NCBI RefSeq assembly: GCF_003860125.1
Contig: NZ_RQYL01000011.1
Span: 1 to 64,000 of the forward strand
Reading direction: 5' to 3'
DNA from: Fretibacterium sp. OH1220_COT-178
Lineage (GTDB): Bacteria > Synergistota > Synergistia > Synergistales > Aminobacteriaceae
DNA: 64,000 nucleotides
A program made the position numbers and the translations under genes. Within the stretch, counting starts at the first letter, position 1. The number at the start of each line of letters is the position of its first letter. The notes under the pieces were generated by a model. That model did no database searches, had not been told where the DNA came from, and saw only the letters and a program-made list of their open reading frames with translations. Below, piece after piece: positions 1 through 64,000 of this stretch.

Positions 1-43
1 TACTGTATGGGGTACATACGGAAGAGTAGGTCGCCGCCAGAAA
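1..43 (+). rRNA. rrf: 5S ribosomal RNA, 3' end (partial)
   Basis: The first ~43 bases match the 3' arm of bacterial 5S rRNA: a GGGG/TACATAC helix region followed by GGAAGAGTAGGTCGCCGCCAG, which corresponds to the conserved GAGAGTAGG...GCCAG end. The 5' two-thirds of the gene lies outside the window. Two Rho-independent terminators follow directly, as expected at the end of an rRNA operon. The exact 3' end could be a few bases either side of 43. Confidence 0.8.
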
Positions 44-60
44 ACAGTATGAATACAACA

Positions 61-115
61 CGAAGCCCCCCAGCCATTCTGGCCGGGGGGCTTCGCGCGT
101 CTTTCGATTGTTTTT
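61..115 (+). terminator. rRNA operon terminator 1
   Basis: An 11-bp GC stem (61-71 CGAAGCCCCCC with 85-95 GGGGGGCTTCG) has a further GCCA/TGGC inner stem and a short loop. It is followed, after a short spacer, by a T-run at 110-115. It lies just after the 5S 3' end. A near copy occurs at 1020-1074. Confidence 0.8.
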
Positions 116-163
116 GAATGAGGCTCTTGGGGCTGCTTTATGCTCTTGCCCCTCAAACTTGGG

Positions 164-197
164 CGGGGCTTGATCCTGAGATCAAGCCCCGTTTTTT
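164..197 (+). terminator. rRNA operon terminator 2
   Basis: A perfect 11-bp stem (164-174 CGGGGCTTGAT with 181-191 ATCAAGCCCCG) has a 6-base loop and is followed at once by six Ts (192-197). This is a canonical intrinsic terminator. It backs up the first one and insulates the downstream lipoprotein gene from rRNA transcription. Confidence 0.9.
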
Positions 198-225
198 CAT
201 ATTCTCTTCTCTCAACTTTTTTCTC

Positions 226-254
226 TTGTATTTTAGAGAAATAAAAGCTATAGT
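226..254 (+). promoter_or_regulatory. sigma-70 type promoter of the ZinT-like gene
   Basis: TTGTAT (226-231) and TATAGT (249-254) are separated by exactly 17 bp in a locally AT-rich stretch. They lie downstream of the rRNA terminators and about 46 bp before the start codon at 300. The fit to consensus is good, but no transcription start is mapped. Confidence 0.65.
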
Positions 255-270
255 TTATTTGTGTTTGCAT

Positions 271-285
271 CTTAAAACTTTTAAG
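271..285 (+). promoter_or_regulatory. palindrome overlapping the ribosome binding site
   Basis: CTTAAAA-C-TTTTAAG is a perfect 7-bp inverted repeat with a one-base centre. Its right arm runs into the AAGGAG ribosome binding site (283-288) of the ZinT-like gene. It sits in the 5' leader between the -10 and the start codon. It could be an operator for a metal-responsive repressor or a weak RNA hairpin that hides the RBS. The role is inferred from position only. Confidence 0.4.
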
Positions 286-299
286 GAGTGATTCTCGTG

Positions 300-944
300 A
301 TGAAGTCTGGAAAGTGGAAGCTGGGAGTTTCTCTTTGCCTACTTGTTTTTGCCTTGATGTTCTTGGGGGGGTGCGGCGGGTCGGATAGCAATCAGCAGAC
401 CCGAATTTTTGGTCCCTGGGCGGGGAGCTGGACGAGTTCCACTACTTTCCTTGACGCGCCCGAGATGGTTGATGTCTACAAGATGCTGGCAGAGAAGGCT
501 GCCGCTGCAGGAAAGAAGACCAACACGCCGGAGGCGGTAAAAGCCTTTTTCAAGGCAATGGGGAATTCGGATTTTGCAGGATTGAGACTGGAGGGAGACA
601 AGGTTACTTTCCTGAATGCCGATGGTACGTCTAAGGAGACCCTGTCCTATACTTATGAGGGGATTGAGAAGCGGAAATTCGGCGAGTATCCCTTGAGCTG
701 GTCGACCTTTCAGGCGACGTCCGCGAGCTCCTATAAATACCTCGTTATGATGCCTCCGGAGCAACACGGTACTGGGCCTGTCCATTTTCACGTCCGTTAC
801 GGTGACAAGGGTATAGCGTATTTGTTGGACACACCTGCACTGCAGGGGTGGTGGCCGACGCTCTGCAAGGAGGGGACGACGGCTGCCAAGTACGCCGCGG
901 GGATCCTGGAAGGGGCGGACGAGATGGTGGGCATGCTGCCTTAG
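300..944 (+). CDS. ZinT-like metal-binding lipoprotein
   Basis: The protein has 214 aa. The N-terminus is a lipoprotein signal: basic MKSGKWK, a hydrophobic core, and a lipobox ending at Cys25 (LGGC). The mature part resembles the ZinT/YodA lipocalin-like domain: WAGSW near the start, and later three histidines in the pattern H-x5-H-x-H (EQHGTGPVHFH) followed by a WWPTL segment. In ZinT, three histidines arranged in this way bind zinc. E. coli ZinT is soluble and periplasmic, while this one would be membrane-anchored. The ATG at 300 is chosen because AAGGAG lies 11 bp upstream; a GTG at 297 is possible. It has its own promoter and a terminator at 1020-1074, so it is probably a single-gene unit. 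The fold is fairly sure; the metal and partner are inferred. Confidence 0.7.
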   Translation: MKSGKWKLGVSLCLLVFALMFLGGCGGSDSNQQTRIFGPWAGSWTSSTTFLDAPEMVDVYKMLAEKAAAAGKKTNTPEAVKAFFKAMGNSDFAGLRLEGDKVTFLNADGTSKETLSYTYEGIEKRKFGEYPLSWSTFQATSASSYKYLVMMPPEQHGTGPVHFHVRYGDKGIAYLLDTPALQGWWPTLCKEGTTAAKYAAGILEGADEMVGMLP

Positions 945-1019
945 CCGGTCCAGGTGGAAAGACGCGGTCGGGGGACGTCCTGATCGTGATGCCGGCGTTG
1001 CCCTTTCTCGACATCTGCA

Positions 1020-1074
1020 CGAGCCCCCCAGCCAAAATGGCCGGGGGGCTTCGCGCATCTTATAACCGTTTTTT
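1020..1074. terminator. terminator between the ZinT-like gene and recN (copy of rRNA terminator)
   Basis: The stem AGCCCCCC/GGGGGGCT with inner GCCA-AAA-TGGC (1022-1050) is followed by a T-run at 1069-1074. It shares the sequence blocks GCCCCCCAGCCA and GGCCGGGGGGCTTCGCGC with the terminator after the 5S gene at 61-115. It can end the plus-strand lipoprotein transcript and, with less of a T-run, the minus-strand recN transcript. Confidence 0.75.
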
Positions 1075-1139
1075 CTTTCGAAAGGCGCACGGCAACGGAC
1101 CCTGCCGGATGCCCGCAGCCTTGCGGAGGATCGAGGATC

Positions 1140-2810
1140 CTATCGCGAAGGCAAGGCCTCGTCGGCCTCCCTTTCGGCCAGAAGCCTGCGGGCGTGATCG
1201 CGGGCCTCCGCAAGGTTGGGGGTGCCGGAGAGCATCCTCGCGATCTCGGTCACGCGCTCCTCGCCCTCGACCCTCCGCACTTGGGATTCTCCGCCCTCCC
1301 GGCGGACGAGGATATGGACATCTCCCAAGGCCGCGATCGAGGCCTCGTGGGTGACCAGGACGACTTGGCAGCGGCGCGAAAGCGCCTTCAGCTTGACCCC
1401 GGACAATACGGCGGCCCGTCCGCCCAGCCCGGCCTCCACCTCGTCGAACACGAGGCTGGGCGGAAGCCACTCGTCGGGAAGGGACAATTGAAGCGCCAGG
1501 AGCAGCCGGCTCAACTCCCCCCCGGAGGCGATCTTGTCCACGCGCCCGGAGCGCTTTCCGGCGGAGAGGAGGAACTCCGCCTCGTCCGCGCCGCTTCGGC
1601 GCAGTTTTGTGAGCTCCTTCAGCACAACGGAGAATTCGATGCCCTCCATGCCCAGGTCGGCCAGAAGTGCGTTGACCCTCGCCTCCAGGGCGGAGGCAGC
1701 GGTCCTGCGCCCCTCGCGCAGGACGAGAGCCAGGGCGCTGGCCCTGCGCTTGAGGTCCCGGGAGCGCTGCGACAGATCTTCGAGCTGCGCGTAACTCGTC
1801 TCCAGCCACTCCAGGCTTTCCGCGGCATCCCGGCAGTAGGCCAGCAACTCGTCCTCGGTTCGGGTGCCGGACAGGCGTTTCAGCCGGCGCAACGCTCCGA
1901 GGCGCGACTCCAGACGGTCCCTCTCCATCGCCTCGTTCGCGTGTCCCTCCAGGCCCTCCCGAACCGTCTCGGCGACGTCCGTAAAGGCTTGCACGCCCTC
2001 GGTCAGTGAATGGCGTGCTTTGGAGTGCTCCTCCTCCGGCAGGATCTCCAGCAGGGATTCGCCGATGTTTCTCAGCTCGTCGAGAAGTCCCTGCTCGGAG
2101 AGTCCGCCGCAGAGACGGTCCAGGTTCTGCCTCGCCCTATCCTGCTGCGCCAGGCGCCGGTTGATGGCGCCGATCTCGGATTCGAGCGCGCCCTCGAGGC
2201 CGGGTTCGGGCCGCACCTTTCGGACGAGAGCCAGGACCTCGCCGGCGTTGGCGTATTGGCGCTCGATCTCCGCCCTTCGCTCCGCCATCCCCCTCAGCTC
2301 CCTGTCGCAGGCACGGGCCTGGTCGAAGACGGTCCGCAGTTCCCGGGCGGCCGCCCGGGCCTCGGAATCGATGCAGGAGTCCACCATGGAAAGCTGCCGA
2401 TCGGCGTCCAGGAGCTCCATCTGGGCGAACTGGCTTTGAATGCGGAGCAGGCGTCCCATGGCCTGAGCATAGGTCCCGAGCGGGACATGGATGCCCTGGA
2501 GGGCCGCTCGTGCACGGTCGCCGCGCGGCAGAACGCGCCGCGCAAAGAGCGCCCCCTCCTCCGGCTGCAGGGAGTCCTCCAGGCCCGGAAAATGGAGGGC
2601 GGTGGAGAAGGTCGCCTCCGCCCCCGCCTCCTCCTCTCCGCCCCGGATCAGGGACGCTTGTCCCCGCGCCCCGGCGACGAGCTCGAGGGCCCGGACGATG
2701 CTGCTCTTGCCCGCGCCGCTCTCGCCGGTGATGACGGTCAGCCCCCGATCGAAGGAGAGGGCGGTTTGTCCGATGCCCCCGACGTTCCAGAGACGGAGTT
2801 CCTCCAGCAC
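1140..2810 (-). CDS. recN: DNA repair protein RecN
   Basis: The protein has 556 aa, the normal size for RecN, an SMC-like ATPase that gathers broken DNA ends in recombinational repair. The Walker A motif GESGAGKS is at residues 29-36. A long coiled-coil middle (about residues 150-370, rich in Arg/Glu/Leu) follows, and then the C-terminal ATPase half with an ASGGELSR signature, Walker B (LVFDEVEAGLGG, about residue 455) and a VLVTHEAS switch. The start is GTG (GTGCTGGAGGAA). The gene lies 10 bp downstream of nadK on the minus strand, a neighbourhood often seen for recN, and is the last gene of dcd-nadK-recN. No oddities were noted. Confidence 0.95.
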   Translation of the reverse strand: MLEELRLWNVGGIGQTALSFDRGLTVITGESGAGKSSIVRALELVAGARGQASLIRGGEEEAGAEATFSTALHFPGLEDSLQPEEGALFARRVLPRGDRARAALQGIHVPLGTYAQAMGRLLRIQSQFAQMELLDADRQLSMVDSCIDSEARAAARELRTVFDQARACDRELRGMAERRAEIERQYANAGEVLALVRKVRPEPGLEGALESEIGAINRRLAQQDRARQNLDRLCGGLSEQGLLDELRNIGESLLEILPEEEHSKARHSLTEGVQAFTDVAETVREGLEGHANEAMERDRLESRLGALRRLKRLSGTRTEDELLAYCRDAAESLEWLETSYAQLEDLSQRSRDLKRRASALALVLREGRRTAASALEARVNALLADLGMEGIEFSVVLKELTKLRRSGADEAEFLLSAGKRSGRVDKIASGGELSRLLLALQLSLPDEWLPPSLVFDEVEAGLGGRAAVLSGVKLKALSRRCQVVLVTHEASIAALGDVHILVRREGGESQVRRVEGEERVTEIARMLSGTPNLAEARDHARRLLAEREADEALPSR

Positions 2811-2820
2811 GGCGGGCGTC

Positions 2821-3696
2821 TCACTCCTTTTCGGACACGGCCCGGCTCTGTCCCCAGCCGAGCTTCTCCTGGACGAGGTCGAGGAAGGTGCGCTCGGGCA
2901 TGGTGATGGTGCGGATGCACTTGTCCTGGGCCAGTTCGATGTCCATGCGGTCCCCGGGAAAGACCTCGTAGCCCAGCTGGCCGTCCTGCGTCAGGGTGAT
3001 GTCGCGGGAGCTTCCGCGCGGGATGAGCGAGATCCGGTCCGTGGCCGCCGCCATGAGCGGACGGGAGTAGAGCGTGTGGGCGCAGAGGGGGGCGAGCAGC
3101 ATGCTGTCGAGATGAGGCGGGATGATGGGGCCGCCTGCGGAGAGGGCGTAGGCGGTCGAGCCCGTGGGGGAGGAGACGATGACCCCGTCCGCCGGAAGAA
3201 CGCCGAAGAAGCGGTCGTCGAACCGCACCTCGATGTGGAGCAGCCGCGCGATGGCGTTTTTGCTGAGGACGACGTCGTTGAGGGCGTAAAGGGTATGGAG
3301 CGGCACGCCGTCCCGGTGGAGGACGCACCGCAGGAGCCTGCGGCACAGAACGTTGTAGTGGCCGTTCAGGATGTTCTCCAGGTCCGTCTCCGCGTCGTCG
3401 GGCTTGCCGGAGGCGAGAAAGCCGAGATGCCCCAGGTTGATGCCGTAAAGGAGGGTGTCCGCGTCGAGCACGTAGCGTGCGGCGCGCAGGAACGTCCCGT
3501 CCCCGCCGATGACGAGGGCGACCTCGACCGTCCTCAGCCACTCCTCGTCCGGGATCCCGACGGTCGTGAGGACCGAGGCCTCCTGTTGGGGGAGGAGGAT
3601 GGAGAGCCCTTTGTCCTGTCCCCACTGCAACAGCCGACGCGCCATCGCGATGGCCTCGGGCTTGTGCGTGTTGACGATCATCCCCAGTTTTTTCAT
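2821..3696 (-). CDS. nadK: NAD kinase
   Basis: The protein has 291 aa and makes NADP from NAD and ATP in the cytoplasm. The hallmark GGDG motif is at residues 64-67 (IGGDGTFLRAAR). It is followed by GINLGHLGFLA and by the NE/D-type and SPTGSTAYALSAGGP nucleotide-binding motifs. The ATG at 3696 (MKKLGMIVN) is chosen over an upstream in-frame start because GGAGGAAAGAGGG precedes it and because family members begin this way. It lies between dcd (upstream, 55 bp) and recN (downstream, 10 bp) on the minus strand. Confidence 0.95.
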   Translation of the reverse strand: MKKLGMIVNTHKPEAIAMARRLLQWGQDKGLSILLPQQEASVLTTVGIPDEEWLRTVEVALVIGGDGTFLRAARYVLDADTLLYGINLGHLGFLASGKPDDAETDLENILNGHYNVLCRRLLRCVLHRDGVPLHTLYALNDVVLSKNAIARLLHIEVRFDDRFFGVLPADGVIVSSPTGSTAYALSAGGPIIPPHLDSMLLAPLCAHTLYSRPLMAAATDRISLIPRGSSRDITLTQDGQLGYEVFPGDRMDIELAQDKCIRTITMPERTFLDLVQEKLGWGQSRAVSEKE

Positions 3697-3751
3697 GACG
3701 TCCCTCTTTCCTCCTGCGTTCGTGCCCGGGGGGCGCTGCCGCCCCATTATA

Positions 3752-4291
3752 TCAGGGCCGATCGGCCTCCGCCCGTGCGAAGTCCCTGTACATCAGGCTG
3801 GGCTGTATGCCCGTGTTGTTTTGGTACTTGCCGCTTCGGTAGGGCTCGTAGTCGCCCTCGAGCGTGTGGTAATAGATCTGGCAGATCTCGATTCCCGGGT
3901 AGATGCGGACGGGCTGGACGCAGAAGATCTCGAGGGTCCAGTAGCCCGCGAAACCGACGTCGCCGAAGCCCGCGGTCACGTGGATGCAGAGTCCGAGTCG
4001 GCCGATGGACGAGCGCCCTTCGAGCATGGGGACGTAGGACTCGGTGCGGGTGTACTCGACGGTCCGTCCCAGGTAGAGTTTGCCCGGCTTCAGGAGAAGG
4101 CCGTCCCTGGGGATGGCGAGCGTCTCGGTTTCGTTGGGGATTCTCATGTCGAGCGCTTCGCACGCGTAGACCATCAGTTCGTCGTGCAGGGTCAGGTTGT
4201 AGCTGTTGGGGTTGAGCCTCCGTTCGTCGAAGGGATCGATGACGATCTCCTTCCCCATGTGCCTCAGGATTTCCTTTCCGGAGAGAATCAC
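3752..4291 (-). CDS. dcd: dCTP deaminase
   Basis: The protein has 179 aa, of the dUTPase/Dcd trimeric fold. It converts dCTP to dUTP, feeding dTMP synthesis. The key block RSSIGRLGLCIHVTAGFGD contains the conserved Arg-Ser-Ser and the catalytic Glu lies in WTLEIF just after. The C-terminal tail YQNNTGIQPS binds nucleotide phosphates. Some Dcd proteins of this size are bifunctional dCTP deaminase/dUTPase, and sequence reading alone does not decide this. It starts a minus-strand operon with nadK and recN. It is divergent from the YhaM-like gene, with a 288-bp AT-richer gap that must hold both promoters. Confidence 0.9.
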   Translation of the reverse strand: MILSGKEILRHMGKEIVIDPFDERRLNPNSYNLTLHDELMVYACEALDMRIPNETETLAIPRDGLLLKPGKLYLGRTVEYTRTESYVPMLEGRSSIGRLGLCIHVTAGFGDVGFAGYWTLEIFCVQPVRIYPGIEICQIYYHTLEGDYEPYRSGKYQNNTGIQPSLMYRDFARAEADRP

Positions 4292-4435
4292 GATGACGCG
4301 GGCCCCCTTTTCGGATTTTCGGGCGCCTTTCTCGTTCGGCGGAGGCGCTCCTTTTCTGTTCCTCGATCTCCGGGCCGATCAGGCCGTTTTTCGTAAAAAG
4401 CCCTTTATATTTTGGCCTTTTGTCGATTGCCCCCT

Positions 4436-4465
4436 TGCCGTTTATCGTCCCTGGGCCTTATTATA
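4436..4465 (+). promoter_or_regulatory. possible promoter of the YhaM-like/rluA operon
   Basis: TTGCCG (from 4437) and TATTAT (about 4459) are 17-18 bp apart within the dcd/YhaM divergent gap. The match is moderate. The rest of the gap (4292-4579) contains runs of T and no recognisable gene. Confidence 0.35.
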
Positions 4466-4579
4466 GAACGGATGCGTTTTTTCGCCGAATGGCGTCCGTC
4501 TCGGGCGTATGGGATTCGTAAATTCGAGGTTCCATTGAGGTTATGTGAGCAGAACGAAGGAAAGAGCGGAACGGGGCAG

Positions 4580-5635
4580 ATGAAGGAAAAAAAGAGATTG
4601 ACGGTCGAGGAGACGCGGCGGCTTTCCAAGGATTCCGCCTTTTCCCTGTTGGGGGTCGTCTCCCGCCTTGTGCGCAAGAAGGACAGAAACGACAATCCCT
4701 TCTGGGACATCTCGGTGATGGACGGAACGGGACAGATCGACGGCAAGATCTGGGGCAACTCCGAATGGTGGCGGCTCCGGGGCGAGGAGCGGACGCGCCT
4801 CGATCCTCTGGCCGACGACGAAGTCCTGAACCTGGAAGGATGCACCGCAGGGCTCCAGGGCAAGGTCGTGGAGTTCAGGGACCAGAACCAGTACAACTTC
4901 AACGTCGTGTACCTCGTGGATCAGGACAAGTACCCGGCGCACGGCTTCGTGCGCCGGTCCCCGTTCTCCGACGAGGCCATGGAGGCCGAGTTTCGGTCCT
5001 TGGTCGAGGGGTGCGGGGAGCCCGTTCGAGGCTTCCTGGAGCGTATTTTCTTCGAACGGGGGATTTGGAGGGAATTCAGGGCGTGGCCTGCGGCCGTCTC
5101 GGTTCACCACGCCTACGTGGGCGGGCTTCTCGAGCACTCGCTGTCCGTGGCGCGCGCGGCGGTCGCCCTCGCCCGCGGCTACGTCGAATCCGGCGTGCCG
5201 GTGGACGTGGATGTCGTCGTCGCCGGATCGCTTCTGCACGACCTCGGGAAGCTCGAGTCGTACCGCCTGTCCCCAACCCCCCAGGTCACGCTTCCCGGCA
5301 ACGTCGTGGACCACATCGTCCTGGGCTATCACCGTTTTATGTCCCTGGCCGAGGAGGCGGGGTTCGACCGGGACAGGGCGCTGGCCATAGGACACATCCT
5401 GGTGAGCCACCACGGAAGCCGCGAGTTCGGGTCGCCCGTTCTGCCCGCCACGGCCGAGGCGATGATCGTCTCCGCGGCCGACGAGCTGGACTTCAAGCTC
5501 TATTGCTGGCGGGAGCAGATCGCCCAGCTGGATGCGGCCCGGGACGTGACCGATTTCGTGCCCACGCTGCAGCGCCGCCTGTGGCGGGGTGCTCCCCCCG
5601 CGGGGAACGCGAAGGCCTTCACGGAGCAGGGATGA
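4580..5635 (+). CDS. YhaM-like 3'-5' exoribonuclease (OB-fold plus HD domain)
   Basis: The protein has 351 aa. An N-terminal OB-fold nucleic-acid binding region (about residues 10-100, with FWDISVMDGTGQIDGKIW) is followed by an HD phosphohydrolase domain. That domain has HHAYVGGLLEHS, the HD pair in LLHDLGKLESY, and a later HILVSHHG metal-binding segment. This order is that of Bacillus YhaM, a 3'-5' exonuclease active on RNA and single-stranded DNA. The start ATG at 4580 (MKEKKRL) begins the conserved part; the upstream in-frame sequence looks non-coding and the RBS is weak. The stop codon overlaps the ATG of the pseudouridine synthase, so the two are co-translated. Confidence 0.8.
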   Translation: MKEKKRLTVEETRRLSKDSAFSLLGVVSRLVRKKDRNDNPFWDISVMDGTGQIDGKIWGNSEWWRLRGEERTRLDPLADDEVLNLEGCTAGLQGKVVEFRDQNQYNFNVVYLVDQDKYPAHGFVRRSPFSDEAMEAEFRSLVEGCGEPVRGFLERIFFERGIWREFRAWPAAVSVHHAYVGGLLEHSLSVARAAVALARGYVESGVPVDVDVVVAGSLLHDLGKLESYRLSPTPQVTLPGNVVDHIVLGYHRFMSLAEEAGFDRDRALAIGHILVSHHGSREFGSPVLPATAEAMIVSAADELDFKLYCWREQIAQLDAARDVTDFVPTLQRRLWRGAPPAGNAKAFTEQG

Positions 5636-6564
5636 GCTACCGCCTGCTCCTTTCCCGGGACCACGACGGGCGCCGTCTCGACCGCACGCTGCGCTCGATA
5701 TGGCCGGCCGTCCCCCTCTCCGCCATCATGCGGAGCCTGCGCAAGGGGGAGGTGCGGCTGGACTCCGTCCGGGTTCGGGAGCCGGGTACGCGCGTCCGTG
5801 CGGGGCAGGAGCTTTACGTCCCCTGGGAGGGCCCGGAGGAGCGGAGCTTCGAGCGGCGGGGGACCGTTCCGGTCCTCTGGCGGGGGGATGCGGCGCTCGT
5901 CGTGAACAAGCCCGCGAACCTGCTCGTTCAGCCCGACGTCAAGGACGGCGACAGCGTGATCACGCGGGTCTGGAGCATGGTGGGGGGGCGCGAGGCCGGG
6001 TTTGCCCCCGCCGCCGTCCATCGCCTCGACCGCAACACGACCGGAGCGCTTGTCGTCGCCCTCCGGGGCGACGCCTTGCGGGGCCTGGAGCGCCTCTTCA
6101 AGGAGAGGCGCGTGGTCAAGCGCTACCTGGCGATCGTCGTGGGACGGTCCCGCGAGGCCGGGGAGATCGATGCCCCTCTGCTGAAGGACGCGGAGGCGAA
6201 CACCGTTCGCGTGGCTTCCGAGGGGAAGAGGGCCCTGACCCGCTACCGGCGCCTGGCGGGCGACGACGGGATGTCCCTGGTGGCCATCGACCTGCTGACG
6301 GGGCGGACGCACCAGGCCCGCGTGCACATGGCCCATGCGGGGTTCCCCATACTGGGGGACCGGAAGTACGGCTGTTTCGAGGCGAACCGAAGCCGGGGGG
6401 AGGTGCGGCGTCCTTTGCTCCACGCGTTCGAGCTGGGCTTTCCCGAGGGGCTCGACGGTCCCCTGGCCGAGCTGTCGGGCCGGACCTTTAGGGCGCCCCT
6501 GCCCGAGGAGATGCAGGCGGTCGCCGTGAGGCGAGGGTGGGACGTCTCCGTTTTGGGGAACTGA
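5632..6564 (+). CDS. RluA-family pseudouridine synthase
   Basis: The protein has 310 aa. An N-terminal S4 RNA-binding domain (residues ~12-65) is joined to a RluA/RluC-type catalytic domain. The catalytic Asp is D133 in HRLDRNTTGALVV. The motif LLTGRTHQARVHMAHAGFPILGD is the conserved C-terminal part of the active site. It isomerises specific uridines in 23S rRNA, most like RluC/RluD, but the target cannot be told from sequence alone. The ATG overlaps the YhaM-like stop codon (ATGA). The next gene starts 59 bp downstream. Confidence 0.9.
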   Translation: MSYRLLLSRDHDGRRLDRTLRSIWPAVPLSAIMRSLRKGEVRLDSVRVREPGTRVRAGQELYVPWEGPEERSFERRGTVPVLWRGDAALVVNKPANLLVQPDVKDGDSVITRVWSMVGGREAGFAPAAVHRLDRNTTGALVVALRGDALRGLERLFKERRVVKRYLAIVVGRSREAGEIDAPLLKDAEANTVRVASEGKRALTRYRRLAGDDGMSLVAIDLLTGRTHQARVHMAHAGFPILGDRKYGCFEANRSRGEVRRPLLHAFELGFPEGLDGPLAELSGRTFRAPLPEEMQAVAVRRGWDVSVLGN

Positions 6565-6623
6565 TTTTTTCGCCGTCCTGAGCGTTTTCGAGGTGTGGAT
6601 CACGGAGGGGGGAGTCGGGGAGG

Positions 6624-8198
6624 ATGGAAGAGGGGACGAAACGGGTTCCTCTTGTGGAGATGCGGGGCATCACCAAGCAGTTCTCGGGGGTGACGGCCAA
6701 CAGTGAGGTCGATTTCTCGGTGGAGGCCGGGGAGGTTCACGCCCTCCTGGGGGAGAACGGGGCCGGAAAATCCACCCTGATGAACGTTCTGTACGGCCTG
6801 TATGCCCCGGACTCGGGACAGATTTTTGTGAATGGAGTCCCCAAGGTCTTCCGGTCGCCGAGCGACGCCATCGCGGCGGGCATCGGCATGGTGCACCAGC
6901 ACTTCATGCTGGTTCAGACCCAGACGGTCTGGGAGAACATGATCCTGGGGCTTCCGGGGACCGGCTTTGTTCTGCCGCGCCGAAGGATTCAGGACAGGAT
7001 CGCGGAGATCTCGGAGCACTACGGGCTCCGGATCGACCCCTCCGCAATGGTCTGGCAGCTCTCCATGGGGGAACAGCAGCGCGTGGCGATCCTGCAGATG
7101 CTCTACCGCAACGCCTCGGTCCTGATCCTGGACGAGCCCACGGCGGTCCTGACGCCCCAGGAGGCGCAGAACCTCTTCAAGACGATGCGCCGCATGACGG
7201 AGGAGGGGCACGGGATCGTCTTCATCTCGCACAAGATGCACGAGGTCATGAGCGAGACGCGGCGGGTCACGGTGCTCCGCAGGGGGCGCAACGCGGGCTC
7301 CGTGAGGACCGCGGAGACCTCGCCCGGGGCGTTGGCGGAGATGATGATGGGGACCAAGGTCCCGATCGACCTCCATAAAAAGCCGTTGAAGGCGGGCCCC
7401 CCCGTGTTCGAGGCCGAGAACATCTCGGTGCTCAACGACCGGGGGCTGGTGGCCGTGGACGGGCTTTCCTTCCGGCTCCGCCCCTACGAGATCCTGGGCA
7501 TAGCGGGGGTGGCGGGAAACGGCCAGAGGGAGCTCTGCGAGGGGATCGTCGGGCTTCGGGCCCTGAGCTCGGGATGCGTCCGCATGGAGGGGACGGACAT
7601 GACGAACGCGGCGCCCCGCCGCTTCGTGGACAAGGGCGTGCACTACATCCCCGCCGACCGCAAGCGGGTCGGCATGGTGGCGGACATGGACGTCAGCAGC
7701 AACACGATCCTCCGCAACTACTGGCAGAACCCCATCTCGCGCTCCGGCTTCATCGACTGGAGACGCTCGGAGGACTACTCGAAGAACATCATCCAGGACT
7801 TCAACGTCTCGGTCCCCTCGCCGAGGACCCCCGTGCGGAACCTGAGCGGGGGCAACCTCCAGAAGCTCCTGCTGGGGCGCGAGCTCTCCGGAGACCCCAA
7901 GGTGGTCGTGGCCATGCACCCCACCTGGGGCCTGGACGTCGCCGCCACGCGCTACGTGCGCGAGCAGCTGCTGAAGGAGCGCGAGCAGGGGGCGGCGATC
8001 CTGCTGATCTCCGAGGACCTGGACGAGCTGATGGCCCTGAGCGATCGGCTGGCCGTGCTGTTCAAGGGAAAGTTCATGGGCATCCTCGCGGACCCCGCCT
8101 CGGTGTCGTTCGAGAAGGTGGGGCTGATGATGGCGGGCTCGTGGATCTCCGAGGTCCTGAGGGACGAGGCCGGGGTATGCGGGGAGGGCTCGCGATGA
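6624..8198 (+). CDS. ABC transporter ATPase, nucleoside/simple-sugar type (tandem ATPase domains)
   Basis: The protein has 524 aa with two fused ATPase domains, as in RbsA/NupO-type subunits. The first has Walker A GENGAGKST (about residue 48), an LSMGEQQR signature and Walker B LILDEPTAVLTP. The second has the usual degenerate Walker A (GVAGNGQRE) and an intact LSGGNLQK signature. Its Walker B region reads AMHPTWGLDV, where Trp replaces the usual Arg of PTRGLD. The stop overlaps the ATG of permease 1. The set resembles the guanosine/purine-nucleoside importers of the BMP family. No binding-protein gene is present next to it. Confidence 0.9.
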   Translation: MEEGTKRVPLVEMRGITKQFSGVTANSEVDFSVEAGEVHALLGENGAGKSTLMNVLYGLYAPDSGQIFVNGVPKVFRSPSDAIAAGIGMVHQHFMLVQTQTVWENMILGLPGTGFVLPRRRIQDRIAEISEHYGLRIDPSAMVWQLSMGEQQRVAILQMLYRNASVLILDEPTAVLTPQEAQNLFKTMRRMTEEGHGIVFISHKMHEVMSETRRVTVLRRGRNAGSVRTAETSPGALAEMMMGTKVPIDLHKKPLKAGPPVFEAENISVLNDRGLVAVDGLSFRLRPYEILGIAGVAGNGQRELCEGIVGLRALSSGCVRMEGTDMTNAAPRRFVDKGVHYIPADRKRVGMVADMDVSSNTILRNYWQNPISRSGFIDWRRSEDYSKNIIQDFNVSVPSPRTPVRNLSGGNLQKLLLGRELSGDPKVVVAMHPTWGLDVAATRYVREQLLKEREQGAAILLISEDLDELMALSDRLAVLFKGKFMGILADPASVSFEKVGLMMAGSWISEVLRDEAGVCGEGSR

Positions 8199-9262
8199 GG
8201 CTGAGGGTGGAGAAGCGGCTCGATCCCTCCGCCTGGATCAACGCCGCCGTGTCGGTGCTGTCGGTGCTGCTGGCCTTTGGGGTGGGGGGTGTGCTCCTGC
8301 ACGTGCAGGGGGTATCGCCCATCGAGGCCTACAAGATGATCTTCGATTCGGCCTTCGGCAGTGCCTACGACCTGAGCGAGACGGTGGTGAAGGCGCTGCC
8401 CCTGGCGATGGTGTCGCTGGCGGCGATGCTCTGCTTCACGATGCTGATCTGGAACATCGGCGGGGAAGGGCAGGCCCTGATCGGCGCCCTGGCCGCTGCG
8501 GCCGTGGTGCGCTATTTTCCCATGGAAAACTCCCTTGCGATGCTGGCCTCGATGGCGGCCGCGGCCGCGGTCGCCGGCGGGACGTGGGCGGGGATCGCCG
8601 GCTTTCTCAAGGGACGCTGGAACGTCAACGAGATCATCTCGACCCTGATGCTGAACTATATCGCCATCAAACTGCTGGAGTACTTCGTCTACGGCCCATG
8701 GCGGGATCCCTCCTCCCTGGGGTTCCCCATGACGGCGCCCTTCATCGACTCCGCGCGCCTGCCGACGCTCTGGGGGACGCGCATCCACCTGGGGCTTTAC
8801 GCCGTTCTGGCCCTGACGGCGGTCATGTGGGTCCTGCTCCGCAGGAGCCGCTGGGGCTACGAGATCCGGGTGATGGGAAACAACGCCCGGGCGGCCCACT
8901 ACGCCGGGATGAACTACGAGCGGAGCGTGATCCTGGTCATGTTCGTCTCCGGGGCCATCGCGGGCTGTGCGGGGATGTGCGAGGTCTCGGGCCTTCAGGG
9001 GCGCCTGCAGGCCGGATTCACCGCCCAGTACGGCTACACGGCGATCATCGTCGCCTGGCTGTCCCGGCTCAATCCTCTGCTCAGCCTCCTCGTCGCCTTC
9101 CTGATGGGGGCGCTTCTCGTGGGGGGCGATGCGCTGCAGATCATGATGGGGCTGCCGGTGGCGACCGCCACCATTCTCCAGGGCCTGATCCTGTTCTTCG
9201 TGCTGGGGGGACAGTTCTTCTACAATTACCGTATTTCCTGGATCGATGGAGGTAAGAGCTGA
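8195..9262 (+). CDS. ABC transporter permease 1 (nucleoside/simple-sugar type)
   Basis: The protein has 355 aa of the BPD_transp_2 family and is strongly hydrophobic, with about eight to ten membrane helices. The EAYKMIFDSAFGS block near the N-terminus and VNEIISTLMLNYIA in the middle are typical of the first permease of BMP-type nucleoside transporters (YufP-like). Its ATG overlaps the ATPase stop, and its own stop overlaps the next ATG (TGATG), indicating strict co-translation. It forms the membrane channel with the next gene product. Substrate is inferred from family resemblance only. Confidence 0.85.
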   Translation: MRLRVEKRLDPSAWINAAVSVLSVLLAFGVGGVLLHVQGVSPIEAYKMIFDSAFGSAYDLSETVVKALPLAMVSLAAMLCFTMLIWNIGGEGQALIGALAAAAVVRYFPMENSLAMLASMAAAAAVAGGTWAGIAGFLKGRWNVNEIISTLMLNYIAIKLLEYFVYGPWRDPSSLGFPMTAPFIDSARLPTLWGTRIHLGLYAVLALTAVMWVLLRRSRWGYEIRVMGNNARAAHYAGMNYERSVILVMFVSGAIAGCAGMCEVSGLQGRLQAGFTAQYGYTAIIVAWLSRLNPLLSLLVAFLMGALLVGGDALQIMMGLPVATATILQGLILFFVLGGQFFYNYRISWIDGGKS

Positions 9263-10191
9263 TGGAGACCCTGGTTCCGATTTTGGCCGCCGCCGTCCGG
9301 AGCGGCACGCCGATTCTCTATGCCACGCTGGGCGAGATCCTGACGGAGAAGGGCGGGGTCATGAACCTGGGGCTCGAGGGAATCATGCTGATGGGGGCCC
9401 TGTCGGGGTTCGTGGTCACGTTCTCCACGGGAAATCCCTGGCTGGGCCTGGGGGCCGCCTTTGCGGTCGGGATGGGGCTGGGGCTGATCCACGCCTTCCT
9501 GACCGTGACCATGAAGGGCAATCAGGTGGTCTGCGGCCTGGCCATGACGATGTTCGGCTCGGGCGTCAGTGCGCTGATGGGCCGTGCGCACATCGGGGTG
9601 ACCATCGGCGGCCTGAACCCCGTTCCGATACCCGGCCTGTCGGACCTGCCGGTCCTCGGTCGGGTGCTCTTCTCGCAGGATGTGATGGTCTACGCCTCGC
9701 TCGTGCTGATGGCGCTGCTGTACTTCTTTTTCTCCGCGACGAGGCCGGGGATGAACCTGAGGGCGGTCGGCGACAACCCCAAGGCCGCGGACGCCATGGG
9801 GCTCTCCGTCGCCCGCGTCCGCTATCTCTACACTATTCTCGGTGCGGGGCTGGTGTCCCTGGGTGGGGCCTACATGTCGATCGTCTACAACAAATTCTGG
9901 GCGGAGGGCATGATCGCCGGACGGGGCTGGATTGCCGTGGCCATGGTCATCTTCGCGATCTGGAACCCCTTCCAGGCCGCCGTGGGCGCCTATCTCTTCG
10001 GGGGGGTCGAGGCCTTCCAGCTGAGGCTCCAGACGGCGGGCACCTCCATTCCCGCGCCGCTCCTGATGATGCTGCCCTACGTCATGACGATTCTGGTGCT
10101 GCTCTTCATCTCGATCGGGCGGGGGAGAAGCGTCGTCCTGGGGGCTCCGACGGCGTTGGGGGTGCCCTTCGACCGGGAGGAACGGGACTAG
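9262..10191 (+). CDS. ABC transporter permease 2 (nucleoside/simple-sugar type)
   Basis: The protein has 309 aa. The N-terminal ATLGEILTEKGGVMNLGLEG is the signature of the second permease of this family (YufQ-like), and ALMGRAHIGV and RAVGDNPKAADAMGLSV follow. There are about eight membrane helices. It is the last transport gene of the operon and ends 12 bp before the small membrane protein gene. Together with the ATPase and permease 1 it forms a full membrane complex but would need a substrate-binding lipoprotein encoded elsewhere. Confidence 0.85.
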   Translation: METLVPILAAAVRSGTPILYATLGEILTEKGGVMNLGLEGIMLMGALSGFVVTFSTGNPWLGLGAAFAVGMGLGLIHAFLTVTMKGNQVVCGLAMTMFGSGVSALMGRAHIGVTIGGLNPVPIPGLSDLPVLGRVLFSQDVMVYASLVLMALLYFFFSATRPGMNLRAVGDNPKAADAMGLSVARVRYLYTILGAGLVSLGGAYMSIVYNKFWAEGMIAGRGWIAVAMVIFAIWNPFQAAVGAYLFGGVEAFQLRLQTAGTSIPAPLLMMLPYVMTILVLLFISIGRGRSVVLGAPTALGVPFDREERD

Positions 10192-10203
10192 GAGGGGAGA
10201 AAT

Positions 10204-10665
10204 ATGGACGGGACGATTCGGGATCTGATGCCGCTGAGGGACGACGAGACGCCCCCCGCGCTCTTCCGGTGGGGGGGCATCGCGCTTGGCGTCGTCCTGG
10301 TGTCGGACGCGTTGCGGCGTTTTCTGATTCCCGCCTCCAGGCGGGATCTTTACGGTTTTCTGGTCTACCTCGTCCTGGGCGTCGCCTGCCTGGCCCTTGC
10401 GGGGTATCGGCGCGCCTTTGTGCTCGACGATCGGGGCCTGGTCCGCGAGACGACCGTCTGGGGGAGGAGCCGGCACCGCCTCCTCCTCTCCTGGGAGGAT
10501 ATGACGGGGATTCTCTGGGATCCGGAGGAGGGGGGCGGCACGGCCAGATTCGCCGCCGACGGCGTGGCGTGGCGCCTGCGGGTGCCCGAGAGGGGCGGCG
10601 ATTTGGCCGAATGGATCGCCCGAAGGCGGCCGGACCTGGGAAATTTCGGGCCTGCTGGGAGATGA
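10204..10665 (+). CDS. small membrane protein with PH-like tail, unknown function
   Basis: The protein has 153 aa. Two hydrophobic segments (about residues 20-38 and 48-68) form a helical hairpin. A beta-rich C-terminal part follows, starting FVLDDRGLVRETTVWG, which resembles the bacterial PH-like domains attached to membrane hairpins (YdbT/DUF304 type). I do not recognise a specific family. The gene lies between the ABC permease (12 bp) and the MoaD-like gene (7 bp), so it is transcribed with both. A role in either function is unproven. Confidence 0.6.
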   Translation: MDGTIRDLMPLRDDETPPALFRWGGIALGVVLVSDALRRFLIPASRRDLYGFLVYLVLGVACLALAGYRRAFVLDDRGLVRETTVWGRSRHRLLLSWEDMTGILWDPEEGGGTARFAADGVAWRLRVPERGGDLAEWIARRRPDLGNFGPAGR

Positions 10666-10672
10666 CGAATTC

Positions 10673-10945
10673 ATGGTGAAGGTCTTGCTGTTTGGAGAGC
10701 TGAAGCGCCTGGCGGCGAGCTCGGAGGTTTTTCTGGAGGTTCGGGAGACCAATGTGCTGAACGCCCTGGTCGACCTTTCCGCCCGCTACGGGGGGCGTTT
10801 TCGTGAGATCGTCCTCGGGGATGGCGACGAGAGGGCGATCGTCCTGGTGAACGGGGCTCCCGTTCGTTTTGGGGTCATGGAAAAGCGATTGAACGACGGC
10901 GATGTCCTGAGCCTGATGCCGCTCTGCGAGGAGGGGCCGGAATGA
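10673..10945 (+). CDS. MoaD/ThiS-like beta-grasp protein without C-terminal Gly-Gly
   Basis: The protein has 90 aa. The pattern VKVLLFGELKRLAAS, IVLVNGAPVRFG and LNDGDVLSLMPL follows MoaD/ThiS sulfur carriers closely up to the last strand. In working sulfur carriers this strand is followed by a C-terminal Gly-Gly that is adenylated and thiocarboxylated. Here the chain instead ends CEEGPE. The tail lies in the 4-bp overlap (ATGA) with the YibE/F gene. It may have lost sulfur transfer and serve as a binding module, or be processed. No molybdopterin or thiamine genes lie nearby. Confidence 0.7.
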   Translation: MVKVLLFGELKRLAASSEVFLEVRETNVLNALVDLSARYGGRFREIVLGDGDERAIVLVNGAPVRFGVMEKRLNDGDVLSLMPLCEEGPE

Positions 10946-12144
10946 GCCTGCCCCGCTGCAGAAGGTTTTTGCTGCGTCTCGCCGCGGTCTTCGTCTTCGT
11001 GTTCGCGGTCTATCATGCGGCGGATCTTTGGACGCTCCGTTCCTGGAACGATGAGGACTCCCTGATTGTGGAAGTGCTGGAGATGGGGACCGAACGGCTC
11101 CGGCCGACGGCCGTTTCGAAGGACGAGGAGGCCGAGGAGGAGTCGTTTCCGGCCCTGGATCGGCCTCTGAAGGTGCTCGTTCTGACGGGGAAGCAAAAGG
11201 GGCGCGCCTTCAACATCGTCGTGACCCGGCTTGCGGGCAGCGGCGTCGACCTGCTCCCGAACCGGCGCTATCTCCTGATGGAGGACGTCTTCGAGGACGG
11301 CGGCAAGCAATATTCCATTGCGGACTCCTATCGCATTCCCTCGGTCCTCGCCTTCGTGGCGTTCGTCTCCGCACTGCTGCTGCTTTTCGCGGGGTGGGAT
11401 GGGCTTCGTGCCCTGCTGGGACTGGGCATCTCGGTCGTCTGCCTGCTCTGGGGGCTGGTCCCTCTGATCGCTTCGGGCTGGCCTCCCATCCCGCTGGCCT
11501 TCTCCGCCGTGCTCGCCATCTCGACCGTGACGGTGATCTGCGTCGTCAAACGGCACCGTTACCGCTCCGCGGCGCTCCTGGGCAGCCTGGGAGGCGTGGG
11601 GGGAGGATTTCTCCTGGGCGTGTCGATGGTCTTCGTCTGGCAGCTCAGCGGCCTGGCCGGCGAGGGTGCGGCGCTGCTGGCCTCCACGCATCCCGACATC
11701 GACATCCGCGGAATCCTGTTGGCCTCGCTTCTGATCGGGGCTATCGGGGCGGTGCTCGATGTGGGGATCTCCATCACGGCCTCGATGGCGGAGCTGGTGG
11801 ATTACGACCCGGACATTCCCCTGAAGCGGCTCTGGGTCGCCGGTATGAATGTCGGGGGCGAGGTGCTGGGGAGCATGATCAATACCCTGATCCTGGCCTA
11901 TCTGGGGGTCTCCTTGCCGATGACGGTGCTCATCAGCAGCGCCGGAGCGGACGTCAAGGGGCTGCTGAACGACCCGTACATCGGCCAGGAGATCGTACAG
12001 AGCCTCGCCGGGACGGCCGGTCTCCTGCTGACGATTCCCATGACCGCCCTGTTCTTCGTCCTGCAGGAGGGCTGGGAACGCCGGCGCCAGGTCCGGAACG
12101 ATCAGGAGTTCGTACCCGAGGAGGACGGGGAGGAGGGCGCATAG
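10942..12144 (+). CDS. YibE/F-like membrane protein
   Basis: The protein has 400 aa. One N-terminal membrane helix is followed by an extracytoplasmic beta-rich segment (about residues 35-125), then about seven helices. DYDPDIPLKRLWVAGMNVGG and MTALFFVLQE match the YibE/F family, found in many anaerobes and lactic bacteria. The function is not established; transport has been proposed in the literature. Its start overlaps the MoaD-like gene (ATGA) and Ppx/GppA follows 4 bp later, so the three are one transcript. Confidence 0.8.
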   Translation: MSLPRCRRFLLRLAAVFVFVFAVYHAADLWTLRSWNDEDSLIVEVLEMGTERLRPTAVSKDEEAEEESFPALDRPLKVLVLTGKQKGRAFNIVVTRLAGSGVDLLPNRRYLLMEDVFEDGGKQYSIADSYRIPSVLAFVAFVSALLLLFAGWDGLRALLGLGISVVCLLWGLVPLIASGWPPIPLAFSAVLAISTVTVICVVKRHRYRSAALLGSLGGVGGGFLLGVSMVFVWQLSGLAGEGAALLASTHPDIDIRGILLASLLIGAIGAVLDVGISITASMAELVDYDPDIPLKRLWVAGMNVGGEVLGSMINTLILAYLGVSLPMTVLISSAGADVKGLLNDPYIGQEIVQSLAGTAGLLLTIPMTALFFVLQEGWERRRQVRNDQEFVPEEDGEEGA

Positions 12145-12148
12145 GACG

Positions 12149-13084
12149 ATGGGCGAGGTCAAGGCCGTCATAGACATCGGGAGCAACTCCATCAAGCTGC
12201 GCGTCGGCCGCTTCCGGAGGGGGCGGATCGAGGTGTTGCTGGACTCGACCGAGGTCGTTCGTCTGGGGCGCGGGCTCGAGGGCGGACGTCTGCGGGAGGA
12301 GACGCTTCGGAACGGCGTCCGCGTCGTCGAGGAGATGGTCCGTCGTGCCCGGGACCGGGGGGCCGATCCGCGTCTCGTTGGAACAATGGCCCTTCGCATT
12401 GCGGAGAACGCTCAGGACTTCCTGGACGCCATTCTCGATCGCACGGGATTGGAGGCGACGGTGCTCTCCGGGGAGGAGGAGGCCCGGCTCGCATGGAAGG
12501 GGGCCGTGGCCGGGCGCGATTGCGGCGGGGCGTTTGCGGTGTTCGACACGGGGGGCGGAAGCACGGAGTTCATCTTTGGCTCGAGCTCCGGCATAGAACG
12601 TTCCGAAAGCGTTGCGGTGGGGGCGGTGAGCCTCTCCGAGCGTTTTTTTGCGGAGGATCCCGTTTCGGAGGCGTCGCTGCACGAGGCTTTGGGTTATGTC
12701 CGCGATCTGTTTTTTTGCAGTAAAATAGAATGGGGCAGGTCGTTGGTCTCTCCGACGGTCATCGGACTGGGAGGCGGTCTGGTGGCCATGGCCTCAGTCC
12801 GATTGGGGCGTCCGGTCTTCGTGCCGCTGAGGCTCGACGGCATGAGATTGTCCCGGGAGAATGTGGAGGAACAGGTGCGACGCTATGCGGGCTGTACGCT
12901 CGACGAGCGGCGGCGCATCGTGGGGTTGCCGGCGAGCCGGGCCGACCTGGTCCTGGGCAGCGCCTGCATCGTGCGGTGCGCGATGGAGGCGCTGCATGTC
13001 GATTCCCTCATCGTCGGTATCAACGGGCTTCGACATGGGCTCCTGGTGGAGCTGTTCGAGGCGGACGGTTTTGTCCTGCGATAG
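12149..13084 (+). CDS. Ppx/GppA family phosphatase
   Basis: The protein has 311 aa. It has the ASKHA-fold motifs of exopolyphosphatase/pppGpp phosphohydrolase: AVIDIGSNSIKLRVG at the N-terminus and FDTGGGSTEFIFG in the middle, with IGLGGGLVAMASV in the second half. The length matches short-form Ppx proteins lacking the C-terminal HD domain. It would hydrolyse polyphosphate or the pentaphosphate alarmone; the two cannot be separated by eye. It starts 4 bp after the YibE/F gene. Confidence 0.85.
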   Translation: MGEVKAVIDIGSNSIKLRVGRFRRGRIEVLLDSTEVVRLGRGLEGGRLREETLRNGVRVVEEMVRRARDRGADPRLVGTMALRIAENAQDFLDAILDRTGLEATVLSGEEEARLAWKGAVAGRDCGGAFAVFDTGGGSTEFIFGSSSGIERSESVAVGAVSLSERFFAEDPVSEASLHEALGYVRDLFFCSKIEWGRSLVSPTVIGLGGGLVAMASVRLGRPVFVPLRLDGMRLSRENVEEQVRRYAGCTLDERRRIVGLPASRADLVLGSACIVRCAMEALHVDSLIVGINGLRHGLLVELFEADGFVLR

Positions 13085-13143
13085 GAACGTGAGCGCGATC
13101 GGGCCCTTGGGCCCATGACGTCGTCTTTCGAGGAGGAGGGGAC

Positions 13144-13824
13144 ATGGTGAGTCTGCGGAAGCTCTTGAGCGCGGTTCTGATTGTTGTCGTTGCGGTGCTT
13201 CTGGCCGTTCCCGCTTCGGCGTCTTCTCCGAAGCGGCTGATCGAGGACTCCGTCGAGGTCCTCAGGGAAATGGTCAAGCAGGACGATGCCCGGAGTATGG
13301 CCGACGTGCTGAAGGGGGCCCATGCCGTCGCCTTCGTTCCCTCTCTGGTCAAGGCCGGATTTGTCCTGGGAGGCCAGTACGGCGAGGGGCTGATCCTGCG
13401 GAGGGAGAAGGGCAAATGGTACGGCCCGAGCTTCTACAACCTGGGAGGCGGTTCCCTGGGGCTCCAGATCGGGGCTCAGAAGATCTCCCTGGTCCTCGTC
13501 GTGACGAACGAGAAGGGGGTGGAGGCCTTTTTGCGCAGCAAGACGAAGCTGGGCGGGGACGTGGCTGTGGCCGCAGGACCGGTGGGGCGCCGCGCCGAGG
13601 CCGCGACGGACGCCCAGATGAAGGCCTCCATTTACAGCTATTCCATGACGCAGGGGTTGTTTGCCGGTGTCTCGCTGGAGGGGTCCGTGATCAGCATCAG
13701 CGTCAAGCGCAACGAGGAGTACTGGAAAAAGAAGATCAGCGCGTCCGAGGCCCTGAAGGGCCGGGCGAGCGACAAGCGAATCCAGCCCCTCGTCAGGGAG
13801 CTGGACCGTTTGATCGGAAAATAG
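13144..13824 (+). CDS. exported SYLF-domain (Ysc84-like) lipid-binding protein
   Basis: The protein has 226 aa. A signal peptide (about residues 1-27, ending PASAS) precedes a SYLF domain. That domain has AVAFVPSLVKAGFVLGGQYG, YGPSFYNLGGGSLGLQIG and SYSMTQGLFAGVSLEGS, the family hallmarks. SYLF domains bind phosphoinositide-type or other anionic lipids. Bacterial members are mostly uncharacterised envelope proteins. A good RBS (GGAGGAGG) precedes the ATG. It follows Ppx/GppA by 59 bp and may be in the same transcript. A GC-rich hairpin lies just after the stop (about 13826-13849) without a T-run. Confidence 0.85.
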   Translation: MVSLRKLLSAVLIVVVAVLLAVPASASSPKRLIEDSVEVLREMVKQDDARSMADVLKGAHAVAFVPSLVKAGFVLGGQYGEGLILRREKGKWYGPSFYNLGGGSLGLQIGAQKISLVLVVTNEKGVEAFLRSKTKLGGDVAVAAGPVGRRAEAATDAQMKASIYSYSMTQGLFAGVSLEGSVISISVKRNEEYWKKKISASEALKGRASDKRIQPLVRELDRLIGK

Positions 13825-13980
13825 CCTCCGCTCCGGCGGCGGAGGGGCGTCGGTATTGGCGAAGCGCTTCACCGGTTCCGGGCATCGACGAAAAGCCGTC
13901 CATGGAGGGAGACGACCGTTCACCCAGAGGACGGCCGCGGAACGAGCGGCTTTCAGCGGGGTCGGCAAGGAGGAGAAAGT

Positions 13981-14901
13981 GTGAAAGCTCTGATACCGTC
14001 CTTTCAGGAGCGCGTGCTCTTCGACAATCTCCTGAGTGGGGTGTGTTTTCTGAACCAGGCTCGCCAGATCACCTACTGGAACGAGGCGGCCGAATATTTT
14101 CTGGGCTATCGCGCCGAGGACGTCATGGGAAAGCCCTGCGCCGACTGGGTCAGCGGAATGGCCCTGAACCTCGCCTCCTTTTGCGAGCAGAGCTGTGTCC
14201 TGAAGGGGTGCGTCCCCGAGGCCATGAACTCCCGGCAGTTCTCCGTGGTGACGAATCTGCGGCACAAGGAGGGCTACTGGATTCCCCTCGAGCTGAGCTG
14301 CTTCCCCCTGCTGGACCGGAGGGGCAAGGTGATCGGCGCGGCCCTGGTCTTTGGTCAGACCCGGGAGGCCAGGGAGCTCGAGAGCCGGCTTTCGGAGCTC
14401 AGTCAGATCGCGTACTGCGACGCGCTGACGAACATCCCCAACCGTCGCTATCTCGAGGAGCGGCTTCAGGAGGCCCTCAAGCTGTGGGAGGAGGAGCGGC
14501 GGAGCTTCATCGGCGCCATGGGCGACATCGACTTTTTCAAGAACGTCAACGATTCCTACGGTCACGACGTGGGCGACCAGGTGCTCAAGGAGGTGGCCTG
14601 TGTCCTCTCCCGGAAGCTCCGTTCGTCGGACGTGGTGGGGCGCTGGGGGGGCGAGGAGTTCCTGATCCTGCTGAACAACATCTCGGCCGATAACCTGGTG
14701 CGCCGGCTGGACCGCCTTCGGGAGTCCGTCAGTGCCACCGTGATTCAGTCGGGGATGGTGGAGGTGCACGTGACCATGTCCTTCGGAGCCACCGAGCCCC
14801 GCAAGGGGGAGACCTCGGCGTCCCTGCTCTCCCGGATGGACGACTGCCTCTACCGGAGCAAGCGCGAGGGGCGGAACCGGGTCACGTTCGAACCGGCCTG
14901 A
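13981..14901 (+). CDS. PAS-GGDEF diguanylate cyclase
   Basis: The protein has 306 aa and is soluble. A PAS domain (about residues 10-125, LSGVCFLNQARQITYWNEAA at its start) and a short coiled linker lead to a GGDEF domain. The active site is GGEEF at 223-227. The product-inhibition I-site RxxD is present as RSSD at 214-217, five residues upstream. It should make cyclic di-GMP in response to a signal bound by the PAS domain. The PAS segment holds several Cys (in SFCEQSCVLKGC), so redox or metal sensing is possible. The start is GTG at 13981 with GGAGGAGAAA before it. The 157-bp gap upstream holds a hairpin and no gene. Confidence 0.9.
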   Translation: MKALIPSFQERVLFDNLLSGVCFLNQARQITYWNEAAEYFLGYRAEDVMGKPCADWVSGMALNLASFCEQSCVLKGCVPEAMNSRQFSVVTNLRHKEGYWIPLELSCFPLLDRRGKVIGAALVFGQTREARELESRLSELSQIAYCDALTNIPNRRYLEERLQEALKLWEEERRSFIGAMGDIDFFKNVNDSYGHDVGDQVLKEVACVLSRKLRSSDVVGRWGGEEFLILLNNISADNLVRRLDRLRESVSATVIQSGMVEVHVTMSFGATEPRKGETSASLLSRMDDCLYRSKREGRNRVTFEPA

Positions 14902-14966
14902 TCCGCGCCGCCCGAAGGTACGGGCCGCCCGGCGGCCTTGGACTCGGATTGTTGGGAGGGATACCC

Positions 14967-15539
14967 ATGAACGCAGGAAGACTGGGAAAGCGTCTCGTTC
15001 TGGCGGGCTTGTTGGCGCTGCTGCTGGGGTCGTCGGCCCTTGCCGCCGCGAAGTCGAGTTTTCTCCACCTCGCGCACTTCGGGACGGTCGCCCAGGTGCG
15101 GGCGGCCCTGGACCGGGGAGCGAACGTCAACATCCGCCGGGACAACGGTTCCACGCCTTTGGTGGAGTCCGTTTTCAACAAGAACATCGGCGTGTTTCCC
15201 CTTCTGATCGAGCGGGGGGCGGACATTCACGCCAGGGACAGGGACGGCGCCACGCCTCTGATGATCGTGGCCCTGTACGGCAAGGACCTCCTGAATCAGC
15301 TCCGCATGCTGCTGGATGCCGGCGCCGACGTGAACGCTCGGTCCGACGACGGCCGGACGGCGCTGATCTACCTCTGCATGACCTCCCTGATCCACCCCCA
15401 TCCCGCCCGGGCCGTCGAACTGCTGCTGGACGCCGGGGCGGACCCCTCCATCGCCGACGACTCGGGGAGGACGGCCCTGGATTACGCCCTGCGCAACCGG
15501 GGGCTGATGGACGAGCCGGTGGTCGAGCGCCTGAGGTGA
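14967..15539 (+). CDS. exported ankyrin-repeat protein
   Basis: The protein has 190 aa. The signal peptide (residues 1-29, ending SSALAA-A) is followed by about four ankyrin repeats. Repeat signatures include ALDRGANVN, LIERGADIHARDRDGATPLM, LLDAGADVNARSDDGRTAL and LLDAGADPSIADDSGRTALD. Such repeats bind partner proteins; the protein should be periplasmic. The ATG at 14967 is chosen because GGGAGGG lies just upstream and the signal peptide starts there. It is the last plus-strand gene before the convergent encapsulin locus. Confidence 0.85.
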   Translation: MNAGRLGKRLVLAGLLALLLGSSALAAAKSSFLHLAHFGTVAQVRAALDRGANVNIRRDNGSTPLVESVFNKNIGVFPLLIERGADIHARDRDGATPLMIVALYGKDLLNQLRMLLDAGADVNARSDDGRTALIYLCMTSLIHPHPARAVELLLDAGADPSIADDSGRTALDYALRNRGLMDEPVVERLR

Positions 15540-15641
15540 CCGATGTGGCGCCGGGGGAGCCGCGACTTCGGCGGCGGGGGGAGCCTTGGAACGGCATTGC
15601 CCCCGCTCCGCTGGCGGGTTTGAAAAAGCCATGAGAGACAT

Positions 15642-15691
15642 GACGAGCCCCATGCCCCAGGTCGTAGGCCGACGCGGGCATGGGGCTTGTC
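15642..15691. terminator. convergent inverted repeat, probable terminator
   Basis: A 16-bp stem (15642-15657 GACGAGCCCCATGCCC with 15676-15691 GGGCATGGGGCTTGTC, one G-T pair) lies in the gap between the ankyrin gene and the encapsulin gene, which point at each other. No clear T-run follows on the plus strand; a short one follows after some bases on the minus strand. A bidirectional terminator is the simplest reading. Confidence 0.6.
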
Positions 15692-15710
15692 GAAGAGCGA
15701 GACGACCGTA

Positions 15711-16535
15711 TTATTTCCCCGCCTGATAGACCGCCACCGCGTCGGGATACTTGATTCGGGGAAGAGCCGTCTCCAGAATACGGAGGTGATGGTTCAGCTC
15801 AACCTGCTCCGTGTAGGCCACGGAGATGTCCTGGCCGACCAGCAGATCCATGAATTGAGGCTGGGCGCAGAGCAGCGCGGCCGTTCCGGGCTGCAGTACC
15901 GCAGCCTGGAAGATACGCCCGTCGAGCAGTTTCTGGATGCGCTCGATCTCCATCAGCCCCGTACCCGGCTGGATGCGGTGGAGCTGTACGAAGAGGTCCG
16001 GACTCACGACCAGCGTGTGCCGGCCCATGCGCCCTTTCTGCTGCAGCGCGGAGATGCCGGATACGATGTCCATGAACGCCTCCTCGCCGTTCCCCCAATC
16101 GCCCCGTTTGAGGGTATTGACCCCGCGGGCGGAAAGCAGGCCGTCGATGCCCAGGGACTTGTTGCCGTAGAAGACCATGTGGTCCTCCCGTCGGCAGAAG
16201 GCCTGTGCGGCTACGAGCGCCGGAGCGAGGTCGAGCGGCTGCCCCTCCCTTTCGGCCACCTCGATGTCGCGCCACAAAAGCCAAAAATCCTCGGAGAGCT
16301 GGGGGACTTCGACGAAGGTGCGCTTGGGCGAGAAGGTGAAGCCGTTTTCGGTTTTTTCCTCCCGGACGGGGCCGTCCGTCGGGGCGACCTGAACTCCGGG
16401 GCCGAGCGGGCCGTGCAGGGGCAGAAAGCGCCGGGCGGTGAGAAATTCCTTTGCCGTCTCGACAACCGTCTCGTCCAGTCGTCTCCAGATTTCTATGGGA
16501 AGGGGAGAGGCGGCTCTCCCAAGATAATCTTCCAT
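15711..16535 (-). CDS. family 1 encapsulin shell protein
   Basis: The protein has 274 aa. It matches linocin M18-type encapsulins: MEDYLGRAASPLPIEIW at the N-terminus, ARRFLPLHGPLGPGVQ, and the E-loop and A-domain blocks. These proteins have the HK97 phage capsid fold and self-assemble into a protein nanocompartment. The start at 16535 is preceded by a strong RBS (AAGGAGGT); the upstream in-frame sequence belongs to the cargo gene region. The cargo gene lies directly upstream (37 bp) and ends in a targeting peptide that binds the shell interior. Together they should form an iron-storage compartment in the cytoplasm. No phage genes are present nearby. Confidence 0.92.
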   Translation of the reverse strand: MEDYLGRAASPLPIEIWRRLDETVVETAKEFLTARRFLPLHGPLGPGVQVAPTDGPVREEKTENGFTFSPKRTFVEVPQLSEDFWLLWRDIEVAEREGQPLDLAPALVAAQAFCRREDHMVFYGNKSLGIDGLLSARGVNTLKRGDWGNGEEAFMDIVSGISALQQKGRMGRHTLVVSPDLFVQLHRIQPGTGLMEIERIQKLLDGRIFQAAVLQPGTAALLCAQPQFMDLLVGQDISVAYTEQVELNHHLRILETALPRIKYPDAVAVYQAGK

Positions 16536-16572
16536 TTTGTCTACCTCCTTATTTTTAAGCCGGAGATGAGGG

Positions 16573-16932
16573 CTATTTTTCGATGAGGCTGCCAACGGTT
16601 ACCGTAGGGGCGGAATCCGGCCTCGACGGGGTGATGCCGAGTTCCTCCATCATCTCGCGGACCTCGCCGTCCCCTTCGGCAAGGAACTCCGCCCAGTTGG
16701 GCTCGAGGTAGCGCAGCAGCGCCATCAACTCGCCGACATGCGCCTTCTCCTCGTCCCGGATGTCCATCAGCACCTTTCGCACCAGAGGATCGTCGGTCGC
16801 CTGGGCGTGAGCGTCATAGAGAAACATGGCCTCGAGCTCTCCTGCGATGTCGATGCGCAGGGCCTGGACCAGTTCCTCCTTGCTGACTTTTCGGTCGACG
16901 TTTCCGGCGAACGGATTGGGAAATTCGGGCAC
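16573..16932 (-). CDS. encapsulated ferritin-like protein (EncFtn cargo)
   Basis: The protein has 119 aa. It aligns by eye with encapsulated ferritin of Rhodospirillum rubrum. Glu32, Glu34, Tyr39, Glu62 and His65 fall at positions that match, as I recall them, the iron-oxidising site (E32, E62, H65) and nearby residues. E31 of the R. rubrum protein is Gly31 here and W38 is Leu38. The C-terminus TVTVGSLIEK carries the TVGSL-type cargo-loading peptide that docks into the encapsulin shell, after a flexible Pro/Ser linker. The start is GTG at 16932, with AAGGAAGGAG upstream. EncFtn oxidises ferrous iron, and the shell stores the mineral. Confidence 0.9.
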   Translation of the reverse strand: MPEFPNPFAGNVDRKVSKEELVQALRIDIAGELEAMFLYDAHAQATDDPLVRKVLMDIRDEEKAHVGELMALLRYLEPNWAEFLAEGDGEVREMMEELGITPSRPDSAPTVTVGSLIEK

Positions 16933-16959
16933 GATAAATCGCTCCTTCCTTGTTGGTGT

Positions 16960-16978
16960 GTCAATTTCGTCAATTATA
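16960..16978 (-). promoter_or_regulatory. encapsulin promoter -10 with two AATTGAC boxes
   Basis: Read on the minus strand, TATAAT (16978-16973) has only a weak -35 (TTCTAT, 17 bp upstream). Two identical AATTGAC heptamers (16976-16970 and 16966-16960) lie exactly 10 bp apart, overlapping the -10 and the likely start point. One helical turn of spacing suggests a protein bound on one face. The regulator is unknown. Confidence 0.5.
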
Positions 16979-17128
16979 AAGAATATCAAATAAAAATAGA
17001 AGGGAGGGAAGTGCAGATTTTGCTTGTCGGAGTGCCGTTCCCCCCTCCCGAGGTTTCGGTCGATTTCGTTCCGGCTGCGGAGGACGAAGCTGACGATTGC
17101 TTTCGGCGAACCCGAAGGCATCCGCGCG

Positions 17129-19528
17129 TCAGAGCCTCAACATGGTCTCCGAAAACCTGAGGCGCCGCCCCAGTCGGTGCAGGGCGTCCCTCGCCCGGGG
17201 GGCCAGGGAGGTCCGGTGGCGCTTCAGCGTCTCGTAGTAGAGGTTCTGGGCCTGGTACAGGCTGGGACGCCACTGGTGTTCGTCGACGAAGAGGGCGAGC
17301 AGGCCGCAGATGCCGTCGATCCGTTCGACGTCCCGGGGGTCCTCGCAGAGCTTCTCCATCTCCAGATGGAGCCAGCGGGACAGGGCAAAGCTCACCCGGG
17401 CGGCGTCGGGCGCGATGCGCCACCGCGCCGCGAGCCGAAGCTGGCGGCGGATGTCCTGGAGGTCGGGCGCATCCCGCTCCAGGGCATGGACGATGTTGGC
17501 GGTCAGGGCGACCTCCGCGGCGGAGGCGATGATCCGCGGCGGCCGCACCTCCAGGGCCGTCAGGTCGTCCAGGAGCGTGTCGTAGCTGCGGACGATGGCG
17601 TGAACGCTCTCCTCGATGCGCTCCACGTCCTGCTGCAGCAGCTGGTCCAGGAGTCTGTGCTGGGTGTCTCGCAGGATGTGGCGCAGGGAGAAGAGGGCGT
17701 GCCCGAAACGATCCACCAGCTCCCTTTCGCCGGGGCCGGCAAAGAGGGCGTGCAGGGACGAGGCCTCCTCGTCGGTCGGCTCGCGGAGGCCGCTCTCGGG
17801 GGACACGCCGCAGAGCATGGAGGTGCCGCCCCGGTGGTTGGCGGCGAAGAGGAACGTCCCCTCCTCCTCCGTGACAACGGAGCGGACGCGGACGGTCCCG
17901 GCGGAGAAGGCGAGGGACCCCGGAGCGTCCTTCCGGACGGAGGCCGTGCCGGAGAGCCTCCAGCACCCCTCGGAGCTCTCCATCCCGAAGCCCGGGAAGA
18001 GCGAGGTGATCCCGTAGTGCGCGGCCAGCTGGGCCTTGTCGATGCGCCCGGGGCAAGCCAGGAGCTCGTAGACCCGGGCTCCGTTCTCGAGTTCGGGGAC
18101 GTTGCTGGGAGCCCTCTCCAGCGTGCTCAAAAAATCCGGAGTGCGGTCCCGGCCGGAGAGCGCCTTGCCCAGCTCGATGGCCCGGGCCGCATAGCGCAGG
18201 ATCTGGACGGTCTCGATGCGCGAGACGTCGTCGAAGAACCAGCCGCAGCTCGTGTACATCAGGAGGGCCGAGCGCTGCATCTCCATGAGGGAGAGGGCGC
18301 GCCTGCGCTCCTCGGGGGACAGGGGACGGGAGGCGTGCTTCGCGAGCCAGCGCCCCACGTTCTCCGGCGATCGGTCGAGGACGACGGAGATGTAGGCGTC
18401 CCGCGCCCCCCAGGGGTCCGGAAACAGCCCCGCCGACTCCCGCTCGAATACGCCGGCCAGATCGTCCCTCAGGGCGTCCAGGGCCTCCCGCAGGGGGCCG
18501 CGCCATCGCTGATGGAACCCCGGGGTCCCCGCGTTGCAGCCGCAGTCCCCCCGCCACCGCTCCACTCCGTGCGCGCAGCTCCAGGAGGAGTTCTCCACGA
18601 TCCGCACGGCGTGCTCGGGGGGAAAGAGCGCCAGGAATTCTCCGTAGACGGTGAGCTGTGCGTCGTGGGAGCGGTCCAGGGTCTCCAGGCAGTAGGCCAG
18701 GGCCATGTCCCCGTGGTCGTGGTGGTGTCCGTAGGACTCCCCGTCCGTCGCGACGTGGGAGAGCTCCGGCTGCTGCGGGTCCGTGCAGGTGCCGATCAGG
18801 CGGTGGGCGAGATGCTCCCCGTTGTGCAGGAGCCCCCCGAAGGCGATCTCCTGTGCGAGACGGCCGTCGTAGAAGAACAGGGCGATGCTGCGCCCGGAGG
18901 GGAGATCGCAGCGGTAGGCGCGGCGGGTGTCCACGCGCTCGCCCCTCACGTCGTGCCAGGTGCTCTCCTGCAGCGGACGGACCGCGGCGGCCTGCTTCGG
19001 GGCCAGGACGGTGAAGAGGATGCCGTTCTCGGCCAGGACCTCCAGGGTCTCCGTGTCCACGGCGGCCTCGGCCAGCCACATCCCCTCGGGGTCGCGCCCG
19101 AAGCGCCTCTTGAAGTCCTCGAGGCCCCACCGGACCTGAGTGGCCTTGTCCCGGCGGTTCGCCAGGGGCATGATCGGATGGCTGTAGACCTGAGCCATGG
19201 CGGGCCCGTGGCCGGAGAACCGCTTTCGGCCCAGGATGTCCGCCTCCAGGATCGCCCGGTAGCAGCGGGGCTCCCGCTCCTCCAGCCAGGAGAGCAGGGT
19301 CGGCCCGACGTTGAAGCTGATCCGGGAGTAGTTGTTGCAGATCTTCACGATGTCTCCCCGTGCGTCGAGAATGCGGGAGGCCGCGTTGCGGTTGTAGCAT
19401 TCGGCCGCGATCCGTGCGTTCCAGTCGTGCCACGGGGCGGCCGACTCCTGAAGCTCGACGGCCTCGAGCCAGGGGTTCTCCCTCGGCGGCTGGTAGAAGT
19501 GTCCGTGGATGCAGACATAACGGGGCAT
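17129..19528 (-). CDS. GH57 glycoside hydrolase with DUF3536-type C-terminal region
   Basis: The protein has 799 aa. The N-terminal GH57 catalytic region opens with CIHGHFYQPPRENPW. It contains GMWLAEAAVDTETL, where the Glu is the likely nucleophile, and ATDGESYGHHH with conserved acidic and His residues. The second half (about residues 330-799) matches the architecture named DUF3536. GH57 members act on alpha-glucans as amylases, 4-alpha-glucanotransferases or branching enzymes; the activity of the DUF3536 group is not settled. The ATG at 19528 follows GAAGGGAG by 9 bp. GlgB lies just upstream on the same strand but is separated by a strong terminator, so the two may be transcribed apart. 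Confidence 0.85.
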   Translation of the reverse strand: MPRYVCIHGHFYQPPRENPWLEAVELQESAAPWHDWNARIAAECYNRNAASRILDARGDIVKICNNYSRISFNVGPTLLSWLEEREPRCYRAILEADILGRKRFSGHGPAMAQVYSHPIMPLANRRDKATQVRWGLEDFKRRFGRDPEGMWLAEAAVDTETLEVLAENGILFTVLAPKQAAAVRPLQESTWHDVRGERVDTRRAYRCDLPSGRSIALFFYDGRLAQEIAFGGLLHNGEHLAHRLIGTCTDPQQPELSHVATDGESYGHHHDHGDMALAYCLETLDRSHDAQLTVYGEFLALFPPEHAVRIVENSSWSCAHGVERWRGDCGCNAGTPGFHQRWRGPLREALDALRDDLAGVFERESAGLFPDPWGARDAYISVVLDRSPENVGRWLAKHASRPLSPEERRRALSLMEMQRSALLMYTSCGWFFDDVSRIETVQILRYAARAIELGKALSGRDRTPDFLSTLERAPSNVPELENGARVYELLACPGRIDKAQLAAHYGITSLFPGFGMESSEGCWRLSGTASVRKDAPGSLAFSAGTVRVRSVVTEEEGTFLFAANHRGGTSMLCGVSPESGLREPTDEEASSLHALFAGPGERELVDRFGHALFSLRHILRDTQHRLLDQLLQQDVERIEESVHAIVRSYDTLLDDLTALEVRPPRIIASAAEVALTANIVHALERDAPDLQDIRRQLRLAARWRIAPDAARVSFALSRWLHLEMEKLCEDPRDVERIDGICGLLALFVDEHQWRPSLYQAQNLYYETLKRHRTSLAPRARDALHRLGRRLRFSETMLRL

Positions 19529-19569
19529 GCGCAAAAACTCCCTTCGAAACCGTGAATGTGAACCGCCCG

Positions 19570-19598
19570 AAAAAGCCCCCTTCGTCTCGGAAGGGGGC
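19570..19598 (-). terminator. intrinsic terminator of glgB
   Basis: On the minus strand, an 8-bp stem (GCCCCCTT/AAGGGGGC, 19598-19575) with an 8-base loop is followed at once by five Ts (19574-19570). It lies between glgB and the GH57 gene. Confidence 0.85.
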
Positions 19599-19612
19599 GG
19601 CCGGCCGGAGGA

Positions 19613-21544
19613 TCAGGGTGCCGGGGTCCTGTAGTGGAAGAGCACGATCGAAAGCGGGGGCAGGACCAGAGGCAGGGATTGGGGATACCCGTGGCTGGGC
19701 ACCTGGTCGGCCTCCACCCCCCCCGCGTTGCCCATGCCGCTCCCCCCGTAGAGGAGGGCGTCGCTGTTCAGCATCTCCCGCCAATAGCCGGGACGGGGGA
19801 CCCCGACCCGGTAGGGGGTCCTCGGCACCGGGGTGAAGTTGCAGACGCAGAGGACGAACTCCCCGTCGTCCCTGCCCTTGCGCAGCCAGGCGAGGACGCT
19901 CTGTCGCCAGTCGGTGCAGTCGACCCAGCGGAAGCCCTCCGGGGAGAAGTCCAGCTCGTGAAGCGGGGGGCAGGTCCTGAGGGCGGCGTTGAGGTCCTTG
20001 ACCCATTGCTGGATACCGCGGAACTCCGGCTTGTCCAACAGGTGCCACTCCAGGGCGGCGTTGTGGTTCCACTCGAGCCCCTGGCCGAACTCCCCGCCCA
20101 TGAAGAGCAGCTTCTTTCCCGGGTGCGCCCACATGTAGCCGAGCAGGAGGCGGAGGTTGGCGCGCTTCTGCCACCAGTCGCCCGGCATCTTGTTGATGAG
20201 GGATCCCTTGCCGTGGACCACCTCGTCGTGGGAGAGGGCCAGCATGAAGTTCTCCGAGAACGCGTAACAGATGCTGAAGGTCAGCCGGTTCTGGTGATAG
20301 CTGCGGAAGACGCTGTCCAGGCCCATGTAGCCCAGGGTGTCGTGCATCCAGCCCATGTTCCACTTCATCCCGAAGCCCAGGCCCCCCAGGAACACGGGGC
20401 GCGTGACCATGGGCCAGTTCGTGGACTCCTCGGCCACGGTCTGCACGTCGGGGAAGCGGCCGTAGACCTCGCGGTTCAGGTCCTGGAGCAGGGATATGGC
20501 CTCCAGGTTCTCCCGCCCTCCGTGCACGTTGGGCTCCCACTGGCCGGCCTTCCGGGAGTAGTCGAGGTAGAGCATGGAGGCGACGGCGTCGATGCGCAGG
20601 CCGTCGATATGATAGTGGTCGAGCCAGTACACGGCGCTCGAGATGAGGAAGCTCCGTACCTCGTTGCGGCCGTAGTTGAAGATGTAGCTGCCCCAGTCGG
20701 GATGGTAGCCCTTCTGGGGGTTCTCGTGCTCGTAGAGGGCGGTCCCGTCGTAGCGGGCCAGGCCGAAATCGTCGGTCGGAAAATGGCTGGGAACCCAGTC
20801 CAGAAGGACGGCCACTCCGCTTTGGTGCAGGGCGTCGATCAGGGCCATGAAGTCCTCGGGGGACCCGTAACGGCTGGAGGGGGCGAAGTAGCCCAGGGTC
20901 TGATAGCCCCAGGATCCGTAGAAGGGGTGTTCCATGACGGGCAGCAGCTCGACGGCGGTGAACCCCATCTCCGTGCAGTAGCGCGGGAGCTCCTCGGCGA
21001 GCTCCCGATAGGAGAGGGAGAGCCCGTCGTCCCAACGGTGCTTCCAGGAGCCCAGGTGCACCTCGTAGACGCTCCAGGGCGCGTGGAGCGAGGTGACGCC
21101 GGCGCGCCCGGCCATCCATCCGGAGTCCCGCCACTCGTAGTCGGGCCAGTGGACGATCGAGGCGGTGCGCGGCGGCACCTCGAAGGCGCGGGCGAAGGGG
21201 TCCATCTTGTCCTTGTGCTCGCCCCTGCTGTTCAGGAGGTGGAACTTGTAGAGGGTCCACTTTTCGAGCCCGGGGACGAAGCCCTCCCAGATTCCGCTGC
21301 CGTCCCAGCGGGCGGCCAGGGGGTGCGCCTCGGGGTTCCAGCCGTTGAAGTCGCCGACGACGCTCACGGACCTGGCGTTGGGGGCCCAGACGGAGAAGGC
21401 GATCCCCTCCGTCCCGTCCTCGGCGATGTGCCTCTGCGCGCCCATCTTGTCGTGAAGGGTGTAGTGCGTTCCCTGCTTGAACAGGAAGATATCGTAGTCG
21501 GTCAGGGTCGAAACGCCGTACCGTACCGCATGGTCTTTCCGCAT
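19613..21544 (-). CDS. glgB: 1,4-alpha-glucan branching enzyme
   Basis: The protein has 643 aa, close to the 630-730 aa of GlgB. The N-terminal CBM48 region has FSVWAPNARSVSVVGDFNGW. It is followed by the GH13 barrel with nucleophile Asp in DGLRIDAVASM, acid/base Glu in TVAEESTNWPM, and LSHDEVVHGKGS. It makes alpha-1,6 branches in glycogen. The ATG at 21544 (MRKDHAVRYG) follows AAAGGAAA; the upstream in-frame sequence is Arg-rich and looks non-coding. The GH57 gene downstream suggests an alpha-glucan locus, but synthase and ADP-glucose genes are not in the window. Confidence 0.93.
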   Translation of the reverse strand: MRKDHAVRYGVSTLTDYDIFLFKQGTHYTLHDKMGAQRHIAEDGTEGIAFSVWAPNARSVSVVGDFNGWNPEAHPLAARWDGSGIWEGFVPGLEKWTLYKFHLLNSRGEHKDKMDPFARAFEVPPRTASIVHWPDYEWRDSGWMAGRAGVTSLHAPWSVYEVHLGSWKHRWDDGLSLSYRELAEELPRYCTEMGFTAVELLPVMEHPFYGSWGYQTLGYFAPSSRYGSPEDFMALIDALHQSGVAVLLDWVPSHFPTDDFGLARYDGTALYEHENPQKGYHPDWGSYIFNYGRNEVRSFLISSAVYWLDHYHIDGLRIDAVASMLYLDYSRKAGQWEPNVHGGRENLEAISLLQDLNREVYGRFPDVQTVAEESTNWPMVTRPVFLGGLGFGMKWNMGWMHDTLGYMGLDSVFRSYHQNRLTFSICYAFSENFMLALSHDEVVHGKGSLINKMPGDWWQKRANLRLLLGYMWAHPGKKLLFMGGEFGQGLEWNHNAALEWHLLDKPEFRGIQQWVKDLNAALRTCPPLHELDFSPEGFRWVDCTDWRQSVLAWLRKGRDDGEFVLCVCNFTPVPRTPYRVGVPRPGYWREMLNSDALLYGGSGMGNAGGVEADQVPSHGYPQSLPLVLPPLSIVLFHYRTPAP

Positions 21545-21660
21545 GGCCGTTTCCTTTCCCCAGGGGGCCTTCTTGCCCGCCCCGGACTCGATCCCGAATC
21601 TTAAGCAGATGACCGCCTCTCCAGGATCGGAAGGTCCTGGATGGCGTGTCAGTCGCTTAC

Positions 21661-21693
21661 GTCGACACGCGGTACGGTTACCGCGTCGTCGAC
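21661..21693. repeat. inverted repeat between gltX and glgB
   Basis: GTCGAC-ACGCGGTA-(CGGT)-TACCGCGT-CGTCGAC forms an 8-bp perfect inner stem with a second 6-bp GTCGAC arm separated by one extra base. It has no T-run, so it is not a simple terminator. It lies in the glgB upstream region and could be an operator or an mRNA structure. The rest of the 208-bp gap shows no gene. Confidence 0.45.
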
Positions 21694-21752
21694 GCAAACG
21701 GAAGGCTTTGCTTTCTTAATAAAAAGCGTATAACGGGCCCGCTCGATGGGAA

Positions 21753-23102
21753 TCAGATCAGCGCGTAGTGCTCCAGCCGCCGCCGAACCTCGTCCCGCCC
21801 CAGGTGGACGGCGACCTCGAAGATGCCGGGGCTGACCTTCATCCCCGTCAGGGCGAAGCGCATCGTCATCGCGTAGTCCTTCATCTTCGCTCCGCGGTCG
21901 GCGACCCACCGGCGGGCGCTCTCCTCGAGGGCCTCCGAGGTCCAGTCGGGCGTGGCGAGGAGGACGCCGAAGAAGTCCTTCAGGCCCGGCCTGAGCCCGT
22001 CCGGGACGGCATCCGACGCGTACCGGGCCTTCACCGGCTCGAAGGACACGAAGTAGTCCGAGTACTCGGCCATCTCCCTGGCCGTCCGCCCCCTCCCGGC
22101 CATCAGGGTCAGGGCGTCGGCCAGCCAGGCGTCGCCGTGGTTTTCGACGGGCAGTCCCATCTCCGTCCAGAAGGGACGGATCATCGCCAGGCGCACCGCC
22201 GGGTCGAGCCGCTTCAGGTGCTCCTGGTTGATGAAGTTGAGCTTGTCGGGGTCGAACACCGCGGCCTTCCGGGTGACCCGCGACAGCTCGAAGAGCGCGG
22301 CGGCCTCGTCGCGGGAGAAGATCTCCCGGTCCTCCCCGGCCGACCAGCCCAGGAGGGCCAGGAAGTTGAAGACGGAGTCCGGCATGTAGCCCATGTCCCG
22401 GAACTCGTAGACGCTCGTGGCCCCGTGGCGCTTGCTCAGCTTCTTCTTGTCCTTGCCCAGGATCATGGGCAGGTGGGCGAACTGCGGTACCTCCCAGCCC
22501 AGGGCGCGGTAGATCAGGATCTGCTTGGGGGTGTTGGAGATGTGGTCCTCGCCCCGGATGACGTGGCTGATGTCCATGAGGTGGTCGTCGATCACGACGG
22601 CGTAGTTGTAGGTGGGCATCCCGTCGCTCTTGATGAGGACGATGTCCTTCAGGTTGTCCGAGTTCTTCTCCTTCAGGCCGTCGCTCAGGGTCTCGATGCG
22701 GCCGTAGACGATATCGTCGAAGGACAGGTCCTGACCGGGCAGGACCTTGAAGAGGACGGCCTCTCCGTCCCGGTAGGCCTTGCCCTCCGCCACGAGGCGC
22801 TCGGCGTGCTCCCTGTAGAGGTCGAGCCGTTCGGACTGGCGGTAGGGGCCATGGTCCCCGCCCCGGTCGGGGCCCTCGTCCCAGTCCAGGCCCAGCCAGT
22901 TCATGCCGGCCATGATGGTCTCCTCGTAGGCCTGGGTCGATCGGGCCCGGTCGGTGTCCTCGATGCGCAGGATGAACTGCCCGCCGGTGTGCCGGGCCCA
23001 GAGCCAGTTGAAAAGGGCGGTGTGCCCGCCCCCGATGTGCAATGCCCCCGTGGGGCTCGGGGCGAAGCGCACCCGCACGCTTTTTTCAGGTTTTGCTGTC
23101 AT
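21753..23102 (-). CDS. gltX: glutamyl-tRNA synthetase
   Basis: The protein has 449 aa, slightly shorter than the usual 465-490. The class I signature is present as PTGALHIGGGHTA (HIGH-like) near residue 15 and as KKLSKRHG (KMSKS-like) near residue 230. The Glu/adenylate-site residues in FILRIEDTDRAR are also present. It may be a discriminating or non-discriminating GluRS; the difference cannot be read safely here. The ATG at 23102 (MTAKPEK) follows GGAGGA; the upstream in-frame extension lacks an RBS. It is divergent from polA across a 233-bp gap that contains a TATAAT on the minus strand (23200-23195). Confidence 0.95.
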   Translation of the reverse strand: MTAKPEKSVRVRFAPSPTGALHIGGGHTALFNWLWARHTGGQFILRIEDTDRARSTQAYEETIMAGMNWLGLDWDEGPDRGGDHGPYRQSERLDLYREHAERLVAEGKAYRDGEAVLFKVLPGQDLSFDDIVYGRIETLSDGLKEKNSDNLKDIVLIKSDGMPTYNYAVVIDDHLMDISHVIRGEDHISNTPKQILIYRALGWEVPQFAHLPMILGKDKKKLSKRHGATSVYEFRDMGYMPDSVFNFLALLGWSAGEDREIFSRDEAAALFELSRVTRKAAVFDPDKLNFINQEHLKRLDPAVRLAMIRPFWTEMGLPVENHGDAWLADALTLMAGRGRTAREMAEYSDYFVSFEPVKARYASDAVPDGLRPGLKDFFGVLLATPDWTSEALEESARRWVADRGAKMKDYAMTMRFALTGMKVSPGIFEVAVHLGRDEVRRRLEHYALI

Positions 23103-23335
23103 GAACGTCCGTCCTCCACGCCGATTTTTTGCGACCATGCGCCCGCCGGGCCCCCGAAGGGATGCCGACGAGGCAAAATCTCATAGGATAAGTTATTATA
23201 ACGCAAGCGGAGCACGTACGACCTTGCGCGGGTCGCCGCGTCACCTCTGCGACTTCGAGACCCCGTCGAAAAGCGCGGCCGGGGGAGGGCTCCCCTCCGT
23301 GCGCCCGGGGTTTTGGGAAAACGAGGTTCATCCAG

Positions 23336-25864
23336 ATGCGGGAAATGGAAAAAATTCTGATCGTCGACGGGCACGGACTGGCCTTCCGGGCCTTCTACGC
23401 CGTGCCGCCCCTCTCGGCCCCGGACGGGACGCCGACCAACGCGATCACGGGGTTCATGAACATGCTGGCCCGGGTGGAGGAGGACCTGGCGCCCGGCCGC
23501 TGTGCCGTGGTGTTCGACGCGCCCGGCCCCACCTTCCGGCACGAGGCCTTTCCGCAGTACAAGGAGCAGCGCAGGCCGACCCCCGAGGAGTTCAAGCCGC
23601 AGGTGCCCCTCCTGCGGGAGCTCCTGGAGCTGATGGGGTACCCCGTCCTCTCCGTGGAGGGGGTGGAGGCGGACGACGTCATCGCCTCCCTGGCGCGTCT
23701 GGCGGTCGGTGCGGGGCGGCGCGCCGTCATCCTCTCGTCGGACAAGGACCTCCTGCAGGTGCTGGGCGACGGCGTGACGATGATGCGGCCGATGAAGGGC
23801 ATCACCACGCTGGCGGAGTACGACGCGGCCGCCTTCGAGCGGGAGCACGGCTTCCCTCCGGAGTCGGTCCCGGACTACCTGGCGCTCCTCGGCGACGCCG
23901 CGGACAACGTCCCGGGGGTGCCGGGGGTGGGGGAGAAGACCGCCCTGCAGCTCGTGGGGCAGTGGGGGACGCTCGAACGGCTCTTCGAGTCCCTGGACGA
24001 GGTCAGGCCCGCGGTCCGCAAGAAGCTCGAGGCGGGGCGGGATTCCGCGTTCCGGAGCCGCGAGCTCATCCGGCTTCGGCTCGACGTCCCGCTCGGCCTG
24101 GACGAGTCCCTTGCGGCCGAGCCCCGGCCCGAGGGGGCGCTGTCGCTCTGCGCCCGCCTGGGGCTCTCGAAGCTCGCGGAGCGGGTGAGGCGGAGGGCCT
24201 CGGCCCCGGAGAGCGCGGCGCCTGTCGTTCGGGAGGGGATGATCGCCTCCTGGGAGGATCTGGCGGGGGCCGATACGCTAGCGGCCGTCCTCCTCGACGC
24301 CGGAGAGAGGGGGGACGGCGAGGCTCGTTTTCAGGTCGCCGTCCCGGACGGACGCTTCGCCGAGGGCGGCCCTGACGATCTGAGGGGGCTTCTGTCCCGC
24401 GGGGGCGTCCGCACCGCGTTCGTGGACGACTGCAAGGGGCTGATGACCCGTCTCGGGACGGCCCCGTTCGAGGGGCTGCGCGTGTGGGACCTCAGGACGG
24501 CCCACTACCTGCTGCACCCCGACCGGGGCTCCCACGGGCCGGCCGATCTTCTTCCGGAGGGGACGCCGCCCGCCCTGGGGCTCCTGGACCTGGCCCGGAC
24601 CCTGGACGCCGAGATCGACCGCCATGAGGGGCTGCGGGACGTTATGGAGAGGATCGACCTCCCTCTGATCCCCGTCCTGATCGGCATGGAACGGGCCGGG
24701 ATCCGGCTCGATTTCGGCCGGTTCGATGCGCTCCGCTCCGAGCTGGAGGAGCGCATCCGCGTCATCGAGGGGGAGGTCGCGGATCGTGCCGGGGAGGAGG
24801 TCAACCTGAACTCGCCCAAGCAGGTCGCCGAGCTCCTGTTCGTGCGGCTGGGCCTTCCCAGCGGGGCCAGGACCAAGGGAAAGACGGCCTTCTCGACGAG
24901 CGCATCCGTCCTGGAGGGGCTGGCCGACCTGGACCTGCCGCACAGCGACGTCCCGCGGCTCCTTCTGGAGCACCGCGAGCTCTCCAAGATGCTCAGCGGC
25001 TTCGTGGTCCCCCTGCGGAAGTCGGCCGAGCTCGACGGCGGCGTCATCCATACGACGTTCGAGGCGGCCTTCACCGGGACGGGGCGGCTCAGCAGCCGGG
25101 ACCCGAACCTCCAGAACCTTCCGGCGTTCGGACACTGGGCGGAGCGCATCAAGGCGGGACTGATCCCCGTAGGGGAGGGCAACGTCTTTGTCGCCGCGGA
25201 CTACTCGCAGATCGAGCTGCGCGTTCTGGCGCACTTCTCGCGGGAGCCCCGGCTGATCGAGGCCTTCCGGAGGGGGATGGACATTCACCGGGAGACGGCG
25301 TCCTGGGTCTTCGGCGTGGAGCCGGACTTCGTCACCCCTGAGCTGCGCCGCGTCGCGAAGATGGTCAACTTCGGCCTTCTCTACGGGATGAGCGCCTTCG
25401 GGCTGGCCGAGCGGCTGGGCGTGGATCGGGGGGAGGCCGCGGGGATCGTCAAGCGCTACTTCGAGGCCCTGCCGGGGGTGGAGCGGTACTTGGAGGAGAG
25501 CGCCGCCCAGGCCCGGGCCGTCGGGTATGCCCGGACCCTGGACGGACGGATCCGCCCCGTGGCGGAGGCTGCGGAGGGCCTGAGGGACCGGAACGGGCTG
25601 AACCGCGTCCTTGTGAACACCCCCATCCAGGGGACGGCAGCGGACGTCGCCCGGAGGGCGATGGTGGAGTTCGCCCGGCGTTTCTCCGGGGACGGGGACG
25701 TGCGCCTCTTTCTGCAGGTGCACGACTCTCTGGTCTGCGAGTGCCCGGAGGAGCGCGCGGAGGAGGTGGGAGCGGTCATGGCCGAGGTCATGAAGGCGGC
25801 CGGACGCCTGTCGGTCCCCCTGGAGACCGCCCTCAAGACGGGACGCTCCCTTGCGGAGGTGTAG
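23336..25864 (+). CDS. polA: DNA polymerase I
   Basis: The protein has 842 aa. The N-terminal 5'-3' exonuclease (residues 1-~290) has ILIVDGHGLAFRAFYA, GVEADDVIASL and GDAADNVPGVPGVGEKTA. The middle domain is the 3'-5' exonuclease fold but lacks the DxE metal-binding signature, so proofreading is probably absent. The polymerase domain is intact: motif A AADYSQIELRVLAHFS, motif B RRVAKMVNFGLLYGMSAFG and motif C VHDSLVCE. It fills gaps and removes RNA primers. The ATG at 23336 has GAGG 9 bp upstream; ATG 23345 is an alternative. Confidence 0.95.
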   Translation: MREMEKILIVDGHGLAFRAFYAVPPLSAPDGTPTNAITGFMNMLARVEEDLAPGRCAVVFDAPGPTFRHEAFPQYKEQRRPTPEEFKPQVPLLRELLELMGYPVLSVEGVEADDVIASLARLAVGAGRRAVILSSDKDLLQVLGDGVTMMRPMKGITTLAEYDAAAFEREHGFPPESVPDYLALLGDAADNVPGVPGVGEKTALQLVGQWGTLERLFESLDEVRPAVRKKLEAGRDSAFRSRELIRLRLDVPLGLDESLAAEPRPEGALSLCARLGLSKLAERVRRRASAPESAAPVVREGMIASWEDLAGADTLAAVLLDAGERGDGEARFQVAVPDGRFAEGGPDDLRGLLSRGGVRTAFVDDCKGLMTRLGTAPFEGLRVWDLRTAHYLLHPDRGSHGPADLLPEGTPPALGLLDLARTLDAEIDRHEGLRDVMERIDLPLIPVLIGMERAGIRLDFGRFDALRSELEERIRVIEGEVADRAGEEVNLNSPKQVAELLFVRLGLPSGARTKGKTAFSTSASVLEGLADLDLPHSDVPRLLLEHRELSKMLSGFVVPLRKSAELDGGVIHTTFEAAFTGTGRLSSRDPNLQNLPAFGHWAERIKAGLIPVGEGNVFVAADYSQIELRVLAHFSREPRLIEAFRRGMDIHRETASWVFGVEPDFVTPELRRVAKMVNFGLLYGMSAFGLAERLGVDRGEAAGIVKRYFEALPGVERYLEESAAQARAVGYARTLDGRIRPVAEAAEGLRDRNGLNRVLVNTPIQGTAADVARRAMVEFARRFSGDGDVRLFLQVHDSLVCECPEERAEEVGAVMAEVMKAAGRLSVPLETALKTGRSLAEV

Positions 25865-25981
25865 GGGGGGCCGTCCGCCGGGAGCGGGCAGGTTCGGAAC
25901 CGATATGATAAAATCAAAACTCATGGCACCCGGGGGAACGGGGTGTTTTGACTTTTTGCCGAAAGAAGGACGATGGTGGAT

Positions 25982-27073
25982 ATGATGCAGCGGTTGAGGA
26001 CGCAGATGCGTTGGATCATGCTCTTGATTGTGGTGGCCTTCCTGCTCTCGACGTTTCTCATGTACGAGGGGCGCGGTCGGCGCGGGCCGCAGCGCGCGCC
26101 CGACGGTTCGATGGCCGACTACGAGGTGGCCGAGATCAACGGGAAGCCGCTGATGCGGTCCGAGCTGGAGCAGAGGCTGAGGGGCTACCTGGAAAGCTAT
26201 GGACAGCGCGGGATGGCGTCCCTGGACATGCCCGCCATCTACAAGTCCCTGCTGGACCAGTATGCGTTCGAGCTCCAGCTGGCTCAGGAGGTCCGGGATC
26301 GCGGGATAGAGGTCTCGGACGCCGAGGCCGAACAGGCGATGAAGGATTACGCCGACCAGGTGTTCCCGACGCGGGAGGCCTTCTTCCAATCCCTGGAGCG
26401 CTCGGGGATAAAGGTCGAGGACTACAGGAAGGGCATAGCCCGTCAGATGGCCAACGAGCGGCTTCTGCGCTCCGCCATCGGCGAGGTGGTCGTCAGCGAG
26501 GACGAGGCGGTGCAGTTCTACGACACGATGAAACCGCTGCTCTACCGGCAGCCCGAGGGCTTCAAGGTCTATCTGGCCCAGTTCTCGAACGCGGGGGCGG
26601 CCGAGTCCCTTCGGGGGCAGCTGGTCGGAGGGGAGAGCTGGGAGCAGGCGACCTCCGGCGATGCCCTGGCCTCCAAGGACGTGATCAGCGTGACCGCCGA
26701 GGCGATCTTCCTGCCCGAGAGCGCCTTCGATTCGGGGGCCCTGTCCTTGATGAAGTCCCTGGACGTCGGCCAGGTCAGCCCGGTCTTCGAGCTGTCGAGC
26801 GACGACTTCGCCGTGGGGCTCAAGAGCGAGAGGGTCGCGGAGCGGACCACGCCCTACGATGAGGTCAGCGCGGACATCCGCGTGCTCCTGCGGCAGCAGA
26901 AGGAGCGCCAGAGCCTGGATGCCTTCGAGAAGGAGGTGCTGGCCCGGGCGAAGGTCGTGATCCACGATCCGTCCCTCTTCGCTGCGAACGCGTCCGCCGA
27001 CGTCTCCGAGGGGCGCGCCCCTGCGGCCCTTTCCTCGGGGGACGCCGCCTCGCCGGACAAGGCCCCCGAGTAG
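25982..27073 (+). CDS. SurA/PpiD-like membrane-anchored chaperone
   Basis: The protein has 363 aa. The N-terminal membrane anchor (about residues 8-26, WIMLLIVVAFLLSTFL) is followed by a SurA_N-type helical chaperone domain. AEINGKPLMRSELEQRLRGY is its start, and SGIKVEDYRKGIARQMANERL follows. The C-terminal half holds a poorly conserved parvulin-like segment with few catalytic residues, so isomerase activity is doubtful. It likely helps fold exported proteins in the periplasm of a diderm cell. ATG 25982 is preferred because AAGGA lies 11 bp upstream; ATG 25973, in the same frame, has only 2 bp. A TATGAT about 75 bp upstream (near 25904) may be the -10. Confidence 0.75.
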   Translation: MMQRLRTQMRWIMLLIVVAFLLSTFLMYEGRGRRGPQRAPDGSMADYEVAEINGKPLMRSELEQRLRGYLESYGQRGMASLDMPAIYKSLLDQYAFELQLAQEVRDRGIEVSDAEAEQAMKDYADQVFPTREAFFQSLERSGIKVEDYRKGIARQMANERLLRSAIGEVVVSEDEAVQFYDTMKPLLYRQPEGFKVYLAQFSNAGAAESLRGQLVGGESWEQATSGDALASKDVISVTAEAIFLPESAFDSGALSLMKSLDVGQVSPVFELSSDDFAVGLKSERVAERTTPYDEVSADIRVLLRQQKERQSLDAFEKEVLARAKVVIHDPSLFAANASADVSEGRAPAALSSGDAASPDKAPE

Positions 27074-27156
27074 CTCTGCCGGGGAGAGAAACCGCTCGAC
27101 TCGGGCCTGTCGCCTTCACGGGACGGGCCCGATTTGTTTTCTCCCCTTGGCGGGTT

Positions 27157-27177
27157 TGATATAATTACGATAATTAT
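27157..27177 (+). promoter_or_regulatory. extended -10 promoter with overlapping palindrome (DUF3798 operon)
   Basis: TG (27157-27158), one base, then TATAAT (27160-27165) forms a perfect extended -10. A 7-bp perfect inverted repeat, ATAATTA-CGA-TAATTAT (27161-27177), overlaps the -10 and the expected start point, an ideal spot for a repressor. The start codon of the binding-protein gene is 57 bp downstream. No convincing -35 is seen, as expected for extended -10 promoters. Confidence 0.7.
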
Positions 27178-27234
27178 GGAAAGCGGCAGGGACGATCGTC
27201 GAATTCATACACGAAGCAGGAGGAGGCGTTGCAA

Positions 27235-28437
27235 GTGAGGAAGTTTGTGCTGTTGGCGCTGCTGTCGGCCTTTGCGTTCGCGGGGGCCGCGGGGGCCGCG
27301 GGGGCGGCGGACGAGGCCGCCTTTCATATCGGGATCGTGACGGGCACCGTGTCCCAGAGCGAGGACGATCTGCGCGGGGCGGAGCTGATGATCCAGAAGT
27401 ACGGAAATGCGGCCGAGGGCGGAATGGTCACGCACATCACCTACCCCGACAACTTCATGTCCGAGATGGAGACGACCATCAGCCAGCTGGTGGGGCTGGC
27501 CGACGATCCCAAGATGAAGGTGATCGTGGTCAACCAGGCCATCCCCGGGACCACCGAGGGCTTCCGCCGCGTGCGGGAGAAGCGTCCCGACATCCTTCTC
27601 TTCGCCGGCGAGGCGCACGAGGATCCGGGCGTCATCACGACGGCCGCGGACATCGCCATCAATGCGGACAACATCAGCCGCGGCTACACGATTCCCCTCG
27701 GGGCCCAGAAGATGGGGGCCAAGACCTTCGTGCACATCTCCTTCCCGCGCCACATGAGCTACGAGACGCTGGGCCGCCGCCGTGCCATCATGGAGGCCGC
27801 GTGCAAGGATCTGGGCATCAACTTCGTGTTCGAGACGGCTCCGGATCCGACCAGCGACGTGGGGGTCGCCGGAGCGCAGCAGTTCATCCTCGAGAAGATG
27901 CCCGCGTGGCTGGAGAAGTACGGCAAGGACACGGCGTTCTTCTGCACCAACGACGCGCACACGGAGCCCCTGCTGAAGCGCATCGCCGAGCAGGGCGGCT
28001 ATTTCGTCGAGGCGGACCTTCCCTCGCCCCTGATGGGCTATCCCGGCGCGCTGGGGATCGACCTCTCCAAGGAGAAGGGCGACTGGCCGGCGATTCTGAA
28101 GAAGGTCGAGGAGTCCGTGGTGAAGGCCGGGGGCGGCGAGCGCATGGGGACGTGGGCCTACTCCTACGGCTACACCAACAGCGCGGCGCTGGCCGAGTTC
28201 GGCAAGCGCATCGTCGAGGGCAAGGCCAAGCTGGGCAACATGAAGGACCTCATCGCCTGCTACAACGAGTTCACCCCGGGCGCCAAATGGAACGCCAGCT
28301 ACTACACGGACGCGGGGACCGGCGTGCGCAACAAGAAATTCGTCCTCGTCCAGCAGGACACCTACGTGTTCGGCAAGGGGTACCTGAATGTGGCCGAGAC
28401 CGAGGTGCCCGAGAAGTACTTCAAGATCGGCAAGTAG
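27235..28437 (+). CDS. DUF3798 periplasmic substrate-binding protein
   Basis: The protein has 400 aa. The signal peptide (residues 1-~24, ending AGAADEA) precedes a two-lobed binding-protein fold beginning FHIGIVTGTVSQSEDDLRGA. The features FVHISFPRHMSYETLGRRR and FFCTNDAHTEPLLKRIAEQGG match DUF3798 as I know it. It should deliver a solute to the ATPase and permeases downstream; the ligand is unknown. The GTG at 27235 is chosen because GGAGGAGG ends 8 bp upstream; a TTG at 27229 is too close. A strong terminator hairpin between this gene and the ATPase should keep this protein in excess. Confidence 0.85.
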   Translation: MRKFVLLALLSAFAFAGAAGAAGAADEAAFHIGIVTGTVSQSEDDLRGAELMIQKYGNAAEGGMVTHITYPDNFMSEMETTISQLVGLADDPKMKVIVVNQAIPGTTEGFRRVREKRPDILLFAGEAHEDPGVITTAADIAINADNISRGYTIPLGAQKMGAKTFVHISFPRHMSYETLGRRRAIMEAACKDLGINFVFETAPDPTSDVGVAGAQQFILEKMPAWLEKYGKDTAFFCTNDAHTEPLLKRIAEQGGYFVEADLPSPLMGYPGALGIDLSKEKGDWPAILKKVEESVVKAGGGERMGTWAYSYGYTNSAALAEFGKRIVEGKAKLGNMKDLIACYNEFTPGAKWNASYYTDAGTGVRNKKFVLVQQDTYVFGKGYLNVAETEVPEKYFKIGK

Positions 28438-28511
28438 GTCCGGGCCACTTTCGATGCACGTCTCGGAGGCCGGGGCCCCGGGCGGTCGGGAAATTTAAGG
28501 TTTTGTGTCTC

Positions 28512-28552
28512 AAGGGGTGAGTGCCCGCCAAGGCACTTTCCCCTTTATTTTT
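28512..28552 (+). terminator. intergenic hairpin terminator/attenuator after the binding-protein gene
   Basis: The outer stem AAGGGG/CCCCTT (28512-28517, 28540-28545) and inner stem GAGTGCC/GGCACTT (28519-28525, 28532-28538) enclose the loop CGCCAA. A T-rich tract (28544-28552) follows. It is a good intrinsic terminator. It probably allows partial readthrough so that the ABC genes are expressed below the binding protein. Confidence 0.75.
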
Positions 28553-28579
28553 GCTGTTTTGCGTGAAACGCGAGAGGTG

Positions 28580-30166
28580 ATGGTATTGTCCGATACGCCC
28601 CTGCTGAAACTGGAAAATATAGGTAAGGAATATTACGGAAACAGGGTGCTCTCGAACGTCAGCTTCTCCCTGCATTCCGGCGAAATCCTGGGGCTGGTGG
28701 GAGAAAACGGCGCGGGAAAGTCCACGCTCATGAACATCCTGTTCGGGATGCCCGTGATCGCCGCCACGGGCGGCTACGAGGGAACGATCACCATGGACGG
28801 CCGCGTCGTCCGTTTCGGGTCCCCGTTTCAGGCCCTCGAGGCCGGAATCGGGATGGTGCACCAGGAGTTCTCCCTCATCCCGGGCTTCACGGCGGCCGAG
28901 AACATCCTGCTCAACCGCGAGGTGCTCAACAAGTCCCTCCTGGAGCACGTCTTCAGCGAGCGCATGTCCACCCTGGACCGGGATGCGATGCGGGAGCGGG
29001 CCGGAAGGGCCATTCGCACCCTCGGCGTGGACATCGGGGTCGACACGATCGTCGCGGAGATGCCCGTGGGCTACAAGCAGTTCATCGAGATCGCCCGGGA
29101 GATCGACCGCAGCCGGACCCGGCTTCTCTTTCTGGACGAGCCCACGGCCGTCCTGACGGAGACCGAGGCCCAGATCCTGATCGCCGCCCTCAAGAAGCTG
29201 GCCCGGAGCGGCATCGGGATCATCTTCATCTCGCACCGCCTGCACGAGGTCAAGGAGCTGTGCGACCGTATCGTCGTCCTTCGGGACGGGGAGGTGATCC
29301 GCGAGGCGGACGCCAAGACCGCCTCGGTACGGGACATCGCCTCCTGGATGGTGGGGCGTCAGGTGGACGAGCACAAGGGCCGGAGGCGCGAGCGCGTCCG
29401 TTCGGATTCCGTGGCCCTGGCCGTGGAGCACCTTTGGGTCGATATGCCCGGAGAGACCGTGCGCGACGTCTCCTTCGAGGTCCGCAAGGGCGAGATCTTC
29501 GGCATCGGCGGCCTGGCGGGGCACGGAAAGCTCGGAATCCCCAACGGCATCATGGGGCTCTACCCCTCGGGCGGAGCGGTGGAGCTCTTCGGCCGCTCCA
29601 TCCCCCTGAACATACCCCGAAAGGCCCTGGACAGCCGCATGGCCTTCGTATCGGAGGACCGGCGCGGGGTGGGACTGCTCCTGGACGAACGCATCGACTG
29701 GAACATCACCTTCACCGCCATGCAGGTGCAGAACCGCTTCCTGAAGCGCATTCCGGGGCTGGGGATCCGGCTCCGGGACGACCGTGCCATCAGCCGCGAG
29801 GCCGAGCGGTACATCGACGCGCTGGAGATCAAGTGCACGGGGCCCGGCCAGCGGGCGGCGGAGCTGTCGGGAGGGAACCAGCAGAAGATCTGCCTGGCCA
29901 AGGCCTTTGTGCTTCAGCCCGAGGTCCTGCTGGTGTGTGAGCCCACGCGGGGCATCGACATCGGAGCCAAGGAGCTGGTGCTCGATACCCTCAGACGCTA
30001 CAACGAGGAGCATGGGACGACGATCGTCGTCACCTCCTCCGAGCTTGAGGAGCTGCGCGCCATCTGCGACCGTATTGCCATCGTGGGCGAGGGCCGCATT
30101 GCGGGCGTGCTCCCCGCCGAGAGCCCGGCCGAGGAGTTCGGCCTCCTGATGATGGGCTCGAAATAG
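28580..30166 (+). CDS. ABC transporter ATPase of the DUF3798 operon (tandem ATPase domains)
   Basis: The protein has 528 aa with two ATPase domains of the sugar/nucleoside class. The first has Walker A GENGAGKST and Walker B LLFLDEPTAVLTET, but the usual LSGGQ signature reads MPVGYKQ. The second has LSGGNQQK and VCEPTRGIDIG. The two halves differ in which catalytic motifs are intact, as in RbsA-like subunits. The start is at ATG 28580 (RBS GAGAGGTG, close); TTG 28586 is an alternative with better spacing. It is separated from the binding-protein gene by a terminator hairpin and followed 15 bp later by the permeases. Confidence 0.9.
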   Translation: MVLSDTPLLKLENIGKEYYGNRVLSNVSFSLHSGEILGLVGENGAGKSTLMNILFGMPVIAATGGYEGTITMDGRVVRFGSPFQALEAGIGMVHQEFSLIPGFTAAENILLNREVLNKSLLEHVFSERMSTLDRDAMRERAGRAIRTLGVDIGVDTIVAEMPVGYKQFIEIAREIDRSRTRLLFLDEPTAVLTETEAQILIAALKKLARSGIGIIFISHRLHEVKELCDRIVVLRDGEVIREADAKTASVRDIASWMVGRQVDEHKGRRRERVRSDSVALAVEHLWVDMPGETVRDVSFEVRKGEIFGIGGLAGHGKLGIPNGIMGLYPSGGAVELFGRSIPLNIPRKALDSRMAFVSEDRRGVGLLLDERIDWNITFTAMQVQNRFLKRIPGLGIRLRDDRAISREAERYIDALEIKCTGPGQRAAELSGGNQQKICLAKAFVLQPEVLLVCEPTRGIDIGAKELVLDTLRRYNEEHGTTIVVTSSELEELRAICDRIAIVGEGRIAGVLPAESPAEEFGLLMMGSK

Positions 30167-30181
30167 AGGAGGGGGACGTCA

Positions 30182-31216
30182 ATGATCGGAAACTTTATCG
30201 ACAGGGCCGGATGGCCGCGGATCATCATCGGCCTGTTTCTGCTGGGGCTCTTCATCGCGGCCCCGTTCGTCGGGGTGCGGATCGACACGTCGCTGTCCGA
30301 CACGCTGGTCCGCTTCGGGATGAACGGCGTCATGGTCCTGGCCATGATCCCGATGGTCCAGTCGGGCTGCGGCCTGAACTTCGGTCTGCCCCTGGGCATC
30401 ATCGCGGGGCTGCTGGGCGCCACGCTGTCCATCGAGCTCGACATCCGCGGCCCCCTGGGCTTTTTCGCCGCCATCCTGATCTCCATGCCCATCGCCGCAA
30501 TCCTGGGCTACTTCTACGGCCAGCTCCTGAACCGGGTCAAGGGCGACGAGATGATGATCGCGACCTACGTCGGCTTCTCGTCCGTGGCCTTCATGTGCAT
30601 CGCCTGGCTGCTGCTGCCGTACAGGAGTCCCACCATGATCTGGGGGTACGGGGGCTCGGGGCTGCGCACCACGATCAGTGTGGGCGACTATTGGATTCAC
30701 GTCCTGAGCAATTTCCTCTCCTTCAAGATCGGGCACCTCTTCGTCCCGACGGGAATGTTCCTCTTCTTCGGCCTGATGAGCTTTCTGGTGTGGCTCTTCA
30801 TGAAGAGCAAGACGGGGACGGCGATGACGGCGGTAGGCTCCAACCCCGAGTTCGCCCGGGCCTCCGGGGTGAACGTCGACCGCATGAGGACCATCTCGGT
30901 CATCCTCTCCACCATGCTGGGGGCCGTCGGCATCCTGGTGTACGAGCAGAGCTTCGGCTTCATCCAGCTCTACATGGGGCCCTTCTACATGGCGCTTCCG
31001 GCCGTGGCGGCCATCCTGCTGGGCGGGGCCTCGGTCAACAAGGCCTCCATCCTCAACGTCGTCGTGGGGACCTTCCTCTTCCAGGGGATCCTCACCATGA
31101 CGCCCTCCGTCATCAACAGCGTGCTGCAGACGGACATGTCGGAGGTCATCAGGATCATCGTCAGCAACGGGATGATCCTCTACGCCCTGACGAGAAAGGT
31201 GCGGGTGAAACGATGA
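30182..31216 (+). CDS. ABC permease 1 of the DUF3798 operon
   Basis: The protein has 344 aa of the BPD_transp_2 family with about eight to ten membrane helices. Recognisable blocks are GCGLNFGLPLGIIAGLLG and TAVGSNPEFARASGVNVDRMR, the usual cytoplasmic coupling loop. AGGGGGACGTCAATG gives a clear RBS. Its stop overlaps the ATG of permease 2 (ATGA). The two permeases are clearly related to each other and probably form a heterodimer. Confidence 0.85.
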   Translation: MIGNFIDRAGWPRIIIGLFLLGLFIAAPFVGVRIDTSLSDTLVRFGMNGVMVLAMIPMVQSGCGLNFGLPLGIIAGLLGATLSIELDIRGPLGFFAAILISMPIAAILGYFYGQLLNRVKGDEMMIATYVGFSSVAFMCIAWLLLPYRSPTMIWGYGGSGLRTTISVGDYWIHVLSNFLSFKIGHLFVPTGMFLFFGLMSFLVWLFMKSKTGTAMTAVGSNPEFARASGVNVDRMRTISVILSTMLGAVGILVYEQSFGFIQLYMGPFYMALPAVAAILLGGASVNKASILNVVVGTFLFQGILTMTPSVINSVLQTDMSEVIRIIVSNGMILYALTRKVRVKR

Positions 31217-32346
31217 ACAGCCCGGTGCGCAGCCTTCTGAAGCCGATCCTCAACAACGCGGTGCCCCTCATCTTCATCGCGATATCGGCCGTGGCCATTC
31301 CCCTCTCGGGCTTCTCGGCCAGCTACCTGATCCAGGAGCTCCTGATCCGGATCGGGCGCAACTCCTTCCTCATCCTCTCCCTGCTGATCCCCATCATGGC
31401 GGGGATGGGCCTGAACTTCGGCATGGTGCTCGGCGCCATGGCGGGGCAGATCGGCCTGATCCTCGTCTCGGACTGGGCGATCGTCGGCATCCCCGGCGTT
31501 TTGCTCGCCATGATGATCGGGACGCCCATCGCCGTGCTCCTGGGTCTGCTCTGCGGCCATGTCCTGAATCGGGCCAAGGGGCAGGAGATGGTCACCTCCT
31601 ACATCCTGGGCTTCTTCATCAACGGCATCTACCAGCTCTTCGTCCTCTATTTCATGGGGTGGATCATCCCGATCGGCAATCCCTCCCTCGTGCTCTCCCG
31701 AGGATACGGCATCCGAAACGCCGTGAGCCTCCTGGGGGTCCGCGGCGTTCTGGACAACCTGATCCCGTTATCCTTCACGCTGCCGTTCTTCTCGGGGACC
31801 GTCAAGGTGCCGGTGGCGACCTTCCTGGTCATCGCGGTCTTCTGCGTCTTCGTCGTCTGGTTCCGCAGGACCAAGCTGGGCCAGGACATGCGCGCCATCG
31901 GCCAGGACATGGCGGTCGCCGACTCCGCGGGGATCCCGGTCAACCGCACCCGGGTCATCGCCATCGTCATCTCCACGGTGCTGGCCTGCTACGGGCAGAT
32001 CATCTTCCTCCAGAACATGGGGACCCTGAACACCTACAACAGCCACGACCAGGCCGGGATGTTCTCGATCGCGGCGCTCCTCATCGGCGGGGCCAGCGTC
32101 TCCCGCGCCGGCATCGCGAACGTCTTCGTGGGGGTGGTGCTCTTCCACCTCATGTTCATCGTCGCCCCCATGGCGGGCAAGAACCTCATGGGGCAGGCGC
32201 AGATCGGGGAGTACTTCCGCGTCTTCGTGTCCTACGGGATCATCGCCATCGCGCTGGTGCTCCACGCCTGGAAGCGGAACCGGGACAGGGCCGAGGCGCG
32301 CCGAAGCCTGCGCGGCCCCGCCGGGGCCGGAAAGGAGGGAGCGTGA
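31213..32346 (+). CDS. ABC permease 2 of the DUF3798 operon
   Basis: The protein has 377 aa of the BPD_transp_2 family with about nine membrane helices. GMGLNFGMVLGAMAGQIGL parallels the same block in permease 1. RAIGQDMAVADSAGIPVNRTR is the coupling loop and is followed by GAASVSRAGIANVFVG-like residues near the end. The basic C-terminal tail (KRNRDRAEARRSLRG) is cytoplasmic. The start overlaps the permease 1 stop and its stop overlaps the ATG of the accessory gene. Confidence 0.85.
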   Translation: MNSPVRSLLKPILNNAVPLIFIAISAVAIPLSGFSASYLIQELLIRIGRNSFLILSLLIPIMAGMGLNFGMVLGAMAGQIGLILVSDWAIVGIPGVLLAMMIGTPIAVLLGLLCGHVLNRAKGQEMVTSYILGFFINGIYQLFVLYFMGWIIPIGNPSLVLSRGYGIRNAVSLLGVRGVLDNLIPLSFTLPFFSGTVKVPVATFLVIAVFCVFVVWFRRTKLGQDMRAIGQDMAVADSAGIPVNRTRVIAIVISTVLACYGQIIFLQNMGTLNTYNSHDQAGMFSIAALLIGGASVSRAGIANVFVGVVLFHLMFIVAPMAGKNLMGQAQIGEYFRVFVSYGIIAIALVLHAWKRNRDRAEARRSLRGPAGAGKEGA

Positions 32347-32849
32347 TGCGCGTCCTTCAGAGGACCGTCGTGCTGCTGGCCCTGATCGCTCTCGGGGTGG
32401 GGCTCTTCTACATGGGGCGGGAGCATCAGGTGTTCCTCGACAACAGGACGATCGAGGCGGGCGGGGCCACCTTCAGGGCCCTGGAGCAGGTCAACGTCAG
32501 CGTGAACGGGGGCGAGCCCATCGAGCTCCTGGAGCGCGACCGGGACGTGGTCCGGACGGTGGGGCCCACGCTCTCGGTCCGGGTGGAGGTCCTGGACTCC
32601 ATGGGCGGCGACGTCGAGCGGACGGTCGACCTCGTGCTCAGGCCCGGGTTCCGGAGGGATCTGATGCTCAGCCTTCCTCTGGTGGCCGCGGGCCGGGACG
32701 ATTTCGTCCTGCCGCCCCCCACGGCGCAGCAAACCGCTCCGGAGGCGGAACCCGCGCCTCCGCCCGAGGAGGGGATTTCGCCTCCGGCCGCGGAGCTCCC
32801 CCCTCCGGGGACCGCCCCCGAGGAGACGCGGCCCGCCGGGAAGCCCTGA
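32346..32849 (+). CDS. membrane-anchored accessory protein of the DUF3798 operon (DUF6672-like)
   Basis: The protein has 167 aa. One N-terminal membrane helix (about residues 7-23) is followed by a beta-rich extracytoplasmic domain with VFLDNRTIEAGGATFRAL, then a disordered Pro/Glu/Ala tail (from about residue 120). The position as last gene of a DUF3798-ATPase-permease-permease operon fits the family I know as DUF6672; that name is from memory and unchecked. Its ATG overlaps the stop of permease 2 (TGATG), so it is part of the transport system. No enzyme motif is visible. Confidence 0.6.
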   Translation: MRVLQRTVVLLALIALGVGLFYMGREHQVFLDNRTIEAGGATFRALEQVNVSVNGGEPIELLERDRDVVRTVGPTLSVRVEVLDSMGGDVERTVDLVLRPGFRRDLMLSLPLVAAGRDDFVLPPPTAQQTAPEAEPAPPPEEGISPPAAELPPPGTAPEETRPAGKP

Positions 32850-33027
32850 GTGATTCGAGGGCTGGAACGGTTGTCCGATCTTCTTGTGCGAGGGTTCGTC
32901 ATTTCTCCTAAGGTAAAAACGTGAAGATTGTGTTATTCTTAGAGAATATGTGGTAAGTTGCCTCAACCCGCAAATCGAGTGCCCGCGGTGTCCTCGGGGG
33001 CACATTTTAAGGAGGAACGTGTCGGAT

Positions 33028-34587
33028 ATGGGATTCCGCACTATCGAGGAGCTTTGTGAGGAGCTCAAGGCAAAGCGCGTATCCGTCCTCGCCGGCGGCG
33101 GGGAGAAGGCCGTCGCCAAGCAGAAGGCCAAGGGAAAGGGGACGGCCCGGGAGAGGATCGACCAGCTTCTGGATCCGGGCTCCTTTGTGGAGATCGACGA
33201 GTACGTGACGCACCGCTGCGTCAACTTCGGCCTGGATAAGTCCAAGCCGCTGGGGGACGGGGTGGTCACCGGATGGGGGACCATCGAGGGCCGAAAGGTC
33301 TTCGTCTTCAGCCAGGACTTTACCGTTCTGGGCGGGTCGCTCGGCGAGAAGCACGCCGACAAGATCTGCAAGGTCATGGACCTGGCCATGGAGATGGGCT
33401 GCCCGGTCATCGGCCTCAACGACTCCGGCGGCGCCCGCATCCAGGAGGCCGTCGACGCCCTGAACGGCTACGGCAAGATCTTCTATCGCAACACCCTCGC
33501 CAGCGGGGTGATCCCGCAGTTCTCCGTCATCATGGGGCCCACGGCGGGTGGCGCGGTCTACAGCCCCGCCCTGACGGACTTCATCTTCATGGTGGACAAG
33601 ACGGGCATCATGCACATCACCGGCCCGGCCGTCATCAAGGCCGTCACGGGCGAGGAGGTCTCGAGCGAGGAGCTGGGCGGGGCCACGGCCCACAACACCA
33701 AGAGCGGCAACGCGCATTTCATGGCGGCCTCGGAGCAGGAGTGCTTTGCGCAGATTCGCAAGGTCCTGTCCTACCTGCCCCTGAACAACCTGGAGGACGC
33801 GCCCTGCAAGGAGACGACGGACAGCGTGGAGCGCGCCGACCTCGGCCTGCGCGCGGCGGTTCCCACGAACCCCAACAAGGGGTACGACGTGCGGGACGTG
33901 CTCGTCCGCGTCCTGGACGACGGGGAGTTCACCGAGGTCCAGCCGGGCTGGGCCCAGAACATCCTGACCGGTTACGGCCGCATCGGCGGGCGCGCCGTCG
34001 GGATCATCGCCAATCAGGCCAAGGTCATGGCCGGCTGCCTGGACATCAACGCCTCCGACAAGGCCAGCCGCTTCATCCGCCACTGTGACGCCTTCAACCT
34101 GCCGATCGTGACCTTCGTGGACGTCCCCGGGTACCTTCCGGGCGTCACCCAGGAGCACAACGGCATCATCCGCCACGGGGCCAAGCTCCTCTACGCCTAC
34201 AGCGAGGCCACGGTGCCCCTCCTTACGGTCATCCTCCGCAAGGCCTACGGCGGCGCCTATCTGGCCATGAGCAGCAAGTCCCTGGGAGCCGACATGGTCC
34301 TGGCCTGGCCCCAGGCGGAGATCGCGGTCATGGGGGCCGAGGGCGCGGCGAACATCGTGTTCAAGAAGGACATCGACGCCTCGTCGGATCCTGCGGCCAC
34401 CCGTCTCGAGAAGATCGAGGAGTACCGGAAGGCCTTTGCCACTCCCTACGTGGCCGCCGAACGGGGCCTGGTGGACCGCGTCATCATGCCGGAGGAGACG
34501 CGCCGGGAGCTTTGGCTCGCCCTGTGCGGCATGGAGAGCAAGCGGGTCGGACGCCCGAGCAAAAAGCATGGCGTCATCCCGCACTGA
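33028..34587 (+). CDS. mmdA: methylmalonyl-CoA decarboxylase alpha subunit (carboxyltransferase)
   Basis: The protein has 519 aa. It aligns along its whole length with MmdA of Veillonella: TARERIDQLLDPGSF, SQDFTVLGGSLGEKHA, NDSGGARIQEAVDALNGYG, MGPTAGGAVYSPALTDF, MAGCLDINASDKASRF, and the C-terminal KKHGVIPH. MmdA transfers CO2 from (S)-methylmalonyl-CoA to biotin; with the other subunits this drives sodium export. Propionyl-CoA carboxylase beta chains are close relatives, but the delta and biotin-carrier genes following at once favour the sodium pump. The start is ATG 33028, 12 bp after GGAGG, or GTG 33019, which is only 3 bp away. A hairpin near 32980-33004 precedes the RBS. Confidence 0.9.
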   Translation: MGFRTIEELCEELKAKRVSVLAGGGEKAVAKQKAKGKGTARERIDQLLDPGSFVEIDEYVTHRCVNFGLDKSKPLGDGVVTGWGTIEGRKVFVFSQDFTVLGGSLGEKHADKICKVMDLAMEMGCPVIGLNDSGGARIQEAVDALNGYGKIFYRNTLASGVIPQFSVIMGPTAGGAVYSPALTDFIFMVDKTGIMHITGPAVIKAVTGEEVSSEELGGATAHNTKSGNAHFMAASEQECFAQIRKVLSYLPLNNLEDAPCKETTDSVERADLGLRAAVPTNPNKGYDVRDVLVRVLDDGEFTEVQPGWAQNILTGYGRIGGRAVGIIANQAKVMAGCLDINASDKASRFIRHCDAFNLPIVTFVDVPGYLPGVTQEHNGIIRHGAKLLYAYSEATVPLLTVILRKAYGGAYLAMSSKSLGADMVLAWPQAEIAVMGAEGAANIVFKKDIDASSDPAATRLEKIEEYRKAFATPYVAAERGLVDRVIMPEETRRELWLALCGMESKRVGRPSKKHGVIPH

Positions 34588-34598
34588 GGAGGCCGGCC

Positions 34599-35024
34599 AT
34601 GGTTCCCGCTGCGGCCACTGAAGCTTTCGAGGGGGTCTCCGGTTCCGTCATCGTCAGCATCACGGCCTTCACCATCGTATTCATCGTCCTGCTGGGCCTG
34701 ACGGCCGTGATCTATGCCATCAAGATCTTCGCGGGCGAGAACTCCGCCTCGAACGGCAAGGCCTCCGCCGTCCCGGCGCCCGCCCCGTCCCAGGCACCCG
34801 CCCCTGTATCCGTCGCCTCTGCGACCCCGAGCGGGTGCGAGAGCACGAGGGTCGTCGCCGCCATCACGGCGGCCATACTCGCGGCGACGGGCGGCCGGGG
34901 CAGGGTTCTCTCCGTCGTCCCCGAGGAGACGAGGGGGCCGGGGTCCCGATGGACGCGCACCTGGAGGACCGCCGCCCTGATCGAGCAGGTCGGCAATCGC
35001 CTGAACCGTTCCTGGAAGCACTAG
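34599..35024 (+). CDS. mmdD: methylmalonyl-CoA decarboxylase delta subunit (OadG-like)
   Basis: The protein has 141 aa. One membrane helix (about residues 17-42, VIVSITAFTIVFIVLLGLTAV) is followed by an Ala/Pro-rich linker. A C-terminal block then has AAITAAILAATGG, typical of OadG/MmdD subunits. The delta subunit anchors and assembles the decarboxylase complex. AGGAGG precedes the ATG. It lies 11 bp after mmdA and 81 bp before the biotin carrier gene. Confidence 0.85.
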   Translation: MVPAAATEAFEGVSGSVIVSITAFTIVFIVLLGLTAVIYAIKIFAGENSASNGKASAVPAPAPSQAPAPVSVASATPSGCESTRVVAAITAAILAATGGRGRVLSVVPEETRGPGSRWTRTWRTAALIEQVGNRLNRSWKH

Positions 35025-35105
35025 CCGGTACGGTCCGGACCGTGAATGAATCCGTGCTCCTTTTTGAGAGCGCGTCGTCATCTTTGGAAAGGGGTTGTTT
35101 CTGTC

Positions 35106-35510
35106 GTGAATAAATACAGAGTTGTCGTGGATGGTACCGCGTACGTCGTCGAGGTGGAGGATCTGGGCGCGGCTCCCGCGAGTGCGCCCGTTGCTCCGGC
35201 TCCCGCAGCGGTATCGGCTCCCGTTGCCGCCCCAGTGCCCGCTCCCGCCCCTGCGGCGCCCGCAGCTCCGAAGCCGGCGGCGCCGGTGTCGGCCGGAAGC
35301 TCCACCATCACGGCGCCCATGCCGGGCAAGGTCCTCGACGTCAAGGTCTCGGTCGGCGGTGCCGTCAAGAACGGCGATCTCGTCCTGCTCCTCGAGGCGA
35401 TGAAGATGGAGAACGAGATCTTCGCCCCGGCCGACGGCACGGTCGCGGAGGTCCGGGTGCGGGGCGGGGACTCCGTCAATACGGGAGACGTCCTGGTCGT
35501 CCTCTCCTGA
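35106..35510 (+). CDS. mmdC: biotin carboxyl carrier protein (decarboxylase gamma subunit)
   Basis: The protein has 134 aa. A short N-terminal strand region is followed by a long Ala/Pro linker (about residues 21-63) and then a biotinyl domain with the attachment site EAMKMEN, Lys100 being biotinylated. Residues ITAPMPGKVLDVKV and NTGDVLVVLS complete the barrel. It carries CO2 between MmdA and the membrane decarboxylase subunit. The start is GTG 35106; AAAGGGG lies about 12 bp upstream. It is the last gene of mmdA-mmdD-mmdC. The membrane beta subunit that does the sodium-coupled decarboxylation is not in this cluster. Confidence 0.9.
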   Translation: MNKYRVVVDGTAYVVEVEDLGAAPASAPVAPAPAAVSAPVAAPVPAPAPAAPAAPKPAAPVSAGSSTITAPMPGKVLDVKVSVGGAVKNGDLVLLLEAMKMENEIFAPADGTVAEVRVRGGDSVNTGDVLVVLS

Positions 35511-35516
35511 GGAGAG

Positions 35517-35540
35517 AGGGCGCCCTGCAGGGCCCCCTTT
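35517..35540 (+). terminator. terminator of the mmd operon
   Basis: A GC-rich hairpin (AGGG-GCCCT-GCAGGGC-CCCT, nested) just after the mmdC stop is followed by TTT and then C/T-rich sequence. The stem is strong but the T-run is short. The remaining gap up to 35739 shows no gene. Confidence 0.55.
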
Positions 35541-35707
35541 CCCGGTCCGGCCGCCGTTCTTCCCGATTTCCGATCGCACGTTTCCCTCCCCCCCTCTCGT
35601 TGTCGAAAACGAATGGCGGGGAGGGAATTTTTTTGACCGGCCCGGCCCGGCTGCATCGGCCGTTTGCATGAAATGTGGGGATAGCGCTCCTCCCGAAGTC
35701 CGGGTAG

Positions 35708-35716
35708 TGCTATCAT
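35708..35716 (+). promoter_or_regulatory. extended -10 promoter of the RpiB-Upp gene
   Basis: TG-C-TATCAT (35708-35716) is an extended -10 element 24 bp before the start codon, so the 5' leader would be short. No good -35 is seen. It would drive the long rpiB-upp/wecA-like/wecB/murA run. Confidence 0.45.
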
Positions 35717-35739
35717 TGTAAGATATGGAGGTGCTTGAG

Positions 35740-36834
35740 ATGAACATAGCCGTTGGATGCGATCATGCCGGTTTCGTTCTGAAGTCCGCCGTGACGGACT
35801 ACCTCGGGCAGCGTCCGGGAGTCGAGCTCCTGGATTTCGGGACCCATTCCGAGGATCGGGTCGACTATCCCGATGTGGCTCTCGAGGTGGGCCGGGCCGT
35901 CTCGGACGGTCGCGCCGCCTGCGGGGTGCTGCTCTGCGGGACGGGCATCGGCATGGCGATAGCGGCCAACAAGATTGGGGGCGTGCGGGCCGCGGCCTGC
36001 AACGACGTCGAGAGTGCCCGCATGGCCAAGGCCCACAACGACCTCAACGTGATCGCGCTCGGAGGTCGGGTCATCGGGACCGGGCAGGTCCCCGACATTC
36101 TCGAGGCGTGGCTCTCGACCCCCTTCGAGGGGGACCGCCACCTCGTGCGCATCAACAAGATCGCGGCGGCGGAGACGGCGACCCTCTCCGCGGAGCTCTC
36201 CTCCGGGGGGCGCGTGGTCGTGTTCAACCATCCCCTGGTCCAGCACAAGGTCGGGATCATCCGGGACAAGGACACCAGCGTCAAGGAGTTTCGCGAGCTG
36301 GTTCAGGAGATCGCGGGGCTGATGGTCTACGAGATCACCCGCAATCTTCCCCTGACCGAGGTGCGGGTGGAGACGCCTCTGGCGGTGACGACGGCTCGGA
36401 CCCTGGAGGGCAAGAAGCTGGCCATCCTCCCCGTCCTGAGGGCGGGGCTGGGCATGGTGGACGGAATCCTTCAGCTGGTCCCGAACGCCAAGGTCGGACA
36501 CATCGGCCTTTACAGGGATCCCGAGACGCTGCTGCCGGTGGAATACTACTGCAAGCTTCCGCAGGACATCGAGGAGCGCGAGATTTTCGTCCTCGACCCG
36601 ATGCTGGCGACCGGGGGATCGGCCGCCGCGGCCATCTCCCTCGTCAAGGGCCGCGGGGGGCAGAAGATCTCCCTGGTGTGCCTCATCGCGGCTCCGGAGG
36701 GCATCGCACGCGTCCACGAGGAGCACCCCGAGGTCGACATCTTCATCGCGGCGCTGGACAGCCACCTGAACGACCACGGCTATATCGTCCCGGGGCTCGG
36801 GGATGCGGGGGACCGGCTCTTCGGGACGAAATAG
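35740..36834 (+). CDS. fused ribose-5-phosphate isomerase B / uracil phosphoribosyltransferase
   Basis: The protein has 364 aa in one uninterrupted frame. Residues 1-~145 are RpiB: GCDHAGF at the start and [16 protein letters not shown] with the catalytic Cys. Residues ~158-364 are a full-length Upp: [35 protein letters not shown], and the PRPP site [15 protein letters not shown], ending with [19 protein letters not shown]. RpiB interconverts ribulose-5-P and ribose-5-P; Upp makes UMP from uracil and PRPP. PRPP synthetase links the two products but is not here. ATG 35740 follows GGAGGTG by 8 bp. Both halves keep their active-site motifs, so the fusion is likely bifunctional. Confidence 0.92.
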
Positions 36835-36849
36835 GGGGGATCGGCGCTC

Positions 36850-37734
36850 TTGATCGACGTCGAACTGTTCCTGCTGGGGCTTGGAGGCTTTTTCTGGGGC
36901 GGCCTGATCACGCCGTTCTCCATTCGCCTGGCCCAGAGCTACCGCATCCTGGACCTGCCGGACGCCAGAAAGATCCATACGGATCAGGTGCCGCGCGGCG
37001 CCGGGCTGGGACTCTGGGCGGGATACCTGCTGTGGTCGCTCTATGCGGTGGGGACGACGCCGGCCGTGCGGGTGATCGCGCTTGGGGCGACGATCGTCTT
37101 CTTCGCCGGTTACGTCGACGACATGCGCTCCCTCAGCCCCTTTCTCAGGCTGGGGCTCCATCTGCTGGGCTCGGCCCTGGCCGTTCTGCCCCTGGGGCTG
37201 CCCCCCACGACCGCCCTCGTCTGCATCCTCTGGGGGGCGGGGGTGACCAGCGCCTACAACCTGATCGATGGGGTCAATGGCCTTTGCCTCTCGCTTTTCA
37301 TCGCCTCCTCCTCGGGGCTGGCCTTTCTGGGGGCCGTACCCGTCGGGGTGACCCTGGCGGCGATGGCCCTGGGGGTGCTGTGCTGGAATTTTCCGTGGGC
37401 CCAGACTTTTTTGGGGGACGGCGGGAGCACGCTGCTGGGCTATATTTTCGCCGTCCATTTTCTGACCGCCGCAGCCCCGACGCTCCGGACCGTGGGGCCC
37501 CACGAACTGATCCTGCTGCTCCTGCTGTTCGGCGGGGTTCCGGTGCTGGACACGATGGTCGCCTTCGTCCGCCGCATCCTGAGGGGCAAATCCCCCTTTT
37601 ATCCCGACAAGGGGCACCTGCACCATCGCCTGATGCGCCTTACGGGCTCCCCGTTCTGGGCCGTCGTCTGCCTGTGGCTGATGCAGTCGGCCTTCCTCGC
37701 GGGGGGGATCGCGGTGTATGGGCGGCTGTCCTGA
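36850..37734 (+). CDS. WecA/TagO-like polyprenyl-phosphate GlcNAc-1-phosphate transferase
   Basis: The protein has 294 aa and is an integral membrane protein with about ten helices of the MraY/WecA family. Motifs in cytoplasmic loops are YVDDMRSL, NLIDGVNGL, FLGDGGSTLLGY and the His motif GHLHHRLMRL. It attaches a sugar-1-phosphate to undecaprenyl phosphate, the first step of surface polysaccharide synthesis. The start codon is TTG 36850, with GGGGGGA about 12 bp upstream. WecB (which makes UDP-ManNAc) follows 48 bp later, which supports GlcNAc as substrate and an envelope glycan as product. Confidence 0.87.
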   Translation: MIDVELFLLGLGGFFWGGLITPFSIRLAQSYRILDLPDARKIHTDQVPRGAGLGLWAGYLLWSLYAVGTTPAVRVIALGATIVFFAGYVDDMRSLSPFLRLGLHLLGSALAVLPLGLPPTTALVCILWGAGVTSAYNLIDGVNGLCLSLFIASSSGLAFLGAVPVGVTLAAMALGVLCWNFPWAQTFLGDGGSTLLGYIFAVHFLTAAAPTLRTVGPHELILLLLLFGGVPVLDTMVAFVRRILRGKSPFYPDKGHLHHRLMRLTGSPFWAVVCLWLMQSAFLAGGIAVYGRLS

Positions 37735-37782
37735 CGGGCGGCGGATAGGATACGAAATGAAGAAGAAACGGGGAGCGCCTTA

Positions 37783-38907
37783 ATGCGTAGAGTAACCTGT
37801 GTCGTGGGGACCCGGCCGGAGGCCATCAAGATGGCGCCGCTCATACGCCTGCTGAGGGAGGATGGGCGTTTTGCCGTCACCGTCCTGGCCAGCGGTCAGC
37901 ATACCGACATGCTTCAGCAGGCGCTGGCGCATTTTTGCATCGATGCGGACGTCAATTTGAACGTCATGAGGGAGCGGCAGACGCTCGATCACGTCACGTC
38001 GGCCGTGCTGCTGGGGGTCGGCGCCTTCCTGGACCGGGCTCCGCAGGACATGCTGCTGGTGCACGGGGACACGACCACGACGCTCGGAGCGGCCCTGGCG
38101 GGCTTCTATCGCGGGGTCCCCGTGGGGCACGTGGAGGCCGGATTGCGCAGCCACAACATGGCCCTTCCCTTTCCGGAGGAGGCCAATCGGGTGCTGACGG
38201 ACCGCCTCGCCTCGCTTCACTTCGCCCCCACTCCCAGGGATGCGGAGAACCTGAGGCGCGAGGGGGCATCGGAGGCCCGTATTTTCGTCACCGGAAACAC
38301 CGTCATCGACGCACTGTACTGGACGCTCGAGAACCTCGCTCCGGCGGAGATCCTGCGGGACGTCCCCGAGGACGTCCCGCTCGTGCTGATGACGGCCCAC
38401 CGGAGGGAGTCGTGGGGGACGCCGCTGGTCTCCATCTGCGAGGGCGTTGCGGCGCTCCTGAGGGAGCATCCCGAGGTCCGGGTGCTCGTCCCGCTCCACA
38501 AGAATCCGGCCGTCCGCGACGTCATCCGCAGGGAGCTGGGGGCCTCCCCGCAGGTGATCCTGACGGAGCCCCTGTCGTATCCCGACTTCGTCTCGGTGAT
38601 GAACAGGAGCCTTTTCATCGTGAGCGACAGCGGGGGTATCCAGGAGGAGGCCTCCGCGCTCAGGAAGCCCGTCCTGATCCTGAGGGAGGTCTCGGAGCGT
38701 CCGGAGGCCATTTTCGAGGGGACGGGGGTCCTTGTGGGGACCCGCCCCGACGCCATCCTTCGGGAGTCCCTGCGGCTTTTGGAGGACCCGGCCTATCGGG
38801 CGGTGTTTTCGGAACGGGGGATGCCCTTCGGGGACGGCAGGGCGTCCTCGAAGATCAGGGATGTCGTCTTGGAATACCTGGACGGGGCTCCGCGGGAGGG
38901 GTTTTAG
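37783..38907 (+). CDS. wecB: UDP-N-acetylglucosamine 2-epimerase (non-hydrolysing)
   Basis: The protein has 374 aa, normal for WecB/MnaA. Motifs: VVGTRPEAIKMAPLI at the N-terminus, SGQHTDML, VHGDTTTTLGAALA, GHVEAGLRS, and SDSGGIQEEA near the nucleotide site. It interconverts UDP-GlcNAc and UDP-ManNAc for surface polysaccharides. Its stop is immediately followed by the murA ATG. Confidence 0.93.
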   Translation: MRRVTCVVGTRPEAIKMAPLIRLLREDGRFAVTVLASGQHTDMLQQALAHFCIDADVNLNVMRERQTLDHVTSAVLLGVGAFLDRAPQDMLLVHGDTTTTLGAALAGFYRGVPVGHVEAGLRSHNMALPFPEEANRVLTDRLASLHFAPTPRDAENLRREGASEARIFVTGNTVIDALYWTLENLAPAEILRDVPEDVPLVLMTAHRRESWGTPLVSICEGVAALLREHPEVRVLVPLHKNPAVRDVIRRELGASPQVILTEPLSYPDFVSVMNRSLFIVSDSGGIQEEASALRKPVLILREVSERPEAIFEGTGVLVGTRPDAILRESLRLLEDPAYRAVFSERGMPFGDGRASSKIRDVVLEYLDGAPREGF

Positions 38908-40173
38908 ATGAATGTCATGAGGATAGAGGGGGGGACGCCCCTCAAGGGGACCGTCCGGACTCAGGGGGCGAAGAACGCGGCGCTGCCCGTGATGGCGGCC
39001 TGCCTGCTCCTGAAGGGGGGGACGCTGACGCTCGACAACGTCCCCGACCTTTATGACGTGAGCACGATGATCGAGCTGCTCGGAACCCTTGGCGTGAAGG
39101 TCTCCCGGGAGGAGGACCGCGTCCGGCTGAACGTCCCCGATGAGGTCGTCTGGGAGGCGCCGGAGCACCTGGTGCGCAAGATGAGGGCCTCCTCGCTGGT
39201 CCTCGGGCCCCTCCTGGCGCGCTGCGGCCGTGCGGCCCTGCCCCTGCCGGGCGGGTGCTCCATCGGCAGCAGGCCCATAGACCTGCACCTGAAGGGGCTG
39301 GTGCAGATGGGGGCGAAGATCGAGATCCGAAACGGCGTGGTGCACGCGGTCGCGGATCAGCTACGGGGCCGGCGGATCTACCTCGACTTCCCGTCGGTGG
39401 GGGCTACGGAGAATCTCATGATGGCCGCGGCCCTGGCCCGGGGGGAGACGATCATCGAGAACACCGCCCGCGAGCCGGAGATCGAGAACCTCGCGGCGGT
39501 CCTGAGGGCCATGGGGGTCCCCATCGAGATGGAGGGGACGGGCTGCGTCCGCATCAAGGGGATCGAGGAGGTCCGGGAGGGATGCGAGCGGGTCATCCCC
39601 GACCGCATCGAGGCCTGCACCTACATTCTGGCCGGGGTCATGACCGGCGGGGAGATCACCGTGAGCGACATCGTCCCCGCCCACATCGACGCCCTGCTGG
39701 CCAAACTGGAGGAGGCCGGAGCGAACTTCGTCGTGAGGGGCAGGGAGGTGGCCGTGTTTCCCGTCGGCCGGCTGAAGTCCGTCTCCCTCAAGACGATGCC
39801 CTACCCGGGTTTCCCCACGGATCTGCAGCCCCAGATGACTGCGGCGCTGGCGCTGGCCGGCGGCGTCAGCATGGTGGAGGAGAGCGTCTTCCAGGCCCGA
39901 TTCCTGTACGCCGAGGAGCTCAATCGGATGGGGGCGGAGATCCGCATCAAAGGGGACACGGCCATCGTCAACGGGGTGAAGGCGCTGGACGGGGCCACCG
40001 TCAGGGCGACGGACCTGCGTGCGGGGGCCGCCCTGATCCTTGCCGGGCTGGCCGCGTCCGGCGAGACTCGCATCGAGGATATGGTCCACGTGTGGCGCGG
40101 GTACGAGGCGATCGACCGCAAGCTTCGCGGCCTGGGCGCCCGCGTTTCGCTCGAGGAGGGGGTTGGGGGATGA
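38908..40173 (+). CDS. murA: UDP-N-acetylglucosamine 1-carboxyvinyltransferase
   Basis: The protein has 421 aa. It catalyses the first committed step of peptidoglycan synthesis, adding enolpyruvate to UDP-GlcNAc. Lys22/Asn23 (GAKNAALPV) and Cys117 (PGGCSIGSRPIDLHL) are present; the Cys is the fosfomycin target, so this MurA should be sensitive. The repeated beta-alpha modules are complete through ADLRAGAALILAGLAA-type sequence at the end. The gene is joined head-to-tail with wecB and overlaps the next ATG by 4 bp. Confidence 0.95.
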   Translation: MNVMRIEGGTPLKGTVRTQGAKNAALPVMAACLLLKGGTLTLDNVPDLYDVSTMIELLGTLGVKVSREEDRVRLNVPDEVVWEAPEHLVRKMRASSLVLGPLLARCGRAALPLPGGCSIGSRPIDLHLKGLVQMGAKIEIRNGVVHAVADQLRGRRIYLDFPSVGATENLMMAAALARGETIIENTAREPEIENLAAVLRAMGVPIEMEGTGCVRIKGIEEVREGCERVIPDRIEACTYILAGVMTGGEITVSDIVPAHIDALLAKLEEAGANFVVRGREVAVFPVGRLKSVSLKTMPYPGFPTDLQPQMTAALALAGGVSMVEESVFQARFLYAEELNRMGAEIRIKGDTAIVNGVKALDGATVRATDLRAGAALILAGLAASGETRIEDMVHVWRGYEAIDRKLRGLGARVSLEEGVGG

Positions 40174-41087
40174 CGGGAATCGAGACGGAGCTCGAGAGGA
40201 CCGGGAACGAGGGAACGGTACCCCCGGACGGGGGCTCGCCTCGGCCGGATGGCGCTGCGGCACGGAGGCCCAACCTCTCGTCGATAGAGGTCTACGGGTT
40301 CGTGGGGCCAGCAGGGACGGGAAAGAGCCAGAGGGCCTCGCAGGTTGCGCGGCAGTACGGGATCGACCTGATCGTCGACGACGGCTTGGTCGTCTCCCGC
40401 GGTCGGATCATGGCCGGAAAGAGCGCCAAATCGGAGGTCAACATGGTCCGGGCCATACGGCGTGCGATCTTCGAGTATCCCGCCCACCGCATGGAGGTGG
40501 CGGGTTTCCTGGAGGGACGTGCGCCCTGCAAGGTGATGATCCTGGCCACCTCCGAGGGGATGATGCGGAAGATCGTGGCGAAGCTGGGGCTGAACGATCC
40601 GGTCAAGGTCATCGGCATCGCCGACGTGGCGACGCAGGAGGAGATCGAAAACGCGCTGCGCGAGCGGCGCGAGAAGAAGCAGCACGTCGTCCCCGTCGCC
40701 CGGGCCCAGATTCAGCGGAACTTCGCCGGAAAGCTGGTGAGCCAGCTCAAGGACCTCTTCAAAAGCAAGGACAAGGAGGACGGCCGCACCGTCGTCAAGC
40801 CTCCCTTCAGTTTCGACGGGCGCGTGACGATCGGCCAGGAGGCCATCCTGGAGATGTGCCGTCGCCTCGTCGTGATCGGGGAGCACGTTCAAAAGGTGCA
40901 TGAAATCGATCTGGAGCCCGACGACGACAGCCTCGACGTCAACATGGTGCTGGACGTCAAGCTCGGGGACAAGAGCGCGCTGGCCATCGCCCGCCTCCTG
41001 CAGAAGAAGATCAGTGTGGGGTTGAGCTACTTCACGGGGATGGAGGTCCGCAAGGTCAACGTCAAGATCAACGAGGTGGCTCTGTAG
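40170..41087 (+). CDS. P-loop NTPase fused to an Asp23/Gls24-like domain, function unknown
   Basis: The protein has 305 aa. After a ~35-residue disordered start, a P-loop GPAGTGKS (46-53) begins a kinase-like half with LIVDDGLVVSRGRIMAGKSA and ILATSEGMMRKIVAKLGL. The C-terminal ~100 residues (from FDGRVTIGQEAILEMC to the end) resemble the Asp23/Gls24 (DUF322) domain, ending YFTGMEVRKVNVKINEVAL. A basic linker (about residues 190-215) joins them. Similar fusions exist, as I recall, in clostridial hypothetical proteins without assigned function. The ATG overlaps the murA stop (ATGA), placing it in the peptidoglycan/lipid-carrier operon. Nucleotide-dependent control of envelope synthesis is a guess. 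Confidence 0.7.
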   Translation: MTGIETELERTGNEGTVPPDGGSPRPDGAAARRPNLSSIEVYGFVGPAGTGKSQRASQVARQYGIDLIVDDGLVVSRGRIMAGKSAKSEVNMVRAIRRAIFEYPAHRMEVAGFLEGRAPCKVMILATSEGMMRKIVAKLGLNDPVKVIGIADVATQEEIENALRERREKKQHVVPVARAQIQRNFAGKLVSQLKDLFKSKDKEDGRTVVKPPFSFDGRVTIGQEAILEMCRRLVVIGEHVQKVHEIDLEPDDDSLDVNMVLDVKLGDKSALAIARLLQKKISVGLSYFTGMEVRKVNVKINEVAL

Positions 41088-41178
41088 CTCCGATGGGGAG
41101 CGAAACGTGTCCTGGGCGGCCGGTGCCCTGTCCGGGGCTGCCGGAACGAGGCCGGTCATGATGGGGAGGAGTGTGGCT

Positions 41179-41814
41179 ATGGACGGTGTGGAGGGTGAGC
41201 TCCGCGTCCCATCGGGACGGGAGGAGGCGGCCTGGAACGAGTTGCGCTCCCGCGTCGAGTCGTGTGGGCGCTGCGGGCTCTGCGAGACCCGTACCCGCAC
41301 GGTCTTTGGACAGGGGGCGCTGCGGACGCCGCTCGCGTTCGTCGGAGAGGGGCCCGGTGCGGACGAGGACAGGGAGGGATTGGCCTTCGTCGGAAGGGCC
41401 GGTCAGCTTCTCACGCAGATCCTCAACGCGGCCGGTATCGATCGGGAGTCGGTATTCATCACGAACGTGGTCAAGTGCCGCCCTCCGAACAACCGGGTCC
41501 CCACGCAGGAGGAGATGATGCGGTGCGGGGATTTCCTGGAGGCGCAGCTCCTGCTGCTCCGTCCCCGCCTTCTCGTCTGCCTCGGCAACACGCCGATGCG
41601 CTGGATACTCAAGACCTCGGAGGGCATCACGGCCCTCCGAGGGCGCTGGTTCGAGTGGCGGGGCATCGAGGTGATGCCCATGTTCCACCCCAGCTATCTT
41701 CTGCGCAACGACTCCCGCCAGAAGGGCAGTCCGAAGGACCTCACGTGGCAGGACGTCCAAAAACTGAAGGCGCGCCTGGACGAAATAAGGAAGGAGAACG
41801 TCGAGCGATCATGA
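41179..41814 (+). CDS. type-4 uracil-DNA glycosylase (Fe-S)
   Basis: The protein has 211 aa. The N-terminal CGRCGLCETR and the later Cys pair (VKCRPP, MMRCGDF) fit the four-Cys iron-sulfur cluster of family 4 UDGs. Motif 1 is GEGPGADEDREGLAFVGRAG and motif 2 is FHPSYLLRN. It removes uracil from DNA. The ATG at 41179 is chosen because GGGGAGGAG lies 7 bp upstream; the in-frame GTG at 41107 has no RBS. The stop overlaps the uppS ATG. dcd elsewhere in this window raises dUTP, which UDG helps counter. Confidence 0.88.
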   Translation: MDGVEGELRVPSGREEAAWNELRSRVESCGRCGLCETRTRTVFGQGALRTPLAFVGEGPGADEDREGLAFVGRAGQLLTQILNAAGIDRESVFITNVVKCRPPNNRVPTQEEMMRCGDFLEAQLLLLRPRLLVCLGNTPMRWILKTSEGITALRGRWFEWRGIEVMPMFHPSYLLRNDSRQKGSPKDLTWQDVQKLKARLDEIRKENVERS

Positions 41815-42503
41815 AAACAGTGCCCGATCACCTGGCAATCATTCTGGATGGGAACGGGAGGTGGGCCAAGCGCCGCGGGCTGCCGCGGCTCATGGGGCAT
41901 CGTGCCGGCCTGAGAAAACTCGAGGAGATGGTCCGCCTCGTCAAACGTCAGGGAATCCGCTATTTCTCGGTCTACGCCTTTTCGACCGAGAACTGGAACA
42001 GGCCCAAGATGGAGGTCGATGGACTGATGAGCCTGTTCCGTTACTATATCCGCCACAAGGTCGACGCGATCAAGGCGGAGGGGGGGCGCATCCGTTTTGC
42101 CGGCAGGCGCGAGAACATCCCCGCGGATCTGCTGGAGATGATGCGCTGGGCCGAGGAGCGCACCGCGGGGGAGACGACGATCGACTTCATCCTCTGCCTG
42201 AACTACGGCGGCCGCGCCGAGGTGCTGGACGCCGTCAACGCCCTTCTGGAGAGCGGGCACCGGGGGCCGGTCACGGAGGCCGACCTGCGAAGGTTCTTCT
42301 ACCTTCCGGACGTTCCCGACCCCGACCTGATCGTGCGTACGAGCGGCGAGCTGCGCCTCAGCAACTTCTGGCTGTGGGAGGCCGCCTACAGCGAGTTCTA
42401 TTTTACGGACATCCACTGGCCCGACTTCGACGAGGCCGCCCTCAGGACGGCGCTCGAGGACTATGCCGGACGGGAGAGGCGCTATGGCGGGCTCAAATCC
42501 TAG
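41811..42503 (+). CDS. uppS: undecaprenyl diphosphate synthase
   Basis: The protein has 230 aa of the cis-prenyltransferase family. Conserved parts are ILDGNGRWAKRRGLPR with the catalytic Asp, GHRAGLRKLEEMVRL, YAFSTENWNRP, and RTSGELRLSNFWLWEAAYSE. It makes the C55 lipid carrier used by the WecA-like and MurA/MraY pathways in this same gene run. It overlaps the UDG stop by 4 bp and the cdsA start by 20 bp. Confidence 0.95.
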   Translation: MKTVPDHLAIILDGNGRWAKRRGLPRLMGHRAGLRKLEEMVRLVKRQGIRYFSVYAFSTENWNRPKMEVDGLMSLFRYYIRHKVDAIKAEGGRIRFAGRRENIPADLLEMMRWAEERTAGETTIDFILCLNYGGRAEVLDAVNALLESGHRGPVTEADLRRFFYLPDVPDPDLIVRTSGELRLSNFWLWEAAYSEFYFTDIHWPDFDEAALRTALEDYAGRERRYGGLKS

Positions 42504-43305
42504 CCGGGAGTTCGTTCAGCGGACCCTGAGCGGCGCCGTCATCGTCCTGGGGATCATCGGCGGCATCTACCTCGGCGGGTGGGCGTGGATCCTCGTCGTC
42601 TCCCTGCTGGCGCTCGTCTCCCTGAGCGAGTATTACCGCCTGCTCGGCAAGCGCATGAAACTTTCGCGGGGAATCGGCTACATCTGCGCGCTGTCGGTGC
42701 TCCTCTCGTCGGCGGAGGGGGTTCGCCCGGTATCGATCGCCCTGATCCTGTCGCTGAGCACCTACGCCATCTTCATGGTCGAGATGATGCGGCGGCAGAC
42801 GACGCAGCAGAGCTTCGCGGTGGGCAACGTGGGCGGCACCCTGTCGGGGGTGCTCTTCATCGTCATCCCCTGGACCTGCATTCTGCTGCTCCGCAGTTTT
42901 CCGATGGGAAACCTGATCCTGGTCTCGCTTTTCGCCTGTACATGGGGCTGCGACGTCATGGCCTACCTGATCGGGGCGCGGTGGGGCCGGTTCAGGCTCT
43001 GCGAGTACATCAGCCCCAAGAAGACCTGGGAGGGGTTCATCGGAGGGGTCGTGGGCAGCTTTCTGGTGATCGCCGTCGTCATCTACGTCCTGGAGCAGCC
43101 GCCCTACCCCCTCTTTCTGATCGCCCCGATCTGCGGCCTCGCCGGCCAGCTTGGGGACCTCGCGGAGTCCCTCGTCAAGCGGGAGCTCGACGAGAAGGAC
43201 TCCGGCCGGATCATTCCCGGGCATGGGGGCGTCCTGGACCGTTTTGACAGCATTCTGATCAACGGGCTCCTGACCTACCTCCTGTTCGGGGTCGTCCTGG
43301 CATGA
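42484..43305 (+). CDS. cdsA: phosphatidate cytidylyltransferase
   Basis: The protein has 273 aa and is polytopic, with about seven or eight membrane helices. The signature DEKDSGRIIPGHGGVLDRFDS-type sequence (split here over residues ~235-256) is intact. It makes CDP-diacylglycerol for all phospholipids. The ATG at 42484 lies 20 bp inside uppS, and its stop overlaps the dxr ATG. The order uppS-cdsA-dxr-rseP-ispG is a common bacterial cluster. Confidence 0.93.
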   Translation: MAGSNPSREFVQRTLSGAVIVLGIIGGIYLGGWAWILVVSLLALVSLSEYYRLLGKRMKLSRGIGYICALSVLLSSAEGVRPVSIALILSLSTYAIFMVEMMRRQTTQQSFAVGNVGGTLSGVLFIVIPWTCILLLRSFPMGNLILVSLFACTWGCDVMAYLIGARWGRFRLCEYISPKKTWEGFIGGVVGSFLVIAVVIYVLEQPPYPLFLIAPICGLAGQLGDLAESLVKRELDEKDSGRIIPGHGGVLDRFDSILINGLLTYLLFGVVLA

Positions 43306-44456
43306 CGGGGCCGGAGGGAGGGCAGGGCCGGAAGCGGGTTGCGGTCATCGGGGCCACGGGCAGCGTGGGGACGGCCGTGCTGGACGTCTGCCGCGCCCAT
43401 CCCGGGGCGTTCGAGGTCCGTGCCCTGGCCGCCCGCACGGACTCCGAAAAACTGACGGCGTTGGCGGCGGAGTTCGGTGCTACAATGCTCTGTGTCCACG
43501 ACGCGCCGCCCGGTTCGGGGTCGGCGCTTTGCGGCACCCGGGGACTCGTCGCCGTGGCGGAGGACCCCGGGGTGGATCACGTGGTCTTCGCTTCGTCCGG
43601 GACGGCGGCCATACCCGCTCTGCAGGCCGCCCTCCGCGCAGGGAAGGAGGTCTCCCTGGCGAACAAGGAGAGCATCGTGGTCGCAGGGCCATGGGTGATG
43701 CCCCTGGTGCGTTTCCGGGATCAATTGCGCCCCCTGGACAGCGAGCACAATGCCGTCTGGCAATGTCTTCACGGGGAGGAGGCCCCCGTGCGGCGAATCT
43801 TTCTCACGGCCTCCGGGGGCCCCTTTCGGGACTGGCCGGCCTCGAAGCTCGATGCCGTGACCCCCGAGATGGCCCTTCGGCATCCCGTCTGGGCGATGGG
43901 GGCGAAGATCACGATCGACAGCGCCACCCTGATGAACAAGGGTATCGAGCTCATCGAGGCGATGATCCTCTTCGGCCTCGAGCCGCATCAGGTGGAGGCC
44001 CTGGTCTCGCCGGGCTCCTTCGTCCACGCCCTCGCCGAGTTCGAGGACGGCAGCGTCAAGATGCTCGCCGGCCCTCCGGATATGCGGCTGCCGGCCGCCT
44101 CCTGCCTTTTCTGGCCGGAGCGCCGTTTCCCCTGCGAGCGCGTCGGCCGGCCCGTCCTGGCGCCTCGGACGATCGCCTTCGAGCCCCCGGACGAGGGACG
44201 TTTCCCCGCCCTGAGGCTTGCGCGGGAGGCGATGGAGCGAAGGGGACCTCTTCCCGCCGTGCTGGTGGGGGCGGACGAGGTGGCCGTCGATCGGTTCCTG
44301 GAGGGGCGCATCGGGTTTACGGCCATAGCCCGGGCCGTGGAGGAGACGATGGGGGCCTGTCCGCTTCCCGCCCCCGCCTCCCTGGAGGAGGCGCTCTCGG
44401 CGCTGGACTGGGCCCGTCGGTATTGTGCAAAGATCTGCGATGCGTGGGAGGCGTGA
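43302..44456 (+). CDS. dxr: 1-deoxy-D-xylulose 5-phosphate reductoisomerase
   Basis: The protein has 384 aa. The NADPH-binding motif is GATGSVGTAVLDV near residue 14. Catalytic loops include LANKESIVVAG, DSEHNAVWQCL, LTASGGPFRDWP and KITIDSATLMNKGIELIEA. It makes MEP, the first committed step of the non-mevalonate isoprenoid pathway that feeds UppS. It overlaps cdsA by 4 bp and is followed 40 bp later by rseP. Confidence 0.95.
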   Translation: MTGPEGGQGRKRVAVIGATGSVGTAVLDVCRAHPGAFEVRALAARTDSEKLTALAAEFGATMLCVHDAPPGSGSALCGTRGLVAVAEDPGVDHVVFASSGTAAIPALQAALRAGKEVSLANKESIVVAGPWVMPLVRFRDQLRPLDSEHNAVWQCLHGEEAPVRRIFLTASGGPFRDWPASKLDAVTPEMALRHPVWAMGAKITIDSATLMNKGIELIEAMILFGLEPHQVEALVSPGSFVHALAEFEDGSVKMLAGPPDMRLPAASCLFWPERRFPCERVGRPVLAPRTIAFEPPDEGRFPALRLAREAMERRGPLPAVLVGADEVAVDRFLEGRIGFTAIARAVEETMGACPLPAPASLEEALSALDWARRYCAKICDAWEA

Positions 44457-44496
44457 ACGGCCTCTTGACGAATCGTAAAATATCGGGAGGACTTGG

Positions 44497-45546
44497 ATGT
44501 TGACAAGTGTGGTTGCGTTCATCATCGTCATCGCCATCTGCGTGCTGATTCACGAGTTCGGGCACTACATCACGGCGCGCCTTCTGGGCGTGCAGGTGCA
44601 CGAGTTCGCCTTCGGCATGGGGCCGGCGATCAAACAGATCGAGCGGAAGGGCCGGTCCCGGATGCTTTGGTCCTGGCGGCTTTTTCCGGTCGGCGGTTTC
44701 TGCCGTCTGGCCGGCATGGGGGAGGAGTCCGGCGAGGAGACCGTGCTCCCGGGCATGGGGTTCAACGAGCAGCCCGCCTGGAAGCGCTTCTTCATCCTCC
44801 TGAACGGCTCCCTCTTCAACGTTCTGCTGGCGTTCCTGCTGACGGCGGTCTTTCTCTGCGGGCACGGCGTCATGAACATGGAGGACACGAAGATCGGGAC
44901 CCTGATGGAGGGCTTCCCGGCGCAGCGCGCCGGGCTCGAGGCCGGGGACCGCATCGTAGCGGTCAACGGCAGGCCCGTCGGGCATTGGCGCGAGATGTCG
45001 GCCGCATTGCGCGACGCCGCGGCGAAGGGGGACGTCACCATCGAGGTCCAGCGCGCCGATCGGACGCTGACCGTGACGACGCCCATTCCCGACAATGCGG
45101 AGTACGGGCACCCCATGCTGGGGGTTACCCCGGCGCTCGAGCGCTACGCCCCCGGCCGCGCCCTGCGGAACGCGGTGGGGTACACCTGGGGGATGACGAA
45201 GCTCATGCTCAAGGGGGTCTGGGACTGGGTGGCGCAGCGCCAGGAGGTCGACGTGACGGGGCCCATCGGCATCGCCTCGATGTCCGGCCGCGCTCTGCGC
45301 GAGGGGCCCTGGAGCTTCGTGACCTTTTTGGCGCTGATCAGCCTGAATCTGGGCCTCCTCAACCTCTTTCCCATCCCGGCCCTGGACGGGGGGCGCATCG
45401 TCTTCGTGCTGCTGGAGATGGTGTTCCGCCGGCGGCTGCCGGAGCGGGTTGAGAACTGGATCCACATGACGGGGTTCGCCCTGCTCATCGCCCTGATGAT
45501 CTTCATCACCTGGCAGGACGTTTACAACCTCTTCTGGGCGCGATGA
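44497..45546 (+). CDS. rseP: site-2 membrane metalloprotease RseP/RasP
   Basis: The protein has 349 aa. The zinc motif HEFGH lies in the first membrane helix (residues 19-23). One PDZ domain (about residues 110-190, with GDRIVAVNGRPVGHW) is followed by the second motif NLFPIPALDGGRIV in a later helix. It cuts anti-sigma factors or signal-peptide remnants within the membrane. The single PDZ is the Gram-positive-like form; E. coli RseP has two. Its stop overlaps the ispG ATG. Confidence 0.93.
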   Translation: MLTSVVAFIIVIAICVLIHEFGHYITARLLGVQVHEFAFGMGPAIKQIERKGRSRMLWSWRLFPVGGFCRLAGMGEESGEETVLPGMGFNEQPAWKRFFILLNGSLFNVLLAFLLTAVFLCGHGVMNMEDTKIGTLMEGFPAQRAGLEAGDRIVAVNGRPVGHWREMSAALRDAAAKGDVTIEVQRADRTLTVTTPIPDNAEYGHPMLGVTPALERYAPGRALRNAVGYTWGMTKLMLKGVWDWVAQRQEVDVTGPIGIASMSGRALREGPWSFVTFLALISLNLGLLNLFPIPALDGGRIVFVLLEMVFRRRLPERVENWIHMTGFALLIALMIFITWQDVYNLFWAR

Positions 45547-46607
45547 AGCGCCAGGTTCGTATCGGGCCCCTTTCCGTCGGGGGGGGGGCGCCGGTTCGTG
45601 TGGAGAGCATGCTCAAGACGCCCCTCTCGGACCGCGCGGCCTGTCTCGCTCAGTGCGAGAGCCTCCTGAGGTCGGGATGCGAACTGGCCCGCGTGGCCCT
45701 GCCGAGGGCGGAGGATGCGGGTGGCCTGGCATGGCTCCTGCCCCGGACCGAACTTCCCCTGATGGCGGACATCCATTTCGATCCCGCCCTGGCCCTGGCC
45801 GCGATGGCCGCGGGGTGCCGCAGCATACGGATCAACCCCGGAAACATGCCCCTGGGGCGGCTGAACGAGATGATCCGGGCCGCGAAGGACGCCGGGGTCG
45901 TGATCCGGATCGGCGCCAACGGGGGTTCTCTTTCGGGCCGTCAGCTCGACGAGGCGGAGGGCGACCGGGCCGCCGCGCTCTTTCTGGCGGTCAGGGAGCA
46001 GGCCGAGCTTCTGCTGGAGAACGGCTTCGAGGACATCATCCTCTCGGCAAAGTCCTCGTCCGTTTCCGAGATGGTGCGGGCCAACGTTCTGATCGCCCGG
46101 GCCTTTCCCGGTTTTCCTCTGCACATCGGTCTGACGGAGGCGGGGCCCGGGGACGGAGGGATCGTCAAGAGCACGGCCGGGATCTCGGCACTGCTGAGTC
46201 AGGGGATCGGAGATACGCTGCGCGTCTCCCTGACCGACGAGCCGGAACGCGAGGTTCGGGTGGGCTACGAGATCCTGAAGGCGCTCTCCCTGCGTTCCCG
46301 GGGCGTCAACCTGATCTCCTGCCCGACCTGCGGCCGCAGGCGCGCGGACGTCATGCGCCTCGTGGCGCTCATCGAGCCGATGCTCGAAGGGCTGCCCGAC
46401 GGGACGAGCGTGGCCGTCATGGGCTGTGAGGTCAACGGCCCCAAGGAGGCGAAGCACGCCCGGCTGGGGATCGCCGGGACGCCTTCCGGTGCGGTGCTGT
46501 TCCGGGAGGGGCGGGTCGTCGGCGAATATGCCTTCGAGGCCCTGCCGGAGGTGTTGCCGCGCTTTTTCGCGGCGGACGGCAAGGTGGACGGGGGGCAGGA
46601 TTCCTGA
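45543..46607 (+). CDS. ispG: 4-hydroxy-3-methylbut-2-enyl-diphosphate synthase
   Basis: The protein has 354 aa. The C-terminal iron-sulfur site is seen in SCPTCGRRRADVM and VMGCEVNGPKEAKHA, and the barrel has PLMADIHFDPALAL and RINPGNM. It is the late MEP-pathway enzyme that needs a 4Fe-4S cluster. It overlaps rseP by 4 bp. ispH is not seen in this window. Confidence 0.95.
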   Translation: MKRQVRIGPLSVGGGAPVRVESMLKTPLSDRAACLAQCESLLRSGCELARVALPRAEDAGGLAWLLPRTELPLMADIHFDPALALAAMAAGCRSIRINPGNMPLGRLNEMIRAAKDAGVVIRIGANGGSLSGRQLDEAEGDRAAALFLAVREQAELLLENGFEDIILSAKSSSVSEMVRANVLIARAFPGFPLHIGLTEAGPGDGGIVKSTAGISALLSQGIGDTLRVSLTDEPEREVRVGYEILKALSLRSRGVNLISCPTCGRRRADVMRLVALIEPMLEGLPDGTSVAVMGCEVNGPKEAKHARLGIAGTPSGAVLFREGRVVGEYAFEALPEVLPRFFAADGKVDGGQDS

Positions 46608-46679
46608 GGCGGGCGTTGCCTGTCGTAGGTGCGACTTGCGGCCGCTGTTCGGGCCGATAGCTTGGAGGAGGGGGTCAAG

Positions 46680-46865
46680 ATGTCTGCAAAGCGAGTCTTC
46701 CGGTGTGCGTCCTGTTCGCACGTCTTCGATCAGGAGGAGGGGCACTTGTCGCTTCGGTGCCCCGAATGCCGGGGCAGGACGCTGATTCTGGTGGAGGGGG
46801 CCTCCCTCAAGGGGGCCAAGGGATGCGGCGGGAACTGCGGGGGCTGCTCCTGCGGCTGCCATTAG
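46680..46865 (+). CDS. small Cys-rich zinc-ribbon protein
   Basis: The protein has 61 aa. Two CxxC pairs (RCASCSHVF and RCPECRGRT) form a zinc ribbon resembling FmdB-type regulators. The C-terminal tail CGGNCGGCSCGCH is unusually Cys-rich and could hold a second metal. A GGAGGAGGG RBS precedes ATG 46680. It ends 12 bp before the adenosyltransferase gene. A role in metal or cobalamin handling is only suggested by its neighbour. Confidence 0.75.
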   Translation: MSAKRVFRCASCSHVFDQEEGHLSLRCPECRGRTLILVEGASLKGAKGCGGNCGGCSCGCH

Positions 46866-46877
46866 GGGGAAACGCCT

Positions 46878-47420
46878 ATGGCAGGACAAAAGCAGGAGCA
46901 TACGACCCATCTGCTGGGTGCCGCGGTCGTCGGCAAGACGCATCCGCGCATCGAGCTGCGCGGTCGGCTCGACAGCCTGAATGCTGCGATCATCCGTGTA
47001 CAGGTGCTGGCCCGCGAGGCGGGGTGCGCCCAGCTGGAAGGGGACCTCGAGGAGCTCCGGGAAAAGGTGGGGGAACTTCTGGCCTGCGAGGTGCGGGACA
47101 TCCCCTGTTCCGAGCTCTCGTTGTGGGGGCTGACGGACGAGGAGATCCACGAGCGGTCGCACTTTCCGGAGCGTTCCTATGGACTGGGGCACATTCTCCC
47201 TCACCCGGACATGGGCCGATGGGCCGCGGAGCTCAACGTGCTGCGTACGCTGGTTCGGGAGGTGGAGCTCTGCGCCTGCCGGGCCTTCGAAACGGATGAG
47301 GGGATGGAGCGCCCGGATATCGTCAAAGTGCTGAACCGTCTCAGCAGCGCCCTCTACATCCTGACCTACCGGTACCTGCCCGAGGGGTACGATCGAACGA
47401 TCCATTTTGCAAGGAAATAA
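46878..47420 (+). CDS. EutT-like ATP:cob(I)alamin adenosyltransferase
   Basis: The protein has 180 aa and is all-helical. HPRIELRGRLDSLNAAIIR, ELNVLRTLVREVELCACRAF and DIVKVLNRLSSALYILTYR match the helical core of PduO/EutT-type adenosyltransferases, closest to EutT by eye. The Cys motif HX11CCX2C known from Salmonella EutT is not seen. It would convert cobalamin to adenosylcobalamin, the cofactor of mutases such as methylmalonyl-CoA mutase. No ethanolamine genes are present. It closes the plus-strand run started at 35740. Confidence 0.7.
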   Translation: MAGQKQEHTTHLLGAAVVGKTHPRIELRGRLDSLNAAIIRVQVLAREAGCAQLEGDLEELREKVGELLACEVRDIPCSELSLWGLTDEEIHERSHFPERSYGLGHILPHPDMGRWAAELNVLRTLVREVELCACRAFETDEGMERPDIVKVLNRLSSALYILTYRYLPEGYDRTIHFARK

Positions 47421-47736
47421 CGGCACCTGGAGGAAACGCACAAAAACCTTTTTCGTCGAACATGGCGTGTTTTTTCTGGGGGGATGTGTCAATGGCCGGA
47501 GAAAAACTCCTCCCCAAATGTGCAGGGAAAAGTCCTCTCCGTGTTTTGACGTTGACTGGCACGTTGTCTGTTTTTATTGAAACCGCATCTCCAGGGGGGC
47601 AGGGGCGGGCTTGTGAGCTTTCACGAGCTTCGCCCTTGTTCTCTTTCTTCGCGTCGTCCGGTTCGGCCTCTGCAGGAAATGCTTCCGCCGCAGTCCGTCT
47701 TGTGCATCTGCCGGTTAGGGTTGGCGAAGAGAAAAT

Positions 47737-48107
47737 CCAGTCGACCCTCTCCGCGGCTGTGAGCATGCGTGCGGCACTTGAACGGCTGATGTCCATCTCT
47801 TCGACCTCCTTCAGACCGTCGGTGAAATGGGAGAAGTTGAAGTCGTGATGCTTTTCCCGGCGGAGGCGGAGCACTTTGAGGCGGATGTGTTCTCCTGTCT
47901 CGTGTGTGGGATGTCTGCCTCTGTTCCCGTGAACGATGCCCGTTTTGCCCCGATCCAGGTCCTTTTTCCCGAGCCTGAGATCTGCCTCCGACAGAGCTTT
48001 GAGGACCCCTCAGCCTCCTGATTGGTCATCATTCTACTGACCGACAGCTCCAAGACCTCGATGCGTTTGATATCTTTTTGCGACAATGCCGCTCGCTCCC
48101 GCTCCAT
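47737..48107 (-). pseudogene. decayed ISNCY-type transposase N-terminus (frameshifted)
   Basis: On the minus strand, one frame starts with SQKDIKRIEVLELSVSRMMTNQEA, the helix-turn-helix start of ISNCY-family transposases. After a frameshift near 48035 the next frame reads VLKALSEADLRLGKKDLDRG, TGIVHGNRGRHPTHET, then HHDFNFSHFTDGLKEVEEM and ISRSSAARMLTAAE. This is the expected order of that family. The catalytic DDE core is missing or unreadable. At least one frameshift and early stops make it non-functional. The stretch to about 47430 on the same strand may be further eroded remains. Confidence 0.7.
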
Positions 48108-49297
48108 GCCGATATTTCGTGCGGGGGGACCTTTTCACTGACCATTTATAGGGTGGACCGAAAGTTTGATGAAGCCCCAAATCGAAGATTTGCTTTCTCG
48201 CTTATGGCGTAGCTGCAATCATCACTGACAACGACAAACTTAACCTTAACAATAAAGATTGACAAAAAAAATAAGTATGGCACAATTTAGCGACAACGAA
48301 GTCATGCGCGGGTTGTTGTGCAAGAAAGGTGAGCACCGTTTGTCCGTTGCAGCAAAGAAGCGAGGTCAAACTTTTTCTTGGTGTCGGATTCTCCGTGGGA
48401 TTGGTGCGGCTCGATCCGGCTGCAGCAGTTGATGCGCTGAGGCAAAGACTGAGCGTGATGTTTCGTTGAATCGAAATCCTCCGTGTCCTTTCCGCTGGAG
48501 GTTCAGAGGAAGGGACGGGCTGTACCCCCCTCCATCTTCATCCGGGAGCAAATGAATCGTTCCGCTTTGGCTTTTTGTTTTTGGGGTGCCTGGGTACGTG
48601 CGTTGTCGAATTTCCTTGCTTGGGCACAGAATCGCAAAAGCGTGATGGTCCGGTTTTCCCTGAAACTCCTTCCCGTCGTCCTGCCGGGCGTAATGCCTGT
48701 ATGAAGTCGGCCGCTGGCAGCCGCGAACAGGTCCCCACGAGGACCGGTTTCGCCTTGTCCTGCCAACATGAGCAGATGGTCGGCCCTTTGGGGTTCGCTG
48801 AGTGCTTGCCGGCCTTCCGCTTGTAATGGAGCGTTTGAGCTTCTGCTTTCTCTTGACCTCGATTCTCCTCTTCTCCTTTGTTATGCGTTTCGCGCTCCAC
48901 TGCAGGGGGCGTCAAGCGTGCGTCGCAACCGTTGTGAATGGAGAAGTTGCACTTATGGCTGAGCCGGAAACCTGCAGCTCGTCGGCCGACGAGACGGAGC
49001 ACCTGGGGACAAAGCGGTCGTTTTGACGAGTTCTTTGAGATATCTCCGGCAGGCCTCCCGCCCGGGAAATCGCTCCTGCGTTCCTGTGAACGCTCCTTTG
49101 GGACGGCCTTTGTCGAGTCTCTTTTTGAAGCCATCCATGCCAGCGCTCGTGATGCAGGGAACTCCGTTGTCCTGCAGCCAAGCCATGCACGGACTGTTGT
49201 TTGCTTTGCCTTTGTTTGGCGGTATGAATACAGAGTCGGTCCAATGTTCGAGGTCGTCTATGGTGCGGTGTCAAAAGAGCTTCATCGTGAAAGGAGA
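48108..49297. other. gene-poor, AT-richer patch with degraded sequence
   Basis: About 1.2 kb without a convincing gene. A very AT-rich segment (about 48215-48300) contains TTGACA (48259-48264). On the minus strand, 49186-48953 has an open run with AWLQDNGVPCITSAGMDG and RRYLKELVKTTALSPG, preceded in the same frame by WTDSVFIPPNKGKANN. It looks like eroded coding sequence but I cannot name the family. A plus-strand open frame that runs into adhE from 48938 has no RBS and no known domain before 49304. The base composition differs from the rest of the window, which fits a decayed mobile region. Confidence 0.5.
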
Positions 49298-49303
49298 ATG
49301 GCT

Positions 49304-51922
49304 ATGTCCAAGAAATCAGAGCCTGTAGTTGCGGAATCCGTCAACAGCGTGGAGGAGTTGCAGGCAAAGATTGCCGCCATGAGGAAGGCGCAGGAGAAAT
49401 TTGCTTCTTATACGCAGGAGCAGGTCGATCGTATTTTTTTCGAGTCGGCTATGGCGGCGAACAAGGAACGGATTCCTTTGGCAAAACTCGCGTGCGAGGA
49501 GACCGGCATGGGCGTCGTGGAGGACAAGGTGATCAAAAATCACTATGCGGCGGAGTATATCTATAACGCCTACAAGAGAGTGAAAACGTGTGGCGTCATC
49601 GAGCACGATGCGGCTTATGGCGTGAAAAGGATCGCCGAGCCGGTAGGCGTGGTCGGGGCCGTCGTCCCCACGACGAATCCTACCTCCACGGCGATTTTCA
49701 AGTGCCTGATCTGCCTGAAGACGAGAAACGCCATCTTGCTGAGCCCGCACCCCCGAGCCAAGGCGTGCACCATTGCGGCGGCGAAGATCGTGCTGGAGGC
49801 GGCCGTCAAGGCTGGGGCGCCCGAGGGGATCATCGATTGGATTGAAGAGCCCTCCATCGAATTGTCGAACGAATTGATGCGGTCGGCCGACGTCATTTTG
49901 GCGACGGGCGGCCCCGGCATGGTCAGGGCCGCCTACTCGTCGGGCAAGCCGGCCATTGGCGTGGGGCCCGGAAACGATCCGGTCGTCATGGACAGCTCGT
50001 GCGATATCCCCACCGCGGTTTATTCGGTCATCCACTCCAAGACGTTCGACAATGGGATGATCTGTTCTTCGGAACAATCGGTAACCGCGATGGCCGATAT
50101 TTACGACGCCGTGCGGCAGGAATTCGTCAAACGGGGGTGTTACCTGCTTCGGGACGACGAACGCGAAAAGGTGGGGAAAATCCTTCTGACCGAGGCGGGG
50201 ACGGTCTCGCCGAAGATCGTCGGGCAGCCCGCTTGCAAGATAGCTGAAATAGCGGGGATCAGCGTGCCGGAGGAGACGAAAATTCTGATCGGAGAGGTGA
50301 CCTCGGTCGACCCGTCGGAGCCGTTTGCCCACGAAAAGCTGTCCCCCGTCCTGGCGTTGTACAAGGCCGAGAACTTCGACACCGCTTTGGACATGGCGGA
50401 CAAGCTGGTCAAGGACGGCGGTTACGGCCATACGGCATCCCTCTACATCAACCCCCTGGAGACCGAGAAGCTGGAACGCTTTGCGAGCCGCATGAAGACC
50501 TGCCGGATATTGGTGAATACGCCCTCGTCGCAGGGGGGAATCGGCGATCTCTACAACTTCAAGCTCACTCCTTCGCTGACTTTGGGATGCGGTTCCTACG
50601 GAGGCAACTCCGTGTCCGAAAACGTGGGGATCAAGCATCTGCTGAACATCAAAACGGTTGCCGAAAGGAGAGAAAATATGCTGTGGTTCAGAGCGCCCCA
50701 GAAGGTCTATTTCAAAAAGGGATGCCTGCCCGTCGCCCTGGACGAGTTGAAGAACGTCTATGGAAAGAAGAAGGCGTTTATCGTCACGGACACCTTTTTG
50801 TTCTCGAACGGATATACGAAACCCATAACCGACAAACTGGATCAGCTCGGCATCAGCCACGAGTGCTTCTTTGAGGTGACGCCCGATCCCACCATCCAAT
50901 GTGCAAGGAAGGGAGTGCAGGCCCTGACGGCCTTTGGACCCGACGTCATCATCGCTCTTGGCGGAGGCTCCTCCATGGACGCCGCCAAGATCATGTGGGT
51001 GATGTACGAACATCCGGAATGCAACTTCGAGGACCTGGCGATGGACTTCATGGACATACGCAAAAGGGTATACACCTTCCCCGAGATGGGGCTCAAGGCG
51101 ATGATGGTCGCCATACCGACCTCGTCCGGGACGGGGTCCGAGGTAACGCCGTTCGCGATCATCACGGATGCGGACACGGGGACGAAATGGCCCATCGCCG
51201 ATTACGAGCTGTTGCCCAACATGGCGATCATCGATGCCGACAACATGATGAATCAGCCCAAAGGGTTGACGAGCGCTTCCGGCATCGACGCGCTGACCCA
51301 TGCCCTGGAGGCCTACGTCTCCATTATGGCCACGGACTTCACCGACGGCATGGCCCTGACGGCGACCCGGCTCATCTTCGAGTATCTCCCCAGAGCGTAC
51401 GAGAAGGGGGCCCAGGACCCCTTTGCGAGGGAAAAAATGGGCAACGCTTCGACACTTGCCGGCATGGCTTTTGCGAATGCTTTTCTGGGCGTCTGCCACT
51501 CCATGGCACACAAGTTGGGCGCCTACCATCACCTGCCCCACGGCATAGCCAACGCCTTGTTGATCGAACACGTCATGCGCTACAACGCGAACGAGGCACC
51601 GGCAAAGATGGGCACGTTCCCCCAATATCCTTATCCCAAGGCCAAGAGCCGGTATTGTGAAGTGGCCAGGTTCGTTGGCATCACGGGCGGAAATGAGGAC
51701 GAGATCTTCGAGAAATTCGTCGGGAGTGTCGCTGCCCTGAAGGAAAAGGTAGGCATCAAGCGGACCATCAAAGAATACGGTATCGCAGAGGCAGATTTTA
51801 TGAGAACGCTGGACGATATGGTGGAGAACGCGTTCAACGACCAATGTACCCCCGCGAACCCGAGATATCCCTTGATGAGCGAGATCAAGGAGCTGTATCT
51901 CAAGGCCTTCCATGGATCCTGA
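49304..51922 (+). CDS. adhE: bifunctional aldehyde/alcohol dehydrogenase AdhE
   Basis: The protein has 872 aa, the usual AdhE length. The N-terminal CoA-dependent aldehyde dehydrogenase half has AVVPTTNPTSTAIFK and the catalytic Cys in FDNGMICSSEQS. The C-terminal iron-dependent alcohol dehydrogenase half has ALGGGSSMDAAKIMW, IPTSSGTGSEVTPFA and the iron-ligand histidines in CHSMAHKLGAYHHLPHG. It reduces acetyl-CoA to ethanol and re-oxidises NADH; it forms filaments called spirosomes in other species. ATG 49304 has AAGGAG 7 bp upstream; ATG 49298 is too close. Codon use, especially in the first third, is visibly more AT-rich than in neighbours. Confidence 0.95.
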   Translation: MSKKSEPVVAESVNSVEELQAKIAAMRKAQEKFASYTQEQVDRIFFESAMAANKERIPLAKLACEETGMGVVEDKVIKNHYAAEYIYNAYKRVKTCGVIEHDAAYGVKRIAEPVGVVGAVVPTTNPTSTAIFKCLICLKTRNAILLSPHPRAKACTIAAAKIVLEAAVKAGAPEGIIDWIEEPSIELSNELMRSADVILATGGPGMVRAAYSSGKPAIGVGPGNDPVVMDSSCDIPTAVYSVIHSKTFDNGMICSSEQSVTAMADIYDAVRQEFVKRGCYLLRDDEREKVGKILLTEAGTVSPKIVGQPACKIAEIAGISVPEETKILIGEVTSVDPSEPFAHEKLSPVLALYKAENFDTALDMADKLVKDGGYGHTASLYINPLETEKLERFASRMKTCRILVNTPSSQGGIGDLYNFKLTPSLTLGCGSYGGNSVSENVGIKHLLNIKTVAERRENMLWFRAPQKVYFKKGCLPVALDELKNVYGKKKAFIVTDTFLFSNGYTKPITDKLDQLGISHECFFEVTPDPTIQCARKGVQALTAFGPDVIIALGGGSSMDAAKIMWVMYEHPECNFEDLAMDFMDIRKRVYTFPEMGLKAMMVAIPTSSGTGSEVTPFAIITDADTGTKWPIADYELLPNMAIIDADNMMNQPKGLTSASGIDALTHALEAYVSIMATDFTDGMALTATRLIFEYLPRAYEKGAQDPFAREKMGNASTLAGMAFANAFLGVCHSMAHKLGAYHHLPHGIANALLIEHVMRYNANEAPAKMGTFPQYPYPKAKSRYCEVARFVGITGGNEDEIFEKFVGSVAALKEKVGIKRTIKEYGIAEADFMRTLDDMVENAFNDQCTPANPRYPLMSEIKELYLKAFHGS

Positions 51923-52034
51923 GTCCTGAGGCGCACGATTGAAGGGCGCTTGGAGTGGGAGCTGTGGCCTGTGCGAGAGGGACATTTCTTCTTCCCCGGG
52001 AGTCGGCCCGTGACTGTGGAGATGCCGCGCCCGT

Positions 52035-52062
52035 TTGACATTCCCGGTTTTTGCCGTATAGT
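52035..52062 (+). promoter_or_regulatory. consensus promoter of the riboswitch-controlled gene
   Basis: TTGACA (52035-52040) and TATAGT (52057-52062) with 16 bp between them. Transcription should start near 52069, just before the cobalamin riboswitch. It separates this unit from adhE, whose stop is 112 bp upstream. Confidence 0.8.
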
Positions 52063-52081
52063 TTTCGTGTAGACAAAACAG

Positions 52082-52230
52082 CCTCGGAAGGTGTTCGGGA
52101 AGTCCGGTGAGAGACCGGCGCGGACCCGCCACTGTAAGCTCGGAAATACCGGCCGCACCCACTGGGGGCGTCGTCCTCCCGGGAAGGGGGCCGGAAAAAG
52201 GAGCGAGCCAGGAGACCGGCCTTCCGGAGG
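52082..52230 (+). promoter_or_regulatory. cobalamin (B12) riboswitch
   Basis: The core matches the consensus: GGGAA-GTCCGGTGAGAG-CCGGCGCGGACCCGCCACTGTAAG (52098-52138), the later GGGAAGG block (52190-52197), and the B12 box GAGCCAGGAGACCGGCC (about 52205-52221). Terminal arms CCTCGGAAG (52082-52090) and CTTCCGGAGG (52221-52230) form P1. It would bind adenosylcobalamin or a relative and reduce expression of the downstream gene. Confidence 0.93.
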
Positions 52231-52326
52231 AGCACACGCCCCCCGCGTGGATTCGGGCCGGTATGTGGAGTGCGTCTTTCGGCAACCCGTCGTGCGGGGG
52301 CCGAAGGCCGTGTCCTCCGTCATTCG

Positions 52327-52373
52327 GGGCCGTCCTCTCGCGAGGGCGGCCCTTCGCGGTTCTCCGGGACCGC
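52327..52373 (+). promoter_or_regulatory. hairpins between riboswitch and acyl-CoA synthetase start
   Basis: GGGCCGTCCTC (52327-52337) pairs with GAGGGCGGCCC (52342-52352) around a TCGC loop. A second GCGGT/ACCGC hairpin (about 52356-52373) follows. Neither is followed by a T-run. They probably belong to the expression platform and act on translation or on Rho access. The RBS GGGAGGA is at 52388-52394. Confidence 0.45.
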
Positions 52374-52402
52374 AGTCGAATGGAACGGGAGGATTCACGA
52401 AC

Positions 52403-54523
52403 ATGACCGAGTCGAATGCAGCCTTGCTGTCCCACCCTCTGAGAAAGCTCTTCGCCCCTCAAAGCGTCGCCATCGTCGGCGCCTCGTCCGACCCGGAACG
52501 CCTGACGGGACGGACGCTCCGCTATTTGCAGGCCTTCGGCTACCGGGGAGCGATACACCCGGTCAACCCGAAGGCCGACGCCGTCGCAGGCCTGCCCGTG
52601 CACCGGGACATCGCGGAGATCGAAGGTCCCCTGGATCTCGCGATCCTCAGCGTCAGGGCCAACCTGATCCCCGGCGTGATGCGGGCCTGTGCCGACAAGC
52701 AGGTTCCCTTCGTCCTGATCTACTCCTCGGGTTTTTCCGAGACGGGCAACAATGCGCTTCAGGAGGAGGTGTCCGCCATCGCACGCGAGGGGGGCATCCG
52801 GGTCCTGGGGCCGAACTGCCAGGGACTGGTGAACCTGGCGGAGGGGATTCCCCTCACGTTTTCGGGCGCCCTCTACGAGGCGCCGCGCCCGGTAACGGGA
52901 CACGTTGCGCTCGTGTCCCAGAGCGGAGCGTTCGGGTTCTCGTCCTTCGGCGTGGGGATGGAGCACGGCGTGCGGTTCCGCTACGTCGTCACCACCGGCA
53001 ACCAGTCGGACCTCGATGCCGTGGAGTGTGCGGACTACGTGCTGGAGGACCCCGAGGTGCGCCTGCTGATGCTCTATCTGGAAGGGCTGGAGGACGGGGC
53101 GGGCTTCCTGCGCCTGGTGCGGAGGGCCCGCGAACGCGGCATCGCCGTTGCGGTCCTGAAGGCTGGACGGTCGCCCTCGGCCCGGGAGGCGGCCAAGAGC
53201 CATACGGCGGCACTGACGGGGGACGAGCGGGTCTGGTCGGCGGTGTTCTCGCAGTACGGGGTCATCCCGATGGAGGATATCGACGACATCATCGGCATCG
53301 GCCAGGTGCTGGGGGCGGAGAAACGCATGAAGGGCGGCAGCTCCGCGATCCTGACCACCTCCGGAGGGGCCGGCATCGTCATGGCCGATTGCCTGAACGA
53401 CGTGGGGCTCTCCGTCCCGGAGTTCTCGCCTCTGACGAGGACGCGCATCGAGGCGGCCATTCCGCCCTTCGGGGCGTCCCGCAACCCCGTGGACATGACG
53501 GTCCAGATCTCCGAGCAGCCGGAGAACTTCCGCAGCGTCTTCGACGCGGTGCAGGAGGACGCGGAGCTGGACTCGGTCGTGACGTCCCTGTCGATGATCG
53601 TGGGGCGCGCGGGCGACGTCATGACGGACATCATGATCGAGAGCTACGGCCGCAGCCCGAAGCCCCAGGCGGCCGTCTGGATGATCGACCATCAACATGG
53701 AGGCCGCTTCATCGAACGGCTGAAGGGGGCCGGGATCCCCATCTTTCAGAGCTTCCGTCAGTGCGCCCGCGCCATGAAGGCCCTCAAGCGGTGGGGGACC
53801 TTCGAGCCTCCTCTGGCGCCCCGTTTCGACGCGAGCGAGCCGATCCTTCCGGACTGGGAGGAGAGCATGACCGAGTACGACGCCAAGGTGTTCCTCTCCC
53901 GGTACGGCATTCCCGTGACGCGCGAGCGCCTTTGCCTGAACCTGGAGGAGGCGTGCGACGCGGCCGAGGAGCTGGGTTTCCCCGTGGCGCTCAAGGGGAT
54001 GGCGGCCTCCGTGCTGCACAAGACGGAGGCGGGGATCGTGGCACTGGACGTGCGGTCCTTCGAGGAGCTCCGAAGCGCGCTCAAGACCGTGCGGAGTCAT
54101 TTGGCGGAGCATGTCGGGGACCGGGGAGTCCAGGGTTTTCTGGTCTCCGAGATGGTGCGGGGAGGGTTCGAGTGCATCGTCGGCGTGAAGCGGGATCCCG
54201 TGTTCGGGCCGATGATCGCGGTGGGCCTCGGCGGAATCTACGTCGAGGTGCTGGGCGACGTGTCCCTGAGGCACGGGGCCGTCGACGAGGACGAGGCGCT
54301 CGACATGATCCGCCAGATCAAGGGCTACTCGTTCCTCTCCGGGACCCGGGGCAGCCGGCCGAGGGATATCCGGGCCCTGGCCCGGATCGTCAGCCGGGTC
54401 TCGCAGCTGGCGGTCACCGAGACGGGGCTGCTGGAGCTGGACATCAATCCCGTGTTCGTCCTGGAGGAGGGCAAGGGGGCCGTGGCGGCGGACGCGCTGG
54501 TCGTGAAGGCGCAGGAGGCATGA
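52403..54523 (+). CDS. ADP-forming acetyl/acyl-CoA synthetase (fused alpha-beta)
   Basis: The protein has 706 aa. The N-terminal CoA-binding domain (about residues 14-140, SVAIVGASSDPERLTGRTLRY) is followed by succinyl-CoA-ligase-like domains with the phospho-histidine in AKSHTAALTG (about His267). The C-terminal ATP-grasp domain (about residues 485-706) has ALKGMAASVLHKTEAGIVALD and ELDINPVFVL. It converts acyl-CoA, ADP and phosphate to the acid, CoA and ATP, an energy-yielding step in peptide fermenters. The substrate is unknown; acetyl-, propionyl- or branched acyl-CoA are all possible. The ATG at 52403 has GGGAGGA 8 bp upstream. It is under a cobalamin riboswitch, which is unusual for this enzyme. 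Confidence 0.9.
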   Translation: MTESNAALLSHPLRKLFAPQSVAIVGASSDPERLTGRTLRYLQAFGYRGAIHPVNPKADAVAGLPVHRDIAEIEGPLDLAILSVRANLIPGVMRACADKQVPFVLIYSSGFSETGNNALQEEVSAIAREGGIRVLGPNCQGLVNLAEGIPLTFSGALYEAPRPVTGHVALVSQSGAFGFSSFGVGMEHGVRFRYVVTTGNQSDLDAVECADYVLEDPEVRLLMLYLEGLEDGAGFLRLVRRARERGIAVAVLKAGRSPSAREAAKSHTAALTGDERVWSAVFSQYGVIPMEDIDDIIGIGQVLGAEKRMKGGSSAILTTSGGAGIVMADCLNDVGLSVPEFSPLTRTRIEAAIPPFGASRNPVDMTVQISEQPENFRSVFDAVQEDAELDSVVTSLSMIVGRAGDVMTDIMIESYGRSPKPQAAVWMIDHQHGGRFIERLKGAGIPIFQSFRQCARAMKALKRWGTFEPPLAPRFDASEPILPDWEESMTEYDAKVFLSRYGIPVTRERLCLNLEEACDAAEELGFPVALKGMAASVLHKTEAGIVALDVRSFEELRSALKTVRSHLAEHVGDRGVQGFLVSEMVRGGFECIVGVKRDPVFGPMIAVGLGGIYVEVLGDVSLRHGAVDEDEALDMIRQIKGYSFLSGTRGSRPRDIRALARIVSRVSQLAVTETGLLELDINPVFVLEEGKGAVAADALVVKAQEA

Positions 54524-54531
54524 GGCACGAA

Positions 54532-54560
54532 GGGCCCCCGGAGAGGTTCTCCGGGGGCCC
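54532..54560. terminator. bidirectional terminator between acyl-CoA synthetase and hcp
   Basis: A perfect 13-bp stem (54532-54544 GGGCCCCCGGAGA with 54548-54560 TCTCCGGGGGCCC) with a 3-base loop lies between two convergent genes. T-runs are short on both sides, but the stem is very stable. Confidence 0.7.
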
Positions 54561-54575
54561 CGGTTTGCAGCGCGG

Positions 54576-56219
54576 TTATCCCAGAATGGCCTTGAGGTCG
54601 GCCTCGGGGGTCGTGATGGGCTGGATGTTGAAGGCCTTCTGCAGGAACTCCAGCACGGGCGGCTTGACGAATGCAGGCAGCGAGGGCCCGAGCCGGATGT
54701 TTTTGATTCCCAGAAAGAGCAGGGAGAGCAGGATGCAGACGGCCTTCTGCTCGTACCAGGAGAGCACCAGAGACAGGGGCAGGCCGTTGACGTCGGTGCC
54801 GAAGGCCTCGGCCAGCGCCGCGGCGATCTTGATGGCCGACGCGGCGTCGTTGCACTGCCCGACGTCCAGCAGGCGGGGCAGCCCGTCGATGTCCCCGAAG
54901 TCCAGCTTGTTGAAGCGGAACTTTCCGCACGCCAGGGTCAGGATCACGGTGTCCCGGGGCGCCTGTGTGGCGAAGTCCGTGTAGTAGTTGCGACCGCTCT
55001 TGGCGCCGTCGCAGCCGCCGACCAGGAAAAAGTGCCGGATCTTTCCGGCCTTGACCAGCTCGACGACCTTGCCCGCGGCGTTCAGCACGGTGTTGTGGCC
55101 GAAGCCCACGAGGATCCGCTTGTCGTCGCCGTCGGCCTCGAAGCCCGGCGCGGCCAGGGCGGCCTCGATGACCGGCGTGAAGTCCTTCTTGTCGTCGATG
55201 TGGCGCACTCCGGGGAAGGCCACCAGCCCCGTGGTGAAGATGCGGTCCGTATAGCTGGTGGGCTTCTGGATGCAGTTGGTGGTCATCAGGATGGCGCCGG
55301 GGAAGGCCGCGAACTCCTTCTGCTGGTCCTGCCAGGCTCCGCCGTAGTTGCCCGCCAGGTGCGGATACTTCTTGAGCCGCGGGTATCCGTGGCAGGGCAG
55401 CATCTCGCCGTGGGTGTAGATGTTGATGCCCTTGCCCTCCGTCTGCTGGAGCAGCAGATCCAGGTCGCGCAGATCGTGGCCGGAGACCAGGATGGCCTTG
55501 CCCTTCAGCGGGTGGATGCGGACCGGCGTCGGCTCGGGGTGTCCGTACACCTCGGTGTTGGCCCTGTCCAGAAGGTTCATGACGTCTATGTTCCACTTGC
55601 CCGCGTCCAGAACGTGTGCCGTCAGCTCCTCCACGGTCATCGCCTCGCGGCTCAGGGCGTCGAGCTTTTCGTGGAAGAACCCGTAGATGCCCTCGTCCTC
55701 GTAGCCCAGCACGAGGGCGTGGTGGGCGTACGCCGCGCTGCCCTTCAGGCCGAGCAAAACCAGATCGTAGAGCCCCTGAACGACATCCCCCCGTCTCTCC
55801 GCCCAGCTCAGGGGGGTGTAGCGCCCGCCCGCGACGACCATGTCGGCCATGCTTTCCGGCAGCTCGTCCACCGCAGGGCCGGAGAGAACCTCGGGCTTCG
55901 TGCCCACCCGCGCGCAGGCCTCCTCGTAGAGCCGTTTCGCGCTCCTGCGCGCGGAACTGGCCCGGGCGATCATCTCGGCCATGCGGAGGTTGTCGAAGTT
56001 GACGTTCGTGACGGTCGTGAAGAGCGCCTCGACCACGAACCGATCGATCTCCCGGTCGACCGATCCGAGCCCGCGCGCACGGTGCGCGTACATCGCAATT
56101 CCCTTTGCGGCGTGGACCAGGAGATCCTGAAGGTCCGAGACCTCCGCGGACTTCCCGCACACTCCGACGACATTGCATCCCGTCCCCCTCGCGGTCTGCT
56201 CGCACTGATAACAGAACAT
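54576..56219 (-). CDS. hcp: hybrid cluster protein (hydroxylamine reductase)
   Basis: The protein has 547 aa. The N-terminal cluster motif is Cys3-x2-Cys6-x8-Cys15-x5-Cys21, the class I pattern of strict anaerobes. Hybrid-cluster ligands follow in the C-terminal half (ACGKFRFN, GQCNDAASAI, EQKAVCILLSLLFLG). Hcp reduces hydroxylamine and nitric oxide and helps against nitrosative stress. The ATG at 56219 (MFCYQCEQTARGTGC) is chosen because GAGGGGGA lies 6 bp upstream and all relatives start so. Its promoter carries a palindrome (see 56247-56298). No hcr reductase gene is adjacent. Confidence 0.95.
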   Translation of the reverse strand: MFCYQCEQTARGTGCNVVGVCGKSAEVSDLQDLLVHAAKGIAMYAHRARGLGSVDREIDRFVVEALFTTVTNVNFDNLRMAEMIARASSARRSAKRLYEEACARVGTKPEVLSGPAVDELPESMADMVVAGGRYTPLSWAERRGDVVQGLYDLVLLGLKGSAAYAHHALVLGYEDEGIYGFFHEKLDALSREAMTVEELTAHVLDAGKWNIDVMNLLDRANTEVYGHPEPTPVRIHPLKGKAILVSGHDLRDLDLLLQQTEGKGINIYTHGEMLPCHGYPRLKKYPHLAGNYGGAWQDQQKEFAAFPGAILMTTNCIQKPTSYTDRIFTTGLVAFPGVRHIDDKKDFTPVIEAALAAPGFEADGDDKRILVGFGHNTVLNAAGKVVELVKAGKIRHFFLVGGCDGAKSGRNYYTDFATQAPRDTVILTLACGKFRFNKLDFGDIDGLPRLLDVGQCNDAASAIKIAAALAEAFGTDVNGLPLSLVLSWYEQKAVCILLSLLFLGIKNIRLGPSLPAFVKPPVLEFLQKAFNIQPITTPEADLKAILG

Positions 56220-56246
56220 GCACATTCCCCCTCGATATGGTATTAA

Positions 56247-56298
56247 GTAAATAGGAGTCTATTTACCTTTATTATATTCCTATCCCGTTGTTTGTCAA
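56247..56298 (-). promoter_or_regulatory. hcp promoter with palindromic operator
   Basis: On the minus strand, TTGACA (56298-56293) and TATAAT (56276-56271) are 16 bp apart, a perfect sigma-70 promoter. An 8-bp perfect inverted repeat, GTAAATAG-ACTC-CTATTTAC (56266-56247), covers the expected start point. Such a position fits repression. A nitric-oxide-responsive regulator is plausible from the gene product, but the motif was not matched to a known site. Confidence 0.75.
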
Positions 56299-56402
56299 AT
56301 AGCGAATGTCGCCGAGACGCGTGCGGCGGCTTCTGCGTTAGAATGGGGATGATCGATGCCTGCGGCCGTGGAGGCCGTCTTGATGGAAACGGAGGAAGGT
56401 TC

Positions 56403-58280
56403 ATGAAATGTTCTGCCGTATCGCTGGGGGTGCTGGCCGCGTTCTGCGGCCTTTTCTGCTGTTCGGGGAGGGGCGCGGCCTCGGAGGTCGGGGCCGTGCC
56501 CGAGCGCGCGTCGGTCCCGGAGAGGTACCGCTGGGATCTCGAGGCCATCTACCCGACGCTCGACGACTGGGAGGCCGCGTTCGCCGCGCTCTCCCCGAGG
56601 GTGGACGCCCTCTCCGCCTGGGCGGGAAAGCTGAAGGACGCCCCGTCGCTGCTCGCCTTCCTCAGGGAGAGGGAGGCGGTGGAGTTCGAGCTGGAGCGGC
56701 TCTTCGTCTTCGCCCACATGAAGGGGGACGAGGATCTGCGCGTGGGGCGCCATCAGGAACTGAAGGGGCGCGCGGAGAGCCTCTCCGTCCGGTTCGGAGC
56801 GGCCTGCTCCTTTTTCGTGCCGGAGGTGCTGGCCCTGGACGAGGAGGAACTGCGCCGCTGGGTCGCCGGGGATGAGGCCCTGAAGCAGTACGCCTTTTTC
56901 TTCGAACGACTGCTTCGGGAGAAGCCGCACGTGCTCTCCGCGGCCGGGGAGGAGCTCCTGGCGCGTTCGCGCGAGATGGCCTCCACGCCCGCCGGAGCCT
57001 TTTCTCTCCTGACGAATGCGGACATGAAGTTCCCGAAGGTCCGCGGCGAGGACGGTACCGAGGTCGAGTTGACGGAGGAGCGCTACTACAGGCTCAGCCG
57101 CTCCCGGAACCGCGAGGTGCGCAAGGCGGCCTTCGAGGGCATCCACGACACCTACGGCGGCTTCCGCAACGCCATCGGCGCACTTTATGCGGGGTCCGTG
57201 AAGGGGGACCTGTTCTACGCGCGGGCGCGGCGCTACGAAAACAGCCTCCAGGCCGCCCTGTTCGGGGACGACGTCCCGGTGTCCGTCTACGACAACGTGG
57301 TCGATACGGCTCGAAAACACTCCCCGCTGATGAAACGCTACGAGCGGCTGCGTCGGTCGGTGCTGAAACTCGATGCGCTGCACGCCTACGACCTCAACGT
57401 CCCCCTGACCGAGGAGCCGCTCGCCGACATTCCTTATGAGGATGCCTGCAGGATGGTCGTCGAGGCTCTGGCGCCCCTGGGCGAGGAGTACGTGAGCACC
57501 CTTAAAAAAGGCTTCGAGGAGCGGTGGGTGGACGTGTACGAGAACCAGGGCAAGCGGAAGGGCGCGTATTCGTGGGGAAGCTACGGAACCCGGCCCTATG
57601 TGCTGCTGAACTACAACGGGACGCTCCGCGACGTGTTCACCATTGCGCACGAGATGGGCCACTCCCTGCATTCGTGGTACTCCCGCCGCACCCAGCCCCA
57701 GGTCTACGCCGATTATCCCATCCTGCTGGCGGAGGTGGCCTCCACCACGAACGAGATGCTGCTGCTGGAATATCTGCTCAGGAGGAGCGCCTCGGCCGAG
57801 GAGAAAAAATGGCTTCTGACCTATTTCTATGACATGATTCGGGCGACGTTCTTCCGGCAGGCGCTCTTCGCCGAGTTCGAGCGCACCGTCCACGCGCGCG
57901 CCGAGGGGGGAGGGGCCCTGACGCCGGAGTACTTCTGCCGGGTGTGGGGCGAGCTGAACGAGGACTACTACGGCCCGGAGATGGTCGTCGACGAGCCCCT
58001 CAAGATGGAGTGGGCGCGAATCCCGCACTTTTACAGGGCGTTCTACGTCTACAAGTACGTGACGGGAATAACCGCCGCCTGTGCCCTCTCCGAAGCCCTG
58101 CTGACGGAGGGAGAGCCCGCGCGCGAGCGCTATCTGGCCTTTCTGAGGAGCGGATCCGCCGAGTGGCCGCTCGAGACTTTGAGACGGGCCGGGGTCGATC
58201 TGACGAGCCCGGCTCCCTTCGAGAGGACGATGGAGCTTTTCAAACGACGTCTGGACGAAGGGGAGGCCCTTTGGCGGTGA
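56403..58280 (+). CDS. exported M3-family oligoendopeptidase (PepF-like)
   Basis: The protein has 625 aa. The N-terminus (MKCSAVSLGVLAAFCGLFCC, then SGRGAAS) is a signal peptide, so the enzyme should act outside the cytoplasm. The rest matches oligoendopeptidase F: YRWDLEAIYPTLDDWEAAF, DYPILLAEVASTTNE, and the zinc motif HEMGHSLHSWYS. PepF is normally cytoplasmic, which makes export unusual. The ATG at 56403 follows GGAGGAAGG; the upstream in-frame extension carries no RBS. It would cut oligopeptides for uptake, in line with a peptide-fermenting lifestyle. Confidence 0.88.
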   Translation: MKCSAVSLGVLAAFCGLFCCSGRGAASEVGAVPERASVPERYRWDLEAIYPTLDDWEAAFAALSPRVDALSAWAGKLKDAPSLLAFLREREAVEFELERLFVFAHMKGDEDLRVGRHQELKGRAESLSVRFGAACSFFVPEVLALDEEELRRWVAGDEALKQYAFFFERLLREKPHVLSAAGEELLARSREMASTPAGAFSLLTNADMKFPKVRGEDGTEVELTEERYYRLSRSRNREVRKAAFEGIHDTYGGFRNAIGALYAGSVKGDLFYARARRYENSLQAALFGDDVPVSVYDNVVDTARKHSPLMKRYERLRRSVLKLDALHAYDLNVPLTEEPLADIPYEDACRMVVEALAPLGEEYVSTLKKGFEERWVDVYENQGKRKGAYSWGSYGTRPYVLLNYNGTLRDVFTIAHEMGHSLHSWYSRRTQPQVYADYPILLAEVASTTNEMLLLEYLLRRSASAEEKKWLLTYFYDMIRATFFRQALFAEFERTVHARAEGGGALTPEYFCRVWGELNEDYYGPEMVVDEPLKMEWARIPHFYRAFYVYKYVTGITAACALSEALLTEGEPARERYLAFLRSGSAEWPLETLRRAGVDLTSPAPFERTMELFKRRLDEGEALWR

Positions 58281-58405
58281 GTCGGCGATGCGGCCACCGG
58301 GGAAAATATATTTGTCCGGAAGCCGGGCGGGATGTGAGAATAGATGCGCCGGATCCTGCGGCCTTTTGAGGGCTTATGGAACGACTGAAGGAGGATATGA
58401 CGGTT

Positions 58406-59521
58406 ATGATCGATAAGAAAAGGCTTTTGGACACGTTTTTGAGCTATGTGCAGATCGACAGCGAGTCGCTGAACGAGCGTGCGATGATGGAGCGGGTCAG
58501 CGAGGATCTGCGGGCCCTCGGCGCGGAGGTCTGGTTCGACGATTCCGGCAGCGCGGTCGGCTCTAACGGCGGCAACGTCTACGCCCGCCTCGAGGGGGGG
58601 CTGGACATGGAGCCGATGCTCTTCTCCGCGCACCTCGACACGGTGAAGCCCGGCAACGGGGTGAAGCCGGTCGTCGAGGACGGCGTCGTGCGCAGCAGCG
58701 GCGACACCATTCTGGGCGGCGACGACAAGTCGGGCGTCTCCGGCATCATGGAGGCCCTGAGGACGGTCACGGAGAAAAAAGTTCCCCACCGCACGATCGA
58801 GGTGCTCTTCACGATCTGCGAGGAGATTGGCCTGAGGGGCGCGAAGCACGCCGACTTCGGCAAGCTCTCGGCGAAACGGGCCGTCGTGCTGGACAGCAGC
58901 GGCGACGCGGGCAAGATCATCACGTCCGCCCCGGGGCAGAACAAGTTTCTGGCCACCGTCATCGGAAGGACCGCCCACGCGGGGATCGCGCCGGAGCAGG
59001 GGATCAGCGCCATCCAGGTTGCGTCCGAGGCCATCGCGGCGATGAAGCTGCTGCGCATCGACGAGGAGACGACGGCGAACTTCGGCAGCTTCGTCTCCGA
59101 GTACGCGACGAACATCGTCCCGGAGCGGGCGAAGCTGGTCGGCGAGGTGCGCAGCCGCGATACGGAAAAGCTGAAGGCTCAGACCGAGCACATGAAGAGG
59201 TGCCTGGAGGATGCGTGCGCCCGGCACGGTGCGACGCTCGAGTGCGAGATAGAGACCGCCTACCTTGCGTACGGCTTTTCGGAGGACGACGAGCTGGTCC
59301 GCGAGGTGAAGGACGCGTGCGCCCGAATCGGCGTTTCCGCGACGACCGCGGCGAGCGGCGGGGGCAGCGACGCGAACGTGATGAACCTGAGCGGGGTCAA
59401 GGCGGTCGTCCTGGGCACGGGGATGGACAAGGTCCACACCACGTCCGAGCGCATCACGGTCAGGAACCTCGAGGACACGGCGCGGCTCTGCTTCGCGCTG
59501 ATGACGGGGCAAGGGGCCTGA
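58406..59521 (+). CDS. PepT-like M20 peptidase
   Basis: The protein has 371 aa of the M20 zinc peptidase family. Metal-binding motifs: SAHLDTVKPG, GGDDKSGVSG, FTICEEIGLRGAKH, and GRTAHAG in the dimer domain. A short PepT-type tripeptidase or a related aminotripeptidase is likely. The start MIDKKRLLDTFLSYVQIDSES fits relatives; ATG 58406 lies 11 bp after AAGGAGG, whereas ATG 58397 is only 2 bp away. It follows the exported peptidase by 125 bp. A hairpin at 59530-59562 follows it. Confidence 0.85.
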   Translation: MIDKKRLLDTFLSYVQIDSESLNERAMMERVSEDLRALGAEVWFDDSGSAVGSNGGNVYARLEGGLDMEPMLFSAHLDTVKPGNGVKPVVEDGVVRSSGDTILGGDDKSGVSGIMEALRTVTEKKVPHRTIEVLFTICEEIGLRGAKHADFGKLSAKRAVVLDSSGDAGKIITSAPGQNKFLATVIGRTAHAGIAPEQGISAIQVASEAIAAMKLLRIDEETTANFGSFVSEYATNIVPERAKLVGEVRSRDTEKLKAQTEHMKRCLEDACARHGATLECEIETAYLAYGFSEDDELVREVKDACARIGVSATTAASGGGSDANVMNLSGVKAVVLGTGMDKVHTTSERITVRNLEDTARLCFALMTGQGA

Positions 59522-59529
59522 GCCCTTTT

Positions 59530-59562
59530 CTCTCCGCGGCTCGTTTTTCGGGCCGCGGAGAG
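59530..59562 (+). terminator. hairpin after the PepT-like gene
   Basis: CTCTCCGCGGC (59530-59540) and GCCGCGGAGAG (59552-59562) form an 11-bp stem around a T-rich loop. No T-run follows, so termination would be Rho-dependent or weak. Confidence 0.45.
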
Positions 59563-59587
59563 GAGAACGCCGGAAGGGGGGAGAATC

Positions 59588-60628
59588 ATGGACGGCGGAC
59601 GGCTTTCCGAGATCCGGCCCGGCGACGACCGGGCCCGTGCGGAGTGGGAGGCGCTACTGGAACGGGAGGGAATCCGACGCGACCGTCACCTCGACTACAC
59701 CGTGGGGCTGTACGACGAGGAGGACCGGCTGGTCGCGACCGGCTCGTGCTTCGCCGATACGTTGCGCTGCCTGGCGGTGGACGGCGCCCGACGGGGCGAG
59801 GGGCTGTTGGGCCGGATCGTGTCGCACCTCGTCGAGCTGCTGATGGAACAGGACCGACCGAGGCTCTTCCTCCACACTCGGTCCGACCGTACGCCCTTCC
59901 TTTCCGGACTGGGGTTTTACGAGGTGGTCCGACGGGACGGAATCTCGCTCATGGAGAACCGCAGGGACGGCTTCGAAAAATTTCTCCGGGACCTCTCGGG
60001 TTCCGCGCGGCCGGGCCGGAGCGCGGCCCTGGTGATGAACGCCAATCCCTTCACGCTGGGGCACCGTTTCCTGGTCGAGCGCGCAGCCGCGGAGAACGAT
60101 TCGGTGCATCTCTTCGTGGTCTCGGACGACGTTTCCCTCGTCCCTTTCGAGGACCGCTTCGCGTTGGTCAAGGCGGGTTGCGACGGCCTCGGCAACGTGG
60201 CTTTGCACCGCACGGAGGGGTACATGATCTCACAGGCCGTGTTCCCCTCCTATTTTCTGGAGGACGAGGATGCGGCCGTCACGGCACAGGCTCGGTTGGA
60301 CGCGGCTTTGTTCGAAAGGATCGCCTCCGTGCTGGGGGTGACGCGCCGCTATGTGGGGGAGGAGCCCTTCAGCCGCGTGACCCGGCTTTACAACGAGGTC
60401 ATGGCGCTGGGACTGCCGAATGCGGGCATCGAGCTCGTCGTCGTGCCCCGCCTGGAACGGGATGGGCGTGCCGTCAGCGCCTCGGAGGTGCGGCGCCGGA
60501 TCAAGGAGGGGGACGTCGAGGCCGTTCGGCCCCTCGTCCCCCCCGCCACCTACGACTACTTCTTCACCGAAAGGGGAAGGGAGGCCGTCCGCAGGATACG
60601 GTCGGCCTCAGAGGTCGTGCATCATTAG
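59588..60628 (+). CDS. citC: [citrate (pro-3S)-lyase] ligase
   Basis: The protein has 346 aa. An N-terminal GNAT-like domain (about residues 1-130, with RRGEGLLGRIVSHLVELLM) is followed by a nucleotidyltransferase domain. VMNANPFTLGHRFLVERAA contains its HxGH-type site (here NPFTLGH). It acetylates the prosthetic group of citrate lyase with ATP and acetate, switching the enzyme on. The ATG at 59588 follows GGGGGGAGAATC. It is convergent with citF, and their stop codons overlap by two bases, so no terminator lies between them. Confidence 0.9.
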   Translation: MDGGRLSEIRPGDDRARAEWEALLEREGIRRDRHLDYTVGLYDEEDRLVATGSCFADTLRCLAVDGARRGEGLLGRIVSHLVELLMEQDRPRLFLHTRSDRTPFLSGLGFYEVVRRDGISLMENRRDGFEKFLRDLSGSARPGRSAALVMNANPFTLGHRFLVERAAAENDSVHLFVVSDDVSLVPFEDRFALVKAGCDGLGNVALHRTEGYMISQAVFPSYFLEDEDAAVTAQARLDAALFERIASVLGVTRRYVGEEPFSRVTRLYNEVMALGLPNAGIELVVVPRLERDGRAVSASEVRRRIKEGDVEAVRPLVPPATYDYFFTERGREAVRRIRSASEVVHH

Positions 60629-62193
60629 TTCGAACCGCCAGGCTGTTGCAGCGGCTTGATCTGCCGCACCACGTCCAGCAGCGTCCCGTCGCGCGCCTCC
60701 ATGATCGCCACGACGCGGTCCTCGAACTCCAGCGGGTCGGGCGTGCCGACGATGGCGTAGGCCCGGTCCTTCAGCGCCCCGATCGTCGTCGTGGGGATCC
60801 GGGCGGCCTCGAGGGCGGCGGAGATATCCTGCCGCGCGGGGTTGACCGCGATGCCGTAGTCGGTGACCAGGACGTCCACGGATTCGCCCGGGGTGGTGAC
60901 GGTGACGACCCGTTCGCAGACCGTGGGCATGCGCCCGCGGACCAGCGGCGTCACGATGATCGTGCACTTCGCGCCTGCGGCGGCGTCCGGGTGTCCGCCC
61001 GGCGCGCCGCGCAGGATACCGTCGGAGCCGGTCACCACATTGACGTTGAAGTCCGTGTCGATCTCCAGCGCCGCCAGAATGACGAAGTCCAGCTTGTTGA
61101 CGAAGGCCCCCTTGTTCATGGGGTTGGCGTACTGCGAGGTCGAGATCTCGAAATGCCGGGGGTGCTCGTGCACCGAGTTCACCGCCGCGATGTCGAAATC
61201 CTGCGCGTCGACGACGGTGTGGATCAGGCCCTTGTTCAGCAGGTCCACGGTGGGACGGGAGATGCCGCCGATGGCCCAGCGCATCGTGATGCCCCGCTCG
61301 ACCATCAGGGGCTCCAGAAAGCGGTTGACCGCCAGGGAGGGGCCTCCGGCTCCCGTCTGGAAGGAATATCCGTCCCGGAACCAGGGAGTGGCGGCCATGA
61401 CGCGCGCACAGGCCTCGGCCATCATCAGATCGCGCGGGTCCTGGGTCATCCGCAGCGCCTGAGAGGCGATTTTCGCGGGGTCCCCGATCGCATCCACGAC
61501 GACCACGCAGTCCACATCAACGGCCTCGATGCTCGGAGGAAAGTTGGGAAAGGGCACCAGGGCGTCGGTGATGACCACGACCTTGTCCGCGTAGCGCGCG
61601 TCCGCCATGGCGTAGGACAGCACGCCGCAGTCCGATTTGCCTCCCTTGCCACGTGCGTTGCCGTACTCGTCGCAGCTCGGGGCTCCGATGAAGGCGACAT
61701 CGATGTGCAGCTCCCCCTCCTCGATGGCCCGGACGCGCCCGCCGTGGGAACGCAGGATCGCTGGGGTCCGGAGCTTCCCGGCGGAGACGGCCTCGCCCAT
61801 CCTTCCACGGATCCCGCTGGTCTGAAGCCCGGTGACGACGCCGTCCTCGATCATTTGGGCGATGGGGTCGTGGGCCGAACCCAGCGAGGAGGCCGCGATG
61901 GTGATGCCGCGGATGCCCAGGGCCTCGATCTCCTTCATCACGCTGTTGACGATGTAGTCGCCGTCGCGGAAATGGTGGTGGAAGGATACGGTCATGCCGT
62001 CCCTCAGTCCGCAGCGGACGATGGCCTCCCGGATGCTCTCGACGACCTTGCTCTCCTGCGGTCGGACGTGGGCCCGGACCCTGGGGCCGGGCCTGACGTA
62101 CTCCCTGCCGTCCCGATGGTTGTTGCCCCTGAAGACCTCTCGGCCGTTCGCCAGCAGTTCGTCGGGAATGTCCCTTCCGATGGCGTTGATCAT
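60625..62193 (-). CDS. citF: citrate lyase alpha subunit (citrate CoA-transferase)
   Basis: The protein has 522 aa, normal for CitF. It matches the family along its length: MINAIGRDIPDELL at the start, SFHHHFRDGDYIVN, GAPSCDEYGNARGKGGKS, and SDGILRGAPGGHPDAAAGAK. It exchanges acetyl for citryl on the acyl-carrier subunit. The ATG overlaps the citE stop (ATGA), and the stop overlaps that of citC on the opposite strand. The order citD-citE-citF is standard. Confidence 0.95.
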   Translation of the reverse strand: MINAIGRDIPDELLANGREVFRGNNHRDGREYVRPGPRVRAHVRPQESKVVESIREAIVRCGLRDGMTVSFHHHFRDGDYIVNSVMKEIEALGIRGITIAASSLGSAHDPIAQMIEDGVVTGLQTSGIRGRMGEAVSAGKLRTPAILRSHGGRVRAIEEGELHIDVAFIGAPSCDEYGNARGKGGKSDCGVLSYAMADARYADKVVVITDALVPFPNFPPSIEAVDVDCVVVVDAIGDPAKIASQALRMTQDPRDLMMAEACARVMAATPWFRDGYSFQTGAGGPSLAVNRFLEPLMVERGITMRWAIGGISRPTVDLLNKGLIHTVVDAQDFDIAAVNSVHEHPRHFEISTSQYANPMNKGAFVNKLDFVILAALEIDTDFNVNVVTGSDGILRGAPGGHPDAAAGAKCTIIVTPLVRGRMPTVCERVVTVTTPGESVDVLVTDYGIAVNPARQDISAALEAARIPTTTIGALKDRAYAIVGTPDPLEFEDRVVAIMEARDGTLLDVVRQIKPLQQPGGSN

Positions 62194-63095
62194 GGCTGCA
62201 ATTCCCCCTCGTAGAGGCCCGATGCCCGAGCCAGGGCCAGGGTCCGCTCCGCCCCGGGCAGGAAGGCGATGTCCAGCATCTTGCCGTCGAGCGTGAAGAC
62301 GCCCACGCCCTTGTCCGCGTTCTCCCGGATGGCACGCACGATGCGCTCCGCCTGGCGGATCTCCTTCTCGGTGGGCGCGAAAATTTCGTGCACCACCCGG
62401 ATCTGCCTGGGGCTGATGATGGACTTCCCGTCGAAGCCCATCTCCTTGTTCTGGAGGACCTCCGCGCGGAAGCCCTCCATGTCGTCGAGGTCGGTGAAGA
62501 CGGTATCGAAGCACTGGACGCCCGCCGCCCGGGCGGCCAGCAGGATATGGCCTCGCGCGGCCAGCATCTCGATGCCGCCGGGACGGTAGGCGGTCTGCAT
62601 GCACTTGCGGAAGTCCCCGCCGGAGATGGCGATCCCGAACAGACGCTCCGAGGCCGTGCAGATCTCCAGGGCGTTCAGCACGCCCCGCGGGCTCTCGAGC
62701 GCGCCCATCAAAAGGGTCTCGCCCGGGGTACGCCCGAACTCCCGTTCCGCCTCCTCCACGGCGGCCTCCACCGTCCTGACGTCCTGCGCGCACTCGCACT
62801 TGGCGATGCGGATGGCGTCCGCCCCGCCGGCCACACAGACCCGGACGTCCTCGCGCCAGTGCGGCGTGTCCAGGCCGTTGATGCGGACGACGCGCTCGAC
62901 GGCTCCGTAGTCCACCGCCCGGAGCGTGTGGTACAGGGAGAACCGCGCGGAGTCCTTCTGATTCTCGGCGACGGCGTCCTCGAGGTCGAACATCACGGAG
63001 TCGGGACGATAGATGTAGGCGTCCTTCATCAGGCTGGGGCGCTGTGCGCTGAGGAACATCATGGTGCGCCGCAGCCGGTTCTTTTTGGCGTTCAT
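62190..63095 (-). CDS. citE: citrate lyase beta subunit
   Basis: The protein has 301 aa. Motifs: MMFLSAQRPSLMKDA, MFDLEDAVAENQKDSAR and LLMGALESPRGVLNA, with the metal-binding Glu/Asp of the citrate-lyase beta fold. It splits citryl-ACP to oxaloacetate and acetyl-ACP. The ATG at 63095 (MNAKKNRLRR) overlaps the citD stop by 4 bp and follows GGGGAGGTG. Confidence 0.95.
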   Translation of the reverse strand: MNAKKNRLRRTMMFLSAQRPSLMKDAYIYRPDSVMFDLEDAVAENQKDSARFSLYHTLRAVDYGAVERVVRINGLDTPHWREDVRVCVAGGADAIRIAKCECAQDVRTVEAAVEEAEREFGRTPGETLLMGALESPRGVLNALEICTASERLFGIAISGGDFRKCMQTAYRPGGIEMLAARGHILLAARAAGVQCFDTVFTDLDDMEGFRAEVLQNKEMGFDGKSIISPRQIRVVHEIFAPTEKEIRQAERIVRAIRENADKGVGVFTLDGKMLDIAFLPGAERTLALARASGLYEGELQP

Positions 63096-63394
63096 TCCCG
63101 AACCGCACCTCCCCAGGGTATGCCCTCGGTCCGCCCGGAGGAGCGAAAGACGGCGCACTCCACACGGGCCCGGATCGTGCAGTCCAGCGCCCCCTTGTCG
63201 ACAAGGGTGACCCTGGCCGAACGGACCTCCAGACGCTCCAGGGTCTCCGCCACGACGTTTCTGATCTGCCTGCCGTACTGCCTCATCACGCTGCTGCTGA
63301 TATCGATCGAAATGCCCTCCCGCTCCGGCTCGACCGTGACCTGAACGTCGCTCGACTCGAGCGACCCGGCGACGGCCGGTCTGAGGATTTCCAT
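63092..63394 (-). CDS. citD: citrate lyase acyl carrier protein (gamma subunit)
   Basis: The protein has 100 aa. The N-terminus MEILRPAVAGSLESSD has Ser14, the site that carries the phosphoribosyl-dephospho-CoA prosthetic group. VVAETLERLEVRSARVTLVDKGALDCTIRARVE is the conserved core (positions 48-80). It is the first of citD-citE-citF. It starts 25 bp after the stop of the glycosyltransferase on the same strand, so it may be read through from that gene. The citX/citG genes that make and load the prosthetic group are not in the window. Confidence 0.93.
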   Translation of the reverse strand: MEILRPAVAGSLESSDVQVTVEPEREGISIDISSSVMRQYGRQIRNVVAETLERLEVRSARVTLVDKGALDCTIRARVECAVFRSSGRTEGIPWGGAVRE

Positions 63395-63419
63395 ATGGGA
63401 TCGCCCCTTCCTTGAGTTC

Positions 63420-64000
63420 TCAGCATTCATTGTAACAGGAATCCCGGGGATCGCGGGATCGGCCCCTCGAGTCGGAGGCCAGGGATTCCAGAAGCTCCAG
63501 CCAGGCGGCAGTGGCCCGTTCCTCGGAGAAGAAGGCGGCGCGTTCGCGCAGCGCGTGGGGCGGCATGGGATGCGACAAGGCCTCTCCCAGCGCCCGAGCG
63601 ACATCCTCCGGGTCCCCGACGCGGGCCAGCCGTCCACAGCGTCCGTCGTCCAGGATCTCGGCGGGCCCGCTGGGGCAGTCGGTCGCCACGACGTTACAGC
63701 CGCAGGCCAGGGCTTCGGCCACGACGTTTCCGAACCCCTCGAAGCGCGAGGTGAGGGCGAAGACCGCCGCACGGGACATCCAGGCGTAGGGGTTCGGATC
63801 GTAGCCGGGCAGGAGTGCACGGCCGGACAGGCCTAGGTCGGCGATCAGGCGCTCCAGCATCCCGCGCTGTCTGCCCTCCCCCAGGATGACCAGCCGCAGG
63901 TCGGGGCGTTCCCGCGCCGTCAGCGCGAAGGCGCGCACGAGGGTCGCGAAGTCCTTCTGATCCCCGAGCCGCCCGGCGCCGAGGACCACGGGCGGCTCTC
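63420..64000 (-). CDS. family-4-like glycosyltransferase, C-terminal part (truncated by window end)
   Basis: About 193 residues are visible; the 5' end lies beyond the window. VLGAGRLGDQKDFATLVRAF, LRLVILGEGRQRGML and FALTSRFEGFGNVVAEALACG are the GT-B signatures of GT4 enzymes, with the EX7E-type motif starting at FEGFGNVVAEA. It transfers a sugar from a nucleotide donor, probably to an envelope glycan. It lies on the same strand as, and 25 bp upstream of, citD, an odd operon partner. Confidence 0.85.
   Translation of the reverse strand, partial: EPPVVLGAGRLGDQKDFATLVRAFALTARERPDLRLVILGEGRQRGMLERLIADLGLSGRALLPGYDPNPYAWMSRAAVFALTSRFEGFGNVVAEALACGCNVVATDCPSGPAEILDDGRCGRLARVGDPEDVARALGEALSHPMPPHALRERAAFFSEERATAAWLELLESLASDSRGRSRDPRDSCYNEC

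Follow-up and report, generated by a model that had tools for sequence, protein, structure and literature searches.

The window, a 64-kb stretch (64,000 nucleotides) of the genome of Fretibacterium sp. OH1220_COT-178, carries a cobalamin riboswitch just upstream of a gene for an ADP-forming acyl-CoA synthetase (ACS). The same arrangement is found in each of the searched Synergistales genomes that encodes a close relative of this enzyme, and the topology of the leader predicts repression by B12. The reading that we favor, with somewhat better than even confidence, is that of a B12-repressed single-gene unit whose product would serve as a B12-independent, ATP-yielding outlet for acyl-CoA, preferably at the metabolic branch of the methylmalonyl-CoA mutase MutAB.

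The Riboswitch-ACS Unit

The features of the unit are listed in Table 1. The riboswitch (RF00174) is the sole Rfam match in the window at the gathering threshold. It scores 85 bits, where the gathering score is 31.5, and so bears out the original prediction of a clear B12 riboswitch. The match spans model positions 1 to 189, i.e., the full-length aptamer, with an intact B12 box (AGCCAGGAGACCGGCC); the L5-L13 pairing, judged by eye, is only partial. The promoter, at first described as perfect, is present but near-perfect; shuffling gives an expectation of 0.2 for this many consensus matches. Comparable promoters occupy the same position in the leaders of a Fretibacterium relative and of SYN01. 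The ACS start was placed at ATG 52403, which has a Shine-Dalgarno site, and not at GTG 52091, which lies inside the aptamer. The gene after ACS is convergent, so the riboswitch-ACS unit consists of one gene. The proposed grouping of promoter, riboswitch, and ACS into one unit holds, as it is monocistronic in the window and conserved in other Synergistota.

Table 1. Features of the riboswitch-ACS locus (window coordinates)
Feature	Position	Strand	Evidence
Sigma-70-type promoter, TTGACA-16-TATAGT	52035..52062	+	11/12 consensus matches
Cobalamin riboswitch aptamer, RF00174	52072..52238	+	Covariance model, 85 bits, E = 1.6e-19
P13-like hairpin CCCG-CGTGGATT-CGGG, start of the expression platform	52242..52257	+	Motif conserved in 8 ACS leaders
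Anti-Shine-Dalgarno TCCTCCGT, can pair with the Shine-Dalgarno region	52313..52320	+	Predicted folding
Terminator hairpin GGGCCGTCCTCTCGCGAGGGCGGCCC, degenerate U-run TTCGCGGTTC	52327..52352	+	Paired in 8/8 leaders
Shine-Dalgarno GGGAGGA, 9 nt 5' of ATG 52403	52387..52393	+	Sequence
Fused ADP-forming ACS, 706 aa, P0001	52403..54523	+	Domain matches, structure homologues
GC-rich hairpin after the ACS stop codon, likely transcript end	54532..54561	+	Sequence
Hybrid cluster protein, convergent to ACS	54576-56225	minus	Pfam Prismane

The 164 nt between the aptamer and the ATG contain no conserved small open reading frame (ORF); both the frames and the spacer length differ from those in the Fretibacterium relative. 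A hidden B12-related gene between the riboswitch and ACS, which the original prediction had named as a refuting condition, is absent from the window; an ORF in this position is present in one related genus only. There, an ORF of 162 to 164 aa ends right at the ACS start (L017:995-1489, L018:1013-1501). It has no match in Pfam or NCBIfam and no relative outside its genus in 61 genomes.

The protein behind the riboswitch is, as anticipated, an ACS with the full domain set expected of the ADP-forming family (CoA_binding_2, Succ_CoA_lig, Ligase_CoA_2, and ATP-grasp_5), and it is the only such ACS in the genome. It shows whole-chain similarity to the 4-hydroxybutyryl-CoA synthetase Nmar_0206 (8WZU; E = 2e-104) and to a DMSP lyase (7CM9; E = 1e-75). 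In the alignment with 8WZU, the phosphohistidine positions H267 (SHT) and H539 (HKT) are intact; the catalytic histidines of Nmar_0206 are H256 and H535 (PMC11494057). Both proteins share the two catalytic histidines with the window ACS but are its distant relatives, and control by a B12 riboswitch sets the window enzyme apart from them. All substrate-specific NCBIfam models (the acetate, 4-hydroxybutyrate, and 3-hydroxypropionate equivalogs) score 339 to 403 bits on this protein, far below their cut-offs of 567 to 1300. A structure prediction from four rows had a mean pLDDT of 46 and was set aside.

Conservation of the Unit in Synergistota

A total of 183 Synergistales genomes were searched for ACSs at least 60% identical to that of the window. 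Such enzymes are encoded in eight genomes: the window genome, the Fretibacterium relative, three members of one genus, a member of another family (G038), and G070 and G071, in which the matches are the same as in the named records SYN01 and LM3. Among named relatives, Fretibacterium fastidiosum is the closest; its ACS is 87% identical. An RF00174 match lies just upstream of ACS in all eight, which settles in the affirmative whether the arrangement recurs elsewhere in the phylum. At Synergistota loci with ACSs 47 to 54% identical to that of the window, a riboswitch was found in none of the 27 scanned, and the contrast of 8/8 with 0/27 excludes chance co-location. In the three genomes that belong to one genus, the ACS unit has one of only two cobalamin riboswitches found.

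In the ACS tree, the seven riboswitch-borne sequences tested group into a single clade (100/100) with a long stem. The ACSs of about 50% identity from other Synergistota belong to the same family, are of full length, and have intact histidine motifs, but they lack the riboswitch, fall outside this clade, and differ from the riboswitch-borne set at 10 positions that are fixed differently between the two sets. In the four such loci read, the gene lies beside plsY or rplS. Judged by their sequences, the riboswitch-borne ACSs are a distinct B12-associated lineage and not the result of a stray riboswitch. In genome G005, the ACS match (about 1956138-1958224, C1) is split after residue 470, by either a frameshift or a sequencing error.

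Expression Platform and Predicted Polarity

The aligned ACS leaders share a common order of elements: P13 (CCCGCGNGGAYTCGGG, with small variations), a variable spacer, a hairpin, a U-run, and the Shine-Dalgarno site. Pairing of the shared terminator hairpin (GGCCGTCC...GGACGGCC) holds in all 64 cells and includes one compensatory pair, compared to 36 to 61% of cells in slid registers; the shuffle control is weak (64/500) because the pairs rarely vary. The U-run is degraded in the window (TTCGCGGTTC) and in the Fretibacterium relative (TTTGCGGCCC) and good in other genera.

Folding of the leaders up to the terminator loop pairs P13 with the 5' arm of the terminator in 8/8 cases, and in the window leader the 5' arm and loop of P13 double as the antiterminator strand. 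The expected number of pairs in this antiterminator is 14.6 for both the window and the Fretibacterium relative, versus 6 to 8 in shuffles. The P values of 0.045 to 0.14 per leader are individually weak and come from related sequences, in which the antiterminator pairs hardly vary and their columns shift between leaders. The nrdD and cbiM leaders and one btuB leader are predicted to have the same topology. Tens of bases separate P13 from the terminator in each of the eight ACS leaders, with no overlap, so that P13 locked by the ligand would still permit termination, as in an OFF switch. When P13 is locked in the AMI33, SYN01, and LM3 leaders, the probability of the terminator rises from 0.55-0.80 to 0.97-1.00. 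In the remaining ACS leaders, including that of the window, the terminator is already dominant at equilibrium, and locking P13 in the window leader causes no equilibrium switching (0.97 to 0.99). The anti-Shine-Dalgarno helix is strongly predicted in the window leader and unsupported in the ensemble of the Fretibacterium relative. Since the U-run of the window is poor, control there may be partly translational, via this helix.

This topology predicts the following mode of repression. Bound adenosylcobalamin (AdoCbl) would lock P13 through the L5-L13 kissing interaction and keep it from pairing with the 5' arm of the terminator; the terminator hairpin would then form, and ACS would not be made. 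With no AdoCbl, P13 would pair with the 5' arm as an antiterminator, allowing ACS to be made. In the window genome, repression might be achieved partly by hiding the Shine-Dalgarno site. The predicted platform is similar to the OFF platforms of RF00174 in btu, cbi/cob, nrd, and metE leaders in its full aptamer, adjoining P13, separate terminator, and alternative antiterminator, but differs from them in controlling an ADP-forming ACS.

Other Cobalamin Riboswitches

The window genome (2.86 Mb, 105 contigs, 99.96% complete) contains seven RF00174 matches. Their targets, named by eye and in part backed by family checks, are nrdD-nrdG; eutB-eutC and further eut genes; mutA-mutB-meaB; cbiK/cob; btuFCD; a DUF4198 gene with cobalt uptake genes; and ACS. 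Because the B12-dependent ribonucleotide reductase NrdJ is also present, the switch on nrdD has the appearance of classical isozyme control, represented elsewhere by metE with metH (PMC9600662). The ACS unit resembles such control in being a predicted B12-repressible gene amid B12-dependent metabolism. However, no known B12 enzyme has ACS as its isozyme; at most, ACS could offer the substrate of such an enzyme a different fate.

Two of the seven riboswitches precede B12-dependent enzymes, which is why the polarity of the ACS switch was not taken for granted but examined as described above. An ON-like layout, with P13 overlapping the 5' arm of the terminator, is found upstream of genes for two B12-dependent pathways, in the eutB (ethanolamine ammonia-lyase) leader of the window genome (G000:C46) and upstream of the ornithine fermentation operon of the Fretibacterium relative (G006:C1:400001-409000). 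The two-subunit mutAB-meaB genes are preceded by a cobalamin riboswitch in three genomes (the window genome, G000:C32, as well as G016 and G049). In G048 (C1:22001-30000) and G049 (C1:916001-922000), genes for aconitase, isocitrate dehydrogenase, and citrate lyase also lie behind cobalamin riboswitches, with two arranged in tandem in G049. The G048 leader is predicted to be an OFF switch: locking P13 raises the terminator probability from 0.19 to 0.98, and its antiterminator duplex has a P value of 0.004. These loci suggest that the steering of fermentation by B12 extends further within the phylum.

Two further targets were named by eye. The one in G038 (L100:1193-1516) is a 107-aa membrane protein behind a cobalamin riboswitch, similar in appearance to a PQ-loop transporter, and in the Fretibacterium relative (G006:C1:2037001-2045000) a weak match (43 bits) precedes an oligopeptide/nickel-type ABC transporter.

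Proposed Metabolic Role of the ACS

According to the favored reading, ACS would turn acyl-CoA into the free acid with a gain of ATP when B12 is scarce, draining acyl-CoA that is otherwise consumed by the B12-dependent methylmalonyl-CoA mutase. Its favored site would be the succinyl-CoA/methylmalonyl-CoA/propionyl-CoA branch served by mutAB, with succinyl-CoA or propionyl-CoA as the best guesses for the substrate. This branch is a natural candidate because mutAB is present and linked to a riboswitch, and a search of the window genome for a SucC-type succinyl-CoA synthetase gave none above the cut-off. By family assignment, the ACS reaction is not the same chemistry as those of methylmalonyl-CoA mutase, NrdJ, or EutBC, with which ACS could share only a substrate. 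SucC is present in two riboswitch-bearing genomes (G005 and G033), which argues against a universal succinyl-CoA role. Acetate kinase, found in 14 of the 14 genomes examined, rules out ACS as the only acetate-forming enzyme and as the sole means of gaining ATP from acyl-CoA. The suggestion that ACS replaces or competes with a B12-dependent route thus fares unevenly: the predicted OFF polarity fits it, whereas its placement around propionyl-CoA or methylmalonyl-CoA is a guess from context; methylmalonyl-CoA mutase and acetate kinase occur together in every genome tested. The adenosyltransferase mentioned alongside it is real (PF01923 at 46878-47420, E = 3e-19; it most resembles EutT, without reaching the NCBIfam cut-off for that family). 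Neither this gene nor the mmd genes of the window have an operon or riboswitch link to ACS. Citrate lyase genes citF-citE-citD, identified by eye, lie at 60625-63394 on the minus strand of the window, with no riboswitch.

In amino-acid fermenters, ADP-forming ACSs use many different acyl-CoAs as substrates. This is in line with a less probable alternative, in which B12 represses ACS and the enzyme works elsewhere, either on acetyl-CoA or branched acyl-CoA from amino-acid oxidation or in reverse, activating external propionate or branched acids when the B12-dependent routes to their CoA esters fail. The 10 fixed differences from the ACSs without a riboswitch would point to another substrate, and the coexistence of methylmalonyl-CoA mutase, acetate kinase, and sometimes SucC is also consistent with this view. 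However, the substrates it invokes are conjectural, and control by B12 would make sense only if some other B12-dependent step were involved.

The opposite polarity appears unlikely. As an ON switch, the riboswitch would co-induce ACS with mutAB, and ACS would catalyze the last, ATP-yielding step of a B12-dependent route from succinate to propionate. The riboswitches upstream of the B12-dependent mutAB-meaB and eutBC in the same genome are compatible with such a scheme, as are the ON-like eutB and ornithine leaders, but in 8/8 ACS leaders P13 stays clear of the terminator and forms the antiterminator instead. It is more improbable still that the aptamer in the window genome is a relic, kept by descent on a platform that no longer switches. 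The degraded U-run and the lack of a predicted equilibrium effect of locking P13 might be taken as signs of decay, but the window shares a conserved aptamer core, P13, and terminator hairpin with other genera and families, and the anti-Shine-Dalgarno helix could stand in for the terminator.

Implications

Published targets of cobalamin riboswitches comprise B12 biosynthesis, transport of B12 or its precursors, cobalt transport, and isozymes of B12-dependent enzymes (PMC3766115). By name, ACS belongs to none of these four classes and is thus an added target outside them. A cobalamin riboswitch on an ADP-forming ACS was not found in the literature searched, which covers few subscription papers, and an earlier mention is possible. 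Neither the riboswitch class nor the enzyme family is new, but their combination appears to be.

A broader scheme can be put forward tentatively, with less confidence than the favored reading of the ACS unit itself: in a branch of Synergistota, B12 might shut off a dedicated succinyl-CoA or propionyl-CoA synthetase, as well as the aconitase-isocitrate dehydrogenase-citrate lyase operon of Thermanaerovibrio-like genomes, and so favor flow through the B12-dependent methylmalonyl-CoA mutase. If true, this would be a case of a cofactor riboswitch choosing between fermentation pathways and not between isozymes, and steering the energy-conserving end of amino-acid fermentation. The ACS subfamily gains a testable role, for which the three-genome genus with two cobalamin riboswitches is a simple test system. 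For anaerobes living among B12 producers, the finding suggests that the supply of the vitamin may switch fermentation from one route to another.
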